Below, one piece after another: positions 1 to 64,000 of a stretch of DNA of 64,000 nt (its first letter is position 1; every line of letters starts with the position of its first letter). The position numbers and the translations under genes were made by a program. Under the pieces are notes generated by a model. The model searched no databases. It was not told the DNA's origin and saw only the letters and a list, made by a program, of their open reading frames with translations. The stretch covers positions 186,001-250,000 of the forward strand of contig JAURXM010000131.1 of assembly GCA_030654395.1 (NCBI GenBank), read 5' to 3'. Source of the DNA: Aquabacterium sp. Its GTDB lineage: Bacteria > Pseudomonadota > Gammaproteobacteria > Burkholderiales > Burkholderiaceae_C.

Positions 1-1763
1 GCATCCCCTGCATCGACGAACAAAGCACCCAACAAGCCGGGCTTGCTGGACAAGATGGGATGAGCCACCTCCAAGCTGCCTGTTCCAATTGATCGACCAC
101 CCAGCACCACACCATCACGTTCCACACCCAATGACCGATAGGGATAGCCACGAACAGAGTCATCGCCGCCAGCCCGAAATAGTTGGGTGTCAGGCACACT
201 AACCTTGCCCCTTGCAAAGACCTGCCCGACTTCACCTCTCACGATCGCCTTCCAGTTGGACCACATCGGTTGATACCAAGTCACGCGTGCATAAGCACGG
301 CCAAAATAGCCCTCTTCATCCAAGGCGGAATATGAACGCCCGCCAGTCAACTGCCCCAAGCTGGTTGACCCTTTCGTGGGCGAAATTTGGCTGTCAACAT
401 CTCTGAATATCCATTGCGACGTGCCACTGATGGCAGAAGCGTTGGCCACCACTTCGTTGTCTGCAGAGCGGACCGCTGCGCGCTGGAACTCGATGTAGTC
501 GGTGCGCTCCAAGCGCTCACCCTCGCGCAATTGACCGACACGGAACTGCTGACTGGTCGATACAGCATGGTCACTCTCAACCAAATAGCTGCCTTGCGCA
601 GAAATCAAACCACGTCGCCGGCCTGGCCATGGATGAGATGTCAAATCCAATTGCGCAGATGACTCCTGACGCCCGATTTGCACTTTGGTCTTGGCCTGCC
701 AATTCAGACCAAACACATTGCGATGCAGGTGCTCACCCGATACGCGCGGGCCTGTGTCACTGCTGATACCAATGCCCGTCGTGGCCGTCTGGATGGGCAG
801 CTCATGCACCTGAACCAGCACAGGGGTGGCGCTCGCCTGTGTGGGGTCCAAATCAGTGGCCACAAAAACATTGTCAAAAAGATTGAGTTTTTGGATGCGC
901 TCTTGCCAATCAAGCAAATGTTTTTCGCTATAGACCGAGCTCTTACTGAAGGGAGCCAAATTGACAATGGCCGATGCGGGCTGGCGCACCAAGCCCTCAA
1001 CCCGGATGTCGCCAAACGCAAACGCCGGCCCGGTATCGGCAACCAAATAGAGCTTGGCCGTTTGCGTTTGCGCATCCACCGTGACGGAGGTACCGCTCCA
1101 AGTGGCAACAGGAAAGCCGTCTGCCCTCAGCCGTGCCAGCGCCGCATTCTTCGCAGCCGACCAATCGACCTGCCGAAAAACCTGTCCTTGGGGCAAGGCC
1201 CAACTTTTTTCGAGCTTGGCCACCAGCGCCTGTGCGCCGGGTTCGTTGGCTGACAGCTGTGCGTCCAGGTCACCTTCAAACACAAACTGCACCTTGCTTA
1301 CTTCGGTCTGCGGGCCAGGCTCAACTTGGAGGGTAACAACGATGGGTGCGTTTGGTTGCGTGGCCTGCTCATCACTGACGCGTGTGACGATGGTGGCATT
1401 GAAGTAGCCCTCTGCCTCAATCAGCCCACGCGCCTGCTCTGGCGCAGAGGCCACCAGACGGCGCAGTTCGCTGCGACGAATGCCTTGGCTTTGCTGAGTG
1501 GCCGCCTCGGCCTGGAAACGGGCCAAATCCAAATAGGTGCGCAGGAGCTTGTCCAGCGGCGACGGCGCCTCGATGTTCAACTGCCAAGCCACAGGCTGAG
1601 CTTGGTCAACATCAAACACATCCCCCGAATCGGGCGCCTGTACCGCTTGAACGTCTTGCGCCAGCGCCGGGGCGTGCATCAACATGCTGGCCACGGCACC
1701 CCAGCAAGCGGCATGCTTGCGGATGCGAAGGCGGATGCGAACAAGCCCGGTGAGCGTCATCAT
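1..1763 (-). CDS. tamA: TamA-like outer-membrane assembly factor (5' part; 3' end beyond the left edge)
   Basis: The reverse strand is open from an ATG at 1763 to the window edge, about 587 codons. The translation begins with a signal peptide ending in APALAQ, continues through POTRA-like repeats, and near the visible end has the barrel motif VRGYPYRSLG, followed by a region typical of the Omp85 surface-antigen barrel. TamA works with the inner-membrane-anchored TamB in assembling or moving material to the outer membrane, so tamB may lie just left of the window. The start directly abuts the stop codon of the VWA gene (stop at 1764), so the two are probably co-transcribed. Only the last strands of the barrel are missing. 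BamA is a less likely alternative because there are too few POTRA repeats. Confidence 0.85.
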   Translation of the reverse strand, partial: MMTLTGLVRIRLRIRKHAACWGAVASMLMHAPALAQDVQAVQAPDSGDVFDVDQAQPVAWQLNIEAPSPLDKLLRTYLDLARFQAEAATQQSQGIRRSELRRLVASAPEQARGLIEAEGYFNATIVTRVSDEQATQPNAPIVVTLQVEPGPQTEVSKVQFVFEGDLDAQLSANEPGAQALVAKLEKSWALPQGQVFRQVDWSAAKNAALARLRADGFPVATWSGTSVTVDAQTQTAKLYLVADTGPAFAFGDIRVEGLVRQPASAIVNLAPFSKSSVYSEKHLLDWQERIQKLNLFDNVFVATDLDPTQASATPVLVQVHELPIQTATTGIGISSDTGPRVSGEHLHRNVFGLNWQAKTKVQIGRQESSAQLDLTSHPWPGRRRGLISAQGSYLVESDHAVSTSQQFRVGQLREGERLERTDYIEFQRAAVRSADNEVVANASAISGTSQWIFRDVDSQISPTKGSTSLGQLTGGRSYSALDEEGYFGRAYARVTWYQPMWSNWKAIVRGEVGQVFARGKVSVPDTQLFRAGGDDSVRGYPYRSLGVERDGVVLGGRSIGTGSLEVAHPILSSKPGLLGALFVDAGD

Positions 1764-2936
1764 TTACTTGCTAAGCAAGCGCATGGCACCTTCCAAGCCT
1801 TGCAAGGTCAGTGGGTACATGCGCCCCCCGACCAACTGCTGCATGATCGAGACGCTTTGGCGGTAACCCCACACACCTTGTGGCTCGGGGTTGATCCACA
1901 CGTGATGGGGAAAGGCACGAAGCAAACGGCTGATCCACTCTGCACCGGGTTCGTCATTGTTGTACTCCACGCTGCCACCGGCTTGCAAAATCTCGTAAGG
2001 ACTCATCGTGGCATCGCCAACGAAAATCAACTTGTAGTCCTTGTTGTACTTGCGAATGATGTCGTACGTGGGGATTTTCTCGGTGTAGCGCCGATGGTTG
2101 TTGCGCCACATGAAGTCGTACACACAGTTGTGGAAGTAATAGAACTCAAGGTGCTTGAACTCTGACTTCGCCGCCGAGAACATCTCCTCGACGCGGTGGA
2201 TGTGATCGTCCATGGAGCCGCCCACATCCATCAGCAAGATCACCTTCACCGTGTTGTGACGCTCAGGCACCATCTTGATGTCGAGCATGCCCGCATTGGC
2301 AGCCGTCGCATGGATGGTGTTATCCAGATCAAATTCATCGGCCGCCCCTTGGCGGGCAAATTTGCGCAAACGACGCAGTGCCACCTTGATGTTGCGGGTG
2401 TCTAGCTCAATCGTGTCGTCATAGTCTTTGAACTCGCGTTTGTCCCAGACTTTGACGGCGCTGCGGTTGCGCGACTTGTCTTGGCCAATGCGGATGCCCT
2501 CGGGGTTATAGCCGTTGGCGCCGAACGGTGATGTCCCGCCTGTGCCGATCCACTTGTTGCCGCCTTCGTGACGCTCTTTTTGCTCTTCCAGCAATGCTTT
2601 GAGCCTGTCCATGAGCTTGTCCCAGCCCATGGCTTCAATCTTGGCCTTATCCTCGGCACTGAGCTCGCGCTCAAAGTGCTTGCGCAACCACTCAAGCGGT
2701 ATGTCACGGGTCAGGTCGATGCTGTCGGTCACCCCTTTGAAATAGGCGCCAAACGCACGGTCAAATTTGTCAAAATGGGACTCGTTCTTGACCAAAGTGA
2801 TTTTGGCCAAATGATAAAACTCATCCACTGACGGCTCAATCACCTCGGCCTTGATGGCCTCTAACAAGCTGAGGTACTCCGGGATGGTGACCGGCAAGCG
2901 CGCAGCGCGCAAAGCGAAGAAAAAGTTAATTAGCAT
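1764..2936 (-). CDS. VWA domain protein, CoxE-like (partner of MoxR ATPase)
   Basis: 390 residues. It opens with the conserved start MLINFFFALRAARLPVT of the CoxE-like/COG3552 group and carries a C-terminal von Willebrand A domain with the MIDAS-like stretch LLMDVGGSMDDH around residue 235. In this family the first MIDAS motif reads DxGGS, so the motif is not degenerate. Such proteins normally pair with a MoxR AAA+ ATPase to act as a metal-insertion or complex-assembly chaperone in the cytoplasm. The matching MoxR gene is present at 4230-5072, but a diguanylate cyclase on the other strand separates the two. The specific client is unknown. The stop codon touches the tamA start. Confidence 0.8.
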   Translation of the reverse strand: MLINFFFALRAARLPVTIPEYLSLLEAIKAEVIEPSVDEFYHLAKITLVKNESHFDKFDRAFGAYFKGVTDSIDLTRDIPLEWLRKHFERELSAEDKAKIEAMGWDKLMDRLKALLEEQKERHEGGNKWIGTGGTSPFGANGYNPEGIRIGQDKSRNRSAVKVWDKREFKDYDDTIELDTRNIKVALRRLRKFARQGAADEFDLDNTIHATAANAGMLDIKMVPERHNTVKVILLMDVGGSMDDHIHRVEEMFSAAKSEFKHLEFYYFHNCVYDFMWRNNHRRYTEKIPTYDIIRKYNKDYKLIFVGDATMSPYEILQAGGSVEYNNDEPGAEWISRLLRAFPHHVWINPEPQGVWGYRQSVSIMQQLVGGRMYPLTLQGLEGAMRLLSK

Positions 2937-3053
2937 AAGCCGTTCCGCAAATCAGACTCCATTTTGGCCCCTACTTGCCGAAAACGTGAGATCGTGGCCT
3001 GTTTCCCTTCAGGTCTTTTACACCTTAACCTGACAAAACACGTCGAAGTACAC

Positions 3054-4229
3054 ATGGATGCAAGCCACCTGTTGTTGGCCTTCACCGTTTTGGCACACGG
3101 TCTGATATCGACCATGTGGGGCGTTGCCAGCACATGGCTGGGTCTGTCGCGCAAGGCTGGGCGGCACTGGATGGCTGCCAACGTGGCCTTTGGTGGCGCC
3201 ATTGGGATGACGATGACACCCCCGCCCATGTCGGAGCCCGCGCGCATCACCTTAGCCGCAGCCTTGATGGTGCTCGGGGGGGCGTCATTCAGGCGCGGTT
3301 TGCAGTTCTTTTTGAAAGTGCCGCGTACAGACGGATCCCATCTGGCGTTGGGTATCGGCTTGGCTTTGTTTAACAGCTTGGTGTTGATACCCAGGGATGC
3401 CTATGGCGCGGGCGCCGCCCTGAGCTTCTTCGCGATGTATTGGATCCTGTTGCGCACCTCATGGGAAGCATTCAAGCCCATTCGCATCGAATTCAATGTG
3501 ATCACGGCCAGCTTGAACGCCATTTTGCTCAACAGTGCTGCACTGGCTTTCGCTTTGGCAGGCTTGACCTGCATGATCCCTCAGTGGCCATGGCCCTGGC
3601 TGACACTCACACCAGAAAACGCCCAACTCGCCTTGGCATTCAGCACCGTGGCCCTGTCGATCCTGTCTAGCTTCGTTTTGGGCTATATCGTCGTGATGCG
3701 ACTCGTCAAAAGGCTAGAGCACCTGTCCCACCACGACACCCTCACCGGCTTATTAAACCGACGCGCCTTCGAGTACTTGCTCGCCCGCGAGGACCAGCGC
3801 CTACAACGCTTCAACGACACGTTCGCCGTGCTGCTTGTGGACATCGATCACTTCAAACGCATCAATGACCGCCTTGGACATGCGGCTGGTGATGCGGTTT
3901 TGGTGAGTGTGTCCAACGCTTTGCAAGCGCGAGCACGCGAGGTAGACCGCGTCGCACGCTACGGCGGAGAGGAGTTTTGCATCCTGCTGCCGCACACAGA
4001 GCTTGAAGGCGCACAACAAGCAGCCGAACGTTTCCGGCGTGCCATCGCCCAACTCAACACCATATGGGACTCGACCAACATCACTGTCACGATCAGCATC
4101 GGCTTAGCCTGTGCGCAATCACCAGGTGAGTCGGTCAAAAATCTGCTCAAGCGAGCAGACGATGCGCTCTATCAGGCCAAGGCAGAGGGTCGCAACCAAG
4201 TCATCTGCGCCCCCGACCCGGCGCCCTGA
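3054..4229 (+). CDS. membrane diguanylate cyclase (GGDEF)
   Basis: About 391 residues from the ATG at 3054, chosen because the next residues (MDASHLLLAF) begin the first membrane helix; an upstream ATG at 2964 would add a polar extension. The N-terminal half holds roughly six hydrophobic helices forming a membrane sensor of unknown ligand. The C-terminal half is a GGDEF domain with LTGLLNRRAF, the metal-binding DIDHFKRINDRLGH and the active-site RYGGEEF. The inhibitory I-site REVD sits five residues before GGEEF, so feedback by c-di-GMP is likely. The protein should make c-di-GMP from GTP. Its stop codon is directly adjacent to the stop of the convergent MoxR gene, with no bases between. Confidence 0.9.
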   Translation: MDASHLLLAFTVLAHGLISTMWGVASTWLGLSRKAGRHWMAANVAFGGAIGMTMTPPPMSEPARITLAAALMVLGGASFRRGLQFFLKVPRTDGSHLALGIGLALFNSLVLIPRDAYGAGAALSFFAMYWILLRTSWEAFKPIRIEFNVITASLNAILLNSAALAFALAGLTCMIPQWPWPWLTLTPENAQLALAFSTVALSILSSFVLGYIVVMRLVKRLEHLSHHDTLTGLLNRRAFEYLLAREDQRLQRFNDTFAVLLVDIDHFKRINDRLGHAAGDAVLVSVSNALQARAREVDRVARYGGEEFCILLPHTELEGAQQAAERFRRAIAQLNTIWDSTNITVTISIGLACAQSPGESVKNLLKRADDALYQAKAEGRNQVICAPDPAP

Positions 4230-5072
4230 TCACCGGTTGTGGCGTGCCATGTAGACCAGTTTTTCAAACAAGCTGATGTCTTGCTCGTTTTTCAGCAAAG
4301 CGCCAACCAGAGGCGGCACGCTGACTTTGTCATCCTTGCTTTGCAGTACTTCAAGAGGAATCTCCTCTGCCAGCAACAGCTTGAGCCAATCGATCAACTC
4401 GGATGTGCTGGGCTTTTTCTTGAGACCCGGCAGGTTGCGTACTTCGTAGAAGTGGCGCATGGCCGCCGTGAGCAAGTCTTGCTTGATGTGGGGGAAGTGC
4501 ACCGCCACAATTTGCTGCATCACTGTGGCGTCAGGGAAACGGATGTAATGGAAGAAACACCGACGCAGGAAAGCGTCCGGCAGGTCTTTTTCATTGTTGG
4601 ATGTGATGATGACCAAGGGACGGTGCTTGGCCTTGACCAGTTGCCGCGTCTCGTACACATAGAACTCCATGCGGTCGATTTCACGCAAGAGGTCGTTGGG
4701 GAACTCGATATCGGCTTTATCGATTTCATCGATCAGGAGAGCGACCTGCTGGTCTGCGTCAAAAGCCTGCCACAACACCCCTTTGAGGATGTAGTTGTGG
4801 ATGTCCTTGACCTTTTCCTCACCCAATTGGCTGTCACGCAAACGACTGACAGCGTCGTATTCATATAAACCTTGCTGTGCTTTGGTGGTCGATTTGATGT
4901 GCCATTGCATCAGGGGCATGCCCAATGCTTCAGCAACTTGCTCGGCCAACATCGTCTTGCCGGTACCCGGTTCGCCCTTGACTAGCAAGGGACGCTGTAG
5001 CTTCAGCGCCGCATTGACGGCCAGCTTCAGGTCGTCTGTGGCCACATATTGATCGGTACCTTGGAATTTCAT
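4230..5072 (-). CDS. MoxR-family AAA+ ATPase
   Basis: 280 residues from the ATG at 5072 (MKFQGTDQYVATDD); an in-frame TTG at 5084 is less likely. The Walker A motif GEPGTGKT lies near residue 35 and Walker B as ALLIDEIDKAD near 110, followed by sensor-1 (VIITSNNEKDLPDAF). This is the MoxR subgroup, whose members act with VWA proteins as chaperones that mature or load cofactors into enzyme complexes. The VWA partner is at 1764-2936. The cytochrome c gene upstream is divergent. No catalytic residue appears missing. Confidence 0.88.
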   Translation of the reverse strand: MKFQGTDQYVATDDLKLAVNAALKLQRPLLVKGEPGTGKTMLAEQVAEALGMPLMQWHIKSTTKAQQGLYEYDAVSRLRDSQLGEEKVKDIHNYILKGVLWQAFDADQQVALLIDEIDKADIEFPNDLLREIDRMEFYVYETRQLVKAKHRPLVIITSNNEKDLPDAFLRRCFFHYIRFPDATVMQQIVAVHFPHIKQDLLTAAMRHFYEVRNLPGLKKKPSTSELIDWLKLLLAEEIPLEVLQSKDDKVSVPPLVGALLKNEQDISLFEKLVYMARHNR

Positions 5073-5178
5073 GCGCTGACTCAACCGGGTTGTTACTGTG
5101 TTCGAGTATAGACTGCGCGTTAATAATGTCGCGCGGTCACGTGTTTTTCACTGCCGGTTATTCTCCCCTGTCAGCCAC

Positions 5179-5853
5179 ATGAAATCACAGCCAAATATGC
5201 TTAAAAAACTCAGCCTGTTGACCGTTGCCAGCCTGATCGCCTTTGGGGCGATAGCTCAGGATGTCAAACCTGGTGATGCCCACGCCGCCAAGTCCAAAGT
5301 CGCCATGTGCATTGGCTGCCACGGCATCATTGGCTACCAGGCCAGCTTCCCTGAAATTCACAAGGTACCGATGATTTCTGGGCAAAACGCCAAGTACATC
5401 GCTTCAGCCCTGACGGCCTATCGCAAGGGAGATCGCAAACACCCTACGATGAAAAGCATCGCTGCATCGCTGTCTGATCAGGATATAGCCGACATCGCCG
5501 CTTTTTATGAGACCAGCGGGCAAGGCCTGCCAGCCAAACCGGGCAAAAGCGGCGCGCCTGGCACCGAGATTCAGGCGCTGCTGACAAAGGGCAACTGCGC
5601 GTCATGCCATGGCGAAGGGATGAACAAACCCATCGACCCTTCTTACCCCAAGCTAGCTGGTCAGCACCCGGATTATTTGTACGTCGCATTGAAGTCATAT
5701 ATGACAACAGGCAACCCGCAAATCGGCCGAGGCAATCCCATCATGGCAGCACAAGTCAAGCTATTGACGCCGGTCGAACTCAAACAACTGTCCAACTATA
5801 TCGGTGGCTTGCCAAGCGATCTGAAAACAGTGCAGCAACCCAAGTTCCACTGA
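5179..5853 (+). CDS. diheme class I cytochrome c (c4-like)
   Basis: 224 residues from ATG 5179; a start at 5197 would give a cleaner signal peptide (MLKKLSLLTVASLIAFGAIAQ). Two haem-attachment motifs are present, CIGCH in the first half and CASCH in the second. Each is followed by a plausible axial methionine (HPTMKS and NPIMAAQ), the layout of a two-domain cytochrome c4. The mature protein should be periplasmic and pass electrons to a terminal oxidase. It is divergent from the MoxR gene and followed by a clear terminator at 5879-5905. Confidence 0.88.
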   Translation: MKSQPNMLKKLSLLTVASLIAFGAIAQDVKPGDAHAAKSKVAMCIGCHGIIGYQASFPEIHKVPMISGQNAKYIASALTAYRKGDRKHPTMKSIAASLSDQDIADIAAFYETSGQGLPAKPGKSGAPGTEIQALLTKGNCASCHGEGMNKPIDPSYPKLAGQHPDYLYVALKSYMTTGNPQIGRGNPIMAAQVKLLTPVELKQLSNYIGGLPSDLKTVQQPKFH

Positions 5854-5878
5854 CTCACGGTTAGCTGATTCACCTCAA

Positions 5879-5905
5879 AACCCGCCCTCATCGGCGGGTT
5901 TTTTT
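5879..5905 (+). terminator. intrinsic terminator after cytochrome c4
   Basis: Perfect 8-bp stem AACCCGCC/GGCGGGTT with a six-base loop and a run of seven T starting at 5899. It ends the cytochrome gene. A-rich sequence to the left means it may also serve the minus-strand adhesin gene, whose stop is at 5910. Confidence 0.85.
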
Positions 5906-5909
5906 GATA

Positions 5910-8198
5910 TCAAACCAGATCAACAAGCAACTTACCCTGCTCCAGCATCTTGGCCACAATTTGGGCATCCGTAGCGCCTGCGCCTAAGTCACCCAGACCT
6001 GTTCGGATGTTGACCCCTTCCAACACAATGCGACCGGTCTCAGTGGCGCTGGTCGCCACGCCAAGCAAAAAGCCCCCGTTGGAACTGATCTTGATCACGG
6101 TATTGGCCGTAGACGTATCGAACTCCAAGTAGTTTTGCAGATTGCCTGCGTTCTCCCCTTGGAGCAGATCACGCAAATCGAGCGTGTCGCCTCCAGCTGA
6201 AGGCACTGCCAAATCAAAATCTGTGATGCGGTCAACAGGATGGTGGGTAGCCAAAGCGCCATGGTCACTGAAACGCCATGCAAACACATCAGCGCCAGCC
6301 CCGCCAGTTAGCACATCGCTACCCGGCCCGCCCACCAACGTATCCGCCTCAGACGTACCCCTCAAAACCAGCGCGTGATCAAGCTCAATGACCAGACTGG
6401 ATGACACGCTATCGCCATCTTTATCGGCCAAAGCAAAAGTGAACGTCTCTTTGGCCACACCGGTCAACGCCTGTGGGCCGCTATAGGTGTAGAGACCCGT
6501 TGCCATGTCCACACTCAGGTCGCCGCCCAATGCGGTGTGCACTTTGAGCATCAATTGGCTTGCGTCGTAACCATGCTTCACCCCATCCACGGTGACGCTG
6601 TCAATGCGCCCAAATCCATCAGCACCCATCAAGGCCGTGGTCCTGAAGGTGCCACTCACCGCACCCTGATAGGTGTCGGCCAGCGTGCTGTCCAACTGAT
6701 TGAGACTGGTGACAACGATGCCCTCTAGATCGCCTTTGGTTTGACCATCGTGCGCGATCGGATTCAAGTAGGTTTTGGCGATACCGTTGCCCAAACCAAT
6801 GGCATGGCTCTTGATTTGATTGGCATCAAGGAACGCGATCCAAGCGGCCTCTTCAGCCACGTCGATGCCATCACCCAAATTGACCTGGGTTGTCGACCCG
6901 TTCTGCCCTTTTTTGCCTGCAACAGGGTTGGTGCTGGACAGCGTCGGATCGCCATCGGAGAAAAAGTAGGACACGTTTTGTGCCCCCGTCAACTTGCCAG
7001 CTGCAGTGGCAAAGGCGGCTTGAGCTTGGGACAAGGCATAGTCGTAATTGGTATTGCCATTGGCCACAAGGCCATCAAGCAGGCTTTTAGCCTGCTCGGC
7101 AGTCACCCAACTGTCGCCTTGCGTCTGCGATGTGGTGGAGAATGTCACCAGCCTGACAGCCAAACCACCCACATCTGCATATTGCTCAATCAGGTTATCA
7201 ATGGACTTGACTGCCGCTTGGAGGCGCGTCAGGCCATCAATACCACTGGGATCACTCATGCTGGCGGAGATGTCCAACACAATCATGAGGTTGGTATCAA
7301 TGGTTGTGAGTGATTGGACGATGGCATCTGGCGCCACAGGCGCATCATCCTCGACGCTGATGCTCAGCTTAGATGTCACGGTGCGTTCGCCATCGCTGAC
7401 CTTCACCCCAAAGTCAATGGTGACAGCGTCTTCGCCTTGCGCACCCTGCTTGAGTGGAGAGAGCAGTGTGAATGTGTAGCGACCAGTGGCATCAACCTCC
7501 ACGGTCGCCACGATGGGGGAATCTGCTTGCAGACCGGATTGGCCAATCAATCCGCCACGCCCATCACTCACCCAGTTGACCTGGGTGCCATCGGCGGCGA
7601 ATACCGCCGCACCGGGGGGCAACAAAGTGACGGTCAAGGCGTTGGCACCGGGATCACTGATCACCAATTGGCCTGTGACGCTGGTCTTGTCTGTTGTGTC
7701 CGGTGAGCCCTTGTTGTCAGTGACACCACCTTGAAGCCCTTCTTCAGACGCGCTGGCAAAGCCGTCCCCAACGGTGAATACGATGCCCACACCGTTTGAG
7801 TCTGCGGCACGCCCAACAGGTGGCGTAGGCGGCACCCGCTCCGTACCAAAACTGAATTCCAATTGACCGACAGACTCTACAACCCGATCAACGCGCAAGC
7901 CGGGCACCAAGCCACCATCAGTCCCGCCAGTCAGGCCAGCGGTCGGCGTCAAATCAGGGTCATCTCGATCAATCCCCGTGATGACCTTATCTGCATCAGA
8001 AGTCACGGCTTTGATGAGCACCGATGCGCCCTTGTCTGGCGATAGCTGTACGATGCCATCTACACTGGTCAGAATTTGCGCCCCTTGATCAACGTTGTCA
8101 CCAACCTTGATCGACTTGAGCCCGCCATCGGGGGATATGACGAAAGCTGTCCCCCACAAGGCGGTTACTTTCCCGGAGGACATGGCAAGAATCGGCAT
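5910..8198 (-). CDS. LapA-like mini-adhesin 1: retention module, VWA, RTX/T1SS C-terminus
   Basis: 762 residues. Order: an N-terminal retention module (MPILAMSSGKVTALWG to about residue 110, of the kind that plugs LapA-type adhesins in the outer-membrane pore); a VCBS/T1SS-143-like beta domain (about 150-285); a VWA domain (about 300-500) with intact MIDAS start [19 protein letters not shown]; a second beta domain; two RTX-like nonapeptides (VGGPGSDVLTGGAGADVF); and a type I secretion C-terminal target domain ending ...LLVDLV. It lacks a cleavable signal peptide, as expected for type I export. The usual dialanine LapG site is not seen; the region reads PTAGL. It is a paralogue of the gene at 9102-11516 and divergent from the regulator at 8456. 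The start MPILAMS is conserved in both. No transporter or LapG/LapD gene is in the window. Confidence 0.82.
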   Translation of the reverse strand: MPILAMSSGKVTALWGTAFVISPDGGLKSIKVGDNVDQGAQILTSVDGIVQLSPDKGASVLIKAVTSDADKVITGIDRDDPDLTPTAGLTGGTDGGLVPGLRVDRVVESVGQLEFSFGTERVPPTPPVGRAADSNGVGIVFTVGDGFASASEEGLQGGVTDNKGSPDTTDKTSVTGQLVISDPGANALTVTLLPPGAAVFAADGTQVNWVSDGRGGLIGQSGLQADSPIVATVEVDATGRYTFTLLSPLKQGAQGEDAVTIDFGVKVSDGERTVTSKLSISVEDDAPVAPDAIVQSLTTIDTNLMIVLDISASMSDPSGIDGLTRLQAAVKSIDNLIEQYADVGGLAVRLVTFSTTSQTQGDSWVTAEQAKSLLDGLVANGNTNYDYALSQAQAAFATAAGKLTGAQNVSYFFSDGDPTLSSTNPVAGKKGQNGSTTQVNLGDGIDVAEEAAWIAFLDANQIKSHAIGLGNGIAKTYLNPIAHDGQTKGDLEGIVVTSLNQLDSTLADTYQGAVSGTFRTTALMGADGFGRIDSVTVDGVKHGYDASQLMLKVHTALGGDLSVDMATGLYTYSGPQALTGVAKETFTFALADKDGDSVSSSLVIELDHALVLRGTSEADTLVGGPGSDVLTGGAGADVFAWRFSDHGALATHHPVDRITDFDLAVPSAGGDTLDLRDLLQGENAGNLQNYLEFDTSTANTVIKISSNGGFLLGVATSATETGRIVLEGVNIRTGLGDLGAGATDAQIVAKMLEQGKLLVDLV

Positions 8199-8323
8199 GA
8201 CAAAACCACTGCATCTGTTGGTAACGACCGGAGTGTAGGTGTTCGACCTAGCAAAGTGTGATGACAGACGCCCCTCTTTTGAAGGATGCAGCGGCCTGAA
8301 ATAATCCTTTTGGTCTAGTCAAA

Positions 8324-8369
8324 CCCTACAAACTAGGGGGGACTGAGATCGACATATTCCCCTATAGGG
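8324..8369. promoter_or_regulatory. paired CCCTA inverted repeats, candidate operator
   Basis: Two inverted repeats share the half-site CCCTA: CCCTA-N5-TAGGG at 8324-8338 and the gapless CCCTATAGGG at 8360-8369. Their centres are about 33 bp apart, close to three helical turns, inside the 257-bp divergent region between adhesin 1 and the HTH-receiver regulator. LuxR-type HTH dimers bind short dyads like this, so autoregulation or control of the adhesin is plausible. This is inference from symmetry and position only. Confidence 0.4.
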
Positions 8370-8455
8370 CGAGGCACTCTCTCGTAGACTGCGCATGGCC
8401 TGATATCAAGCAACGGATAACAGCATCCGATTTCACTCACCCGTCAAGGGGTCCC

Positions 8456-9094
8456 ATGAACACAACCAACCCATCCGCCACGACCGTAGTCAGCCGACTG
8501 CAATTGCTCACACAAAGGCAGATGCAGGTATGTGAACTGGTTGTCGAGGGGCTCACCAACAAAGAAATCGGTACGCGCTTAGGTATCACCGTGCACACAG
8601 TCAAAGTGCACCGCGCAGAGGTGATGCGGCAAATGGCTGTTGACTCCGTCGCTGAGCTGGTTCGCGCGGTGATGACACCGCAACAAGCGGCCCAGGCAGG
8701 CACTTTGATCGATGTAGCCCGTCCCTTGCGCATCATCGTAGTGGAAGACCAAGCACTGCTGAGGCAACTGATGACGCGTGCGCTCAACCAGTTTGGCCAC
8801 CATGCAGTAGGTGTGATCAACGGCGCTGAGTTAGATGCGGAATGGGCTCGCAGCCCTGCTGATGTGTTGATTTTGGACGTCGAACTGGGCACCGACGAGA
8901 ATGGGTTTGATATCACCGAACGCTACCAAGCACAGCATAACTGCGGCGTGATCGTGGTCTCTGCCCGAGGACGTGTGGACGATCGAATCGAGGGACTGAG
9001 CAAAGGCGCTGACGGCTATCTGGTCAAGCCAGTGAGCTTCAAGGAGCTCAACGCAGCCGTAACCAACTTAGGCCGCAGGCTGCGTCAGACCTGA
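8456..9094 (+). CDS. response regulator with reversed order: N-terminal LuxR HTH, C-terminal receiver
   Basis: 212 residues, start after AAGGGG at 8446-8451. Residues 15-72 form a LuxR/FixJ-type HTH (LTQRQMQVCELVVEGLTNKE, then IGTRLGITVHTVKVHRAEVM). Residues 90-210 form a receiver with acidic pocket E97/D98, phospho-acceptor D141 (VLILDVELG), S169 and K191 (LVKPVS), so phosphorylation looks possible. NarL/FixJ proteins normally carry receiver first and HTH last. It sits between two paralogous adhesins, diverging from one and ending 7 bp from the other. No histidine kinase lies nearby, so the phosphodonor is unknown. Regulation of the adhesins is inferred from context. Confidence 0.85.
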   Translation: MNTTNPSATTVVSRLQLLTQRQMQVCELVVEGLTNKEIGTRLGITVHTVKVHRAEVMRQMAVDSVAELVRAVMTPQQAAQAGTLIDVARPLRIIVVEDQALLRQLMTRALNQFGHHAVGVINGAELDAEWARSPADVLILDVELGTDENGFDITERYQAQHNCGVIVVSARGRVDDRIEGLSKGADGYLVKPVSFKELNAAVTNLGRRLRQT

Positions 9095-9101
9095 GCCCAA
9101 G

Positions 9102-11516
9102 CTATCCAGCCAGCAAGTTACCCTGAGTCAGCAGCTTGGCAATCACCAGCGCATCGCTGTCACCACTACCCAACCCCAGATCGCTGCGCAGGTTGACGCC
9201 CTCCAGAATGATCCGCTGGGATTCGGTGCCAACGCCCGCCACGAAGTCACCTGCCGGCGCCACACGGATGACGGTGTTCGGCCCGCTGGTATCAAATACC
9301 AAGTAGTGATCGAGGTTACCTGAGTCGCCAAGCGTGTTCTCGCCCTGCAGCAGGTCACGCAAATCCAAGACATCACCGCCGTCGGCTTTCGCTATCGGGT
9401 CAAAGTCAAGGATGGTGTCAACCGCCCGCTGCGCATCAGAGCCGGACGCGCCTCGGTCATCAAAGTGCCAAGCGAACACATCTGATCCAAAGCCACCTTG
9501 CAGGACATCACTGCCTTGGCCGCCGACCAACAGATCATCCCCGCCATCACCACTTAAGTCGTCGTTGCCAGCGCCACCAAGCAACTGGTCGTGGCCACCA
9601 TCGCCTTTGATCGTGTCTGCGCCGTCCAGACCCATGATCAGGTCAGCCGTGTTGCCACCTACAAGCAAGTCGTCACCTGAGGTGCCTGCAATGACGCCTG
9701 TGTGGTCAAGCGTGACATTCAACGTGGATGACACCACCTCAGCGTGTTGATCGAGCAAACTGAACACGATGGTTTCCGTGACCAAACCCGGAACGTGTGC
9801 ATTGGGCGCGGCGTAACTGTAGTCGCCTGTGCGCATGTCAACTGACAGCAGGCCACCGTGGGCCGTTGTCAATGTCAGCAAAGGATGCGCCGCATCAAAG
9901 GGATGACTGATGCCATCGACTGTGATGCTGGTAACACGGTCAAAGTAGCCGCCGGGCAGGCCGATGGCGCCCCCTGTCGACAAATTACCCTGAACAAAAT
10001 CGCTGGTTGTGCCGCTCAAGGCGCCGTCAAGCTGCGCCAAGTCAGACACCAACAAGCCGTCCATGTTGCTGCCCGCTTGGCCATCGTGCGCCACGGGGTT
10101 CAAGTGGATCTGGCTGACATCGCCGCCCATGCCAACGGCATAGGCTTTGATCTGGTTTTGGTTGAGGAATTGAACCCAAGCGGCGGCTTCCGCTAGGTCA
10201 ATGCCATCGCCCTTATTGGGCTGCGTTGTATTACCGCTTTGGCCGTTGACACCCGCTATAGGGTTGGCCGACGACAAGGTCGGGTTGCCATCAGACAAAA
10301 AGTAAGCGACGTTCTGTGCATTGCCGAGCTTGCCCTGCACCGTATCAAAGGCTTGTTGCGCCTGCGCCAAAGCGGCGTCGTAATTGGTATTGCCTGCACT
10401 TTGCAGGGTCGTCAAAACGGACTTAGCCTGATCGACGGTCAGCCAAGTATCGGCACCACTTTGCGCTGTACTGCCAAAGGAAACCAAGCGCACAGCCACG
10501 TCACCAGACTGGTCGTAGCTGTCCAGCAAATGGTCGATGGCTTGCACAGCAGCTTGCAGCCGCGTGAGCTGACCTATGCCGCTGGGGTCACTCATGCTGG
10601 CTGATGTATCCAACACGATCATCAAGTTGGTGTCCATCGCAGACACATGCGCATGGATGGGCTCGATGATGCCGGGCACCAAGTCGTTGTCCACAATCGC
10701 CGTTTGATTGGCATGCACTTGGTTCACGGTATCGCCACTGACCACGGTGGCCTGAAGCTTGATGTACTCAACGTCCTCGGCAATTTTGTCATCGACAGTT
10801 GCCACACGCACTTGGATCAAGGTTGTGCCGGGCGCAAAGGTCAGGTCACCTGTCACAGGCACCCATTGCCCCAAGGCATCTAGGTATTCGAGCTGTGTGC
10901 CGGTGTCCACACCCAATGTGGCAGATTCGTTCTCCGGCGTAGCAGGGTCATCCACACCGGACATCAAAGCCAGCTTGACGGTGACGGGCGATGGGGATGC
11001 CTTAGTCAGCGTCACGTTGAATATAACCGGGCTGCCTTCGACAGTAGGCTCGCCTGCTTGCACCAGCATAAAAGGGCGTTCGTCAACGGGTGCGGCAGGC
11101 AGAGGCCGCAGATCGACGGAAGCACCAATCGGCGTGGTGGGTGGTGATCTGTTTGTATTGAAATCAAAAACCAAAGGGGAGACGTGTTCATCCACACGAT
11201 CAACGCGCAAACCAGCTTGCAAGCCACCTTCAGCGCCGCCTAACAAACCGGCCGTTGGTGCCAGCGTCGTGTCTTGGTCGTCAATGGCTGAAATGGTTTT
11301 GTCGGCTTCAGCGGTTGCAGCCTCGGCCTTCACGCTATGAGGCGCGCCTTTGCCACGGGATATCTGAACAATCCCATCGTCTTCCGTGATGATCTGTGCG
11401 CCCCCAGCGACCTTGTCGCCGACTTTCACGGGCTTGAGCGTCCCGTCAGGCAAACGAATGTGGGCATTACCCCAAACGGCGGTAACCGTTCCAGCGGACA
11501 TGGCAAGGATAGGCAT
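9102..11516 (-). CDS. LapA-like mini-adhesin 2: retention module, Calx-beta, VWA, RTX repeats, T1SS tail
   Basis: 804 residues, paralogous to the protein at 5910-8198 from end to end. It has an N-terminal retention module ([16 protein letters not shown]), the shared linker [12 protein letters not shown] followed by GLRVDRVDE, a Calx-beta-like domain (about 155-285), a VWA domain (about 290-490, [24 protein letters not shown]), a beta domain, then more RTX nonapeptides than its partner ([38 protein letters not shown] and others), and a type I secretion target domain. Calcium binding by the RTX repeats outside the cell is expected from the family. The AAGG upstream of the ATG supports the start. 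It is likely surface-retained or released to act in attachment or biofilm. Confidence 0.82.
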
Positions 11517-11530
11517 GGTGCACCTTATTC

Positions 11531-11548
11531 AGCGGATTCAGATCCGCT
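11531..11548 (-). promoter_or_regulatory. perfect 7-bp hairpin just upstream of adhesin 2
   Basis: The dyad AGCGGAT-N4-ATCCGCT ends 14 bp before the adhesin start and next to its Shine-Dalgarno. With no T-run it does not look like a terminator. It could be a 5'-UTR hairpin that gates translation, or an operator. Confidence 0.3.
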
Positions 11549-11580
11549 TAGTGTAGTACCTTGCCAGCCCATACCATCCA

Positions 11581-12012
11581 TCAGAAGGAGGCGCGTCTCA
11601 GAACGTTGTCAATGTACGCTGGCCCATCAAATGGCTGCCCTGTGCGCTGCGCTGCCCAAACCATCTCACCGAGCGCTTCCATGACCTCATGGTGCGCCTC
11701 ATGCAGCGACTGCTTCCTGTGCGCAAGACGGTCTACTGCGGCCTTGATGCCGCGAGGCTGATCAATACTCACCTGCTCTGTGATCGACAAGTGCATCGAC
11801 AGGTGCAGGAAGGGATTGGTTCTCCCGTCCTCCACGGTGTACTGCGCCGCGATGGCCGCATCCACATCGACCAAGTCCTGATGGTACTCAGGATGCTCTG
11901 CGATCCAGTCGGCCGCTTGCGCTTCAAGTGGCGTCAGCGGCTGGCCAGCCAGGTGTTTGGACCATGCCTCACAAAAGAAGCGGCGAACCTGTTCCTGGCT
12001 GGGTGCAAACAT
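11581..12012 (-). CDS. DUF1841 family protein
   Basis: 143 residues, recognised by the start MFAPSQEQVRRFFCEAW and the segment NPFLHLSMHLSITEQVSIDQ, which typify DUF1841. The family is a small soluble protein widespread in beta- and gammaproteobacteria with no established function. Length is normal for the family. It follows the FKBP gene by a few bases on the same strand, so the two probably share a transcript. Confidence 0.85.
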   Translation of the reverse strand: MFAPSQEQVRRFFCEAWSKHLAGQPLTPLEAQAADWIAEHPEYHQDLVDVDAAIAAQYTVEDGRTNPFLHLSMHLSITEQVSIDQPRGIKAAVDRLAHRKQSLHEAHHEVMEALGEMVWAAQRTGQPFDGPAYIDNVLRRASF

Positions 12013-12018
12013 GAGGGA

Positions 12019-12372
12019 TCAAACGCCCAGCAGTTCAACTTCAAACATCAGCGTGGCGTTCGGGGGGATCACGCCACCAGCGCCGCGAGCGCCGTAGCCC
12101 AACTCAGAGGGGATCACCAAAGTGCGGGTGCCGCCAATTTTCATGCCTTGCACGCCTTCGTCCCAACCACGGATCACTTGGCCTTCACCCAGTGGGAATT
12201 TGAATGTGTCGTGGCGGTCTTTGCTGGAGTCAAACTTGGCGCCTTTGACGCCGCCTTCGTACAACCAGCCGGTGTAGTGAACGGTCACGAAGGCGCCTGC
12301 CTTGGCGACTTCGCCCGTACCTTCAACGTTGTCTTCGTATTGCAGGCCAGAGGCGGTGGTGGTGAAGGGCAT
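12019..12372 (-). CDS. FKBP-type peptidyl-prolyl cis-trans isomerase
   Basis: 117 residues from the ATG at 12372, which has AAAGGA a few bases upstream; longer in-frame starts lack this. It is a single minimal FKBP domain without signal peptide (TASGLQYEDNVEGTG, VTVHYTGWLYEGG, VIRGWDEGVQGMKIGG, ELGYGARG, ATLMFEVELL), with the aromatic and Asp pocket residues of active FKBPs. It should catalyse proline isomerisation during folding in the cytoplasm. Upstream is the AraC gene, 46 bp away. Confidence 0.92.
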   Translation of the reverse strand: MPFTTTASGLQYEDNVEGTGEVAKAGAFVTVHYTGWLYEGGVKGAKFDSSKDRHDTFKFPLGEGQVIRGWDEGVQGMKIGGTRTLVIPSELGYGARGAGGVIPPNATLMFEVELLGV

Positions 12373-12417
12373 GGCGGTATCCTTTAAAAAATGAGGCCCG
12401 AGTTTAACCGCACCCAT

Positions 12418-13359
12418 TCAAACCGCCAACCCGGTGCCACTCCATAAACGATAGAACCAAAGCGCCTCGTCTTTCAAAATACGCTGCTGTAAATCCTCGG
12501 GAGAGAACCCAGTCAGTTGCCGAGTGTGGCGACAAAAGTGCGCCTGATCAGCATAACCACAGGCTATCGCAATCTCTGCCCAGTTGACGTCGCCGGACTC
12601 CATCGCCATGAGCGTCTCGAAGAACGCCATCTCAAGTCGACCCGCACCACGCAGGTCACGCATGGGCTGGCCCGTCCATTGTTTGATACGACGCTCGGCC
12701 TGCCTCAAGCTGCGCCCAAAGCCTGATGTGGCTGCACGAATCGCCAAGCCTTGCGACCAATCCTTGAGCAGCTTGCCGTGAAACGAATCATCAGGGCGCG
12801 TGCGTGCCCACAGTGGATCCAAAAAGCGCTCAATGATGGCCACACGTTGCGCATCGTCAGGGGCTTCACGCACAGCACGCGACATAGCCATCCAGTCTTC
12901 GCCCAACACCTCATGCGCAGGCACATTGCGATTGACATAAGCCGCAGACTCTATTGCGGTCATCGCATGAAATGCATCAGGCAAGAGCATGAGCACCAAG
13001 ATACGTGCATCGCCAGGGTTCCACACAACCCTTGGTTGATTGAATGGGCCTGCAAAGATGAATTGATCGGGCAAATGAACACGCGGGCTCCCAGTCTGCG
13101 CTTTGGCGCCATGCTCCAAGATAGCCATCTCACCGTCCAACACCCAGATGAGGCAGCACGCTGGCACCGATGGGAAATGGCTGTAACGCTGAGTCTCAGA
13201 AAGTTCTGTGCCCATCGTGTTGCGGCTGAACACACTGAGCACACAGGCGCTCAAGGACAGCTTAGGCAACCAAAGGCGTGAAGAAGCCAAGGGCTCGGGT
13301 AGCAACTGATTGGCTGAACTACCAGCTGAAAAAATGGGGGCGTGCGTTACTTCATGCAT
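12418..13359 (-). CDS. AraC-family transcriptional regulator
   Basis: About 313 residues from the ATG at 13359; the open frame extends to 13488 but the extension crosses the likely promoter. The N-terminal part is a cupin-like sensing domain and the C-terminal 100 residues hold the double HTH, including WAEIAIACGYADQAHFCRHT and RQLTGFSPEDLQ. It is divergent from the Lol-like operon starting at 13480, with about 120 bp between, so control of that operon is an obvious hypothesis. A TATAAT on the minus strand at 13367-13372 lies only 7 bp before the ATG, which would make the message nearly leaderless if it is used. Confidence 0.8.
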   Translation of the reverse strand: MHEVTHAPIFSAGSSANQLLPEPLASSRLWLPKLSLSACVLSVFSRNTMGTELSETQRYSHFPSVPACCLIWVLDGEMAILEHGAKAQTGSPRVHLPDQFIFAGPFNQPRVVWNPGDARILVLMLLPDAFHAMTAIESAAYVNRNVPAHEVLGEDWMAMSRAVREAPDDAQRVAIIERFLDPLWARTRPDDSFHGKLLKDWSQGLAIRAATSGFGRSLRQAERRIKQWTGQPMRDLRGAGRLEMAFFETLMAMESGDVNWAEIAIACGYADQAHFCRHTRQLTGFSPEDLQQRILKDEALWFYRLWSGTGLAV

Positions 13360-13479
13360 ACCAAAAATTATAGGACGCCAAGAAAATTCGTGCTTGGCAC
13401 GCCCCATGTCGGAATCGTTCAATACGCACGGCATTCCGATTCTTACCATTTGCAACATCTTGACTCGGACTTGATCACC

Positions 13480-14220
13480 ATGTTGCATGCCATCACGAAA
13501 TCGCCAGGCGGCAAGCCACTCCTGCTGACGCTCAACAACATCTCTCGCGAATTCTCATTGGGTGAAACTCGCGTTCAGGCACTGCGCGACATCAACCTGA
13601 ATATCCAGCGCGGCGAATTCATGGCCATCTGGGGGCCCTCAGGCAGTGGCAAGTCCACCTTGCTCAATGTGCTCGGTCTGATTGACTCGCCTGACCGTGG
13701 CTCGCTGAACTTTGATGGACAGGAAGTCAGGCTGCTGTCAGACAACGAACTGTCAGACCTGCGCAGCCACAAGATCGGCTTTGTGTTCCAGACCTTCAAC
13801 CTGATCCCCGTGTTGACGGCAACTGAAAACGTGATGCTGCCCTTGCAGATTCAAGGTGTGCCGATCCAGCAGGCACGCGAACGCGCCAGGCATTGGCTGT
13901 CCAAGGTCGGACTGGACAAGTTCCATGCCTTCCGCCCGGATCGACTATCAGGTGGGCAACGCCAGCGTGTGGCCATTGCACGCGCACTGGCCATTGAGCC
14001 CAGCTTGCTGATCGCCGATGAGCCCACCGCCAACTTGGACTCACGCACCAGCACCGAAATCATCGACCTGATTGAAGCCCTGAATAAGGAAACCGGTGTG
14101 ACCTGCATCTTCACCACACACGATCCACGCCTGCTAGATCGCGTGCCGCGTCAACTCAAGATGCAAGACGGTGTGATCTCCGATGACAACTATGCAAACT
14201 ACCTCATGGAGTCCAAATGA
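13480..14220 (+). CDS. MacB/LolD-like ABC transporter ATP-binding protein
   Basis: 246 residues from ATG 13480 (MLHAITKSPGGK). Walker A is GPSGSGKST, the signature is LSGGQRQRVAIARAL and Walker B is LLIADEPTANLD, with the Q-loop FQTFNL. The close spacing of signature and Walker B and the phrase DEPTANLD place it with LolD/MacB/FtsE ATPases, which drive mechanotransmission type VII ABC systems. Its last four bases (ATGA) overlap the permease start, so the two are translationally coupled. Confidence 0.9.
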   Translation: MLHAITKSPGGKPLLLTLNNISREFSLGETRVQALRDINLNIQRGEFMAIWGPSGSGKSTLLNVLGLIDSPDRGSLNFDGQEVRLLSDNELSDLRSHKIGFVFQTFNLIPVLTATENVMLPLQIQGVPIQQARERARHWLSKVGLDKFHAFRPDRLSGGQRQRVAIARALAIEPSLLIADEPTANLDSRTSTEIIDLIEALNKETGVTCIFTTHDPRLLDRVPRQLKMQDGVISDDNYANYLMESK

Positions 14221-15533
14221 ATCTGCTCCTCAGCAACTTCAGCTTAGCTTGGCGCAACCTGTGGCGCAATCGACGCCGCAGCTTTGTCACGATCAGCAGC
14301 TTGGCGTTTGGCTTCGCAGCCATCACCCTGTTTTCTGGCTACGTTCGCGCTATCTACAACGTGCTAGGCAACGTCTCTATACACAGTGAAGCCATCGGCC
14401 ATTTGCAAATCAACAAGCGAGGTTTGCAAACTGAAGGCAAGTTGCACCCTGCCAAATACCTGCTTAATGAAGCCGCTATCGCCAAAATTTCGCAAGCCGT
14501 GAACCGTGCTGCGCCTAACGCCAAGATCATGCCACGGCTGTCTGTCATGGGCTTGTTGTCCAACGGACAGGCCAGCACCATCTTCATAGGCAGAGGTATT
14601 GCACCTGATGATTTGGCCGCGATACGTGGGCCCTTCCGAGATTTCCCTGGTGCTTTGAGCAACGAGAACCCGCATGGCATCACCTTGGGGGAAGGCTTGG
14701 CCAATACGCTCAAGCTGAACCTGGGTGACAGCGGCGCCATTCTGGCCAGCACGATACACGGACAGGCCAACGCGGCAGACGTGGATGTGACAGGCGCTTT
14801 CAACACATCGAATCTCTTGACCAATGACAAACTGATCTTGATGCCCTTGAACATGGCTCAAGACATCCTTGATGCCAAAGGCCGCGCCGAATCATTGACC
14901 ATCATGCTGCCGGTTGCAGCACCACCTAAGCACAAGATCTCATTACCTGAAGCAGTGCGCATGGCGTATCAACAAATGCCACCGCAAGAGGAAGAAACAA
15001 ACGCACTGCGCAGCAGGATCATGGCCGAGCTGAAGGTATCTGGCCTGGATCAGGAAATGGAGATCAGCACCTGGCAGGAAATGTCCATCTTCTATGGCCA
15101 GTCACGTGCAATGTTCGACATGATCTTCTCGATGATGTTTGTCGTGGTGGTCTCGATTGTCGTGCTGTCTATCGCCAATGCGATGAGCATGTCCGTGGTT
15201 GAACGGACACGCGAGATCGGCACATTGCGCGCCATCGGCCTGCGCCGATCAGGCATCAGCGCCATGTTCGTCTGCGAAGCTGTCTTGCTCGTGATCCTAG
15301 GAACCGCATCAGGCGTGATTTTGGCCACCTTGACACGCTATGGCGTCAACGCAGCCGAGATCATGTGGATGCCACCTAACAGCACACAGGCGGTACAGAT
15401 GTACATCGGTTTTGACATGTTGCGCACCGTCGTGGCTGGCATTGCCTTGGCTGCACTGGCCGTGTTCGCTGCTTTCGTTCCCGCCCGGCGCGCTGCCGGC
15501 AATTCCATCACTGAATCACTGGGGCATGTATGA
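14217..15533 (+). CDS. FtsX/LolE-type ABC permease
   Basis: 438 residues. One N-terminal membrane helix, a large periplasmic (MacB_PCD-like) domain to about residue 290, then three C-terminal helices with the FtsX-domain phrase SMSVVERTREIGTLRAIGLRRS. This is the topology of LolC/LolE and MacB-type permeases, with one copy per operon, so it probably acts as a homodimer. It overlaps the ATPase and the LolA-like gene by ATGA. Together with the next two genes it suggests transfer of a lipid, lipoprotein or other hydrophobic cargo from the inner membrane. The cargo cannot be read from the sequence. Confidence 0.88.
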   Translation: MNLLLSNFSLAWRNLWRNRRRSFVTISSLAFGFAAITLFSGYVRAIYNVLGNVSIHSEAIGHLQINKRGLQTEGKLHPAKYLLNEAAIAKISQAVNRAAPNAKIMPRLSVMGLLSNGQASTIFIGRGIAPDDLAAIRGPFRDFPGALSNENPHGITLGEGLANTLKLNLGDSGAILASTIHGQANAADVDVTGAFNTSNLLTNDKLILMPLNMAQDILDAKGRAESLTIMLPVAAPPKHKISLPEAVRMAYQQMPPQEEETNALRSRIMAELKVSGLDQEMEISTWQEMSIFYGQSRAMFDMIFSMMFVVVVSIVVLSIANAMSMSVVERTREIGTLRAIGLRRSGISAMFVCEAVLLVILGTASGVILATLTRYGVNAAEIMWMPPNSTQAVQMYIGFDMLRTVVAGIALAALAVFAAFVPARRAAGNSITESLGHV

Positions 15534-16294
15534 AAACCATTTCTCGTCGTCACATCACACTTGCAGCGTTCGTGCTTGCAACGTCAACGCTGTTCTGTGG
15601 CTCAGCCAACGCCGAACAAGATGCACAAGCCATCTTGGAGAGCAGCGACATCTCTCGGGGCGGCGGCTCTGATACGGGGCTGACATGGGAGGTCCTGACC
15701 TCGGCGTCGGGCACCAACTCTGAAGAACTAACGGACCAACGCCTGCGTGTGAAAGCATCCCGCACATCCAGCTTGGCCGAGGTACTGGAGCCCACCAGCA
15801 GCAAGGGCTCAAAGATGTTGCAGGTCGAACGCAGCATGTGGATCAGCAAGCCTGGCTTGAAAAAGCCCGTGGCCATCTCTGCGCGCCAACGCTTGAGCGG
15901 TCAGGCTGCAGTTGGCGACGTGGCAGCGACAAACTATGCCAAGGACTACACACCGCGCTATCTGCAGGAAGAAAAGGTCGGTGACGAGTCTTGTCACGTA
16001 CTGGAATTGACCTCCAAAAACAACCAGACGACCTACGACAAGATCACCTACTGGGTATCTATCCCGCGTGGTGTGGCCATCAAAGCCGAGTTCCTCTCGT
16101 TGTCCGGCAAAAAACTGAAGTCAGCCGAGTTCGAATACAAGAACGTGGTCAAGGTCGCAGGCAAGACCATTCCCTTCGTGAGTCAGATGGTTATCTCCGA
16201 CGCCTTGACCGATGCCAAGACCACCTTGACGTTCCAGCGCGTCTCGGCCAAGGGCATCACCTCTTCAGACTTTGATGTAGCGAATCTGCAATGA
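15530..16294 (+). CDS. LolA-like periplasmic outer-membrane lipoprotein-sorting protein
   Basis: 254 residues with signal peptide (cleavage near GSANAEQ) after an unusual early MKTISRRHITLAA. The mature part has the layout of the LolA/LolB-like family annotated as outer-membrane lipoprotein-sorting proteins (MLQVERSMWISKPGLKKPV, then YTPRYLQEEKVGDESCHVLE and VSIPRGVAIKAEFLS). It is distinct from housekeeping LolA and probably shuttles the operon's cargo across the periplasm. A single cysteine follows the signal region. It is coupled by ATGA overlaps to the permease before and the barrel after. Confidence 0.82.
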   Translation: MKTISRRHITLAAFVLATSTLFCGSANAEQDAQAILESSDISRGGGSDTGLTWEVLTSASGTNSEELTDQRLRVKASRTSSLAEVLEPTSSKGSKMLQVERSMWISKPGLKKPVAISARQRLSGQAAVGDVAATNYAKDYTPRYLQEEKVGDESCHVLELTSKNNQTTYDKITYWVSIPRGVAIKAEFLSLSGKKLKSAEFEYKNVVKVAGKTIPFVSQMVISDALTDAKTTLTFQRVSAKGITSSDFDVANLQ

Positions 16295-17715
16295 AGATCA
16301 TGCGGCCATCACGATGGGCGGCACTGTTGCTGATGGCCGCCATGTTGCAACACCACGTCGCAGCTTCAGAAGAGCCTGCGCCGGAGCCCGCCACTGAAGA
16401 GCCGGACACAGAAGCAGAAGGCCCGGAGACGCGATTCAACGCAGCGATGGAAACCTGGCTCTACGGGACCCGAATCTGGCTGTCCGGACACAACGTGCTC
16501 AACGCCGGGAACCGCTTGGCACGCATCCCCGGGACGCAATGTCTGTCGGACACCCGCATCAACATCACGGCGGAATACGGGCCGCTCAACATCCTCATTC
16601 AGCCTCGCATCGTGGCCCAAAAGGATGATGCGGGGCCTCAAACAGATCCACAGATCCGGCGGCAGGTATCGGCCTTTGAGAAAAGCACCGAGCTCACGCA
16701 AGCCAATGCCCGACTCAAGCTCGGCGACCACACCGTGGTGCTGGGTCGCGAGTTGATGACATGGGGGCCCGGTAATTTTCGATCGCCCAGCAATCCGTTT
16801 TACTACGACTCGGGGCGGACATCACCCTTGGCCGCGACGCCGGGTATCGATGTGCTGCGCTATACCTACAACATGGGTGCAGCCCGTATTCATGCTGCCC
16901 ACGTCTTTGCAACGGATCAAATTACGCCCACCATCGACATGCGTGATTCGAACCTGTTGAAGCTGGACTATCAAGGCGACAACTACCTGCTGAGCGTCAA
17001 TGCCATTCGACGCCCAGGCTATGTGGACTTCCTTGGCGGCTTTGCACAATATTCGCCCAACGACGCATGGATGTTGTTTGGCGAGTTCGGCACCATCAAG
17101 CCGGTGTCCAGCGCCGACCTGCCGAGGCTAGGTCAAATTGTCAAACGCGTGGAGGATGGTCTATCTCAGTTCGGGCTGTTTCAGCAACCGCCCAAATCTG
17201 GGGCATCGTCCATACTGGGTGCGGCCTACACGCTGGAAAGCGGCCATGTGATCACGGCAGAATGGCTGCACAACAGTGCAGGCCTCAACCGTGATCAGCA
17301 AGCTGCGTTCTTCAGACAGATCGAACTGGCCAGAACAATACCGACAGCGCTGACACAACTGCCGCCTCCGTTCAACCAGTTGCCCTTTCTCAATCAAATT
17401 CCGGCGCTTGGCCAAACTATCAGCGATGCACTGGTCGGTGTCACCTTGTCTCAAACACCGCCCCTGCTTGGACGCGACTACCTTTGGTTCAGTGTGCAAA
17501 GCAATGTGCAAGAGACCAAGCAATACTGGCGTGCGGAATGGTCTCAAAGCATGACGGATAACAGCGGCCGCGCACTGCTCTATGCCGAGAAGAGCTTCAA
17601 ATCAAAGTTCAGCGCCTTTGTCGCACTGAGCGCCACAACGGGTGGTGCCAAAAGCGACTTTGGGGCCTTTACAAAAGGCACCCTGACGATTGGTATGAAA
17701 TGGTTTGTTTTCTGA
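16291..17715 (+). CDS. predicted outer-membrane beta-barrel protein of the Lol-like operon
   Basis: 474 residues. It starts with a signal peptide (MRPSRWAALLLMAAMLQHHVAAS), then a Glu/Pro-rich acidic linker (residues about 27-48), then alternating amphipathic strands to the C-terminus, which ends in an aromatic-rich strand with terminal Phe (GMKWFVF), the usual BAM recognition signature. I do not recognise the family. By position it is the outer-membrane end of the operon and could be a receptor, pore or surface-delivery component for the cargo. Its start overlaps the LolA-like stop by ATGA. Confidence 0.7.
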   Translation: MKIMRPSRWAALLLMAAMLQHHVAASEEPAPEPATEEPDTEAEGPETRFNAAMETWLYGTRIWLSGHNVLNAGNRLARIPGTQCLSDTRINITAEYGPLNILIQPRIVAQKDDAGPQTDPQIRRQVSAFEKSTELTQANARLKLGDHTVVLGRELMTWGPGNFRSPSNPFYYDSGRTSPLAATPGIDVLRYTYNMGAARIHAAHVFATDQITPTIDMRDSNLLKLDYQGDNYLLSVNAIRRPGYVDFLGGFAQYSPNDAWMLFGEFGTIKPVSSADLPRLGQIVKRVEDGLSQFGLFQQPPKSGASSILGAAYTLESGHVITAEWLHNSAGLNRDQQAAFFRQIELARTIPTALTQLPPPFNQLPFLNQIPALGQTISDALVGVTLSQTPPLLGRDYLWFSVQSNVQETKQYWRAEWSQSMTDNSGRALLYAEKSFKSKFSAFVALSATTGGAKSDFGAFTKGTLTIGMKWFVF

Positions 17716-17764
17716 CTTGGCGTTGATGGCTGCGACTTAGGCATGGCCTAAAATCGGGCCCATC

Positions 17765-18523
17765 GTGAATGACACCCCCATCGAGAGGCCTCGCCTCCAC
17801 ACCAATAGCCAGACCGTGTCCTTGAGCTTTGAGTCCTCGCTGATTCAAAGCTGCATGCGGCTGGACGACCCCGATGAGCTCGTGCTGGACTACACACGCA
17901 CGATGATGGGGTTTTTGCTGTTCAACCCCGCACCAGCCTCGATTTTGATGATCGGCTTGGGTGGTGGCTCGATGGTGAAGTACCTGCACAAGCACCTACC
18001 CGACGCAGACATCACCGCGGTTGAGATCAACCAAGGCGTGATCGACATGCGCCATGAGTTCCACATCCCGAATGAAAGCCAGCGCCTGCGCATTCTGTGC
18101 GCCGATGGTGCGCGCTTCGTGGCCAAGCCAACCCGCTTGTATGACGTGATTTTGGTAGATGGCTTTACCGGGCAAGGCCTGCCTGATGCCCTGTGCTCAC
18201 GCAGTTTTTATCAGCACTGCCGCGCGGCATTGACGCCCGATGGCATGCTGGTGGCCAATGTTCAGGCCGACACCGAACAGACCACGGAGATCAGTCGGCG
18301 TTTAGGCAAGGCGTTTTCAGCTAGCCTGATCACGGTTGAATCGGACGAAGGTGGCAACCAAATCGCAACCGCTGCAGCCAAGTCCGTATTTGACCTCGGT
18401 TTGGCCCAATTCGATGACCGCTGGGCTGCCCTGCCCCCTGTTCATCAAACCACGCTGGCGGTGAGCTCCAGCCGAATTCATCGTGCATTATTGAAAACCA
18501 GACGCCCAACCCATCCAACATAA
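17765..18523 (+). CDS. spermidine-synthase-like methyltransferase-fold protein
   Basis: 252 residues from a GTG at 17765. The Rossmann core is clear: LMIGLGGGSMVKYL, then ITAVEINQGVIDM, CADGARF and DVILVDGFTGQGLP. This matches the polyamine aminopropyltransferase family, but the usual catalytic stretch (D-S/T-D-P-x-G-P) reads DGFTGQGLP and the N-terminal beta-hairpin domain is short. It is therefore better called SpeE-like with unknown substrate than a spermidine synthase. It lies 49 bp after the barrel gene and 25 bp before the Nudix gene. Confidence 0.75.
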   Translation: MNDTPIERPRLHTNSQTVSLSFESSLIQSCMRLDDPDELVLDYTRTMMGFLLFNPAPASILMIGLGGGSMVKYLHKHLPDADITAVEINQGVIDMRHEFHIPNESQRLRILCADGARFVAKPTRLYDVILVDGFTGQGLPDALCSRSFYQHCRAALTPDGMLVANVQADTEQTTEISRRLGKAFSASLITVESDEGGNQIATAAAKSVFDLGLAQFDDRWAALPPVHQTTLAVSSSRIHRALLKTRRPTHPT

Positions 18524-18548
18524 AAGAATACCCAGATAGGAGCACCCT

Positions 18549-19067
18549 ATGGCCTTCAGCTATTGCCCACAATGCGCCCAGCCACTGCAGGCTCAAATTG
18601 ACTTGGGTGTCAGCCGCCAAGCCTGCCCGGATCAAGCTTGCGGCTATGTGCACTGGGACAACCCAACGCCCGTTGTGGCCGCTGTGGTTGAGCATGAAGG
18701 CCACGTGATCTTGGCGAGAAACAGGGCTTGGCCTGTGCCGTTTTACGCTTTGATCACTGGTTTTTTAGAGAAAACAGACCCCAGCCCTGAAGAGGCCGTC
18801 GCCCGCGAGGTGCAGGAGGAGTTGAGCCTACAAGCCACCGGCGTGCACTTCATCGGGCACTACGCCTTCCCGCGTATGAACCAAATCATCATCGCCTATC
18901 ACGTACCAGCCACGGGCACCATCACACTCAACGAAGAGTTGGTGGACTACAAACGGATTGCCCCTGAAAAAGCCCGCTACTGGCCATCGAGCACCGGCTT
19001 GGCTTTGCGTGACTGGCTCATCAAACAAGGTCATTCGCCTATCGCGATGGACCTCCCTAATCTGTAA
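18549..19067 (+). CDS. Nudix hydrolase with N-terminal zinc ribbon
   Basis: 172 residues, good Shine-Dalgarno (AGGAG). The N-terminal zinc ribbon uses C6, C9, C26 and C31. The Nudix box reads GFLEKTDPSPEEAVAREVQEEL; compared with the consensus Gx5Ex7REUxEExGU it has one extra residue and a D in place of the first E, while the metal-binding REVQEE core is intact. It probably cleaves a nucleoside diphosphate linked to another moiety, similar to the NudC-type pyrophosphatases. It is likely in a short operon with the SpeE-like gene and the UreE-like gene. Confidence 0.85.
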   Translation: MAFSYCPQCAQPLQAQIDLGVSRQACPDQACGYVHWDNPTPVVAAVVEHEGHVILARNRAWPVPFYALITGFLEKTDPSPEEAVAREVQEELSLQATGVHFIGHYAFPRMNQIIIAYHVPATGTITLNEELVDYKRIAPEKARYWPSSTGLALRDWLIKQGHSPIAMDLPNL

Positions 19068-19084
19068 CCAGGACACACCCCATC

Positions 19085-19411
19085 ATGTTGACCATCAATA
19101 AACTGCTACCCCAAGGCCAAGGCTTGGCCCCCGTGTTGATCAAACGTGCTGAGACCATTGAACTCAGCTTGGATGAGCATCAAAGAAACCGTTTCGATAC
19201 CACAGACAGCGCAGGCCGTGCGTTGGCGGTGTCACTGCCTGAAGGCACCGTGCTGCATGATGGTGACGTGCTGGTGGCCGAAGACGGCACCATGGTCCGC
19301 GTACTCGCAGCCCACGCACCAGCACCCACAAGAGGCAAACCCATCGGTATTGCGATCAAAGCCGCTGCCGCGCCGCATGTCCACGGCCCGGGATGCAAGC
19401 ACGATCACTGA
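19085..19411 (+). CDS. UreE-like nickel chaperone lacking the C-terminal domain
   Basis: 108 residues. The first 75 or so match the UreE N-terminal domain of betaproteobacteria (MLTINKLLPQGQGLAPVLIK, GTVLHDGDVLVAEDG). After VLAAHAP the usual metal-binding/dimerisation domain, some 60 residues, is absent. The protein jumps to a short basic segment and a His/Cys tail PHVHGPGCKHDH that could still bind nickel or zinc. No other urease gene is in the window. Either it is a trimmed nickel chaperone with a new client or a relic. Shine-Dalgarno AGGA supports translation. Confidence 0.7.
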   Translation: MLTINKLLPQGQGLAPVLIKRAETIELSLDEHQRNRFDTTDSAGRALAVSLPEGTVLHDGDVLVAEDGTMVRVLAAHAPAPTRGKPIGIAIKAAAAPHVHGPGCKHDH

Positions 19412-19416
19412 TGGCT

Positions 19417-20808
19417 TTAAAGCAGGCCCTTGCGCAGCGCTTGAATCAAGCTGGCGCTGTCCACATCGGGGCCGCATTGCTGGGCCAATAGGTCGATCAG
19501 GTGCTCAGGGTTGCGCGCTTGGGCCTGTGCCTTCTTGACGACCACCTTGGCGATCGGGCCCATGTGCTGCGTCAACACTTTGGTGGCATGCGCCACAAAT
19601 GCGTCCGGGATGGACTGCACCGAAGCGGCACTCACCGCACTGCGTGCAGCAGAACCGGTTGTGCCCAACTTGCTCACACTGGAGATAAAACGTGCGCGGT
19701 CCCCATCGGAGGGCACATGCTGCGCCACAGCCCCCACCAAGCTATCAAAATTCGCACTGGTGGCCACCGCTTTTTTGACCAAGATTTTGGCCAACGGCCC
19801 GACAAAACTGGCCAGCGCCCGCTCCAAGGTGCTCAAGGCGTCTGCGTCCCAAAGACCCGACGCCACAGCGTGCGTTTGCGCCACCGTTTGCAAAAGCTGC
19901 GCGGCCGCCAGCGGCTCAACCACCGTCTCGTCACCCGTTAGCGCACCAAAAAGCGCAGCAGCACCGGACACAGACTTGGCCGCGTGCAGCCTGAGCGCCT
20001 CGCGGAACTCCCCCGCGCTGGTGTAACGGTCGAGCACCTTCTTGGCCAAGGCCTTCATCACCACCGTATCGACTTGCAAGTCGCGCTTCACAGTGGTCAG
20101 CGTGCTGGGTGCCGGTGGCTGCTCATTGAGCACCTTGTACATGATCTGCTCAGCGCCGCCCGAGAACGCACCTTGATTGGTCAGCAGGCGATAAAGCAAA
20201 GCACCTGCAGCAAAGATATCAACCCGCTGATCGATGTCCTCGCCCCTGTACTGCTCGGGCGCCATATAGCCGTGCGTGCCGATGGTCGAGGTAACTTGTG
20301 TGAGCGAGGCATCGCGGATGCGTGCAATGCCGAAATCGGTGATCTTCAATTGACCCGAACGCGTCAGAATCAAATTGGCTGGCTTGATATCGCGATGCCA
20401 AACGCCTTGCGCATGCGCGTAGTCCAGTGCGGCCAGCAACTGGTCCATCACCTGCAGCAGCACGGGCTCAGACATGATGCCATTGGCCGCCAGCACCTTC
20501 GATAAGTCTTGTCCTTCCACGAACTCCATCGCGATGAAGGCGGTATCACCGTCTTCACCATACTCATAGATGGACACGATGCCCGGATGCGTCAAGCGCC
20601 CTGCTGCTTGGGCCTCGTTGCGAAAGCGCGCCGCAATCAGGGCGACTTCGTTGTCGGCATCCACCAATGAGCGGTGAATGGTTTTGAGCGCCACGCGCCG
20701 CTGGATCACCGGGTCCGTGCCTTGGTACACCGTGCCCATGGCACCCACGCCCAAAACGCCATTTATCGCGTACTTGCCCAATTTGTCTGGGTGCGCGGCG
20801 GCCATCAA
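19417..20808 (-). CDS. eukaryotic-like Ser/Thr protein kinase with duplicated C-terminal module
   Basis: 463 residues. The kinase domain (13-275) is complete: glycine loop GVGAMGTVY, catalytic K42 (VALKTI), HRDIKPANL, DFG (ITDFGIAR) and activation segment GTHGYMAPEQY. There is no membrane helix, so it is cytosolic. After residue 290 come two copies of a module of about 60 residues, each with GP(L/I)AK(I/V)(L/V)VKKA followed by a helical stretch. The function of this tail is unknown to me. Its ATG overlaps the stop of the haem/HAMP sensor (ATGA), so kinase and sensor are made together. Confidence 0.88.
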   Translation of the reverse strand: MMAAAHPDKLGKYAINGVLGVGAMGTVYQGTDPVIQRRVALKTIHRSLVDADNEVALIAARFRNEAQAAGRLTHPGIVSIYEYGEDGDTAFIAMEFVEGQDLSKVLAANGIMSEPVLLQVMDQLLAALDYAHAQGVWHRDIKPANLILTRSGQLKITDFGIARIRDASLTQVTSTIGTHGYMAPEQYRGEDIDQRVDIFAAGALLYRLLTNQGAFSGGAEQIMYKVLNEQPPAPSTLTTVKRDLQVDTVVMKALAKKVLDRYTSAGEFREALRLHAAKSVSGAAALFGALTGDETVVEPLAAAQLLQTVAQTHAVASGLWDADALSTLERALASFVGPLAKILVKKAVATSANFDSLVGAVAQHVPSDGDRARFISSVSKLGTTGSAARSAVSAASVQSIPDAFVAHATKVLTQHMGPIAKVVVKKAQAQARNPEHLIDLLAQQCGPDVDSASLIQALRKGLL

Positions 20809-21677
20809 GCCTCCAACATCGCCATGGCGTGCGCCAAGCTCTTGCGCATGCGCGAGAACGAGTCTGACAAGACACCGATTTCATCCTTGGCCAGCACCTT
20901 GAAATCCGGCGCATCCATCTCGCCCAAGCTGACACGGTCGGCCAAAGCAGACAGACGCGTCACCGGCTGGATCACCAGCTTCCACAGCATCAGGTTGAGC
21001 GTGAGCCCGATCACCACGAACACAGCCGTCAGCAAAACCATCACAGTGAACCACGCCTTGTCTGCACGCTTCAAAGACAGTGACAGCGGCACCGACACCA
21101 CTTGCACGCCGACGGTTTCATTGAGACTCCAGCCAAAGCCATTGGCAGGGCCATATCGCTCGACCATCGTAGCTGGCGCGGCGGAGACCGTACTGTGGCA
21201 TTGCAAGCAAGCGGGCTGGGTGATGGTGATCGGGCGGGCAATGTAAAGGGCGCGGCCTGATGGCGTATCGCGTTGACCCACGATCTCTTTGGCTGAGGGA
21301 TCTTGTTTGAAGTGGGTGACGAGATCTGCCTCCCAATCTGACGCTCGGTCGCGCGGGTTGGTCGGGTTCAGCATCGCCGCTTTGTACGAGAAATCAGGGA
21401 ACTTGGCGCTCAAACCTTTGAGCACTTCGATGGCCGCAAACGAGGGCACAGACTGCGGCAAGAAGGTGTACTGCATTTGCGTTTGCAACAAAGGCGCCAC
21501 CTGCTGCGCCGTGTAGTTTCTGACCGCTTCGGCTTTCTCGATCATCAAGCCAGCGGTGTCGAGCACCTCTTGCTCGGCATTGGTTTGAAGCAGATCACGC
21601 GCAACGTAGCCAGACACGCCTAAGCCAGTCAAGAACACCAGCAAAAATGCCAAGTTGAATTTAAGGATGAGTTTCAT
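20805..21677 (-). CDS. c-haem (DUF3365/Tll0287-like) membrane sensor ending in HAMP
   Basis: 290 residues. Membrane helix 1 is at about 5-25. It is followed by a periplasmic DUF3365-type domain with a single haem-attachment motif CLQCH near residue 178, then helix 2 (about 208-232) and a HAMP domain to the end. No kinase, cyclase or methyl-accepting domain follows the HAMP, which is unusual. The next gene in the operon is a Ser/Thr kinase overlapping by four bases, so the output may be supplied in trans. A redox, NO or small-ligand sensing role is inferred from the haem. Confidence 0.82.
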   Translation of the reverse strand: MKLILKFNLAFLLVFLTGLGVSGYVARDLLQTNAEQEVLDTAGLMIEKAEAVRNYTAQQVAPLLQTQMQYTFLPQSVPSFAAIEVLKGLSAKFPDFSYKAAMLNPTNPRDRASDWEADLVTHFKQDPSAKEIVGQRDTPSGRALYIARPITITQPACLQCHSTVSAAPATMVERYGPANGFGWSLNETVGVQVVSVPLSLSLKRADKAWFTVMVLLTAVFVVIGLTLNLMLWKLVIQPVTRLSALADRVSLGEMDAPDFKVLAKDEIGVLSDSFSRMRKSLAHAMAMLEA

Positions 21678-22555
21678 GGTTGTTTGTAGTCAGTGGGTGC
21701 TTGCGGATGCAGCACACGTCGCCACTCAGGATGCGAGGTGAGTTGCGAGATAAGGCTGCTGCGAAAGGCATCGTCTTGCGCCAGCGCCTTCCATGTCACA
21801 GGGAAACGGGCCCGGATACGAGGCTCGGCGTTGAGCCAAGGCGCTGCGTCGGCATAACTCAGGCGCCCTGCGGGGCTCATGCTGACCTCTTTGCCTTTGT
21901 ACATCGCAGCGCGCGAAGGCAAGGTGTCCATGAACGCGCGCGGTACAGCCTGAATGAAGCTGGGCAATGGCCTAGGCAGGCTATCTGCCGCACCTTTGCT
22001 GTCGGCCAATAGGTATTGGCCGTGTACCAGCTGGGTCTGTGTGGCCTTGCCGTCTTTGCTTCGCACCGACAACAGGGCATCACCCGATCCAGCAAACACC
22101 TCAGTGGCTTTGCCTTGGATGCGCACGACCACGTCATGGGCCGTATGCAGCACATCCATCGACGCGGTGGCCAGCGGCAGCACAGCAGCGGGCGCCGGCT
22201 TGCTGCCTACAGCCACCTTGGCCCACCCTTCAAGCAAATAGGCTGCGGCGCCCTTGTCGCGTGGCAAGGGCCAAACAGGCCGAACAAGCAAGCGACTGGA
22301 TGGCCCTAAGTCGATGACCGTGCCGTCGTCAAACTCAAGACGCAAGAGCGCTGTTTTGGCCGTCGTCTGGATGATGTCCTCTGCATCAACGATGGCACCG
22401 GTGGCGGCGGCAAGCTTGGTGACCGCATGGATCACCACGGCATCACCATCGAGCATGGTGATCAAGGCCACACGGTCACGCGCACTAGCCTGACAAGGCC
22501 AAGCCAACATGGCCAGCAGCGCAAAGGGCCCGAACCAAGCGGGGAACAGTTTCAT
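21674..22555 (-). CDS. periplasmic FecR-domain protein
   Basis: 293 residues with signal peptide (…MLAWPCQASA). Residues about 30-125 match the FecR fold (DAEDIIQTTAKTALLRLEFD, then DGTVIDLGPSSRLLV). The C-terminal 120 residues are unassigned. Unlike classic FecR anti-sigma regulators it has no cytoplasmic segment and no adjacent ECF sigma factor. It is the first gene of a three-gene unit and overlaps the haem/HAMP sensor by ATGA, so it may present or modify the signal for that sensor. Confidence 0.78.
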   Translation of the reverse strand: MKLFPAWFGPFALLAMLAWPCQASARDRVALITMLDGDAVVIHAVTKLAAATGAIVDAEDIIQTTAKTALLRLEFDDGTVIDLGPSSRLLVRPVWPLPRDKGAAAYLLEGWAKVAVGSKPAPAAVLPLATASMDVLHTAHDVVVRIQGKATEVFAGSGDALLSVRSKDGKATQTQLVHGQYLLADSKGAADSLPRPLPSFIQAVPRAFMDTLPSRAAMYKGKEVSMSPAGRLSYADAAPWLNAEPRIRARFPVTWKALAQDDAFRSSLISQLTSHPEWRRVLHPQAPTDYKQP

Positions 22556-22602
22556 AGCAAGTCAGGGCAGACGCAGCCGTTTTGAAGCAGCGAGGATGGT
22601 AA

Positions 22603-22621
22603 GCCATGGTTTAAACATGGC
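22603..22621. promoter_or_regulatory. inverted repeat GCCATG-N7-CATGGC upstream of the FecR/haem/kinase operon
   Basis: Perfect 6-bp dyad around an AT-rich centre (GTTTAAA), about 48 bp upstream of the FecR-like start. The position fits an operator or the promoter core. There is no T-run for a terminator. Confidence 0.25.
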
Positions 22622-22680
22622 ATTTGCCCTAAAGTCATTTGAGTGGATGCGATTATTGTGCGCATCAATTCAGGAAGACC

Positions 22681-22776
22681 ATGAAATTCAAACTGCTCGC
22701 ACGCATCCTGCGCCTTGATGTTGCTGGGTCTGGGGGCCATCACGGGCCTTGCGCGTCGCCACAGCAACAAGCTTAA
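22681..22776 (+). pseudogene. possible frameshifted remnant of a small secreted peptide
   Basis: An ATG after AGGAAG opens MKFKLLARILRL and then enters a non-hydrophobic frame that stops soon after. The +1 frame from 22715 continues instead as LMLLGLGAITGLARRHSN, a natural signal-peptide core. Joining the frames would give a short exported protein start, so this could be a gene fragment disrupted by one indel. The evidence is weak. The rest of 22556-22805 shows no gene. Confidence 0.2.
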
Positions 22777-22805
22777 TCAGTAAAACGCCGCAGGTCTCAG
22801 ATGTT

Positions 22806-23681
22806 TCATAAGGTGATACCAGTGACTCGACGTCGAACGCAAGCGATTCCGATCAAGCCCATAGCCAAGATGACCCATGTCGATGGCTCCGGAACAGCTG
22901 CAATGTAGTCGTTGGCATTGATACCTTTGCGCAGTAGCGTCGTGACACTGACATCCAGGCTGCCGACCAGCATCCCAGTCAGCGCCGATTTTTCGAAGGG
23001 ACGCAAACCCAAGCCAGTCGCAAAATTATTCATCCCAAATTCGGTGAACTGAAGATCGGACAGGTGGCCATTCATGGTGATGGACGGGGGCAAGGCGTTA
23101 AAACCCACGGCCAATTCCTTGCCACCAGTGAAGCTGAACAGTGAGCCGGAACCGGTTAATTGACCGTTCATCCAAATATCGCCATTGATGGTGCCGGCTT
23201 GGAAATCGATATTCAAGTCGCCAAGGTCGAGCCTTTTCTTTGTCTTGCTGTTGTTAAATACCAAGGCAGAACCCATGGCTGAACCAGAAACAGCTTCGGT
23301 TGTGTTTTTGATGGTGGGCAGTGGCGGCACCCAAATGGCGGGCGAGTAGATGGGAATGGGCCAATTTGTGATCAACGTTCCAGGAACCCAATATCCGGGT
23401 TTGATACCGATTTCCGTGGTGTTCTTCACTGTTGCAGATGTCACGGGGAGGTTGAACACACCTTCACCGACCTTGCTGGCCTGACCTGCTGCCGACACTG
23501 ACGTGTTAATGATCGACAAACCATCCAGTGCCGCTTCGCTGAAGTTCATGCGGGCATTGGCTTGCAAGAACGTGGTTGGCAACGTTGGGGCTTCGATCGT
23601 GATGGATGTGGCCTGAGCCCAAAGAGGCACGCCAAGCATAGCGACCAAAAGCCAAGATTCAGTGGTGCGAAGGTACTTCAT
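22806..23681 (-). CDS. PEP-CTERM exported protein of unknown function
   Basis: 291 residues: signal peptide (…LWAQA), a Gly/Ser/Thr/Asn-rich middle that looks like beta structure, and a canonical PEP-CTERM tail (AVPEPSTWVILAMGLIGIAC followed by VRRR). Such proteins are processed by an exosortase and released or anchored at the surface, usually with exopolysaccharide. No exosortase gene is in the window. The middle region matches no family I know. It stands alone, with 156 bp of non-coding sequence upstream. Confidence 0.82.
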   Translation of the reverse strand: MKYLRTTESWLLVAMLGVPLWAQATSITIEAPTLPTTFLQANARMNFSEAALDGLSIINTSVSAAGQASKVGEGVFNLPVTSATVKNTTEIGIKPGYWVPGTLITNWPIPIYSPAIWVPPLPTIKNTTEAVSGSAMGSALVFNNSKTKKRLDLGDLNIDFQAGTINGDIWMNGQLTGSGSLFSFTGGKELAVGFNALPPSITMNGHLSDLQFTEFGMNNFATGLGLRPFEKSALTGMLVGSLDVSVTTLLRKGINANDYIAAVPEPSTWVILAMGLIGIACVRRRVTGITL

Positions 23682-23837
23682 TGGCGACCTACTTCCGGGG
23701 AAGTTAAGCAGGCGTCTTGTCAGGGGGGCCGTTCAAGACAATGTTGCTGATGTCGCCAGTTTAGAGTTCGCTGCTTTCTGCATAGTAAGGGTTATAACCG
23801 GCTCCTACTAGCCTTGTGTGAACTCCTCACGAAATAG

Positions 23838-25478
23838 TCATTCACAGCCACGCAACTTGGCCACCAAGGGCTCCAGTAACTTAGCAACATCCAGCAATCG
23901 CCAATCTTCAAACCTGCGCCCCACCAACTGCAGACCAACAGGCAATCCATTTGAAGACTGGCCTGCTGGCATTGAAACCACAGGGCCTTCCGTGACGCTG
24001 AATAAGGTGGCGTAGGACTGGGTCACGTTGTAATACGCAAGGTCACGTCCATCTACTTGCAGTGGTTTATCGTAGATATTGAATATGCCGAATTTCCTGC
24101 TGGGCGCGTGGTGCTCAAAGGGAGGCAGCGACGAAACCGGCACAATCCAACCGTCGTAATCACTGAGGAATCTCTCAAGCGCATTAGTTTGGGTATCTTT
24201 TTCTGTCAGCGCCCGCATATAACCCTCAACCGTGATCGGGTCCAGAATCCTGCGCTGGTGCGGCATGTCAGCGACGGACTTCTTTGCAAAAAAGCGCCCG
24301 AACCAGCGGGCCAAATTGGACCGCTCGTACCCACCTTGCATGCCAACAAGGGCACCCCATGTCGCCCAAGTACGCTCATAGGAAAAGTCACTTGGCTCGG
24401 CGCGGACCACCGTCGCCCCAGCAGCACGTAACTCGTCAACAACCCGTTGCAGCGATGCCTTGATTTCACGGCTTACAGGCATGCCGCCCAGCTCATCCAT
24501 ATAGGCCAATTTCAAATCTCTTAACGAGGCACAAGGCGTCAGTCTGGGCTTCAGTGGTGCAACCGTGCTGTCCTGCGGCGACGTTTGAGCCAGTACCGAA
24601 AGGGCCAACTGCAGGTCTTCAACACTGTTGGCCAGTGGCCCTGCAACCGCCATAACCCGCATCCCATTGACCTCGTCCGGCTTGGGTGACATATGCCCAG
24701 CCATGGAGATCACACCATGTGTGGGGCGCAATCCCCAAATGCTGGTATAGGCCGCAGGCAACCGAATCGACCCTGCAAGATCTGACCCAAACGACAACGC
24801 TGACATGTGAGATGCCACAGCGGCAGCGCAGCCGCCACTGCTGCCCCCCACTGTGCGTTTGACGTCCCAAGGATTGTTGGTTGTGCCAAAAATGGCATTG
24901 CTTGTTTGCATGTCCATGGCCAAGGTGGCCGCGTTTGTTTTCGCCAGCACGATGGCGCCCGCGCGCCGCAACAAACTGACGATGACGGCGTCCTCTTCGG
25001 GAACGTAGTTCAGCAGGTCGGGGTCACCTGCCGTGGTACGCAGCCCCCAAATGGCATAGGTATCTTTGACCGTGACGGGCACGCCATGCAGCGGCCCCCA
25101 AACCTCGCCGCGATCCAACGCATCGTCAGCCGCCCGGGCGCGTTCCAGTGCGGCGTCCAAGTCCAAAAGAACAACCGCGTTGTACGCCGCGTTATGACGG
25201 GCAATTTGGCCCACAAATGCGCGCACCACCTCTTCTGAACGCCATTCACGCGCCTGAATCCGGCGGGCCAATTCTGAAGCTGATAGTTGCAAGATCTTGG
25301 CGTCCTGAGCCAAAAGCGGCCAATGTGCTGCATCTGGAATGCCTCGATAGGGCGAAAGCTGCGTACCGCCGACGGCATCCCTTTGTCGTGTCAACTCCAA
25401 AGATGGCGTTGCGGGCAGTGTGCTTTTGATAGGCTTCATTTGGCGATTCCATGCTGTTGTTGTCAGGATCATCGCCAT
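23838..25478 (-). CDS. amidase signature family hydrolase
   Basis: 546 residues (ATG 25478; an ATG at 25439, MKPIKSTLP, is an alternative and neither has a clear ribosome site). The amidase signature is present: catalytic Lys in VPVTVKDTYA, the GGSSGG loop with the cis-Ser, and the nucleophile region FGSDLAGSIRLPA, where most members have GSDTGGSIR. It should hydrolyse an amide; the substrate is not predictable. No signal peptide is obvious. It is divergent from a LysR gene only about 40 bp away, its probable regulator. Confidence 0.86.
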   Translation of the reverse strand: MAMILTTTAWNRQMKPIKSTLPATPSLELTRQRDAVGGTQLSPYRGIPDAAHWPLLAQDAKILQLSASELARRIQAREWRSEEVVRAFVGQIARHNAAYNAVVLLDLDAALERARAADDALDRGEVWGPLHGVPVTVKDTYAIWGLRTTAGDPDLLNYVPEEDAVIVSLLRRAGAIVLAKTNAATLAMDMQTSNAIFGTTNNPWDVKRTVGGSSGGCAAAVASHMSALSFGSDLAGSIRLPAAYTSIWGLRPTHGVISMAGHMSPKPDEVNGMRVMAVAGPLANSVEDLQLALSVLAQTSPQDSTVAPLKPRLTPCASLRDLKLAYMDELGGMPVSREIKASLQRVVDELRAAGATVVRAEPSDFSYERTWATWGALVGMQGGYERSNLARWFGRFFAKKSVADMPHQRRILDPITVEGYMRALTEKDTQTNALERFLSDYDGWIVPVSSLPPFEHHAPSRKFGIFNIYDKPLQVDGRDLAYYNVTQSYATLFSVTEGPVVSMPAGQSSNGLPVGLQLVGRRFEDWRLLDVAKLLEPLVAKLRGCE

Positions 25479-25517
25479 CTACAATGCATTCGTCTATTGC
25501 ATAGTAAGCATCAATGT

Positions 25518-26420
25518 ATGCACAAAGAGAAACTGTTAGGGCTTGACTTGGATCTTTTGGTCGCGCTGGACGTCCTCCTAGAGACGGGGTCTGTCAGCGC
25601 AACGGCGAGTCGCTTACACCGATCTCAGCCTGCGGTCAGTCGCATGCTAGGTAGGGCGCGAGACCTGTTTGGTGATCCCCTTTTTGTGCCCCATGGCCGA
25701 GGTCTCGTCCCCACTGCCAGGGCGCTCGCGATCCGTGGCTCTTTGAAGCTGACGCTGAGCGAGGTGAGGCACTTGGTCGAGGCGCCTCGCGCTTTCGACC
25801 CAGCTCAGGACGCCGCGCACTTTCGTCTTGTCAGTTCGGACTACGCGGCCATTTCTTTGTTGGGACACGTGGTCAGCTGGTTTCACCAACATGCGCCTCG
25901 CGTGCAGCTGACGCTGTCGCCGGTGACCGGTCATCCGGAGAGTGTGCTGGCAAGCGGTACGGCCGACCTGTTATTTGGCCCTCAAGCCTTGTGTCCGAAT
26001 TGGTGTGTGAGCGCCCCGTTCATTGATGACACGTGGGTTTGTGTGCGACGGCGTGGCGAGCCTTTACCGCGTACACGCAAGGCATACCTCGCGATGTCAC
26101 ATATCGCAGTGCAGATAGAGCACGCGTTCGGGGGCCAAGTTGACAAGGCACTGAATGGCGCCAAGCGCCGTGTTCAAGTGACCGTACCGGACTTTGCTGC
26201 GGCCTTGTTTGTCGTTGCGTCGAGCCCCTTAGTGGCCACATTGCCACGCCCGATTGCAGTCGCTGCGTCAAAGCTGATGCCCTTGGAATGGGGTGACGCA
26301 CCGATGCACATCCCGGCCTCATCGATCGCCATGATATGGCCCCGCAGACTGGATGGCGACCCCGCTCACATGTGGTTGCGCCGTGCTGTTGTCGATAGTG
26401 TTGGGGGGCAGCAGAGTTGA
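25518..26420 (+). CDS. LysR-family transcriptional regulator
   Basis: 300 residues from the ATG at 25518; upstream frame is unused. The N-terminal winged HTH is clear (LDLDLLVALDVLLETGSVSA, then TASRLHRSQPAVSRMLGRAR) and the rest is the co-inducer-binding domain. It is divergent from the amidase gene with a short shared promoter containing direct GCAT-type repeats (GCATAGTAAGCATCAATGT around 25499), a typical arrangement for a LysR regulator of its neighbour. Confidence 0.9.
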   Translation: MHKEKLLGLDLDLLVALDVLLETGSVSATASRLHRSQPAVSRMLGRARDLFGDPLFVPHGRGLVPTARALAIRGSLKLTLSEVRHLVEAPRAFDPAQDAAHFRLVSSDYAAISLLGHVVSWFHQHAPRVQLTLSPVTGHPESVLASGTADLLFGPQALCPNWCVSAPFIDDTWVCVRRRGEPLPRTRKAYLAMSHIAVQIEHAFGGQVDKALNGAKRRVQVTVPDFAAALFVVASSPLVATLPRPIAVAASKLMPLEWGDAPMHIPASSIAMIWPRRLDGDPAHMWLRRAVVDSVGGQQS

Positions 26421-26503
26421 CCCGATGGGGGCACCCTAGCCCTTAGATGGCCACAGGCTGCACTGGTGCGGTATGTGCGAGCCCTTGAGAAAGCACCCGC
26501 CCA

Positions 26504-26539
26504 TAAAAAAACCGGCCACTTGAGCCGGTTCTGTTTTTT
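26504..26539. terminator. bidirectional intrinsic terminator
   Basis: Stem AACCGGC/GCCGGTT with a seven-base loop, flanked by an A-run on the left (26504-26511) and CTGTTTTTT on the right. It separates the convergent LysR and HAF-repeat genes and can serve both. Confidence 0.85.
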
Positions 26540-26559
26540 GGGCTGATCTAGCCAGATAC

Positions 26560-27681
26560 TTATGACGACTTGCGGCGGCGATGTGTAGCCAAACCAACGA
26601 CAGCAAACCCTGCGAGCACCAATGCGTAGGTTTCTGGCTCAGGAACAGCAGCCGTATCAGCTGACATGATGAAGGCCCTGTTCTCGCCAGAGATTGAGTT
26701 CCACGCATGGCCCACGATAGACCCGCTATCGTTAACACCATACGCTCCCTGAAGAGACCACCCCGCACTGATCAAGCTGGAATCTAGGTATGTATTCAAG
26801 TCGGTGGCCGCTGTGCCGTTCCAGATGGTAGCGTAAGATTTCCAATTGGCGTCATAGTATCTACCGACGACTTGGCCGTTGTTATTGATACCCTCGGCAT
26901 AGCTCGCCTGACCACCAAGGGTGCCCAAGTCAGTGGCCACTGTGCCGTTCCAGATGGTGGCGTGTAACTTCCGACTTGCCGTATTGGAATAGCCGACGAC
27001 TTGGCCGTTGTTGTTGATGCCGGTGGCCATGCTATACCCTCCACCGAGGGTGCCCAAGTCAGTGATCACTGTGCCGTTCCAGATGGTGGCGTGAGTATCC
27101 CAATTGGCCGTACTGGAACTACCGACGACTTGGCCGTTGTTGTTGATGCCGGTGGCCATGCTATACCCTCCACCGAGGGTGCCCAAGTCAGTGGCCACTG
27201 TGCCGTTCCAGATGGTGGCGTGCTGATCACCATTGGCCGCATAGGAACCGCCTACGACTTGGCCGTTGTTATTGATACCATTGGCGTAGCTAAACGTTCC
27301 ACCAAGCGTACCCAAGTCGGTGGCCACTGTGCCGTTCCAGATGGTGGCGTGACTCTCCCCATTGGCTATAGGGGCGATGCCGACGACTTGACCGCTGTTG
27401 TTGATGCCGCTGGCGGAGCTCCCGTTTCCACCGAAGGTGCCCAAGTCAGTGGCCACTGTGCCGTTCCAGATGGTGGCATGCGGAGAGCCATTGGCCATAT
27501 TGGAAACGCCGACGACTTGGCCGTTGTTGTTGATGGCAAGGGCATGGCTGTCAACCCCGCTAAGCAGCGTTGTCGTGTATGTCGTCGCCCCAGCAAAACC
27601 GCTGAACGCGAATGACGCCATTGCAATGGCAAGTTTCCCGGTCAACGGTGTGACTAGACGAACAGCAGGACTAAAAAACAT
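26560..27681 (-). CDS. HAF-repeat PEP-CTERM exported protein
   Basis: 373 residues from the ATG at 27681, which has AAGGGG upstream; longer open frame to 28014 runs through the tRNA gene and is not real. It has a signal peptide (…FAFSGFAGA), then about six tandem 43-residue HAF repeats (GINNNGQVVG ... HATIWNGTVATDLGTLGG) and a PEP-CTERM tail (AVPEPETYALVLAGFAVVGL followed by ATHRRRK). HAF repeats form beta-propeller-like exported proteins of unknown role. The repeat units are very similar at DNA level, which points to recent internal duplication. Confidence 0.85.
   Translation of the reverse strand: MFFSPAVRLVTPLTGKLAIAMASFAFSGFAGATTYTTTLLSGVDSHALAINNNGQVVGVSNMANGSPHATIWNGTVATDLGTFGGNGSSASGINNSGQVVGIAPIANGESHATIWNGTVATDLGTLGGTFSYANGINNNGQVVGGSYAANGDQHATIWNGTVATDLGTLGGGYSMATGINNNGQVVGSSSTANWDTHATIWNGTVITDLGTLGGGYSMATGINNNGQVVGYSNTASRKLHATIWNGTVATDLGTLGGQASYAEGINNNGQVVGRYYDANWKSYATIWNGTAATDLNTYLDSSLISAGWSLQGAYGVNDSGSIVGHAWNSISGENRAFIMSADTAAVPEPETYALVLAGFAVVGLATHRRRKSS
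26800..27545 (-). repeat. tandem 129-bp coding repeats of the HAF protein
   Basis: The marker CCGACGAC (or CCTACGAC) recurs at 26864, 26993, 27122, 27251, 27380 and 27509, an exact 129-bp period (43 codons). About 70 bp from 26993 and from 27122 are identical, the strongest sign of recent unit duplication. Confidence 0.9.
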
Positions 27682-27852
27682 AAAACCCCTTGGATTTGTG
27701 TAGTTGTTGGCCTGAGCATTGTGCGTGTGGGCACCATGGCCACGATCACCCCATATGGGGGGGGGTAATTTCACCCGTGGTTTATGTAAAACGCACGCCG
27801 CTTGAGGCAACAAAAAACCCGCTATGCCAAGGGAGCATGCGGGACAAGTAGA

Positions 27853-27927
27853 TGGTGGCCCCGACAGGAATCGAACCTGTACTTGTCCCTTAGGAGGGGA
27901 CTGTGATATCCATTTCACCACGGAGCC
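27853..27927 (-). tRNA. tRNA-Arg (anticodon CCU)
   Basis: Reverse strand folds as a full cloverleaf: acceptor GGCTCCG/CGGGGCC, anticodon stem GTCCC/GGGAC with loop CTCCTAA (anticodon CCT), T-loop GGTTCGATTCC and encoded 3' CCA. The remainder of the 370-bp gap 27682-28051 holds no other gene. It contains an A/C-rich leader of the HAF gene and one copy of a 21-bp repeat at 27977. Confidence 0.97.
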
Positions 27928-27976
27928 AGCAAGGTCGCGATTGTGCCTCAGCTTGCTGACCATGGCTGCGTAGTGC

Positions 27977-27997
27977 GCAAAAACCATCAAGTTCTCG
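27977..27997. repeat. 21-bp dispersed repeat, copy 1
   Basis: Identical to 29769-29789 (core CCATCAAGTTCTCG preceded by GCAAAAA). It lies 50 bp beyond the 5' end of tRNA-Arg and before the DUF454 stop. The two copies bracket the DUF454 and AmpG-like genes. Confidence 0.8.
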
Positions 27998-28051
27998 TTT
28001 TGACCTCTCGCCAACTGATGCGCTGATCGACCTCAAAATCGGGTGTAGGTT

Positions 28052-28447
28052 TCATGCAGAAGGCGGTTCAGGCCGTAGCCAAAGCCATGCGCCTACAATC
28101 AAAAATGTGCCATAAATACCCCAACGCAAAGCGGATGGGATCGGCACAAACCACAACATCGTGGCGCTGCCACTCATCATGAATGAAGCCAACCATTTCA
28201 CCTTGCGGGGCACGGCACGGTGGCTGCGCCAATCTCGAATCGGTTGGCCATAGACCGGGTGGGCGATCAGGTAGGCATCTAGCTCGGGCCAGCCTTTGCT
28301 GGCGGCCCAAGCGGCCAGCAACAAAAAAGGCACCGTCGGCATCACGGGCAACAAGATGCCAATCAAGCCCAGCCCCATGCCAATCAGGGCCAGCCCGCGC
28401 CACAGCAGCATTTTTGTGTGCTCGATCATGTTGGGTATCTTACACAT
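28052..28447 (-). CDS. DUF454 (YbaN-family) inner-membrane protein
   Basis: 131 residues (ATG 28447; 28429 is an alternative). Three to four membrane helices and the family stretch GLIGILLPVMPTVPFLLLAA, followed by WAASKGWPELDAYLIAHP and YGQPIRDWRSHRAVPRKVK. This is the DUF454/YbaN family, function unknown. It is divergent from the AmpG-like MFS gene with 64 bp between. Confidence 0.88.
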   Translation of the reverse strand: MCKIPNMIEHTKMLLWRGLALIGMGLGLIGILLPVMPTVPFLLLAAWAASKGWPELDAYLIAHPVYGQPIRDWRSHRAVPRKVKWLASFMMSGSATMLWFVPIPSALRWGIYGTFLIVGAWLWLRPEPPSA

Positions 28448-28511
28448 CGCGGCGGAGTCGATACCTTGGGGATGTGCAAGAAATGCCCATAATCAGCGCG
28501 GCTGAAACACG

Positions 28512-29753
28512 ATGATGCTCATGAAGGATTCCTCTCAAAACAGTCGGGCGCACCAGATCACCTTGCTCGCGGGCTTGTACGCCGCGCAAGGGCTGCCCTT
28601 TGGTTTTTTCTCGCTGGCGCTGCCGGTGTTGCTGCGAGAGGCTGGGTGGAGCTTGACCGAAATCTCGCTCTTGCAGTTCTTGGCGCTGCCTTGGGCGATT
28701 AAATTTTTGTGGGCGCCCGTGGTGGATCACCATGGCTCGCGGCGCACTTGGCTGCTTGCCTTGCAGTGCGCCGCTTGTGGGGCTGCTTTGCTGCTGTCTC
28801 AATTGGGTTTGCAGACGGGCAGCGTGGCCTTGTTCGCAGCCGTGTTTTTGTTCAATCTGATTGCGGCCACGCAGGACATCGTGACCGATGGCTTGGCCGT
28901 GCGCCTGTTGGATGCCCGCGAGAGGGGGCTGGCCAATGGCATCCAAGTAGGCGCCTACCGATTGGGGATGATCCTGGGCGGCGGGCTTTTGCTGTGGGTG
29001 GTAGCGAGAACCAATTGGCAGGTGATGTTTCTGTGCATGGCCGCTTTGCTGGCGGTTTCGACCCTCCCTGTGTGGACACTGCGTGAGCCACCGTCTGCTC
29101 CGGTCGGGGCCCACAAACCTCGTGGCCGCGCGCTGTCCGTGGCGTGGCTGCACAGGGCGCTAAAGCCAGGCATGCTGGCCTTTGCTGGGTTGATTTTTTG
29201 TTATCGCTTTGGCGACCAGATGGTCAGCTCATTGTTGACGCCCTTCCTCAGTGACCAGGGCGTGGGCAAAGAAACCATCGCCCTCATGAAAGGCGCGGTC
29301 GGATCGGGGGCCAGCGTGTCGGGTGCGATGCTGGGCGGTTGGCTCACGTTCCGCGTGGGGCGTCGTCTGGCCATGCTGGTCAGCGGCTTGGGTCAGGCGG
29401 CTTGCTTTTGTCTGTACATTGCGGCGGCGCTGGGCATGGGCGACGTGAGCCTGTTGTGGGCCGCGACTGTGCTGGAAGGCGTGACCGGCACCATGGCATC
29501 GGTCGCTTTGTTCACGCTGATGATGGACGCAGCAGACCCTCAGCATGCAGGCACGGATTACACCTTGCTGGCAAGCGTGGTTGTGCTGGTGGGCGGCTTG
29601 GCTGGTTTGGTGGGTGGCGTGTTGGGCGATGCCTTGGGTTACGCACCGACCTTCATCATAGGCACCATGCTGTCCGCCGTGGGTTGCGTGTTTTTGGTAT
29701 GGTGGCTTGATCGCCACCCCACCCACGCGCGTGTTGCTCAAGCCTGGCGGTAG
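28512..29753 (+). CDS. AmpG-like MFS transporter
   Basis: 413 residues with 12 predicted helices. The first helices read LYAAQGLPFGFFSLALPVLL, then LQFLALPWAIKFLWAPVVD, as in AmpG/PAT-family permeases that import anhydro-muropeptides. A basic, Ala-rich central loop (PVGAHKPRGRALS) separates the halves. It may feed cell-wall recycling, but the peptidoglycan substrate is inferred from family only; related members carry other solutes. Three in-frame ATGs lie close together (28512, 28515, 28521). Confidence 0.82.
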   Translation: MMLMKDSSQNSRAHQITLLAGLYAAQGLPFGFFSLALPVLLREAGWSLTEISLLQFLALPWAIKFLWAPVVDHHGSRRTWLLALQCAACGAALLLSQLGLQTGSVALFAAVFLFNLIAATQDIVTDGLAVRLLDARERGLANGIQVGAYRLGMILGGGLLLWVVARTNWQVMFLCMAALLAVSTLPVWTLREPPSAPVGAHKPRGRALSVAWLHRALKPGMLAFAGLIFCYRFGDQMVSSLLTPFLSDQGVGKETIALMKGAVGSGASVSGAMLGGWLTFRVGRRLAMLVSGLGQAACFCLYIAAALGMGDVSLLWAATVLEGVTGTMASVALFTLMMDAADPQHAGTDYTLLASVVVLVGGLAGLVGGVLGDALGYAPTFIIGTMLSAVGCVFLVWWLDRHPTHARVAQAWR

Positions 29754-29768
29754 ATCGTATCCACTGAA

Positions 29769-29789
29769 GCAAAAACCATCAAGTTCTCG
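29769..29789. repeat. 21-bp dispersed repeat, copy 2
   Basis: Identical to 27977-27997. This copy overlaps the -35-like element of a candidate sigma-28 promoter before the second diguanylate cyclase. Confidence 0.8.
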
Positions 29790-29805
29790 CCTGACTGGTC
29801 GAAAT
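29779..29805 (+). promoter_or_regulatory. candidate sigma-28 (FliA) promoter
   Basis: TCAAGTTC, 11 bp, then GTCGAAAT. Against TAAAGTTT-N11-GCCGATAA this matches 6/8 and 5/8 with exact spacing, some 24 bp upstream of the diguanylate cyclase ATG at 29829. A flagellar sigma factor driving a c-di-GMP gene would fit the motile context, but the -10 match is modest. Confidence 0.35.
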
Positions 29806-29828
29806 CAACCTTGTTACCGGGCCCGAGT

Positions 29829-31070
29829 ATGTGCGCCGGTATAAACAAGCCAGCCCACATACTCATGGTTTTAAACACGCCCATCAAATCAGACCAACGC
29901 GAGGCAAGCGACAGCCGCGCGCCCTTGGGGCTGTTCTACCAAAAGCAAAGCGTGCTGGATGTGGCGCAGCGCATGCGCAATGGCTTGCTGCTCTACCCCA
30001 TCATCTGGCCTATTTTGATGCAGGTGGACAACTACACCGAACGCCACCCGTGGTTTGTGGGCATCAATGGCCTTTGCTTGGTGGCGGCCAGCATCTTGAG
30101 GCTGTTTTTTCACAGGCGACTCAAGCGGGCACTTGACCGCCAATTCAACCAAACACGGTTTGTGTTTCGTGTCCTGTCACTAGGCTATAGCCTGTACTGG
30201 GGCATTTTGTGCGCGCTCATCATGACCGCTACGGACACCGACAGCCTGAAATGGATGATGCTGATGACCACGGTTGGCATCACGGCCGGGGGCACGGTGA
30301 TTGTGGCGCTAGACCCTGTCCTGCCCTTGCTCTATCCCTTGTTCACGCTGGGGCCCACTGTGTTTGGCCTGTTGCCTCAAGGTGGCACTGTCAACTTGGC
30401 CATATCCACTCTCTCTGCGGTATTTTTCGCGTACTCGGTGAGCATCGCTAGGCTGGTTGGGCGAGACTATTGGGCACGGCAACGCTCGCAAGCTTTGCTG
30501 GAGCAGCGAGCACGCGAGCTAGAGGCCATCAGCCGCACCGATGCGCTCACCCAAGTGCCCAATCGCTTGCTGTTTCAGGAGCGGCTGAGCCGGGCATGGC
30601 GCGATGCACAGCGCTCAGGCCAGCCTTTGTCCATCGCGATGGTGGATTTGGATTTTTTCAAACGGATCAACGACAACCACGGCCACCCTTTTGGCGACCT
30701 TTGCCTGCAAGCCGCAGCACGTGCACTGACCCAAGCTATCCACAAACCCAGTGACCTGATTGCGCGCTATGGTGGTGAGGAGTTTGTCATCCTGATGCCC
30801 AATACGGATCTGCAAGGTGCTCAGGCTGTCGCGCAACGCTTGCTGGCGGGCATCGGCGAAACAGTGGTCAAACAAGGTGCGCACATGGTGACGCTCAGTT
30901 GCAGCATCGGTGTCTCAAGCATGGCACCCACGATGAGGGAGCGGGCTGAGCAGCTTATGGAGGAAGCCGATGTGGCACTCTACCAAGCCAAGCAAACGGG
31001 GCGTGCCAAGGTGGCCTGTTACGAGGCCGCATCCTCGGTTGAGGGTAAGCGCAATTCGTCCACCGTGTAA
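29829..31070 (+). CDS. membrane diguanylate cyclase (GGDEF) with altered I-site
   Basis: 413 residues from ATG 29829 (29865 is possible; the TTG at 29811 is unlikely). An N-terminal membrane domain of about five helices precedes a coiled linker (QALLEQRARELEAISR) and a GGDEF domain with LTQVPNRLLF, DLDFFKRINDNHGH and RYGGEEF. The position of the inhibitory RxxD reads KPSD, so feedback inhibition may be weak. It should make c-di-GMP. The 3' end overlaps the convergent H-NS-like gene by 52 bp. Confidence 0.88.
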   Translation: MCAGINKPAHILMVLNTPIKSDQREASDSRAPLGLFYQKQSVLDVAQRMRNGLLLYPIIWPILMQVDNYTERHPWFVGINGLCLVAASILRLFFHRRLKRALDRQFNQTRFVFRVLSLGYSLYWGILCALIMTATDTDSLKWMMLMTTVGITAGGTVIVALDPVLPLLYPLFTLGPTVFGLLPQGGTVNLAISTLSAVFFAYSVSIARLVGRDYWARQRSQALLEQRARELEAISRTDALTQVPNRLLFQERLSRAWRDAQRSGQPLSIAMVDLDFFKRINDNHGHPFGDLCLQAAARALTQAIHKPSDLIARYGGEEFVILMPNTDLQGAQAVAQRLLAGIGETVVKQGAHMVTLSCSIGVSSMAPTMRERAEQLMEEADVALYQAKQTGRAKVACYEAASSVEGKRNSSTV

Positions 31071-31294
31071 CCCTCTCGGGTCAAGGCTTCGCGCAGCCAA
31101 GGCGGCTGGGGGCCTTCGCCATTCCAAGTCACGTAGGTGCGGGGGTGGCGGTATTTTGTTGTGGGCGGTGGGCGCTTCGGTAAATCAATAACCACGGGCG
31201 CTGGGATATATCCCAATTCGTCTTCGGTGATTTGCCAAAATGCCATGAGCTTGCGCACGGAGCGCAACACGGCTTCTTGTTCTGGGGTTTTCAT
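31019..31294 (-). CDS. small H-NS-family nucleoid-associated protein
   Basis: 91 residues. The C-terminal half is the H-NS DNA-binding domain as found in Burkholderiales (KYRHPRTYVTWNGEGPQPPW, then LREALTREGYTVDELRL). The N-terminal half is a short helical segment (EQEAVLRSVRKLMAFWQITE) shorter than classical H-NS oligomerisation domains. It probably binds AT-rich DNA as a silencer or modulator. Its 3' end lies inside the end of the convergent cyclase gene. 31295-31471 shows no gene. Confidence 0.8.
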   Translation of the reverse strand: MKTPEQEAVLRSVRKLMAFWQITEDELGYIPAPVVIDLPKRPPPTTKYRHPRTYVTWNGEGPQPPWLREALTREGYTVDELRLPSTEDAAS

Positions 31295-31471
31295 GGTCTC
31301 TTTTAGATCAGACGTCCGGATATGGGCCAGCCTGTTGGGGCAATGGTAGCAAATTGGCTGGCTTAACGTGCAATGGCGCTCCGGGTTGTCCGTTTCAGGT
31401 TTAAAAATGACACGCCAAGCGGGGTTTTGACACGTTTTACCCCTCTTGGTTGTGGCTATGGCTTCGGCTAT

Positions 31472-33796
31472 TTACAGAGCCAGCACGCGCTGCACCTTCT
31501 GGAAGGCGTCCACGGCCTTGCCTTTGCGTGCACGTTTGCCGATGTGGGCGACGTAGGCCGAATTGCGCACGTCCTCTTCCTTGGCTTTGCCACCACGACC
31601 TAAGCCAATCACACGCACACCGTTGTGAACAGTGGCCAAGGAGATCAGCGGATCGGTTTTGGCATCCACATCCATCAAGGTCAGACCGCGACCGCCGTTC
31701 GACTGCAGCTTGAGTTCGTCCAGCGCAAAAACCAGCATCCGCCCATTCTGCGCCAAGCAAGCCACTTGGGTGTGGCCTGGCTGCACCAGCACGGGCGGCA
31801 ACACAACATCGCCCTCGTCCAAGGTCAAAAAGCCCTTGCCGCCCTTCTGGCGTGTGATCAGGTCGCCCAATTTGGCCAACAGGCCAAAGCCGCCTGTGTT
31901 GGCCAACAACAGCCTTTGGTCCGCATTGCCCGCAAGGTAATGCAGGGGCTGCGTGCCCGACTCTAGGTCGATCATGCTGGTGATGGGTTGCCCGTCACCG
32001 CGTGCGCCCGGCAAGACGCTGACAGCCAAGCTGTACACGCGCCCATTGGTGCCGATCACGATGAGGGGGTCCACCGTTCGGCATTCGAAGGTGCCATACA
32101 GACCATCGCCCGATTTGAAGGCAAAACTGGCCGGGTCATGGCCGTGGGCCGTACGCGCGCGCACCCAGCCCTTGAGGCTGATGACCACCGTGACGGGCTC
32201 GTCAATGATCTTGACCTCGGCGACAGCGCGTTTTTCGGCTTGGATCAAGGTGCGGCGGTCGTCACCAAACTGTTTGGCATCCGCCTCAATTTCTTTGACC
32301 ACGGTGCGCTTGAGTACGCCGGGGTTGGCCAAGATGTCTTCCAACTTGGCTTGCTCAGCGCGCAACTCTGCCAGCTCTTGCTCGATCTTGATGGCCTCCA
32401 GCCTAGCCAGTTGGCGCAGGCGGATATCGAGGATGTCATCGGCTTGGCGTTCGGACAGCTTGAAGCGCTCGATCAGCGCAGGCTTGGGCTCGTCGCTGTG
32501 ACGGATGATCGCGATCACCTCGTCAATGTTGAGCAAGACAAGCTGGCGGCCTTCAAGGATGTGGGTGCGGTCCAGCACCTTGTCCAAGCGGAACTGGGTG
32601 CGCCGTGTGACCGTCTCCATGCGAAAGCCAACCCACTCGGTCAGCATCTGGCGCAGGCTTTTTTGCGTAGGCCGGCCATCGGCGCCGACCATCGTCATGT
32701 TGATTGAGCACGAACTCTCTAAGCTGGTGTGCGCCAGCAAGATCGTGATCAGCTCTTGCTGCTCGACGGTGCGGGTTTTGGGCTCAAACACCAAACGCAC
32801 CGCAGCGTCTTTGCTTGACTCATCGCGCACGGCGTCCAGCACGGACAAGACCGTCGTCTTGAGCAAGATTTGATCAGCCGTCAGGGCCTTCTTGCCCGTT
32901 TTGATCTTGGGGTTTGTGATCTCTTCGATCTCTTCCAACACCTTTTGCGTGCTGGTGCCGTGCGGCAATTCGGTGACGACCAGTTGCCATTGACCTCGGG
33001 CGAGGTCTTCTATCTTCCAGCGTGCACGCACCTTGACGCTGCCACGGCCTGTGCGGTAGGCGTCTTGGATCTCTTGGGCGCTGGAGATGATCTGGCCGCC
33101 ACCGGGGAAGTCCGGGCCTTGGATGTGGCTGTACAGCTCCTCATCGGTCAGCTTGTCATTCTTGATCAGGGCCACGGTCGCAGCGGCCACCTCACGCAGG
33201 TTGTGGCTGGGGATCTCTGTGGCCAGGCCCACGGCGATGCCGCTGGCACCGTTGAGCAACACAAACGGCAAGCGTGCAGGCAGTTGTTTGGGCTCTTCGG
33301 TCGAGCCGTCGTAGTTCGGGATGAAGTCCACCGTGCCTTGGTCGATTTCGTCGAGCAGCAAGCGGGCGATGGGTGACAAACGGGCTTCCGTGTAACGCAT
33401 GGCCGCAGCACCATCACCGTCACGCGAGCCGAAGTTGCCTTGTCCGTCGATCAGCGGGTAGCGCAACGCAAAATCTTGCGCCATGCGCACCATGGCGTCA
33501 TACGCAGCCGTGTCGCCATGCGGGTGATAGCGGCCCAGCACATCGCCCACGACGCGGGCGCTTTTGACGGGTTTGGGGCCGGTGTTGCCTGCAAAGCTCA
33601 GGCCCATGCGGTCCATCGCGTACAGGATGCGGCGTTGCACAGGCTTTTGGCCGTCGCACACGTCAGGCAGGGCGCGGCCCTTGACCACGCTCAGGGCGTA
33701 CTCAAGGTAGGCGCGCTCGGCGTAATGGGCCAGGGTCAAGGATTCACCACCGTCTGCAGGAGGGGGCGGGCTGAAGTCAATGGTTTGTTGGGTCAT
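31472..33796 (-). CDS. parC: DNA topoisomerase IV subunit A
   Basis: 774 residues from ATG 33796 (MTQQTIDF); an upstream in-frame start at 33829 lies within parE. The breakage-reunion domain holds [20 protein letters not shown] and the active-site Tyr region ([12 protein letters not shown]), and the C-terminal half carries beta-pinwheel repeats with GRGGKAKEE near the end. Length fits ParC and not GyrA, which is longer. With ParE it forms the A2B2 enzyme that decatenates chromosomes. It follows parE on the same strand, with an 11-bp gap. Confidence 0.93.
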
Positions 33797-33806
33797 CTTG
33801 GCTTGC

Positions 33807-35804
33807 TCAGATATCGATCTCAACCGCATCGCCGTGCAGTTCCATCAGTTCACGGCGGGACGCGGCCTCGCCTTTGCCCATCAATTTATTGAATGAGGTT
33901 TCAGTCAGCTCAAACCCGGTCTCGCCATAGGCCACGGGCAACAAACGCCGCGTGTCGGGGTTGAGCGTGGTGTCCCACAATTGCACGGCGTTCATCTCAC
34001 CCAAGCCTTTGAAGCGGCTGATGGACCAACTGCCTTCACGGCAACCTTCTTTGCGCAACTTGTCCAAAATGGCGTTCAGCTCGCCGTCATCCAAGGCATA
34101 GAGCTTGGCTGCTGGCTTCTTGCCACGCGCAGGGGCATCGACACGGAACAAAGGTGGGCGGGCAACGTAGATGTGGCCGGTTTCGATCAGCTTGGGGAAG
34201 TGCCTGAAAAACAGCGTCAACAGGAGCACTTGGATGTGCGAGCCGTCCACGTCCGCGTCCGACAGGATGCAGACTTTGCCGTAGCGCAGGCCGCTCAAAT
34301 CAGGCGAGTCATTGGGGCCGTGTGGGTCAACACCAATGGCCACCGCAATGTCGTGGATTTCATTGTTGGCGAACAGGCGATCGCGCTCGACCTCCCATGA
34401 GTTGAGCACCTTGCCACGCAAGGGCAAAATCGCCTGCGTCTCTTTGTTGCGGCCCATTTTGGCGCTGCCGCCAGCCGAATCCCCTTCGACCAAAAAGACC
34501 TCGTTCATGCTCAGGTCGCGGCTCTCGCAGTCGGTCAGTTTGCCGGGCAACACGGCCACGCCGGAGCCCTTTTTCTTCTCGACCTTTTGGCCTGCTTTTT
34601 GACGCGCCTGCGCTTGCTTGATCACCAAATCGGCGAGCTTTTTGCCGTAGTCAACGTGCTGATTGAGCCACAGCTCCAAACCCGGTTTGACGTAGGTGCT
34701 GACCAGACGCAAGGCGTCGCGGCTGTTCAAGCGCTCCTTGGTTTGCCCCTGAAACTGCGGGTCAAGCACTTTGGCTGACAGCACAAAGCTGGCGCGCGAG
34801 AACACGTCATCGGGCATCAATTTGACGCCCTTTGGCATCAGGGAATGCATCTCAATGAAGCCCTTGATGGCTGCAAACAGACCATCTTTTAAACCTGCCT
34901 CGTGCGTGCCACCGGCCACCGTGGGGATCAAGTTGACGTAGCTCTCGCGCATGGGCGCGCCGTCTTCGGTGAAGGCAACACACCAAGCCGCACCCTCGCC
35001 CTCGGCGAAGTTTTCTGTCTCGGCGCCAGAAGCGTATTGCGCGCCTTCAAACAAAGGGATCAGCGGTTCGGCGTTCAAACACTGTGTCAAATAGTCACGC
35101 AGGCCGCCTTTGTAGAGCCAAGTCTGCGTCTCGCCGGTTTTCTCGTGTGTCAGCGTGATGGTGACGCCGGGCATCAACACGGCCTTGCTGCGCAGCATGT
35201 GGACCAGTTCAGCGCGGGGCAGATCGGCGCTCTCAAAGTACTTGGCGTCCGGCCAAGCACGCACGGTGGTGCCGTTTTTGCGGTCGGCGTTGACGGCAGG
35301 CCTGACAGTCACCGGCTCGATCACGTCACCGCCACTGAACGCCAGTTGGGCCACCTGCTTGTCACGGCAAACCATCACCTGCAAACGCGTGGACAAGGCG
35401 TTGGTCACGCTCACCCCAACGCCGTGAAGGCCGCCAGAGAAGCTGTAAGCGCCGCCAGAGCCTTTGTCAAACTTGCCGCCAGCATGCAGCCGTGTGAACA
35501 CGATTTCGACAACGCTGACGCCCTCTTCCGGGTGCAAACCGAAGGGAATGCCTCGCCCATCATCTTCGACGGTCACAGAGCCATCGGTGTGCAAAATAAC
35601 GGCAATGCGTTTGCCAAAACCCGCCAAAGCTTCGTCGGCCGCGTTGTCAATCACCTCTTGGATGATGTGCAGGGGGTTGTCCGTCCGGGTGTACATGCCC
35701 GGGCGTTGTTTGACAGGCTCAAGCCCTTTGAGGACTCGGATCGAGCCCTCGCCATAGGTGGCGCTGGGCTGGGTGGATGCTTTGACTGGTAACTTGGATG
35801 ACAT
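33807..35804 (-). CDS. parE: DNA topoisomerase IV subunit B
   Basis: 665 residues. GHKL ATPase motifs ([45 protein letters not shown]), transducer domain, and TOPRIM motifs ([37 protein letters not shown]). The protein is shorter than GyrB and precedes parC, which fixes it as ParE. It supplies ATP hydrolysis and the metal site for DNA cleavage. Confidence 0.95.
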
Positions 35805-35855
35805 GGGCGCCGATTCTACAAACTTGGCCGCAAGCTTACTTGGTAGATGGCTTGC

Positions 35856-37199
35856 TTACTTTTTTAACGCAGCGCGTTCAAACACACCGCCGATGGGTTG
35901 CAGATTGAGCCATTCTTTTTCTGCCTCAGACCCCGATCCGTCTACAACACCGTGAAATTGATGGAAATCCGCCTTGAAGCGATGCAATGCACCGTTCAGC
36001 CAAAGTACGGTGGACAACACATTGAGGTGGTCAATACGCTGATCAAACACACCTTGCTTGACCCCTGCCCCATGGAAAATCGTGGCGATACGGTGCGTAC
36101 CGGTCATATAGGCATCACCAGCGCGGTCGTCGGTTGAGCCATCCTCGTCAAACGTGATGATCAACAGGCTGTTGTTTTTGACGGCCCATTCTGCGTAGGC
36201 CCCTAGGTTTTGTTTGAGCCAGTCATCTGCAGCCTTGGCCGTGTTGCTGTGTGCATTGTGCTGCTCATTGGGCACCACCACAGACACTGTCGGCAAGCTG
36301 GAGAAAGGCAAGGCGCGCCCCTGCTCGTCCTTGGAGAACCCTCTGAACCCGCGCTTGAGTGTGGGGTCTTGACTGGGCTCGAACGCCAAATTGACACCCA
36401 CAGGCAAGATATGGCGCTTCAGGTCACCTAGGGTGCCGCGCTCGCTGGTGGGCGCGACCTGATCAGTCCAGTTGACGGCTGGGTTGTGTTTGCGGCGGTA
36501 GTCGTCGCTGATGGCGTAGGGCGAGCTACACGGCACGGCCCCCGAGTCGGTGCCGCAGTTCCAACTGGGGTAAGGCAGCGACTCGCTGAAGCTCAGATAG
36601 GTGCCCCCGGTCTGCAAAATGGCCGCCCCGAGGTTGGGCGCCTTCAGCGGCAACCATGCACTGGGTAGGTTGTTATTGGCCACGCCGACCTGGGTGCTGA
36701 CGCTGTCAGGCAAGGGTTGGCCTCGGCCATCGCGAAGCGCGGTGCCCGCGTACGGCGAGCGCGCATCTTCAAACCAAGCAGGCAAAACACCCTGATGGTG
36801 GCCTGAGAACAAAAACAGGTAATTGGGCTGACTGGATCGAGCTGGTCCCGCCGACCCATAAGGCGTACGGGCAAAGTGTGAGTTGGTGAAACGCGCGCCC
36901 TTGTCCGCCAGTTCATTGAGGTAGCGCCAATCCGATGTGGGTGCGTACACAGGCGCCAAGCGATCACGACGCTGCTTCGGGGTGGCGTCGTAGGCAGAGA
37001 GGTTCTCCAAAATCACGATCACAGTGTGGTCGGGGCGCCATGGTGGCTCGCTGGTGTGCGCAGCATGGGCCTTCGCCGCCGCCCACGCAGGTCGCGCGGT
37101 CGCACACAGCAAACCCACGCCCAAGGCGCCGGTCAAGATGTGCCTGCGCTCGCTCTGGTCTGAAGATAAGGGGTGGATTTGGCTATCGGGCTGATTCAT
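35856..37199 (-). CDS. secreted phosphoesterase family protein (Tat-type leader)
   Basis: 447 residues from ATG 37199. The leader has a twin Arg before a hydrophobic stretch (RRHILTGALGVGLLCATARP), suggesting Tat export. The body matches the phosphoesterase family PF04185 that includes acid phosphatases and phospholipase C-like enzymes: HTVIVILENLSAYDATP, FTNSHFARTPYGSAGPARSS, VVVPNEQHNAHSN, LLIITFDEDGSTDD. The substrate is unknown; a phosphomonoesterase or phospholipase role in the periplasm is likely. It stands between parE and fliR, and is not obviously in an operon. Confidence 0.82.
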   Translation of the reverse strand: MNQPDSQIHPLSSDQSERRHILTGALGVGLLCATARPAWAAAKAHAAHTSEPPWRPDHTVIVILENLSAYDATPKQRRDRLAPVYAPTSDWRYLNELADKGARFTNSHFARTPYGSAGPARSSQPNYLFLFSGHHQGVLPAWFEDARSPYAGTALRDGRGQPLPDSVSTQVGVANNNLPSAWLPLKAPNLGAAILQTGGTYLSFSESLPYPSWNCGTDSGAVPCSSPYAISDDYRRKHNPAVNWTDQVAPTSERGTLGDLKRHILPVGVNLAFEPSQDPTLKRGFRGFSKDEQGRALPFSSLPTVSVVVPNEQHNAHSNTAKAADDWLKQNLGAYAEWAVKNNSLLIITFDEDGSTDDRAGDAYMTGTHRIATIFHGAGVKQGVFDQRIDHLNVLSTVLWLNGALHRFKADFHQFHGVVDGSGSEAEKEWLNLQPIGGVFERAALKK

Positions 37200-37243
37200 A
37201 AGCGCCAAGGTTAGCGCCTAGGTGCGTGCTCAAAGCCAAATCA

Positions 37244-38005
37244 CTACTGAAAATAAGCCAACATCCGCTCGATCGCCATGGTGAATGGCATTTGCATCAT
37301 GGGCAGGGTCAACCACAAACCGGTGAAACCCACACTCAAAGTGATCGGGAAACCAATGGTGAAGATGTTCATCTGCGGTGCCACACGGGAAACCAAACCC
37401 ATCACCACATTGACCAGCATCAGCATGCCCACAATGGGCAAGGACACCCACAAGCCGAGCTTGAAGACCTCCGCACCCCACACCTGAGGTTGAACCTCTT
37501 TGAGAAACAACAAAGGCTCAGGCGCAACCGGGAAGCTCGTGAAACTGTGCAACACGGCTGCCGTCAACAACAAGTGGCCATTCATGACCACGAACAGCCA
37601 CGCCGCAGCGGTGCCGTATAAGCGACTCACTGCGGTCACTTGGCCACCTGTCATCGGGTCAAAGAAGCTGGCAAAGTTCAAGCCCATCTGCAAGCCCACC
37701 AACTCGCCCGCAAACTCAATACCGGCGAACACCACACGCGCTGCAAAACCCATGGTCAAGCCGATCAGTACCTGCTGCACGATCACCATCAGCGCTTGCG
37801 CTGAATTGAGATCGATCGGTGGCATGTCAGGCAAGCTGGGTTGGGCGCACACCACGATCAGCAAGGCCAGACCCAAACGCACGCGGCGCGGTATCACCTT
37901 CATGGACAACACCGGGGCCGCTGTGAAGAGCCCCATCACCCTGAAAAAAGGCCACAACCACGGGGTGATCCACGCCAAGACTTCGGCCTCAGAGAAGCTG
38001 ACCAT
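37244..38005 (-). CDS. fliR: flagellar export gate protein FliR
   Basis: 253 residues, about six membrane helices, with the family patterns FRVMGLFTAAPVLSMKVIPR, GEFVGLQMGL-like GELVGLQMGLNFASFFDP and PIVGMLMLVNVVMGLVSRVA. Together with FliP and FliQ it forms the export gate of the flagellar type III apparatus. It begins immediately after the fliQ stop and is the last gene of the fli block. Confidence 0.95.
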   Translation of the reverse strand: MVSFSEAEVLAWITPWLWPFFRVMGLFTAAPVLSMKVIPRRVRLGLALLIVVCAQPSLPDMPPIDLNSAQALMVIVQQVLIGLTMGFAARVVFAGIEFAGELVGLQMGLNFASFFDPMTGGQVTAVSRLYGTAAAWLFVVMNGHLLLTAAVLHSFTSFPVAPEPLLFLKEVQPQVWGAEVFKLGLWVSLPIVGMLMLVNVVMGLVSRVAPQMNIFTIGFPITLSVGFTGLWLTLPMMQMPFTMAIERMLAYFQ

Positions 38006-38275
38006 TCAACCCACCACCGACGGGATCGACATCAGCACCTGCTGGATGTAGTCCACCAAGACGCTCAACATCCACGGACCAGCCACTGCCAAGGTGGCAA
38101 AAGCGGCCAGCAGCTTGGGCACAAAGGACAAAGTCGCTTCATGAATCTGGGTGGCCGCTTGAAAGATGCTGACGATCAAACCCACGGCCAGCACCACCAG
38201 CACAATGGGCCCGCAGACCGTCAACAGCGTCAGCAGCCCATCTCGGCAGATGGTTAGGACTTGTTGTGACTCCAT
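38006..38275 (-). CDS. fliQ: flagellar export gate protein FliQ
   Basis: 89 residues with two membrane helices (LLTLLTVCGPIVLVVLAVGL and LLAAFATLAVAGPWMLSVLV) and the conserved QAATQIHEATLSFVPK. Normal FliQ length. It lies between fliP and fliR. Confidence 0.95.
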   Translation of the reverse strand: MESQQVLTICRDGLLTLLTVCGPIVLVVLAVGLIVSIFQAATQIHEATLSFVPKLLAAFATLAVAGPWMLSVLVDYIQQVLMSIPSVVG

Positions 38276-38303
38276 GGCTTACCTCTTGGCTTAGGTCACG
38301 CTG

Positions 38304-39056
38304 CTATTGAACAAAGCTGGCTGCAAGCGAGCCCAGCAACAAATTCCAACCGTCTGCCATCACGAACAGCATCAGCTTGAAAGGCAAGGCCACCATGACG
38401 GGTGACAGCATCATCATGCCCAGACTCATCAGCACGCTGGCCACGATCATGTCGATGACCAAGAAGGGGATGAAGATCAAAAACCCGATCTGGAATGCCG
38501 ACTTCAACTCACTGGTGACGAAGGCGGGCACCAACACACGCAAGGGCACCGTCTCTGGCTTGACACTGGCATCCAGCTTGGCCAGCTTGATGAACAAGCT
38601 CAGGTCTGATTGACGCGTTTGCTTGAGCATGAAGGAGCGCATGGGAGCCTGCCCACGATCCAAGGCCTCACTGAAGCTGATTTGGTTGGTGGCAAAAGGC
38701 TCGTAAGCGTCCTTGTAGACCTTGTCCAGCGTCGGCCCCATCACGAACAAAGTCAAGAACAAGGACAAGCCCACGATCACCTGATTGGGCGGCGCAGCTT
38801 GGGTGCCGATGGCTTGGCGCATCAGGCTTAGCACGATAGCGATGCGTGTGAAGCCTGTCATCATCAACAGCACGGCTGGCAAGAAGCTCAGCGCCGTGAA
38901 GAACAGCAAGGTCTGCACAGGTACCGAATAGCTGTTGCCACCGGCGCCTTGCCCAATGAGCAGCGGCAAAGTACTTGGGCCAACAGCCGCAGCGCTTTGT
39001 GCCAGCGCCGCTGTAGAGGCCAGCCACAAGCTCAAGCCTAGGACTTGGCGTCGCAT
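38304..39056 (-). CDS. fliP: flagellar export gate protein FliP
   Basis: 250 residues from ATG 39056, whose first base overlaps the fliO stop (TGATG). Signal peptide (…ASTAALAQ), then the FliP core: [40 protein letters not shown], and ending [20 protein letters not shown]. FliP forms the pore of the export gate with FliQ and FliR. Confidence 0.95.
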
Positions 39057-39406
39057 CAAGCAGCCCTCTTGTCTTGCTGGCCAACGGAGCGGCGCAGCAA
39101 AGCCGAGAACGTCGGATGCACGCCCTCAGACACAGGCAAAACATGAGGCGCCATGGTGTGCAAAGTGCTGATTTGCTGAGCAGTCACACCCAACACAAGC
39201 CAGGTTTTGGTGTCGCCCTCGCCCACTTCGATCGTGACGACACGTTGCCCAGGCCCAATGTTGAATTGCCCGATGGGCTTGATGGGAGCTTGCACGCGAC
39301 CCACTGCGCCTGTAGCCAAGCCTGATCGTTTCAAGCCCCATAGCGTCAATGGGATCAAGGCCACGATGGCCAAAAACCACAAAATACTCAAACCACTGGA
39401 AGGCAT
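39056..39406 (-). CDS. fliO: flagellar biosynthesis protein FliO
   Basis: 116 residues: one N-terminal membrane helix ([20 protein letters not shown]) and a short basic cytoplasmic part ending [17 protein letters not shown], with [20 protein letters not shown] as in FliO. FliO is a scaffold for FliP assembly. It starts 10 bp after the fliN stop. Confidence 0.9.
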
Positions 39407-39416
39407 GGTGTGTGTC

Positions 39417-39905
39417 CTATGCGCCCTTGCTGAGACGGCGCATGCGCTCAGACGGGGTCACGATGTCGGTTAAGCGGATGCCGAATTTGTCGTTCACGAC
39501 GACCACTTCGCCTTGCGCAATCAAGAAGCCATTGACCAGCACATCCATGGGCTCACCGGCCATGGCATCTAGCTCAACCACAGAGCCTTGCGCCAACTGC
39601 AAAATGTTCTTGATAGGGATGCGTGTGCGGCCCAACTCAACGGTCAACTGGACAGGGATGTCCAAGATCATGTTGATGTCGTTGCCTGCTGCCATGGCGG
39701 GTGCAGGGGCAAAATTGGCAAACGCGGCAGGCGTCATCTGCTGTGCGGCAGGCGTGACTTCGCTTGCCGCACTGGCAAAGTCATCCATATCGGGTTGAGG
39801 TGTGGATGCCTGCTGTGAGAGTGCGGCCTCCCACTCTGCGGCCATGGCATCTTGCTCGCCATCTGCTGCGCCCTCAGGCGGGAATTCTGCAGTTGATTCA
39901 GACAT
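39417..39905 (-). CDS. fliN: flagellar motor switch protein FliN
   Basis: 162 residues from ATG 39905, chosen for the GGAG six bases upstream; a TTG at 39917 is rejected. An acidic, Ala/Pro-rich N-terminus of about 75 residues precedes the SpoA/FliN domain (ILDIPVQLTVELGRTRIPIK, VDVLVNGFLIA-like segment, VVVNDKFGIRLTDIV). The long N-terminal region is common in betaproteobacteria. It overlaps the fliM stop by 8 bp. Confidence 0.93.
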   Translation of the reverse strand: MSESTAEFPPEGAADGEQDAMAAEWEAALSQQASTPQPDMDDFASAASEVTPAAQQMTPAAFANFAPAPAMAAGNDINMILDIPVQLTVELGRTRIPIKNILQLAQGSVVELDAMAGEPMDVLVNGFLIAQGEVVVVNDKFGIRLTDIVTPSERMRRLSKGA

Positions 39906-40899
39906 CTTTTTCTCCAAGCCAGTTCAGGGTGCCAGCAGTCAATAACTTGTCAATACGAAGGGAGTACTTGTTGTTCGATGTGCCGTAGTAGCAATCAAAA
40001 ACGGGCACACCATCTACTTTGGCCTGGATGATTTTGTCCAGATCGAGTTCGATGAAGTCGCCAGGCTTGAGTGACAACAGCTGTTCAACGGTCGCAGGGG
40101 CATAGCCCAACTCGGCCACCAATTGCACTTCAGCAGACTGGATTTGTTGCGTCAGCAGATTGACCCAGCGGTGATCAGGCTCTGCCGAATCACCCTGAAT
40201 AGACGAGAACAAGATGTCCCGAATCGGCTCCAGCGTGGCATACGGGATGCAAAAGTGAATGGTCCCACTGGTGCCGCCAATCTCCAGCGTGAACGAGCTG
40301 CAAACCACGATCTCGCTGGGGGTGGCCACTGTGGCGAACTGGGGTTGCATCTCAGAGCGCTGGTAGTCCAGATCAATGGGGTAGATGCCCAGCCATGATT
40401 TTTTGTACTCGGCCGTGATCACCTCGACCAAGCGCAAGATGATGCGTTGCTCGGTCGCTGAAAAATCCCGACCCTCAATGCGCGTGTGGAACTTGCCGGC
40501 ACCACCAAACAAAGCGTCGATCACGGCAAAGACCAAGGTCGGATCGCACACGATCAGACCAGAGCCGCGCAGAGGACGCACTGCCATGATGTTGAAGTTG
40601 GTCGGGACCACAATCTCACGCAAAAAGGCGCTGTACTTCTGAACCTTGATGGTGCCCACTGACACTTCTGGGGATTTGCGAATGAAGTTGAACAGCCCTA
40701 CGCGGATGTTGCGTGCAAAGCGCTCGTTGACGATTTCCATCGTGGGCATGCGCCCACGCACAATGCGTTCTTGCTGAGCCAGGTTGTAGTCACGAACGCC
40801 CTCCTTTGGCGCATCGTCCTGCTCCATCTTCTGGCTCTCGCCAGTGATGCCTTGCAAAAGGGCATCGACTTCGTCTTGTGAAAGGATTTGCTGGCTCAT
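39898..40899 (-). CDS. fliM: flagellar motor switch protein FliM
   Basis: 333 residues. The N-terminal CheY-P-binding segment MSQQILSQDEVDALLQGITG is intact, followed by the CheC-like middle domain and a C-terminal SpoA domain (GDFIELDLDKIIQAKVDGVP). It forms the C-ring with FliG and FliN and receives the chemotaxis signal. Confidence 0.95.
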   Translation of the reverse strand: MSQQILSQDEVDALLQGITGESQKMEQDDAPKEGVRDYNLAQQERIVRGRMPTMEIVNERFARNIRVGLFNFIRKSPEVSVGTIKVQKYSAFLREIVVPTNFNIMAVRPLRGSGLIVCDPTLVFAVIDALFGGAGKFHTRIEGRDFSATEQRIILRLVEVITAEYKKSWLGIYPIDLDYQRSEMQPQFATVATPSEIVVCSSFTLEIGGTSGTIHFCIPYATLEPIRDILFSSIQGDSAEPDHRWVNLLTQQIQSAEVQLVAELGYAPATVEQLLSLKPGDFIELDLDKIIQAKVDGVPVFDCYYGTSNNKYSLRIDKLLTAGTLNWLGEKDV

Positions 40900-40944
40900 G
40901 GTCTGAAGACTTCTATGACCGGTGAAGGAGGCATCCGCAGCAGT

Positions 40945-41604
40945 TCACTGAATGATGAAATTGGCGTAGTGCACATGCATGATCGGGTTGTACGACTCGA
41001 CCTTCTTTTTCTTCTTCTTTTTCTTCTTTTTGGGCGGGTCGGTTTCTTCCTCAGGCGGCTCTTCGGCTTCTGGCTCTTCGATTTCGTAGCCCATCGCACG
41101 GGCAGCTTCTCGGCGAATTTCTTGCGCCAGCTGGTGCTTGCCTTCCGTGGTCAGCAACTCGGCAGATGTTTTGTGAGCAAGGATCAACAACACCGAGTTA
41201 CGGATGGCCGGCATATAAGTTTTGATCTTGTCGGCAATCTTCGGATCATCAACCTGCAAAGTCAAACCGACTTGCGCAAAACGCTCTGATTCACGGTCAG
41301 CCAAATTGACAACAAAGGGGTCGAGCGGGACAAAGCTCGGCGGCGCAGCATGTTCGTCTTTGCCATGCTCAGGTTTTTTGGCTTCGTGGCCTGAAGCGGC
41401 TTCGCCGTCGCCGCCGTCTTCTTCAGCAGCTGCAGCGGCTGCGGCTGCGGCTGCGTTTTTCTTCATCATGAAGACGGCCACGCCGCCGCCTAAGGCCAAG
41501 AGCAGCACAGCTGCTGCGACCGCAATGATGATGATCTTCTTGGGGCCCTTCTTGGGGGCATCGCCTTCAGCCGGGGCTGCTGCGGGTGCGGGTGCAGCTG
41601 ACAT
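40945..41604 (-). CDS. fliL: flagellar basal body protein FliL with poly-Ala and poly-Lys tracts
   Basis: 219 residues from ATG 41604 (AGGAGA upstream). One membrane helix (IIIIAVAAAVLLLALGGGVA) precedes a run of ten Ala and an acidic linker, then the periplasmic FliL domain (PFVVNLADRESERFAQVGLT). An acidic stretch (EPEAEEPPEEETD) and then ten consecutive Lys interrupt the usual C-terminus before the terminal MHVHYANFIIQ. The homopolymer tracts are unusual. FliL supports stator function around the motor. Confidence 0.9.
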   Translation of the reverse strand: MSAAPAPAAAPAEGDAPKKGPKKIIIIAVAAAVLLLALGGGVAVFMMKKNAAAAAAAAAAEEDGGDGEAASGHEAKKPEHGKDEHAAPPSFVPLDPFVVNLADRESERFAQVGLTLQVDDPKIADKIKTYMPAIRNSVLLILAHKTSAELLTTEGKHQLAQEIRREAARAMGYEIEEPEAEEPPEEETDPPKKKKKKKKKKVESYNPIMHVHYANFIIQ

Positions 41605-41710
41605 TCGTGTATCTCCTGGGTTCACAACCTGACCACATCCAAGGTGGGTCGGGTCATAGGAGGATTATTCGAGTTCAGCGTTTTCGCGATGTATCAATAA
41701 ACCATGTGAA

Positions 41711-43162
41711 TCAAGCGTACATGTCCAATCCACCAGCACGACCTGGTCGCGGCGGCGCAACAGCGCGCATACCCGAGAGGCCGATGTCCTCGCCCTCATC
41801 AGCCATGCCAGCGACACCCTGCCCTCGACCGAGCCCCTTATCAGGCTGACCAAATGACTGGTTAAAGGCCTGTTGACTGGTTTGCGAGGACACGCCGCCG
41901 CCCGTCATGCTCAGGCCAACGTCGTCCAAGGCACGAGACAACAAGGGCATGCTGGCTTCAATCGCCTGCCTTGTTTCTATGGCTGCGGCAGCAAAGTCCA
42001 CATGTGCCGATTGCCCATCAAGGGAAATCTTCACGTTGATGGGACCCATCTCAGCGGGGTTCAGGTGCAACTCGGCTGTCATCGGCCCACCTGTCTTGGC
42101 TGAGCTGACCCACATGCTGACTTTCTCAGCCAACGCTTGTGCGAAATCGGGCGAGGCCAGAGGCGTCGCTAATGTGGCCGATTCATGGCGAACCGACTGC
42201 GCGCCCGTGTTTTGCAAGGAGGCCAAGCCCGCGCCTTTGAGCGCATCAGCTGACGTCAAACCAGCCAAGGGGTCGGTGGCAGCAGCGCCCTCGGACGACT
42301 TGCCTGCGCGCGCCATCATGGCGTCCACTTGTACTGCAGCGCTGACGCTGACGTTTTGCCACAAGGGATTGTCTAAGGTGATGCTGCCCTTGCCTGCTGA
42401 GTCAGTGGATTTAGCCAACAAGGCCGCATCGCTCGACTGGCCCTCGGCAATCTGCCCTGTGGACGCGCCTTGCTCGTTTTGATCGCCTTGCAGTTGCGAC
42501 GTCGTGGCCGTCTGACCTTGTTTGGCATCGCCATGGGCCAAGCTCGCAAGCCAAGCCATCATGCCCGCCGCATCGCCAGGTTGAATGGTCGGTGGCGGCG
42601 TCAGCTCACGCACCACGGCTGCACCCTCACCGTTCGCTGTACTGAAGGCGACCACGTCCAACTCATCCTTGTCACCTTTTGCTTTATCAAGGTCGGCATC
42701 TGCTTTGTCAGTAGGCTCCGCTTTGGCTGTGGCGTCCTTGCGAGCGGGCTTGGCCGTACTGGCCTCTGGCTTGGCCCTTGTTATTTTCTCAGGCGATCGT
42801 GGTGGCGCATCTGCGGCTGAATGCTCAATTTGCTTACTTGCTGCAACGCTCTGCTGACGCATGCGCGCCAAAGCCTGATCGCTCGCACGAGATGCGCTCG
42901 CAGGTTGATTAGCTGCTTTGCTTGCGGCTGCGTCAGGGCCAGCGGCGTCAGGGGCTTGAAGGGATTTAGAGGCTTGAGCCTGAGGCGGTTTATCTTGGGG
43001 CGTCAGCGCGTGCTGTTCCATCCAACGCGAAAAGGCCAATTTTTGATTTTGACTGTCCGCCCCGCCAGACGTCGCATTGAGCTTGGAGGCCAAGTCACTG
43101 AATGCCGCCGTGCTGGTCGTGCCACTGAGCGGGTTGCTTTTAGATTGGATAGGCGTAGCCAT
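41711..43162 (-). CDS. fliK: flagellar hook-length control protein FliK
   Basis: 483 residues. A long low-complexity Ala/Ser/Lys/Asp-rich N-terminal ruler region is followed by the conserved C-terminal Flg_hook domain (TAELHLNPAEMGPINVKISL, SAHVDFAAAAIETRQAIEAS, MPLLSRALDDVGLSMTGGGV). It measures the hook and switches export specificity. Its N-terminal half has few recognisable motifs, as usual for FliK. Confidence 0.92.
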   Translation of the reverse strand: MATPIQSKSNPLSGTTSTAAFSDLASKLNATSGGADSQNQKLAFSRWMEQHALTPQDKPPQAQASKSLQAPDAAGPDAAASKAANQPASASRASDQALARMRQQSVAASKQIEHSAADAPPRSPEKITRAKPEASTAKPARKDATAKAEPTDKADADLDKAKGDKDELDVVAFSTANGEGAAVVRELTPPPTIQPGDAAGMMAWLASLAHGDAKQGQTATTSQLQGDQNEQGASTGQIAEGQSSDAALLAKSTDSAGKGSITLDNPLWQNVSVSAAVQVDAMMARAGKSSEGAAATDPLAGLTSADALKGAGLASLQNTGAQSVRHESATLATPLASPDFAQALAEKVSMWVSSAKTGGPMTAELHLNPAEMGPINVKISLDGQSAHVDFAAAAIETRQAIEASMPLLSRALDDVGLSMTGGGVSSQTSQQAFNQSFGQPDKGLGRGQGVAGMADEGEDIGLSGMRAVAPPRPGRAGGLDMYA

Positions 43163-43204
43163 GATGTGATTCCTGTTCTGACGGGCGCTGTGCGTGTCGC
43201 GTCC

Positions 43205-43687
43205 TCAATGAAAGCCGGAGGTCAGCGGGCTACTGCCCATACCGTCCCCACCAGGCGACCGCGTCGTGCGTGCCGCAATTTCATCGGTGGCTTTTTGATC
43301 CAGCCGGTTCTGCTTGAGCAGCAACTCGGCACGGCGTCTCTCCATCAACTGCGTTACCGCTGCCACCTTGCGTTCACGCTCTATCAACTGTGCTTTGCAG
43401 TGCTCCATGTACATCCGAGCCTGCTCGACGCGCCCATCTTGTGCCGAAACCGCTTCGGCTAATCGCAACATAAAGTCCTGATAACACCGCATGATCTCCA
43501 TGCCACCGGCCGTCTTAAACTGGTTCTGCCAGCGTTGTTGATACTCGCTGCGCCAATCCACCAAAGAATGCGCCTGCTGACAAGCTGACTCGTGCGCCCG
43601 GCGTGCGCCTTCCAAGTCACCCACGGCTGCATCCCGTATTTTTTCTGCGGCATCCAATACCAGTGACAAAGCGCCGTGGTCGCTCAT
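43205..43687 (-). CDS. fliJ: flagellar export chaperone FliJ
   Basis: 160 residues, strongly helical and charged (LVLDAAEKIRDAAVGDLEGA, then MYMEHCKAQLIERERKVAAV), the two-helix coiled coil of FliJ. It is the central stalk for the FliI ATPase. It lies 10 bp after fliI. Confidence 0.88.
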   Translation of the reverse strand: MSDHGALSLVLDAAEKIRDAAVGDLEGARRAHESACQQAHSLVDWRSEYQQRWQNQFKTAGGMEIMRCYQDFMLRLAEAVSAQDGRVEQARMYMEHCKAQLIERERKVAAVTQLMERRRAELLLKQNRLDQKATDEIAARTTRSPGGDGMGSSPLTSGFH

Positions 43688-43697
43688 ACTGTGCCAA

Positions 43698-45128
43698 TCA
43701 GCCGTTGACGATCAAATTGAGCTCACCCACGCTGTCAGCCATATAGGCTGGCGAGGACATGTCTTGCTGCAACATCTGCGTCATCAAGGGATGCAGTCGC
43801 ACCGACAAGTCCAGATCAGGGTCACCGCCTGGTGTGTAAGCACCCAGCTGAATCAGATCGCGTGCCTTGCTGTAGCGTGACCACAGCTGACGGAATCGCC
43901 TTGCATCATCAAGGTGTGCTGCATCGGCCACGTTGTGCATGACACGTGATGCAGAGCGCTCAATATCAATAGCGGGGAAGTGACCAGACTCAGCCAGTTC
44001 TCGTGACAACACAATGTGGCCGTCCAAAATCGCCCGAGCCGCATCGGCAATCGGATCCTGCTGGTCATCGCCCTCGACCAATACGGTGTAAAAAGCGGTG
44101 ATGGAGCCGTGTCCATTCAAACCGTTGCCACTGCGCTCAACCAACTGCGGCAACTTGGCAAAACACGAAGGGGGATAGCCTTTGGTTGCAGGGGGCTCAC
44201 CAATGGCCAGCGCGATTTCACGCTGAGCCATCGCGTATCGTGTGAGCGAATCCATCAACAGCAGTACGTGCAAGCCTTGATCACGAAAGTGCTCTGCCAC
44301 CGCTGTGGCGTAACCCGCTCCTTGCATGCGGGTCAAAGGCGGGGCATCAGCAGGCGCAGCCACCACGACCGAGCGCGCCAGCCCTGCTTCACCCAAGATG
44401 TCTTCAATGAATTCTTTGACTTCACGACCACGCTCGCCGATCAGGCCCACCACGATCACATCGGCCTGCGTGTAGCGGGCCATCATGCCCAACAGCACGC
44501 TCTTGCCAACGCCGGAGCCAGCAAACAAGCCGATACGCTGTCCACGGCCGACTGTCAACATGGCGTTGATGGCGCGCACACCTGTGTCCAGCGGTTGGCG
44601 GATAGGGTCGCGTTCCATCGCATTGATCGGTCGGCGCACCAAGGGTTCGCTGCGCACATGATTGAGTGGCCCCTTGCGGTCCATGGGTTCGCCCTGTGCG
44701 TTGACAACCCGGCCCAACAAGCCATTGCCGATGGGCAGATGTCGTGTTCGGTCTTCACTGCGGCGCCATGGGTGATTCGGTCGCCCCAGCACTGGCGGGT
44801 TAATCGGGATCGTGCGCGGGATCACTCGAGCGCCACTGGATAGGCCATGCACCTCGGCTGTGGGCATCAAGTAAGCCCGATCGCCCGCAAAGCCCACCAC
44901 CTCAGCCAATGCGGGCGTGGATTCCAGCCGAGTTTCAGAGTGGATTTCACACACCGCCCCCACAGGCAAACGCAGCCCCGCAGCTTCGAGTACCAAACCA
45001 GCCACGCGCACCAGCTTGCCTTGGTTTTCCAAAGCCATGCGGTTGCCTGCACAAGCATCGAGGTCATCCAAAAAACGGTTCCAACGGTCCATCGCCACGT
45101 CTTGGCGAGCGCGAATGGGCATGTTCAT
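43698..45128 (-). CDS. fliI: flagellar type III export ATPase FliI
   Basis: 476 residues. Walker A is [15 protein letters not shown], Walker [15 protein letters not shown], and the family phrase [20 protein letters not shown] is present. It energises flagellar protein export in complex with FliH and FliJ. The start overlaps fliH by four bases (ATGA). Confidence 0.96.
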
Positions 45129-46096
45129 GCTGGGTCATCCTCGTGGGTTGCTGGGCCATCAAAGTCATTCACGCCGTCAGACACCGGCAGGTCGGTCGGC
45201 CCCAAGGCTTCTTGGCCGCCGTTCCATGGCGCGTGGTGCCCCATGGATGCGGCCGCTCTGTCCCAGCGCGCCTCCACCGTGGCATCGACCACCGCGATAT
45301 CCGACTCAACAAGGCAACCGCCTCGCGTCACACTGGCATCGGCCACCACACGTGCGCCGCGCACAGCCAGCATGTCCGTCAGTTGGGCATGCGCCAAAGC
45401 GTGGTCTTCTGGGTTCAGCCGCAACACAATCTGTCGGGCAGAAGCCAACAAAGCGGCCAAAGCTTGCTCAGCCACGTCAACCACCACTTCAGGGTGCTGC
45501 AGCAACTCAGTGCGCACCACCTGCCTAGCCAACTCCAGCGACACCCCAGCGATACGGCCAGCCAGTTGCTGCTCCAAAGACTCCAGTCTCTGGTGAAAAT
45601 CAGCAGCCAAAACGCCCACCTGGTCGCTCATATAGGACGCCATCTGAACCGCTTGGGTTTGCTTGTAGCTCTCTAGCGCCGACAGGCCATTTCGGTAACC
45701 GTCTTGGTAGCCTGTCAGGCGAGCCTCTCGAACCATCTCATCCACACTGGGTGCGGGTGGCGCGGCAGGCGCGGCTTCTGCCTTGGCTTGTGCCTCGGCC
45801 TGCCCTGGCACCCCGCCTACGATGGGCCTGCGCGGCGCGGCAGGCTTGGCGTTCATCGCAGGCACGGGCTTGGGTGTCGCACGGGGCTTCAAATTAGGCC
45901 GAACTTCAGCAGCAGCACGCTCCGACAAGGTTGGCTTGCGCACGCCAGCTTGCTCCTGCTGCGCGTCCGCAGGTGGCGGAGCGAAGGTCTCGGGGCTCCA
46001 TGCAGCAAAGGATCCCAGCTCCTCACGCGGAATAAACCGAGCGTAGGGGTTGGGCGTGCCGCCACCCGGCGGGTTGCCTTTGTTAGAGGTACTCAT
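45125..46096 (-). CDS. fliH: flagellar assembly protein FliH
   Basis: 323 residues from ATG 46096 ([12 protein letters not shown]), overlapping the fliG stop by 14 bp. The N-terminal half is Pro/Ala-rich and disordered; the C-terminal half has the FliH helices and E-set domain ([53 protein letters not shown]). It regulates FliI. Confidence 0.92.
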
Positions 46097-47078
46097 CGTC
46101 GCCTCCGCTGGCCAGGGTGATCTGTCCCTCATCGGCTAGGCGCCTGACAATCTTCAACAGCTCTTTTTGTTCGCTCTCGACGTCAGACAGCTTGACCGGG
46201 CCGCGTGATTCCAAGTCTTCACGGAGCGTTTCAGCCGCACGGCTGGACATGTTCTTGAACACCTTTTCGCGGATCTCAGGTGAGGCGCCCTTGAGTGCAA
46301 TGATGAGCGATTCGGTCTGCACTTCCTTGAGCATGGTCTGATAGCCCTTGTCGTCCAACTTAGTCAAGTCGTCGAAGGTGAACATGTTGTCCATGATCTT
46401 CTGAGCCAGTTCGTTGTCGGCTTCTCGGATGTAATCCAGCACCATGGTTTCGATGCTTGAACCCATCAAATTGATGATTTCAGCCGCAGGTTTGACCCCG
46501 CCCAGAGATGCCTTACGCAGCAGGCCACCGCCCGCCAAGACACGCGACAACACCTCATTGAGGTCCTTCAAAGCGCCTGGCTGGATGCCGTCCAGCGTGG
46601 CGATGCGCACCATCACTTCATTGCGGTGGCGGTCGCTGAAACACTTCAATACCGAAGACGATTGATCAGGGTCCAAGTGCACCAAAATGGCAGCCACAAT
46701 CTGCGGGTGCTCATTGCGCAGCAACTCAGCCACAGAGCTAGGATCCATCCACTTCAGGCTTTCGATGCCCGTGACGTCACTGCCTTGGATGATGCGATCG
46801 ATCAGTAAATTGGCTTTGTCATCGCCCAATGCCCTGCGCAGCACCGACTTGATGTATTCGTCCGTGTCGGGCACCAGCATGCCCAGCTCGGTCGATTCGG
46901 CAGCGAAACGCCCCAGCACAGTCCCCACACGATCCTTGTTGATTGTCTTGAGTTTGGCAATCGTCTCACCCAAGGACTGGACCTCTTTGGGCTCAAGGTG
47001 TTTGAATACCTCAGACGCCTCCTCCTCCCCCAGCGACATCAGGAGGATCGCCGCATCTTCTAGACCTTTCTCGTCCAT
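46083..47078 (-). CDS. fliG: flagellar motor switch protein FliG
   Basis: 331 residues with all three ARM-like domains: LMSLGEEEASEVFKHLEPKE, the EHPQIVAAILVHLDPDQ motif, and the C-terminal torque-generating helix (MSSRAAETLREDLESRGPVK). It couples the stator to the rotor. It starts 15 bp downstream of fliF. Confidence 0.96.
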   Translation of the reverse strand: MDEKGLEDAAILLMSLGEEEASEVFKHLEPKEVQSLGETIAKLKTINKDRVGTVLGRFAAESTELGMLVPDTDEYIKSVLRRALGDDKANLLIDRIIQGSDVTGIESLKWMDPSSVAELLRNEHPQIVAAILVHLDPDQSSSVLKCFSDRHRNEVMVRIATLDGIQPGALKDLNEVLSRVLAGGGLLRKASLGGVKPAAEIINLMGSSIETMVLDYIREADNELAQKIMDNMFTFDDLTKLDDKGYQTMLKEVQTESLIIALKGASPEIREKVFKNMSSRAAETLREDLESRGPVKLSDVESEQKELLKIVRRLADEGQITLASGGDDEYL

Positions 47079-47093
47079 GATGTTCGTCCTCGG

Positions 47094-48776
47094 TTAATTG
47101 TTCATCCAACCACGCATCACGTTGGCCATGGCTGCGGGGTTCTCTAGCGCGAACTTGCGTGCAGCAAGCAAACGATCGTCGGTCGTGGGGCCCTCAAGCT
47201 GCGGCATCTCTGTGATGTCGGGCAACTCTTGCTGGTCATCCACCACCGCGTTGAGCTGGTGCTGCGCACCCTCAGCCTGAGCCTCCTGAGCGGCCTTGAT
47301 CGCTGGGCGGATCGCCCCAAACACCACAACCAGCGCCGCCAGCGTCAACCCGGCAGGCACAGCCAAGGTGCGGATCATGTCGACCGTCTCAGGCGTGCGC
47401 CACATCGGCGTGCTGTCCGGCTCTTCTTTCACAACATGGAATGGCGTATTGATGACCTTGACCGAGTCGCCTCGTTTGTCGTCAAAGCCAATGGTCTCGC
47501 GCACCAAGGCAGTCAGCTTATCGAGCTCTTCTTGTGAGATGGGTTGCGTGGACGTCTTGCCTTTGGCGTCGGTGCTGGTACGGTGATTCAACACCACCGC
47601 CGCATTGAGCCGCTTGACGGTGCCTGTGGCGCTGCGTGTCACCCGCACCGTCTTGTCAACCTCGTAATTGGTCACCGCTTCACGGCGGCTGCTGCTGTTA
47701 GAGCTGCTCCCCGAGCTGCCCTGCAAAGGCTGTGAGGCCCCATTGATAGGTGCAGTAGCTGGCACAGGAGGCTGGTTACTGGCAGCACCGGGCACACCGG
47801 ACGGTGTAGCGCTGCCCTGCCCCACCTGATCTGTGGTTTGCTGACTGCGAATAGAAGCGCTCGCTTGCTGACCTTGATTGGGCTTGTATTCCTCAGCGGT
47901 AGACTCAATCTGCGAGAAATCCACATCGGCGTTCACCTGCGCACGCAGGTTCTCTTTGCCCACGACAGGCTCCAAGATGTCCCTGATACGTTGCGTGTAG
48001 TTGCTCTCAATCTGATGCACATACTGCAATTGCTGCGCATCCAGCCCCGCTTGATCCGAGCCATTTTGCTGAGCCGAAATCAAGGTGCCAGTCTGATCCA
48101 CGATCGTCACGGCCTTGGTCGACATCTCCGGCACGCTGGATGAGACCAAATGCACGATGCCTGCAATCTGCCCGCGGTCAAGGGTGCGCCCCGCATACAG
48201 CGTCAACACCACAGAGGCCGACGCCTTTTGTTGCTCACGGAAGAAGCCATTTTGATTGGGCAGCGCCAAGTGCACCCGTGCACTCTGCACACTGGCCAGT
48301 GCTTGGATCGAACGCACCAACTCGCCCTCCAAGCCGCGCTGGAAGTTCAAGCGCTCCTGAAACTGGGTGACCCCGAACTTCTGCGTCTCCATCAACTCGA
48401 ACCCGACGACGGAGCCCTTGGGCAAACCGGCCGACGCCATTTTCAAGCGCAGGTCATGCACCTTGTCGGCAGGGACCAAGATCGCGCCGCCACCTTCAGA
48501 GTATTTATAAGGCGTTTGCATCTGCTGGAGCTGCGCCACAATGGCGCCCCCGTCTTTGTCAGACAGGTTCGAGTACAGCACCCGATAGTCACCATCTCGC
48601 CCCCAACCCACCATGGCGGCAAAAATCACGACGATCGCGATCACACCGCCTGCCAACATCAGCTTTCGCTGCATAGGCAAGGACAAAACCCGCTGCACAA
48701 AGCTAAGCGGGGCGCCGACCACCATGTTGGGTGACGCGACGACGATGTTTTTAGGTTGTGTAAGTGTGACGTCCAT
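47094..48776 (-). CDS. fliF: flagellar MS-ring protein FliF
   Basis: 560 residues. Helix 1 near residue 40, YscJ-like domains with YKYSEGGGAILVPADKVHDL and GSVVGFELMETQKFGVTQFQ, a Ser/Gln-rich periplasmic loop, helix 2 (LAVPAGLTLAALVVVFGAI), and the C-terminal FliG-binding tail ending ENPAAMANVMRGWMNN. First gene of the minus-strand fli operon, divergent from fliE. Confidence 0.95.
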   Translation of the reverse strand: MDVTLTQPKNIVVASPNMVVGAPLSFVQRVLSLPMQRKLMLAGGVIAIVVIFAAMVGWGRDGDYRVLYSNLSDKDGGAIVAQLQQMQTPYKYSEGGGAILVPADKVHDLRLKMASAGLPKGSVVGFELMETQKFGVTQFQERLNFQRGLEGELVRSIQALASVQSARVHLALPNQNGFFREQQKASASVVLTLYAGRTLDRGQIAGIVHLVSSSVPEMSTKAVTIVDQTGTLISAQQNGSDQAGLDAQQLQYVHQIESNYTQRIRDILEPVVGKENLRAQVNADVDFSQIESTAEEYKPNQGQQASASIRSQQTTDQVGQGSATPSGVPGAASNQPPVPATAPINGASQPLQGSSGSSSNSSSRREAVTNYEVDKTVRVTRSATGTVKRLNAAVVLNHRTSTDAKGKTSTQPISQEELDKLTALVRETIGFDDKRGDSVKVINTPFHVVKEEPDSTPMWRTPETVDMIRTLAVPAGLTLAALVVVFGAIRPAIKAAQEAQAEGAQHQLNAVVDDQQELPDITEMPQLEGPTTDDRLLAARKFALENPAAMANVMRGWMNN

Positions 48777-48879
48777 ATGCGGTCAAAGCGTTGGGCCGCG
48801 CATCGAAACAACACGATGCCGCAAACCCGCTGTAACGTCCCCATTATTCGGAGTCAAGGCGGGCAAAAGTGCCGGGAAC

Positions 48880-48896
48880 AGCGATCTAAATGCCAA
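48880..48896 (-). promoter_or_regulatory. candidate sigma-54 promoter for the fliF operon
   Basis: On the minus strand the sequence reads TTGGCATTTAGATCGCT, with GG and GC separated by exactly 10 bp as in YTGGCAC-N5-TTGCW. It lies about 104 bp before the fliF ATG. No activator site was identified. Confidence 0.35.
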
Positions 48897-48983
48897 CCAC
48901 TTTTAGGCATTGCCACCCCGAAGTCAGGCTTAGAGTCGTGTCTGTGATGAAACGCATCACACCTTGTCAGATACATCGACACC

Positions 48984-49334
48984 ATGGACCTGAAACTCAA
49001 GCCCTTTGATTTCGCACAGGCAGCCACCCGCGCTGGCATGGCCGACGTCGCACGGCGGGTGGAGGCCAAAACCAAGCTGGATGCGGCTGGCGGCAGTGCA
49101 CCGGTTGAAAAACCCAGCTTTCAAGCCTCATTCGACGGGGCGCTGAACGCCATCAGCAAATCCCAAGCCACAGCGAGCACCATGCAGCGTGAGGTGCAGT
49201 TCGATAACCCCACCGTCAGCCTAGAGGAAACCATGATCGCCATGCAAAAGGCGCAACTCGGTTTCCAGTCTGCCGTGCAGGTTCGCAACAAGCTCGTTCA
49301 GGCGTATACCGACATCATGAACATGGCGGTGTGA
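48984..49334 (+). CDS. fliE: flagellar hook-basal body protein FliE
   Basis: 116 residues; the C-terminal half ([60 protein letters not shown]) is classical FliE. It joins the MS ring to the rod. It is transcribed divergently from fliF across a 207-bp gap. Confidence 0.94.
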
Positions 49335-49392
49335 TCAGGGGCCAAATCACCCCGCCCCGCCCAGTAGAATCATGGGATTGAAGGAAATCCCC

Positions 49393-50274
49393 ATGAAACC
49401 CATTTTTGGCAGCATCGTGGCACTCGTCACGCCCTTGTACGAAGACGGCAACGTCGACTATGACACCCTGCGCAAGTTGATCGATTGGCACATCGCCGAA
49501 GGCACCAACTGCATCGGCGTGGTCGGTACGACGGGCGAATCGCCCACGGTGTCAGTTGAAGAGCACCGGGAAATCATCCGCGTGGCGGTTGAACAGTGCG
49601 CAGGCCGTGTGCCCGTGATGGCAGGCGCTGGCGCCAACTCAACCATCGAGGCAATCGGGCTGAGCGAGTACGCCAAGCGCGTCGGTGCCGACTGCACCCT
49701 GCAAGTCGTGCCCTACTACAACAAGCCCACGCAAGAAGGCATTTACCAACACTTCAAAGCGATCGTTGAAGCGGTGGACATCCCCGTGGTGCTCTACAAC
49801 GTGCCGGGCCGCACCGTCGCTGACATGCTGCCCGAAACCGCGCTGCGTCTGGCCCAGCTGCCCGGCGTCATCGGCATCAAGGACGCCACAGGCAACCTAG
49901 AGCGCGCGGCCTGGCTGATCAAGCACGCACCCAAAGGCTTCTCTGTTTACTCTGGTGATGACCCCACCGCCTTTGGCTTGATGCTGCTTGGCGGACACGG
50001 CAACATCAGCGTGACAGCCAACGTCGCCCCTCGCGCCATGTCAGACCTCTGCAAGGCAGCCATGGCACAAGATGCCAAACGCGCCGTTGAACTGCACATG
50101 CAGCTGTTGTCACTGAACAAGCAGTTGTTCATTGAACCCAACCCCATCCCCGTCAAATGGGCCCTAGCCCGAATGGGCAAGGTTGGTGGTACGCTGCGAC
50201 TGCCTCTGACGACGCTGTCCGAATCGGCTCAACCAGCTGTAGAAGCTGCCTTGCGCGAATTCGGCCTGCTCTGA
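49393..50274 (+). CDS. dapA: 4-hydroxy-tetrahydrodipicolinate synthase
   Basis: 293 residues from ATG 49393 (GGAAA upstream). All DapA motifs are seen: [32 protein letters not shown], Tyr of [16 protein letters not shown], and Schiff-base Lys in [13 protein letters not shown]. It condenses pyruvate with aspartate semialdehyde in lysine and cell-wall synthesis. dapA followed by bamC (old name dapX) is a familiar order. Confidence 0.96.
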
Positions 50275-50341
50275 GCATCCGTTGGGCAACTTGCCTTTGA
50301 TATCCACCCGGACTTCGGTCTGGGGCTGACACTGATTACAC

Positions 50342-51481
50342 ATGCCGATTAAACAACGTCACCAGACCACCTTCGTTCTCAGTGTCGCAGCGCTGGCCTC
50401 CGCGCTTGCCACGTCCGGTTGCTCATCTGTCGGCGACACACTGTCAGGCGACAAGGTCGATTACCGCACCTCGGGCACCCAAAGCGTCAAGCTTGATGTG
50501 CCGCCCGACCTGAGTCAATTACCTGGCCAAACCCGCTACGGTCAAGTGGCATCAGCTTCTGTCTCGGCCAACAACATGTTGCGCAATGACAAGGCCGATG
50601 CGCCAGCCAGTTTGGTGGCCCCCACGCAAGCTAGCGGCATCAAGCTGGAACGCCAAGGGCAAATACGCTGGCTGTCCGTGAACCAAGCGCCTGAACAGCT
50701 TTGGGATCAGGTTCGCACCTTCTGGGCGGAAAGCGGTTTCGAGCTGACGACCGACAAGCCTGAGATCGGCATTCTCGAGACCAACTGGTCTGAGAACATG
50801 GCCAAGCAGCCCCAAGATGGCGTCATCCGCAAAACCTTGGGTCGCGTTTTTGACATGCTGCATGACACAGGTGAGCGTGACCAGTACCGCACTCGCATTG
50901 AGCGCACCGCAACAGGCAGCGAGATTTACATCAGCCACCGAGGCCTGAGCGAAGAGTACGACGACATCAACAAGAAAGACCGAACCACTTGGCGTGCACG
51001 GCCCAGCGATGCGGGCCTTGAAGCGGAGTTTCTGTCACGTTTGATGGCTAAATTGGGCGCATCCAAGGATGCCGTGGCCGCAGTCAAGGCAGACAAACCA
51101 GCCACCCCAGCGGCAAGCAGCCAAGCACAACTCAACGCAGATGGCCTGTCGTTGAACGTGTCTGCAGACTTTGACACCACTTGGCGGCGTGTCGGTTTGG
51201 CATTGGATCGCAGCGGCTTCACGGTGGAAAACCGCGATCGCAAGCAAGGCACGTATGAGGTGCGGCTATCAGACACCGACATCGAAGCCAGCAAGCCAGG
51301 CTTTTTTAGCCGACTCTTCAGCAGCACACCCGCAAATCAAGATGGCCTGAGCCGCTACAGCGTGGTGGTCACCAGCAAAGGCAAAACCAGCTTGGTCAGC
51401 GTCATCAACGACAAAGGTCAGTCGGTCAACAGCAGCACAGCCAAACGCATCACAAAGCAACTGCTTGACGAGCTGAGCTGA
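50342..51481 (+). CDS. bamC: outer-membrane assembly lipoprotein BamC (NlpB)
   Basis: 379 residues. The lipoprotein signal has its lipid Cys at about residue 23 (LATSGCSSVGD). The disordered N-terminal segment (DYRTSGTQSVKLDVPPDLSQ) is the BamD-binding arm, and two helix-grip domains follow (EQLWDQVRTFWAESGFELTT, DTTWRRVGLALDRSGFTVEN). It is part of the BAM complex. A strong terminator follows. Confidence 0.92.
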   Translation: MPIKQRHQTTFVLSVAALASALATSGCSSVGDTLSGDKVDYRTSGTQSVKLDVPPDLSQLPGQTRYGQVASASVSANNMLRNDKADAPASLVAPTQASGIKLERQGQIRWLSVNQAPEQLWDQVRTFWAESGFELTTDKPEIGILETNWSENMAKQPQDGVIRKTLGRVFDMLHDTGERDQYRTRIERTATGSEIYISHRGLSEEYDDINKKDRTTWRARPSDAGLEAEFLSRLMAKLGASKDAVAAVKADKPATPAASSQAQLNADGLSLNVSADFDTTWRRVGLALDRSGFTVENRDRKQGTYEVRLSDTDIEASKPGFFSRLFSSTPANQDGLSRYSVVVTSKGKTSLVSVINDKGQSVNSSTAKRITKQLLDELS

Positions 51482-51498
51482 TACGCTGACGCAGTCTC

Positions 51499-51536
51499 AA
51501 AAAAAATCCCGGCCTACACAGGTCGGGATTTTTTTC
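51499..51536. terminator. intrinsic terminator after bamC
   Basis: AATCCCG paired with CGGGATT, with an extra CCT/AGG inner pairing, flanked by an A-run and seven T. Functional in the plus direction and likely also in the other. Confidence 0.85.
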
Positions 51537-51558
51537 GTCTATCCGTTGATTTTGGACG

Positions 51559-51588
51559 AAAAAAAACCGCTCCGAAGAGCGGCTTTTT
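51559..51588 (-). terminator. intrinsic terminator of the Ala-rich lipoprotein gene
   Basis: On the minus strand GCCGCTC-TTCG-GAGCGG with a UUCG tetraloop followed by eight T. It lies 19 bp after the lipoprotein stop at 51607. Confidence 0.88.
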
Positions 51589-51606
51589 GTACCATCGAAC
51601 TGAATA

Positions 51607-51834
51607 TCAGTTTGATGCAGCAGCCGAAGCAGCCGAAGCAGCATCAGCAGCAACGCCGGAAGCAGCGTCAACAACAGCGGAAGCGGCGCCGACGACAGCA
51701 GAAGCTGCCTCAACGGTTGCGGAAGCGGCTTCAGAAGCTGCGGAAGCAGCGGCGTCAACAGCTTCTTCTTTCTTACCGCAAGCGGTCAGAGCGATAGCAG
51801 CGATCAGTGAAGCCAGCAGGAGCGACTTTTTCAT
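51607..51834 (-). CDS. small alanine-rich lipoprotein
   Basis: 75 residues from ATG 51834 with GAGGA upstream. Lipobox ALTACGKKEE gives a lipid-modified Cys at about 19; the rest is mostly Ala/Ser/Val in short repeats (AASAASEAASATVEAASAVV). The composition suggests an alanine-zipper helix as in Lpp-type proteins, but the repeat register is loose. Function unknown. It has its own terminator, so it is probably an independent, well-expressed unit. Confidence 0.78.
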   Translation of the reverse strand: MKKSLLLASLIAAIALTACGKKEEAVDAAASAASEAASATVEAASAVVGAASAVVDAASGVAADAASAASAAASN

Positions 51835-51994
51835 GCTTGTGTCCTCAAAAGGAGAGTCAATTAAATCAAGGTTTACCAAGCTATGTGCCAAACACACAAC
51901 CAAGCAAGGGATACGAGAAAAATGCAAAGGATGCACCGGTAAATCTAGTGCTTCACATTCAGCCGCTGATTATACGTTGGCATCGGGCTATTCC

Positions 51995-52483
51995 CTATAG
52001 CCCCAATGTTGTCGGCGGAAAGGTCTCATGAGACTGTTGCAAAATAACATCAACATCATCTAACCAGGCCTTCAGCACCATGGCGTCTCGGCTCCATACA
52101 CCCACGCCGCGTCTTGGCTCTAACAAGCGCAAACCCACGCTGCCATGCAGGACTATCGTGGGTAGCAGCCCAGACACATACTCGTCTGGCGCTTGGTAGC
52201 ACCTCACACGGTGCGCCCAGCTTAAGCGCCAAGCCACCCACCGAGGATGCACCCTTGGGAAGGCATCAAAACTGGCACCCAGTAAACGGGCGTGTTTACC
52301 CGGCGCAGCCAAACCCCACTGATGAAACGCCTCCATCACGCTGCGCTGACCAATGGGCCAGCGAACAAAATCCGTGTCCACCAAGGTCAAGTCCTGAGGC
52401 CGCGAGGCCGCCATGGCCATCACGGCACCAACACGGTCTTCAAAATCACGCCAACTGGTGATCTGGCCAGACGTTTCATCCAT
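51995..52483 (-). CDS. conserved hypothetical protein
   Basis: 162 residues, soluble, Trp/Arg-rich (WIGQ-like RWPIGQRSVMEAFHQWGLAA, RVHPRWVAWRLSWAHRVRCY). No recognised domain or signal peptide. It follows the cupin gene closely on the same strand (about 20 bp), so it is probably co-transcribed with it. The overlapping plus-strand open frames are shadows. Confidence 0.7.
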   Translation of the reverse strand: MDETSGQITSWRDFEDRVGAVMAMAASRPQDLTLVDTDFVRWPIGQRSVMEAFHQWGLAAPGKHARLLGASFDAFPRVHPRWVAWRLSWAHRVRCYQAPDEYVSGLLPTIVLHGSVGLRLLEPRRGVGVWSRDAMVLKAWLDDVDVILQQSHETFPPTTLGL

Positions 52484-52502
52484 GTTGATCCCCTGTTTAG
52501 AT

Positions 52503-53705
52503 TCAGCCCTCTGGGTGCAACCAGCCGTCTTCAGCCCACTGGTTCAGCAACTCCTTCATGGCATCGCTGGTCAATGCCACAGCCGATGCGCTCAGGCGCC
52601 GTTGATCAGCCAAGGCGCGCATGTGGCGTGCATCCTTGCCCGCAGCACGCCACGACTCACCATTCACAAAGATGCACCGCTCATCGTAGACCATGCGGGT
52701 GCGTGGGTCGAGCCTCACGCCCACGCCGTCAGACAATGGCTCACCGGACTGGAACCACACTTTCGGCTTGGGTTCGGTCATCACCTCACCAAGCGCCGTG
52801 TTCAGCGCAGCAGGATCCTTTAAAGCTTTGGCCACAGCGGCGGCGGCAAAATCTTGCAATGCGGCAGGCACCAAACCCGGGGTCGCCGTTGCGGGCTGCT
52901 TAGGGTCATGGTAGAGCTTTGGCTTGTCTTCACAATCGATGGACTCGACCAAGCGCAGCAAGACTTCACGTGCCAACTCAGACGCCTCTGGCACCCTGAA
53001 ACCAACCGAGCAGGTCATGCACTCACCCTGGGCTATGCCGTCGTGGGCCCACATAGGGGGCAAGTACAGCATGTCGCCGGGCTCCAGCAACCACTCTTGC
53101 TCTGGCTCAAAGTGACTTAAAATTTTCAATGGCACACCGGCTTGCAATGTGTCGTCCTTGATGGGCCCAACGCGCCACCGACGCTGGCCATGCACTTGCA
53201 GCAAAAACACGTCGTAGGCGTCGTAATGAGGGCCGACACCGCCACCATCACTCGCATACGAAATCATCAAGTCATCCAGCCGTGCATCGGGCACAAAGCG
53301 GAACTGTTGCAGTAACTCATAGGCGGCTGGCACATGCAGATCCAAGCCCTGAACCAGCAAAGTCCACCCTGCTTGGTCCAACGGCGGCAACTGACGACGC
53401 GTCAAAGGCCCTTGCTGCATGCGCCACGCTGGCGCCCCTGCTTTGGCCTTGGGCTGCTGGACGACCAAACGGCACTCCACATCATCCTGCGCAGCCAAAG
53501 AGAACAGGGCCGCACGCTCAATGGGTGAGCGCACGCCGGGCATGGCTTGGCGAATCAGCAAAGGCTTCTTCTGCCAATAGCGCCGCATGAACGTTTCAGG
53601 CGACATCCCGCCCAGCAAGGGGGTAATTTGGTTGATATCGAGCTGCATGGCTGGCTGCATGACGGGCGGCACAACGGCTTTGTTGGGTGTCTTAGGTGAT
53701 TTCAT
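52503..53705 (-). CDS. cupin/JmjC ribosomal oxygenase-like protein (RoxA/YcfD family)
   Basis: 400 residues. JmjC-type iron site: HxD in VGPHYDAYDVFLLQVHGQRR and the distal His in YLPPMWAHDGIAQGECMTCS, plus the conserved MSPETFMRRYWQKKPLLIRQ near the N-terminus. RoxA (YcfD) hydroxylates Arg81 of ribosomal protein L16 using Fe(II) and 2-oxoglutarate; that target is inferred by family. The C-terminal 120 residues form the winged-helix-like part. Divergent from the SlyD-like gene. Confidence 0.87.
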   Translation of the reverse strand: MKSPKTPNKAVVPPVMQPAMQLDINQITPLLGGMSPETFMRRYWQKKPLLIRQAMPGVRSPIERAALFSLAAQDDVECRLVVQQPKAKAGAPAWRMQQGPLTRRQLPPLDQAGWTLLVQGLDLHVPAAYELLQQFRFVPDARLDDLMISYASDGGGVGPHYDAYDVFLLQVHGQRRWRVGPIKDDTLQAGVPLKILSHFEPEQEWLLEPGDMLYLPPMWAHDGIAQGECMTCSVGFRVPEASELAREVLLRLVESIDCEDKPKLYHDPKQPATATPGLVPAALQDFAAAAVAKALKDPAALNTALGEVMTEPKPKVWFQSGEPLSDGVGVRLDPRTRMVYDERCIFVNGESWRAAGKDARHMRALADQRRLSASAVALTSDAMKELLNQWAEDGWLHPEG

Positions 53706-53757
53706 CCCTGCATTGTGCGATGACTGTGGCCCCGCAGGTCATGAGATGATTGGCACC

Positions 53758-54279
53758 ATGATCATTTCATCCCCCTGCGTAGTGAGCCTGATGTGGCGTC
53801 TGGAAGACGCCCACGGCCAATTGATTGACGAACTGGCCGAGCCGATGGACTTCTTGCTCGGCGGAGACGACCTGCTGGCCAAGGTAGAGCAAACTCTGAT
53901 CGGACAAGGCGCTGGCTTTCAAGCCGAACTGAATCTAGAGCCTGATGAGGCCTTTGGAGACTACCGTGCCGAGCTCGTTTTCTTCGAAACCCGCGACATC
54001 TTCCCGGACGAGGTATCTGAGGGCATGCAGTTTGAGGGCCCACCGGATGGTGCGACCACGCCGGACTTGCCCAAGGATGTGATCTACACGGTCACCGAGG
54101 TGTATGAGACCCATGTCGTGCTGGACGGCAACCATCCTTTAGCCGGGATTGCATTGCACTTGGCGCTGACCGTACACAGCGTGCGAGCCGCCACAGAAGA
54201 AGAGATAGCGCAAGGCTCTGTGGCGGAGTCGCCGCTCAGCTTGGGGCAAATGGCCCCACCGGACGAAACCATTCATTAA
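53758..54279 (+). CDS. SlyD-like FKBP peptidyl-prolyl isomerase
   Basis: 173 residues from ATG 53758 (MIISSPCVVSLMWRLEDAHG). The FKBP halves flank an IF-domain insert (LLAKVEQTLIGQGAGFQAEL) with LEPDEAFGDY, and the end has NHPLAGIALHLALTVHSVRA as in SlyD. The C-terminus lacks a His-rich tail, so a nickel role is unlikely. A folding role in the cytoplasm is expected. Confidence 0.88.
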   Translation: MIISSPCVVSLMWRLEDAHGQLIDELAEPMDFLLGGDDLLAKVEQTLIGQGAGFQAELNLEPDEAFGDYRAELVFFETRDIFPDEVSEGMQFEGPPDGATTPDLPKDVIYTVTEVYETHVVLDGNHPLAGIALHLALTVHSVRAATEEEIAQGSVAESPLSLGQMAPPDETIH

Positions 54280-54304
54280 CGAACAATGTCGACTCAACCC
54301 CCTC

Positions 54305-54709
54305 ATGAACATATCCAATTTTGACGGCCTGCTTCAGGCAGCCAAGCAGCAAACCGACGCGCAACGCCTGTTGCTTGTTTTTGCAGGGGCAGGCTTGCCT
54401 GAGAACAGCTCACCTGAGCAACGTGCTGCGTTCGAAGCAGGCCACGGAGGCGAATTGACACCCATCATGTGCGTGGATAAAACGCCTGACGAGATCGGCA
54501 GTTTCGCCGCGCTGCTCGCAGAAGCATCCACCATGGGTCAAGAATGGGTCATCGTGTTTGTGGGCGGCATGGCGGGTCGTGGCCAAACAGCCCCTACCAG
54601 CCAAGAGGCCGAACCCCGGCTACAAAGCATGGTCGAGGCGATCAAAGCGGGCCAACTGGGCAAGCTGATCCCGTTCAATCGGCAAGGTGATGCGGTTAAT
54701 TTGAATTGA
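54305..54709 (+). CDS. conserved hypothetical protein
   Basis: 134 residues, soluble, no signal peptide (NFDGLLQAAKQQTDAQRLLL, VIVFVGGMAGRGQTA). Similar betaproteobacterial proteins are often labelled ribonucleotide reductase subunit alpha, but no reductase motif (glycyl radical, ATP cone, Cys triad) is present, so that name should not be carried over. It follows the SlyD-like gene by 25 bp and ends convergent to nnrS with no gap. Confidence 0.75.
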   Translation: MNISNFDGLLQAAKQQTDAQRLLLVFAGAGLPENSSPEQRAAFEAGHGGELTPIMCVDKTPDEIGSFAALLAEASTMGQEWVIVFVGGMAGRGQTAPTSQEAEPRLQSMVEAIKAGQLGKLIPFNRQGDAVNLN

Positions 54710-55963
54710 TCAGCCGGGGCGACCATCGATACGAGGGCGCCCATACCAGCGACCGTATCGCAATGCCCAAGCGAGCATGACAAGCAACCAGATGCACGCT
54801 GCAGCAAGCAGCAGCGCGCTGGATTGCGCTGGCCACAAGGCCGCTGTGAGACGCAGCACCGTAGCCAGCTGCAACCCCCAGAACAAGCCCCAAACAAGGT
54901 TGTCTGCGGTCAATGTCCGGCCGCCATGACCGCAGCTGACACGGGCCACCATGGCCATCATCACACTGGCTAAAAAACCCATGGTCAGCGCATGCAAAGG
55001 CAAGAGGGGCCATGTTGCGTGACCCCATGCGCCAGACAAGGTCGAGGCTGCATCCAAACACAGCGCAATGCCCAGCCATACAAAACCAATGTGCAGCATG
55101 GCCAGCAAGCGGATACGCAAGCTTTGAATCAACCCCCACCTCAAGGCCAGGGCCAACACCACAGCACCGGATACCCCAGAAGCACAGGCATGTACCAGCG
55201 GCATGACCGTGTGATCCTGCCAGCCCATGGCGTCTACCAGCACCCACAAGCCTTGCACGCCCACCATGCTGAGCAAGGTCCATAGCAGCCAATGAGGCCG
55301 CCACGCATCCAAAATGGGCATAGCAGATGCGGTGAAGAACGGGATCATGCGGTGCGCCACCGTGACATATACAGGCACGACAAACCACCACAAGCCCAGT
55401 AACGCGGCCAAACGCACTGCGCGGTAGTCGGCCAAAGCCAAGCCCAATGTGGCCACAACCATGGCCAGTACACCCACCACGCAAGCCACACTGATCAGGC
55501 TGGCGTGCAACTTGTCACGTGCGGGGCTGCGCCACAATATGCCGATAAAACGCGCACTCAAAGCAGCCCAACCGAGCGCCGCCAAGCCTGATCCCAAAGC
55601 CGCCATATAGGGATGAAAAGCTGCGCCACACAACAGCATGACCCAAGCAGCCACGATGACCAACACAGGCACAACGATGAGGCGTGCAGGCACCTCAGGC
55701 ATTTGCAACCATTTGGGGCCTGCGGTAAATAAAAATCCGCCAAAAAACAGAGGCAGAAAACCCAAGCTCATCACCAAGGCGTGCACCACCGTCGCGGGCA
55801 CGGCCAAGGCCGCAGAGGGCCATGCGCCTGCACGCGACATGATCTCAAACCACCACCACGCAGCCACCAAGGCCATCACGCCAGAGGCAGAGAAAAACGA
55901 CAACCTGTGCGGTGCGGCCAACAATGTATGGAAGCGCCATACCGAAGCTTGCTTAGTTTGCAT
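54710..55963 (-). CDS. nnrS: NnrS-family membrane protein
   Basis: 417 residues (ATG 55963; GTG 55981 is an alternative) with about 12 helices. Family motifs are seen: SLGFLPLFFGGFLFTAGPKW, VTVAHRMIPFFTASAMPI, LPLHALTMGFLASVMMAMVA. NnrS binds haem and copper and is associated with nitric-oxide or nitrosative stress metabolism in denitrifiers. It overlaps the ubiT stop by 11 bp, so it shares the ubi transcript. Confidence 0.88.
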   Translation of the reverse strand: MQTKQASVWRFHTLLAAPHRLSFFSASGVMALVAAWWWFEIMSRAGAWPSAALAVPATVVHALVMSLGFLPLFFGGFLFTAGPKWLQMPEVPARLIVVPVLVIVAAWVMLLCGAAFHPYMAALGSGLAALGWAALSARFIGILWRSPARDKLHASLISVACVVGVLAMVVATLGLALADYRAVRLAALLGLWWFVVPVYVTVAHRMIPFFTASAMPILDAWRPHWLLWTLLSMVGVQGLWVLVDAMGWQDHTVMPLVHACASGVSGAVVLALALRWGLIQSLRIRLLAMLHIGFVWLGIALCLDAASTLSGAWGHATWPLLPLHALTMGFLASVMMAMVARVSCGHGGRTLTADNLVWGLFWGLQLATVLRLTAALWPAQSSALLLAAACIWLLVMLAWALRYGRWYGRPRIDGRPG

Positions 55964-56396
55964 GAGAGGGTCTCGTTGCACGTTTCAGTGACCACTGTGG
56001 TGGGCCGACCGCATCCAATGTGTTTTTCAAAAGCAAGCCAAACTCGGTGTCACCTTCCATGACCATCAATCGATCAAAGAATAGGGTATCCGGGTCATCC
56101 AGACCTTGCAGCAAGCGCCAATAGACAGGTGCGTTCGCACGCAAGCGCAAAGCGGCCGGTTGATTGGGTGATGCCGGGCGCAAGCCGCTTTCATCGGCAA
56201 TGAGACGACAGGTCACGCCTACGTCATCAACCAAAACTTCCACCACGCGTCCACGCAAGGCCTGTCGTGTCTGGCCATCGACCAAGGGCCACCACATGTG
56301 GTTCAGGGCCTGAGCGACAAGCAAAGACGGCGGGTAAACAGGTAGGCGCAAGAGCAAACGACGCACCAAAGGGGGAACAAAAGGGAGTCCGCTCAT
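55953..56396 (-). CDS. ubiT: SCP2-domain accessory factor UbiT
   Basis: 147 residues from ATG 56396, coupled to ubiV by an ATGA overlap. The SCP2-like fold is suggested by RLRANAPVYWRLLQGLDDPD, TLFFDRLMVMEGDTEFGLLL. UbiT binds isoprenoid quinone precursors and partners with UbiU/UbiV in oxygen-independent ubiquinone synthesis. Assignment rests largely on the ubiT-ubiV-ubiU context. Confidence 0.85.
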   Translation of the reverse strand: MSGLPFVPPLVRRLLLRLPVYPPSLLVAQALNHMWWPLVDGQTRQALRGRVVEVLVDDVGVTCRLIADESGLRPASPNQPAALRLRANAPVYWRLLQGLDDPDTLFFDRLMVMEGDTEFGLLLKNTLDAVGPPQWSLKRATRPSHAN

Positions 56397-57289
56397 GGTG
56401 CCGCCCACGCCATGCCTGCGCGCTGAGACTCAGCATAGCCATTTGACAAAGGCCCCGGCAAGCGCAAGGTTTGCAAGACGCCGACGGCCTCATGCATGGA
56501 GGCGCCATGGTTCATGAGCAGATCAAACTGGCGCACCACCTCACTGAAATCCTGCGAGGTCGGTGACAGACGCAAACGCTGGATACCCCCTTGCAGCAAG
56601 GCCTCTCTGTGCGCCAACAGGCAGTAAACCGATCCCGACTGAGTCTGTATACCGTTGAGCGTCAAAAACGATTGGCCATCGCGGGTGCGCAGAGTCAAAC
56701 CATCGGGGTCATCCATGCAGCGAAACCCACAGGTGTCTTTTTGCAATCGATGGTGACGCGCTGTAAAGCAACGGGCAGACAGCGCCAAGGGCATGCGCCC
56801 AAATGCAAACACCTCAGTCTGCACTGGCGAGCCTGTCGGGTTGATTTTTTGCACAGAGGACAATGACAACTCGACAGGCGGCACCCAGCGTGTCACACCC
56901 AATGGGGCGTACTCAACCAGAGCCTGTGCGCTGTACACGTTCACATGCAAGCCAAGCACCCACGGCGCGTGGCCGGCCAGCAAGTGGACAGCCGCAGCAT
57001 CGTTGGCTTCAAGCATGAAGTCGCCCTGATCAACCCAGCGGCGCAGGCTGCGCAGGTCTGCTTCCGTCTCCAACAAGGCTTGGGTGCCGATCACCACCTC
57101 CTTGCCAGCTTGCCGCAAATCACGAGCCAAATCCAACCAGTCTTCAGGTTTCATCTCATGACGGCGCGCGCACACCACCTCGCCCAAACAGACCGTGCTG
57201 GCCGGTGAATCTGCCACATCCGCATAGAAGGCCATCAACGCGCTTCGTGGCCACAGGTACTGTACGGGCCCTATGCTCAAATCAAACAT
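56393..57289 (-). CDS. ubiV: oxygen-independent ubiquinone hydroxylase subunit UbiV
   Basis: 298 residues from ATG 57289 (GAGAGG upstream; the GTG at 57292 is skipped). It is a U32-peptidase-like protein with cysteines at STVCLGEVVCARRHEMK, ARCFTARH and DTCGFRCMDD that can form the UbiV 4Fe-4S site. With UbiU it hydroxylates ubiquinone precursors without O2. It is 22 bp downstream of ubiU. Confidence 0.9.
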   Translation of the reverse strand: MFDLSIGPVQYLWPRSALMAFYADVADSPASTVCLGEVVCARRHEMKPEDWLDLARDLRQAGKEVVIGTQALLETEADLRSLRRWVDQGDFMLEANDAAAVHLLAGHAPWVLGLHVNVYSAQALVEYAPLGVTRWVPPVELSLSSVQKINPTGSPVQTEVFAFGRMPLALSARCFTARHHRLQKDTCGFRCMDDPDGLTLRTRDGQSFLTLNGIQTQSGSVYCLLAHREALLQGGIQRLRLSPTSQDFSEVVRQFDLLMNHGASMHEAVGVLQTLRLPGPLSNGYAESQRAGMAWAAP

Positions 57290-57313
57290 CACGATCCTCT
57301 CAGGGCGACGCCC

Positions 57314-58327
57314 TCATTGCCACGGCCGGGACAGCGCGCCCAGGGTGTGTTGTTGCCCTTCTGATAAGCGGCCCAATGTGGCAGTCCATGCGGGGGTCAC
57401 GGCATACCTGTCTGGCTGCGCCATGCAGGCATCAATGGCTTGGCGCCACGTCCGCGTCACTTGCTCAACGTAGGCGGCACTGCGCTGGCGACCCTCCACC
57501 TTGATCGCCGATACGCCCGCTTTGATCAAATCCGGCAGGATCGACAAGGTGTTGAGGCTGGTGGGCGACTCAATCGCGTAATCGACTTGGCCATTCACCT
57601 CGAACCGCCCTTTGCACAGTGTCGGATAGCCACGTGACTCATCAGGCGCGAAGCGGTCTATCAAGACCCCACCGAGTCGTGCATCGACCTTGTCGCCCCC
57701 TTGATCCCAGCGCACAGCAGAGGGCGGAGAGCACACACCGGCTGTGTTGGGCGACTGCCCCGTGACGTAGGACGACAAGGCGCAACGCCCCTCCACCATC
57801 ACGCACAAGCTGCCAAAACCGAACACCTCAATCTCGACGTCCGTGCGGCGTATCAAGTGCGCCACTTGCGACAAAGTCAGCACACGGGGCAATACGGCTC
57901 GCTCAATGCCGTAACGCTCGCGGTAGAAGTTAATGGCCTCATAGTTGGTTGCAGAGGCCTGAACGGACAAATGAAGCCGCAACGCCGGATGATGCTGACG
58001 CGCATAGGCCATCAACGCAGGGTCAGCCAAGATGACTGCGTGCACGCCGATGTCTGCAGCCCTGTCGACTGCATCAAACCAGCATTGCGGGTTGTCTGCC
58101 TGCGCATAGGTATTGAGCGCCATCAAAACCTGACGCCCCCTGTCCCTCGCATACTGAACACCTTGCTTGGCCTGCGTCACGTCAAAATTAAGACCGGCAA
58201 AGTTGCGGGCATTGGTGGCGTCTTTGAGACCGATATAGACCGCATCAGCACCCGCGTCAACCGCCGCTTGCAAAGATCTCAAAGACCCAGCAGGGCACAC
58301 CAAATCCGGTCTCTTCATGGCCACCAT
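57314..58327 (-). CDS. ubiU: oxygen-independent ubiquinone hydroxylase subunit UbiU
   Basis: 337 residues from ATG 58327, which has GGAG five bases upstream; another ATG lies at 58318 and the open frame extends to 58417. U32 family start MKRPDLVCPAGSLRSLQAAV and cysteines at LCVMVEGRC, GVCSPP and TLCKGRF fit the four ligands of the UbiU Fe-S cluster. It pairs with UbiV. First gene of a ubiU-ubiV-ubiT-nnrS unit. Confidence 0.92.
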   Translation of the reverse strand: MVAMKRPDLVCPAGSLRSLQAAVDAGADAVYIGLKDATNARNFAGLNFDVTQAKQGVQYARDRGRQVLMALNTYAQADNPQCWFDAVDRAADIGVHAVILADPALMAYARQHHPALRLHLSVQASATNYEAINFYRERYGIERAVLPRVLTLSQVAHLIRRTDVEIEVFGFGSLCVMVEGRCALSSYVTGQSPNTAGVCSPPSAVRWDQGGDKVDARLGGVLIDRFAPDESRGYPTLCKGRFEVNGQVDYAIESPTSLNTLSILPDLIKAGVSAIKVEGRQRSAAYVEQVTRTWRQAIDACMAQPDRYAVTPAWTATLGRLSEGQQHTLGALSRPWQ

Positions 58328-58393
58328 GTCATCTCCCCACGCCCATTCACAAGCGAGTGCGGCAAATTCTGGTGACATCCCACCATCGTGGAT

Positions 58394-58407
58394 TTGAGCC
58401 AGCGCAA
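58394..58407. promoter_or_regulatory. degenerate FNR/Dnr-type box upstream of ubiU
   Basis: TTGAG-N4-CGCAA compared with TTGAT-N4-ATCAA matches 7 of 10 defined bases. It is centred about 73 bp before the ubiU ATG. Oxygen- or NO-responsive control would fit the gene set, but the match is imperfect. Confidence 0.25.
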
Positions 58408-58540
58408 ACCCAACCACTTGGCCGATGTGTCCTGTGCCAATGAGTGCGCATGGGGTAGTTCAAAAGAACGAGGTTCTCCGCGCTTTTTTGATGGGCCACA
58501 ATGGGCTGTGCACTCAACACCTATTGAGGAGGCCGCTGCC

Positions 58541-58771
58541 ATGTTCGACTATTCCGGCGACGCGTGCTGGCGCCAACCCATCACGGACGCACTGACCCAG
58601 GTCATGGGCCATGCACCCGTGATCCTGATAGCCGGCAGCATGGATTCAGTTTGGCGCACAGTAGGCAGCGAGCTCAATGTCGCCGCCCTTGGCCTGTTTG
58701 CCATGACCGTGATCAGCGCCGCGCTGTCATGGCGCCGAGTCGACAAAGCCAGAGCGCGTATCGGCCCTTGA
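58541..58771 (+). CDS. small single-helix membrane protein, unknown
   Basis: 76 residues from ATG 58541 with a strong GAGGAGG site eight bases upstream, the main reason to accept it. One hydrophobic segment (VAALGLFAMTVISAALSW) then a basic end (RRVDKARARI). No known family. Its last 45 bp overlap the 3' end of the convergent outer-membrane factor gene. It may be real but needs expression evidence. Confidence 0.5.
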   Translation: MFDYSGDACWRQPITDALTQVMGHAPVILIAGSMDSVWRTVGSELNVAALGLFAMTVISAALSWRRVDKARARIGP

Positions 58772-60337
58772 CGTCGGGGCACTGACTGGCACCGCACTGA
58801 CGGACGCCACACTGACCGCTTCAACCGTGTTCGTTGCAGACCACCCGCCGCCCAGTGCTTTGTATAGCAAGACAGCATAAAGGCCACGCGAGACATCACA
58901 CTGTATCTCGTCGTCCTCACGCTGCAGTGCCGTCGCCTCTGCTTCCAGAACAGGCTGCAACAACTCTTGACCAGATGAAAAGATGGCCTGCTTGTGATCA
59001 GCCAGTTTGCGTGCCAGCTTGGCCGAACTCGCCAGCTTATCAAACTTGGCATCAAAAGCCTTCTTGGCCGTATAGGCGTTCTCAACATCCTCTAAGGCGC
59101 CCAAAACGGCCTGCTCGTATTGCGCCGCAACACCTTCTAGTTGAGCCTGATTCGCAGCGATGTTGGCACGAATCCGTCCGCCTTCAAAAATCGGCAAACG
59201 CATGCCAATGCCCAAGGACTGCATGCTGAAATTGCTGCCCTCATTTTGGTCTGGATGCATGCGCCCCGTGAGTGCGTTAAAGCCCAGGTAAAACTTAGGG
59301 AACAACTCTGCCTTGGCAGACCCCAACTTGGCCATCTGAGAGCGCACCTTGCGAGCAGCACCCCTCACGTCGGGCCGCCTCTCCAGCACGTCGCCAGGTA
59401 ACACGTCGGGCAATGCGCGCGGCAGGTGGCTACTCGCTGGCTGCGGCGGCAACGCAACGAGGGATTCAGGCGTGCGGCCCATCAACACAGCGATGCGGCG
59501 AACATGGCTCTTCAGCAAGGCCTTGAGTGGCTCGATCTGCGCCTCCGTGAAATCGACCTGCAAAGCAGCACGGTCCACCTCGGTTGCTGTTGTTTGACCG
59601 GCCTTGAAACGCCCTGCGGCGTAGAGATGCAGCCGCTTGGCCACGGCCACACCACGATGCAGCAAGATCAATCTGCGCTCAGCGCCCCGAGCCTCAAAGT
59701 AGCGGCTGGCGATGTCTGATGCCACCAGCAACTGCGCGCCATTTTGCTGCTCTTGTGCGCCCATTACCAGTTGCCGAACCATCTCGGCATCGCTGTGTCG
59801 CGAACCAAAAATATCGATCTCCCATGCCGCATTCAGCCCAAAGCCATGCGTATTACCCAAGGACATGGCAGGCTGGGTTTGTCCGGTTGGGGTGGGCAAT
59901 GGGATGGGTAAAGGCAAGGGCAACAGCAAATTGCTTTGGATAGGCACGCTCGCATCCTGTCGACCTCGGGATGCGCCAGCGCCACCTTCCAGCGTTGGGT
60001 AGAACGCAGATTCGGCCACGCCCAGATAGGCACGCGCTTCTTTGATTCTGGCCAGTGCCACGCGCACGTCGGTGTTCTTTTGAAGTCCCTCCTCAATGTA
60101 GGCACTGAGCACAGGGTCATCCAGCGTCTCCCACCAACGCGACAGGTCTGCCATGGGCGTCCCAATGGGCCGACCCGTTGCGGCATCCATCTGTGCCGGT
60201 AACTGGGTGGTGATCAGGGGCGTGTCCACATTGACGGACGTGCATGCCTGTAGGTTCAACATGACAAGCGCCCCGACCACATAACGAAAGGTCACTCCGC
60301 GAGCTAAGACAATCACATCAAACTCCTTATTGAACAT
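58727..60337 (-). CDS. NodT-family outer-membrane efflux factor
   Basis: 536 residues from ATG 60337, which overlaps the permease stop by one base; longer frame upstream is inside the permease. Lipobox LNLQACTS, then OEP repeats (WWETLDDPVLSAYIEEGLQK, VLERRPDVRGAARKVRSQMA, GLYAVLLYKALGGGW). It forms the TolC-like tunnel for the adjoining ABC exporter. The last 35 residues after KALGGGW are an Ser/Val-rich extension. Confidence 0.9.
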   Translation of the reverse strand: MFNKEFDVIVLARGVTFRYVVGALVMLNLQACTSVNVDTPLITTQLPAQMDAATGRPIGTPMADLSRWWETLDDPVLSAYIEEGLQKNTDVRVALARIKEARAYLGVAESAFYPTLEGGAGASRGRQDASVPIQSNLLLPLPLPIPLPTPTGQTQPAMSLGNTHGFGLNAAWEIDIFGSRHSDAEMVRQLVMGAQEQQNGAQLLVASDIASRYFEARGAERRLILLHRGVAVAKRLHLYAAGRFKAGQTTATEVDRAALQVDFTEAQIEPLKALLKSHVRRIAVLMGRTPESLVALPPQPASSHLPRALPDVLPGDVLERRPDVRGAARKVRSQMAKLGSAKAELFPKFYLGFNALTGRMHPDQNEGSNFSMQSLGIGMRLPIFEGGRIRANIAANQAQLEGVAAQYEQAVLGALEDVENAYTAKKAFDAKFDKLASSAKLARKLADHKQAIFSSGQELLQPVLEAEATALQREDDEIQCDVSRGLYAVLLYKALGGGWSATNTVEAVSVASVSAVPVSAPTSRADTRSGFVDSAP

Positions 60338-61461
60338 CAACCCTGACGTGCCAACATCGCACGAAAGCGCAACAAGGCCAAGGCCAGAAAGGCCGACCCA
60401 ATGCCAGCCACGGCCAACATCTGAGGCCAGACAATGCTGAATCCAGCCGATCGGTACAAGATGCCCTGCGCAAGGCGAACAAAGTGCGTAGATGGGGAGA
60501 GCAGCATCACGTTCTGCAGCCACTGAGGCATGCTTTCACTCGGGGTGCCTGAGCCAGACAGCAGGTACATGATGACAAAGACGGGCACGGCCAACAGACC
60601 GAACTGCGGCATGGACGAGGCCACGGTGGCCAACAAAATACCCAAGGCAGTCAACGAAAACAGGTACAAGCCCGTGCCGATCAAAAACAGCGTGAGTGAG
60701 CCCCCAACAGGCACACGCAACACGCCACCAACGACCAACCACATCGACAAGCCGACCGCGACCAAGATGAGCAGCCCATTGGCCACAATTTTGGCCATCG
60801 CAATTTCACTGGCCCGCACAGGCATCACCAACAGGTGCTCTAAAGTGCCGCGCTCACGCTCTCGAATCACAGCCGCACCGACCAGCACGACCGACAAAAC
60901 AGTCACGTTGTTAATGACCTGCATGATGGAGGTGAACCAACTGGTTGTGCTGTTCGGGTTGAACAGCACATGTATCACCGATTTGGTCGGGAGCATCGAG
61001 TCAAATGCCTTGACCTTCAAGAAGTCCATCGTCTCGCGCAAAACGATTTCGTTGATGTAGGCCATGCCCAGACCACCTTGCGCCATGGCCGTGGCATCCA
61101 CCGCCACCTGTACAACGGGTGAGCGCATGCCCTGCACATCAGCCTCGAAGTGCTCAGGGATATTGAGAACGAACATCACCCGGCCTTCATCCATGGCGAT
61201 CTGTGCCTCATCCTGATTCATCTCTATGGGTGGGTTGAACATGGGCGGGCGCAGCGCATCGCGCAGGCGCATAGACAGGCCTGATTGATCGGTGTCCACA
61301 ATGCCAACAGACACATTGCTGACATCGCTCTTAGCCCCGGTCGCCACGACATAGACAGCCACAGTGAACGAGATCAAGATCGCGCCCATCATCGTGCGGT
61401 CGCGTAAAGCGCAGCGCATCTCCTTGATGCTCAAGTGCAGCACGTTGATCAGCCAGATCAT
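60337..61461 (-). CDS. ABC-2 type permease (YhhJ/YbhR-like)
   Basis: 374 residues from ATG 61461 (TTG 61467 would overlap the previous gene). Helix 1 near residue 25, a periplasmic domain, then five C-terminal helices with VIRERERGTLEHLLVMPVRA, the ABC-2 signature. It is the second membrane subunit of the exporter, beside the RbbA-like fusion and the outer-membrane factor. Confidence 0.9.
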   Translation of the reverse strand: MIWLINVLHLSIKEMRCALRDRTMMGAILISFTVAVYVVATGAKSDVSNVSVGIVDTDQSGLSMRLRDALRPPMFNPPIEMNQDEAQIAMDEGRVMFVLNIPEHFEADVQGMRSPVVQVAVDATAMAQGGLGMAYINEIVLRETMDFLKVKAFDSMLPTKSVIHVLFNPNSTTSWFTSIMQVINNVTVLSVVLVGAAVIRERERGTLEHLLVMPVRASEIAMAKIVANGLLILVAVGLSMWLVVGGVLRVPVGGSLTLFLIGTGLYLFSLTALGILLATVASSMPQFGLLAVPVFVIMYLLSGSGTPSESMPQWLQNVMLLSPSTHFVRLAQGILYRSAGFSIVWPQMLAVAGIGSAFLALALLRFRAMLARQG

Positions 61462-61463
61462 GC

Positions 61464-64000
61464 TCAAGCCTCCTGTTTGCTAACGAAAAGACGCGCCAGT
61501 GTCAGATAGGCAACGGCAAAGCCCAACATGGCAAAGCACGCAGGGCCCAGTTGAGCCCATTGCAAACCCCAACCTTTTGTCATCACGCCAAGGCTCACCC
61601 TTTGAAACCACGAAGCCGGAAAGCCAACGCCGATCCAGTAACTGCCACCTGACAGCGTTGAAACCGGCGCCAACAAGCCCGCAAAGTTGGTGGTCAACAC
61701 CACACACAAAATCGCGGTCAAAAACTGTGCTGCCACCTGCGTCTGAACAAAGGCCGAGATCAGCAGACCCAATGCGGTCACCGCAAACGAGTAAGCCAAC
61801 GCGCCCAAACTCAACGCCACGACGCTGCCTGTAATCGGTATACCCAGCACCCAAACCAGCACCGGCAGCAATGCGGCGTAACTCAACATGGTCAAGACCA
61901 CATAAGGCAACTGCTTGCCGACCAAGAACTCGCTGATGGAGCCGGGTGAGGCATACAGGTTCACGATGGTGCCCATCTCTTTTTCTCGCACCACACCCAG
62001 TGCGGTGAGCATGGCGGGGATCAAGGTCAAGGCCAGCATCAACATGCTGGGGGCAAAGGCGTACTTACTGAGGAAGCCTTGGTTGTAAGTCATACGTGGC
62101 TCGACACGCACAGGCAGCTCACCCAACTCCACGCCAGGTACGGATTTGGCAAAGGCCAACGCATGCGCCATGCCCACGGCGCGTGCGCCGTTGGCTATAT
62201 TGGCAGCACGAACCAAAGTGGCACCATCCACAAAGAAGCCGACTTCGGGCTGGCGCCCGCCAATCAAGTCACGGCCAAAGCCCGGGGGGATGTCGATGAC
62301 CAACCACGACCGCGCTGCGCGCATCTCGGTATCAATGTCACTGGGGTCATTGAGCTGCGCTTGCGCGGCAAAAAAGGACGAGCCCTCAAAGTGCTCAATC
62401 AGGCGGCGGCTGTCCGTGCTTTGGTCGCGATCCAGAACCGAGAACCGGATGCGCTCCACGTCAAAGCTCATCCCCCAAGTGCCTGCACACAACACGATCA
62501 AAGGCCCCAGCATGGCAAACGCCAAGCGGATGGTGTCGTGGCGCAGCTCCATGGCCTCGCGCCTGGCGTAAGCCCACATGCGCGACACCCACATCTGCCC
62601 AGCAAGCCATGCGGGCTGAGGCTGTGCCTCAGACACTACACTGACAAGCGGGTGAGCAGACATGTCCGGCTCTTCAGTGGCACGCACGGGCGCCATGTGT
62701 TCGGCTTCGCTGTCAGCTTCCAAGTAGTCAATGAAGGCCTGCTCCAGCGTCTCGCAACCTTGGCGTTCGCACAGCTCATCGGGTGCGCCAACGGCCAGCA
62801 CACGGCCATGGTGCATCAACGAGATGCGGTCGCAACGTTGCGCCTCGTTCATGAAGTGGGTGGACACGAACAGGGTGACGCCCTCCTCGCGTGACATGCG
62901 GATCATGTGTCGCCAAAACATGTCTCTCGCAGCAGGGTCGACGCCGGACGTAGGCTCATCCAGAATCAACACCTCAGGCTTGTGCAAGCACGCTGCTGCC
63001 AGTTGCAGGCGCTGACGTATACCCAAAGACAAGCGCGAAGGCATCGTGTGTGCATGCTCGCCCAGCTCGAAGGTATCGAGTGACTGTGCAATGGCTTGAA
63101 CAGCCACGGCAGGGTCCATGCGGTAGAGCTTGGCATGCAGCTCCAAGTTCTGGAGCACGGACAGCTCTTCATACAGCGAGAACAGCTGCGACATGTAGCC
63201 GATATGAAGTCGCGTACGCAGGTCGCTGGCATCCACCGTCTCGCCCAGCAACTTGGCCGACCCCTCCGTGATGTCGAGCAGGCCCGTCAGCATCTTCATG
63301 GTCGTGGTCTTGCCGCACCCGTTAGAGCCCAGGAAGCCAAATATCTCGCCACGAGGGATACAAAAGCTCACATCACGCGCAGCGACAAAGTCACCAAAAC
63401 GCCGTGTCAGGCCAATGGCCTCCATCGCAGGCGGGCCGTCATGGGCAGGCAGCGGCGGGATCACCAAGGGCGCCACATCCCCCTTGTTGGAGAGCTTCAC
63501 GTAGGCCTCCTCCAAGGAGGCAGAACGCGTTTGCTCCAAAACGTCAACGGTTGGTGCGCACACCAGCACCCTGCCCTCGTCCATGGCAACGAGGTGCTCA
63601 AAGCGTTCGGCCTCTTCCATATAGGCTGTGGCCACCAGCACGGTCATCTGCGGACGCAGTGTGCGCAGGCTTTCAACCAGTGCCCAGAACTGCCGCCGAG
63701 ACAAGGGGTCCACGCCAGTGGTCGGCTCATCGAGCACCAACAAATCAGGGTTGTGAACCAGTGCGCAGCACAAGGACACTTTTTGCTTCATGCCGCCAGA
63801 CAGCTTGCCCGCTGGTCGATCAGGAAAGGGCCCCAAGCCTGTCGCCTCCAGCAAGGCATGGATGCGTGGCGCGCACTCATTGGCGGGCACACCGAACAGA
63901 CGGGCTGCAAAGTCGATGTTGTCGTAGACAGACAGTGATCGGTACAGGTTGCGACCCAAGCCTTGGGGCATGAAGGCCACACGAGGCGCCAACACTTGGC
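61464..64000 (-). CDS. RbbA-like double ATPase/permease fusion (5' end beyond the right edge)
   Basis: 845 codons visible. The first ATPase domain has lost its Walker A to the window edge but shows signature KLSGGMKQKVSLCCAL and Walker B LLVLDEPTTGVDPLS. The second is complete (GSNGCGKTTTMKML, RLSLGIRQRLQLAAACL, VLILDEPTSGVDPAA). An ABC-2 membrane domain with YNQGFLSKYAFAPSMLMLAL and VREKEMGTIVNLYASP follows. This ABC-ABC-membrane layout is that of RbbA/YhiH-type exporters, so a HlyD-like adaptor gene probably lies just to the right. Confidence 0.88.
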   Translation of the reverse strand, partial: QVLAPRVAFMPQGLGRNLYRSLSVYDNIDFAARLFGVPANECAPRIHALLEATGLGPFPDRPAGKLSGGMKQKVSLCCALVHNPDLLVLDEPTTGVDPLSRRQFWALVESLRTLRPQMTVLVATAYMEEAERFEHLVAMDEGRVLVCAPTVDVLEQTRSASLEEAYVKLSNKGDVAPLVIPPLPAHDGPPAMEAIGLTRRFGDFVAARDVSFCIPRGEIFGFLGSNGCGKTTTMKMLTGLLDITEGSAKLLGETVDASDLRTRLHIGYMSQLFSLYEELSVLQNLELHAKLYRMDPAVAVQAIAQSLDTFELGEHAHTMPSRLSLGIRQRLQLAAACLHKPEVLILDEPTSGVDPAARDMFWRHMIRMSREEGVTLFVSTHFMNEAQRCDRISLMHHGRVLAVGAPDELCERQGCETLEQAFIDYLEADSEAEHMAPVRATEEPDMSAHPLVSVVSEAQPQPAWLAGQMWVSRMWAYARREAMELRHDTIRLAFAMLGPLIVLCAGTWGMSFDVERIRFSVLDRDQSTDSRRLIEHFEGSSFFAAQAQLNDPSDIDTEMRAARSWLVIDIPPGFGRDLIGGRQPEVGFFVDGATLVRAANIANGARAVGMAHALAFAKSVPGVELGELPVRVEPRMTYNQGFLSKYAFAPSMLMLALTLIPAMLTALGVVREKEMGTIVNLYASPGSISEFLVGKQLPYVVLTMLSYAALLPVLVWVLGIPITGSVVALSLGALAYSFAVTALGLLISAFVQTQVAAQFLTAILCVVLTTNFAGLLAPVSTLSGGSYWIGVGFPASWFQRVSLGVMTKGWGLQWAQLGPACFAMLGFAVAYLTLARLFVSKQEA

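Follow-up and report, generated by a model that had tools for sequence, protein, structure and literature searches.

The locus studied here raises the question of how a membrane sensor that stops at its HAMP domain could pass on a signal, and whether the soluble kinase encoded beside it serves as its output. The window is a 64,000 nt stretch of an Aquabacterium sp. genome (GCA_030654395.1, contig JAURXM010000131.1, positions 186,001-250,000, forward strand). At 19417-22555 of this window, throughout on the minus strand, lie the genes for a FecR-fold protein, an sCache_heme (DUF3365)-HAMP receptor, and a Ser/Thr kinase, in that order. An earlier sequence-only reading had placed ATGA overlaps at both joints. 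The FecR/receptor joint is such a 4-nt overlap, the sole one in the operon, whereas the receptor/kinase joint reads GGAGGCTTGATGGCC (TTGATG), giving a 1-nt overlap with an ATG start and a 4-nt TTGA overlap with a TTG start.

The receptor (20805..21677) is a 290 aa membrane protein with the layout TM-sCache_heme (DUF3365/Tll0287)-TM-HAMP. Its sensor domain at residues 32-197 (21087..21584) matches the Tll0287-like/DUF3365 family (PF11845, E 3e-38), and the membrane helices were read by eye at residues ~7-29 and ~207-235. A c-type heme attachment motif, CLQCH, is found at residues 157-161 (21195..21209), and CxxCH occurs in 81/81 aligned receptors. The HAMP domain (PF00672, E 3e-6) covers residues 232-281 (20835..20984), its closest counterpart by PDB sequence search is that of AF1503 (E 2e-4), and the stop follows nine residues past the HAMP match. 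Pfam and the CLQCH motif, together with the helices seen by eye, thus bear out the original description of a heme domain, two membrane helices, and a HAMP without an output domain. A frameshift or a missed output domain, which had been raised as a possible flaw in that description, was rejected because all 80 close relatives (the best 80 of 422, ranked by receptor similarity) end at the same place after HAMP, in genes of 290-294 codons including the stop. The protein closes with a conserved tail, RMRKSLAHAMAMLEA (20808..20852), predicted to be its docking end. An R[ML]RxS motif marks this tail in 80 of 81 receptors and is also present in AF1503, and it was found in none of the 17 other readable HAMPs of the window genome (22 HAMP matches, of which 18 were readable, with the window's own excluded).

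The kinase (19417..20805, 462 aa from the ATG) matches Pkinase with E 1e-50 and has the G-loop, VALK, HRDIKPAN, DFG, and APE motifs, which are well kept across the aligned kinases (G-loop 77/77, catalytic Lys 76/77, HRD 76/77, DFG 77/77, APE/SPE 68/77). A PDB sequence search placed its catalytic domain (19984..20778) closest to PknB (match at residues 10-277), as in the PknB/PASTA receptor kinases; unlike these, it shows no hydrophobic helix on inspection by eye, Pfam finds no PASTA domain in it, and its input would come from another gene. The description of this protein as a complete soluble Ser/Thr kinase therefore holds for the kinase and, by eye, for the lack of a membrane helix, but it overlooked a tandem repeat. 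Residues ~306-462 consist of two copies of a ~52-residue helical unit, the first at 19684..19836 (E 1.4e-18 with profile A2) and the second at 19447..19593 (E 7.7e-17). The repeat has no Pfam match, and DUF8082, a candidate name for it, was rejected on the lack of any match at E 0.5 and an equally empty literature search. Of the 78 kinases downstream of a receptor, 76 carry both copies, and the other two are truncated by contig ends. As far as sequence comparison tells, this tandem unit, which is predicted to be of a docking type, is the real common factor of these loci.

The neighborhood search that the sequence-only reading had proposed as a check showed the gene pairing to be conserved. Among the best 80 of 422 loci by receptor similarity, the receptor is directly followed by a kinase gene in 78, on the same strand and with a median gap of 17 nt, while two reach contig ends. 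The pair recurs across many families and genera, so uniqueness to one genome was rejected. Beyond the three core genes, clusters of neighbors reach at most 12 of 80 loci, and no conserved downstream target gene was found among them. For co-occurrence, profiles A1 and A2, which had been built from loci with adjacent genes, were both searched genome-wide, and receptors were assigned to a HAMP-terminated class by a cut of E<1e-30 chosen after the list was seen. With one contig-edge fragment (G147:C255) added by hand, 27 of 369 class genomes have both receptor and repeat, two the receptor alone, four the repeat alone, and 336 neither (Fisher p 2e-34, for genomes that are not phylogenetically independent). 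The repeat was found in 0 of 8 genomes having just weaker receptor matches, and 30 of 36 repeat ORFs lie within 2.5 kb of a HAMP-terminated sCache_heme receptor on the same strand. The window genome has a single HAMP match out of 22 in a short HAMP-ending frame and a single kinase out of nine with the repeat, and the two adjoin.

There are also loci that depart from this pattern. The HAMP-terminated class comprises 33 receptor ORFs, five of which lack an adjacent repeat; in G345 the repeat kinase lies 260 kb from the receptor, G330:C143 has no kinase beside it, in G330:C355 the kinase is cut by a contig end ahead of the repeats, the receptor of G307 is a truncated second copy, and in G402 a convergent receiver-kinase without the repeat stands beside the receptor. 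No repeat gene neighbors the cyanobacterial relatives L156 and L157. The distances of receptor and kinase do correlate, but a mirror-tree comparison of HAMP and repeat gave r 0.67, no higher than other operon pairs (all r 0.58-0.85), and was uninformative.

The repeat also occurs with other sensors and other outputs. Three of the 36 repeat ORFs (G074, G102, and G373) adjoin a different HAMP-terminated receptor, dCache_1-HAMP, and a widened profile returned three extra loci, two of which (L168 and L169) place a HAMP-ending receptor beside a repeat protein and one of which (L167) was a false positive. Among the outputs are class III cyclases, with Pfam Guanylate_cyc above the cut-off in L094, L096, and L118 and below it in L098 and L123, and with L095 named from its likeness to L094 rather than from a domain scan. 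Small proteins carry the repeat as well, with a remaining half that matches an ACT-like domain in L117 and DUF4388 in L120, each below the cut-off. The CorA-like and DUF4388-like names in L167, L168, L169, L125, and L126 were assigned by eye, and in L125 and L126 Pfam did not detect DUF4388. Sensor and output thus appear to swap while the HAMP end and the repeat stay constant; like the domain assignments, the consistent lack of an output domain, the gene pairing, and the repeat itself, this exchange is read directly from the sequences.

A possible precedent comes from archaea, in which HAMP-only receptors have been reported to be coupled to stand-alone STAC proteins (PMC4834066). The GP of the xGPx(x)A motif of STAC domains is invariant in profiles A2 and A5, and 33 of the 36 repeat ORFs are coupled in the genome to a HAMP-only receptor. 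The sequence similarity of Af1502 to the repeat is not significant (E 0.094 with A5, 0.48 with A3, where it ranked fourth, and 0.64 with A2), and Af1502 itself is described as escaping sequence searches from other STAC proteins (PMC4834066). In a Foldseek search with a model of the tandem, Af1502 ranked first and second (probability 0.92 and 0.91, E 0.6), and the other listed matches had probabilities of 0.20 or less. The model has three helices per repeat, the first one long, and the STAC domain is a four-helix bundle. Together, these results are suggestive of a STAC-like unit whose best fold match, by the model, is Af1502, the operon partner of Af1503. As in the reported Af1503/Af1502 pair of Archaeoglobus fulgidus, the receptor ends at HAMP, the partner gene is translationally coupled, and an xGPxA motif is present (PMC4834066); the tail is RLRRS in Af1503 and R[ML]RxS in the receptors here. 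Unlike Af1502, which is described as a stand-alone protein of 68 residues without an effector (PMC4834066), the unit here occurs twice at the end of a kinase, and elsewhere it is fused to cyclases and others. Another parallel is found in SLC5-STAC histidine kinases such as CbrA and CrbS, where STAC lies between membrane module and kinase and is thought to couple both (PMC13022988). That arrangement, as described there, is in cis and joins a symporter to a histidine kinase, whereas here a HAMP receptor and a Ser/Thr kinase would be joined in trans. The sequence-only reading knew of no characterized system of this composition, but its parts do have reported precedents, namely an NO-binding layout (PMC12889525) and a HAMP-only receptor with STAC (PMC4834066).

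We believe that the locus encodes a split receptor kinase in which the HAMP end serves as the docking site of the STAC-like repeats, and we give this a probability of about 0.72. A split transmembrane receptor kinase had already been proposed from the window, and with the pair found in many genera and the receptor ending alike in its relatives, this is probably still the best reading. The membrane protein would sense in the periplasm via covalently bound heme, and the signal would pass through the second membrane helix to a HAMP domain ending in a conserved short helix. The separate soluble kinase would dock on this end through its two C-terminal repeats, and a changed state of the HAMP may switch or position the kinase, leading to the phosphorylation of cytoplasmic targets. 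Physical docking, the direction of signaling, and control of the kinase are the steps that we infer. Docking by itself leaves the direction free, and the conserved serine in the RMRxS tail could be a substrate to which the repeats bring the kinase, with the receptor being regulated by phosphorylation. We consider such a reversal quite unlikely, as these receptors contain no output of their own, which a sensor requires, and the same receptors also pair with repeat-bearing cyclases and other non-kinase proteins. It is also conceivable that an ordinary soluble PknB-type kinase is co-transcribed by coincidence with an unrelated heme redox protein, as the catalytic domain is ordinary and PknB-like and stand-alone proteins are reported to make up nearly half of sCache_heme domains (PMC12889525). 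However, the adjacency over many genera and the swaps of sensors and outputs make this highly improbable.

The split receptor kinase might instead be dedicated to type VI secretion (T6SS). PpkA, PppA, and TagF form the threonine-phosphorylation pathway of the T6SS, in which PpkA is one transmembrane polypeptide, and the pair would be its split counterpart. Both combine a Ser/Thr kinase with periplasmic input, and some of the loci are part of T6SS clusters that also encode PP2C and TagF: five of eight plasmid records with a full-length receptor place the pair among tagF, tssM, tssH, tssBC, or hcp, and two of those five also have a PP2C phosphatase. Unlike in PpkA, receptor and kinase are separate here, and TssC was not matched in 21 of 31 carriers. 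Among the best 80 of 422 loci, the TagF query matched two and the PP2C queries three, and the TssH and TssB queries matched none. TssC was found in 10 of 31 repeat genomes vs 61 of 338 others (p 0.09), which does not support the T6SS as a general target; moreover, the window genome's two TssC genes sit on other contigs, and TssC is present in 35 of 37 members of the genus, with or without the receptor. A dedicated regulator of this kind is therefore unlikely, and the link can hold for some lineages only.

The periplasmic FecR-fold partner proposed by the sequence-only reading is present, but an obligatory role for it did not stand. This protein (21674..22555, 293 aa, with a signal peptide seen by eye) is marginal by sequence (Pfam FecR E 3e-5, 24.8 bits vs a cut-off of 24). 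Its AlphaFold2 model has a mean pLDDT of 91, and four FecR/PupR-type structures are the top four PDB fold matches (E 6e-6 to 1e-4). There is no second Pfam match in it, including any to a cytoplasmic anti-sigma domain, and no sigma factor was found among the four neighboring genes scanned with Pfam. FecR was detected in 61 of the best 80 of 422 loci, and we rejected it as a core component on the 19 loci without a match, a count that comes from a single-query search which divergent FecR proteins may escape and that includes one locus (L066) with just 242 bp upstream. FecR often accompanies the receptor/kinase pair but is dispensable, and it is probably an accessory part that tunes or stabilizes the periplasmic side.

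As for the ligand, nitric oxide is our tentative first choice, because NO is bound by a published protein that shares this layout and because the window receptor lacks the extra axial cysteine. That protein, WP_033902098 of P. azotoformans, was purified as a dimer (34.5 kDa as purified) and is reported to have two TM helices, sCache_heme, HAMP, no axial Cys, and slow NO dissociation, with no domain named beyond HAMP (PMC12889525). Unlike for the window operon, the available text names no partner gene for it and does not mention serine, threonine, or FecR (PMC12889525). The window receptor has this NO-binding type of layout, as it is fused to HAMP and its only cysteines are in CLQCH; 78 of the 81 aligned receptors likewise have no further cysteine, and three have one at residue 22. 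It is nearly an even question whether the receptor senses something other than NO, with the redox state of the heme as the main alternative, and this would leave the split architecture unchanged. A stand-alone relative is reported to behave like a redox protein (PMC12889525), and the receptor of one repeat kinase (L163) has CxxCY rather than CxxCH. Against this are the tight hold on NO reported for a TM-sCache_heme-TM-HAMP protein without axial Cys (PMC12889525) and the scarcity of cysteines outside CxxCH.

HAMP domains have mainly been studied with an output fused behind them, and how receptors that end at HAMP, such as Af1503, signal is an open question. The loci described here provide receptor/partner pairs of natural origin, and as the candidate partner domain is part of enzymes whose activity can be measured, this question is open to testing. 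They also suggest how nitric oxide or the redox state in the periplasm might be linked to protein phosphorylation or cyclic nucleotides, a candidate route that spans many Burkholderiales and some other Pseudomonadota, some T6SS loci among them. We see an even chance that STAC-like repeats serve generally as plugs that act in trans on HAMP domains in bacteria and archaea, with exchangeable sensors (heme Cache, dCache, and archaeal) and exchangeable outputs (Ser/Thr kinases, class III cyclases, and DUF4388-like and ACT-like proteins), of which the window operon would be the kinase branch. If true, this would explain signaling by output-less receptors, including that of Af1503, a model HAMP protein.

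The minus strand between 22555 and 19417 carries three consecutive genes. The first encodes a FecR-fold protein (21674-22555) with a signal peptide recognized by eye, followed by a 290-residue receptor (20805-21677) with the layout transmembrane helix (TM1), sCache_heme (DUF3365/Tll0287), TM2, HAMP and stop, and then by a 462-residue Ser/Thr kinase (19417-20805). By sequence the FecR match is marginal (24.8 bits vs a Pfam cut-off of 24), and the top four PDB matches of the AlphaFold2 model (pLDDT 91) are all FecR/PupR structures. The sequence-only reading placed ATGA at both gene joints; this holds for the FecR/receptor joint, whereas the receptor/kinase joint reads TTGATG, preceded by GGAGG. 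On the opposite strand, the kinase is adjoined by a 108-residue protein (19085-19411) that consists of the N-terminal domain only of the urease accessory protein UreE, with a His-rich tail (HVHGPGCKHDH). A PEP-CTERM protein (Pfam; 22806-23681, minus strand) also adjoins the operon, and a second protein (26560-28014, minus strand) has repeated GINNNGQVVG units and, by eye, a PEP-CTERM-like end.

Scanning named genomes with the receptor alignment gave 422 relatives, which rules out uniqueness to one genome. The best 80 of these were kept; by their titles they are mostly Burkholderiales, including Aquabacterium, Rhizobacter, Piscinibacter, Xenophilus, Pseudacidovorax, Variovorax, Roseateles, Pelomonas and others. 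Every one of the 80 receptor genes runs to 290-294 codons, stop included, and terminates shortly after HAMP, so a frameshift is ruled out as the cause of the missing output domain. The kinase is the next gene on the same strand in 78 of the 80 (L028 and L051 run to the contig end), the neighbourhood conservation that had been proposed as a check, and an upstream FecR was found in 61. Because the pair is conserved and the receptor consistently ends at HAMP, we retain the earlier interpretation as a split transmembrane receptor kinase. A close receptor (E <1e-100) occurs in five of the 37 genomes of the genus, counting the window genome, and the distribution is therefore patchy. At L134 (G307; 4434-4964, minus strand), a second receptor copy, truncated to HAMP and half of the sensor, lies some 2.2 kb from the full one.

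The catalytic domain of the kinase is PknB-like, and its catalytic motifs are each retained by 76 or 77 of the 77 kinases aligned, with APE/SPE kept by 68. C-terminal to it are two copies of a unit of about 52 residues, with the consensus LxxxExxLAxxxGPxAxVLVKxAAxxxxxxxxLxxxLAxxIPxxxxRxxFL; 76 of 78 downstream kinases have two repeats, and the remaining two are cut by contig ends. Within the window genome, one of nine kinases has the repeat, and it neighbours the one short HAMP-ending frame (294 codons) among 22 HAMP matches, the next shortest frame being 443 codons. Pfam gave nothing convincing for the repeat region of the window protein, with one match, at E 0.17, under its cut-off. An AlphaFold2 model of the tandem repeat (pLDDT 79, pTM 0.42), searched against 350,542 PDB chains, ranked two chains of Archaeoglobus fulgidus Af1502 first and second (probabilities 0.92 and 0.91, E 0.6), with the remaining matches listed at 0.20 or below. 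By sequence, Af1502 came first with the widened repeat profile A5 (E 0.09) and fourth with the repeat profiles A2 (E 0.64) and A3 (E 0.48), none of which is significant alone. Af1502 is described as a STAC protein translationally coupled to the HAMP-only receptor Af1503 (PMC4834066), and the best PDB match of the window HAMP is AF1503. That both partners match is our main argument for reading the repeat as STAC-like rather than as a proven STAC. The motif R[ML]RxS follows HAMP in 80 of 81 receptors and also in AF1503; it is absent behind the 17 other HAMP domains that were readable in the window genome.

The receptor (A1) and repeat (A2) profiles were searched separately in the same 369 class-level genomes, spanning 272 genera. 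The HAMP-terminated sCache_heme class occurred in 29 and the repeat in 31, with both in 27 and neither in 336 (Fisher p 2e-34; given the relatedness of the genomes the true value is less extreme, though 272 genera were sampled). Thirty of 36 repeat-bearing ORFs lie within 2.5 kb of a receptor on the same strand; of the other six, three are beside another receptor, two are at contig ends (G350 and G352:C196), and that of G345 is 260 kb from its receptor. An adjacent repeat accompanies 28 of the 33 receptor ORFs of this class, the five others being those of G345, G330:C143, G330:C355 (where the kinase is cut ahead of its repeats), the truncated G307 copy, and G402, where the neighbour is a convergent receiver-kinase without the repeat. 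In the class sample, A2 found no repeat in any of the eight genomes with weaker receptor matches only. In a phylum-wide sample of 398 genomes, 5 had the repeat; apart from the window genome, the remaining four cases are all kinases adjoining the receptor. In G345 (L129 and L099), the receptor sits beside a gene that reads by eye as an ECF-type sigma factor.

Among class-level relatives, the receptor also adjoins non-kinase proteins that share only the repeat. These include class III nucleotide cyclases, with Pfam Guanylate_cyc above cut-off at L094, L096 and L118 and below it at L098 and L123; L095 is assigned to this type by its likeness to L094 rather than by family scan. Sub-threshold matches were ACT-like at L117 and DUF4388 at L120 (the same place as L132). 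In three genomes with the repeat and without an sCache_heme receptor (G074, G102 and G373), the neighbour of the repeat protein is a dCache_1-TM-HAMP protein, likewise ending after HAMP. This led to the prediction that new repeat matches would lie beside HAMP-terminated receptors. The widened A5 gave new repeat loci at G092, G222 and G274:C225, and such a receptor was present at two of the three (L168 and L169, where the receptor profile aligned TM2 and HAMP only). L167 was rejected as a repeat locus, a false positive that is by eye a CorA-like transporter, and a further short match at G350:C113 is a contig-end fragment. R[ML]RxS is found in three of the five dCache-type receptors (L127, L168 and L169; not L125 or L126). 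Outputs and sensors are thus both exchanged while the HAMP end and the repeat stay together.

In L009 (G023, same genus; 1-2376, minus strand), an sCache_heme protein with a degenerate HAMP directly precedes an MscS-type (small-conductance mechanosensitive) channel, the channel and the state of the HAMP both being judged by eye, and the channel is possibly another output for a HAMP-ended receptor. L010 and L011, from two genomes of which one shares the order and the other the genus of the window genome, have sCache_heme fused to GGDEF (by eye), with the output in cis. At L118/L142 (G324), the receptor beside the cyclase-repeat protein keeps TM2 and HAMP and is missing some 80 residues, the haem motif among them, through either a deletion or an assembly error.

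Eight plasmid records with matches spanning at least 80% of the receptor were also taken. The repeat kinase adjoins the receptor in six, and in five of those six (three Caballeronia, Paraburkholderia and Skermanella) the pair lies among type VI secretion (T6SS) genes, two of the five also having a PP2C phosphatase; the two cyanobacterial records had no repeat match. Across the class, T6SS was not significantly linked to the repeat (10/31 vs 61/338 genomes), and in the window genome TssC is on other contigs.

As to the ligand, a Pseudomonas azotoformans protein of the same layout is described as a dimer from which NO dissociates slowly and which has no axial cysteine (PMC12889525). The CxxCH pair provides the only cysteines of the window receptor, as in 78 of 81 receptors, and on these two grounds of analogy NO is our best guess. 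In L163 (G750; 6650-7747, minus strand), CxxCY (CATCY) stands for CxxCH, replacing the haem histidine, and the receptor is paired with a single-repeat kinase.

In the literature listings searched, with subscription papers mostly outside their scope, no entry describes a STAC-bearing kinase or cyclase as the partner of a HAMP-only receptor. Our best reading from the sequences is that the operon encodes a real, conserved split receptor kinase, with docking between its parts predicted, for which we found no published description. It probably belongs, as one branch, to a broader plug-in design that would serve HAMP-only receptors.
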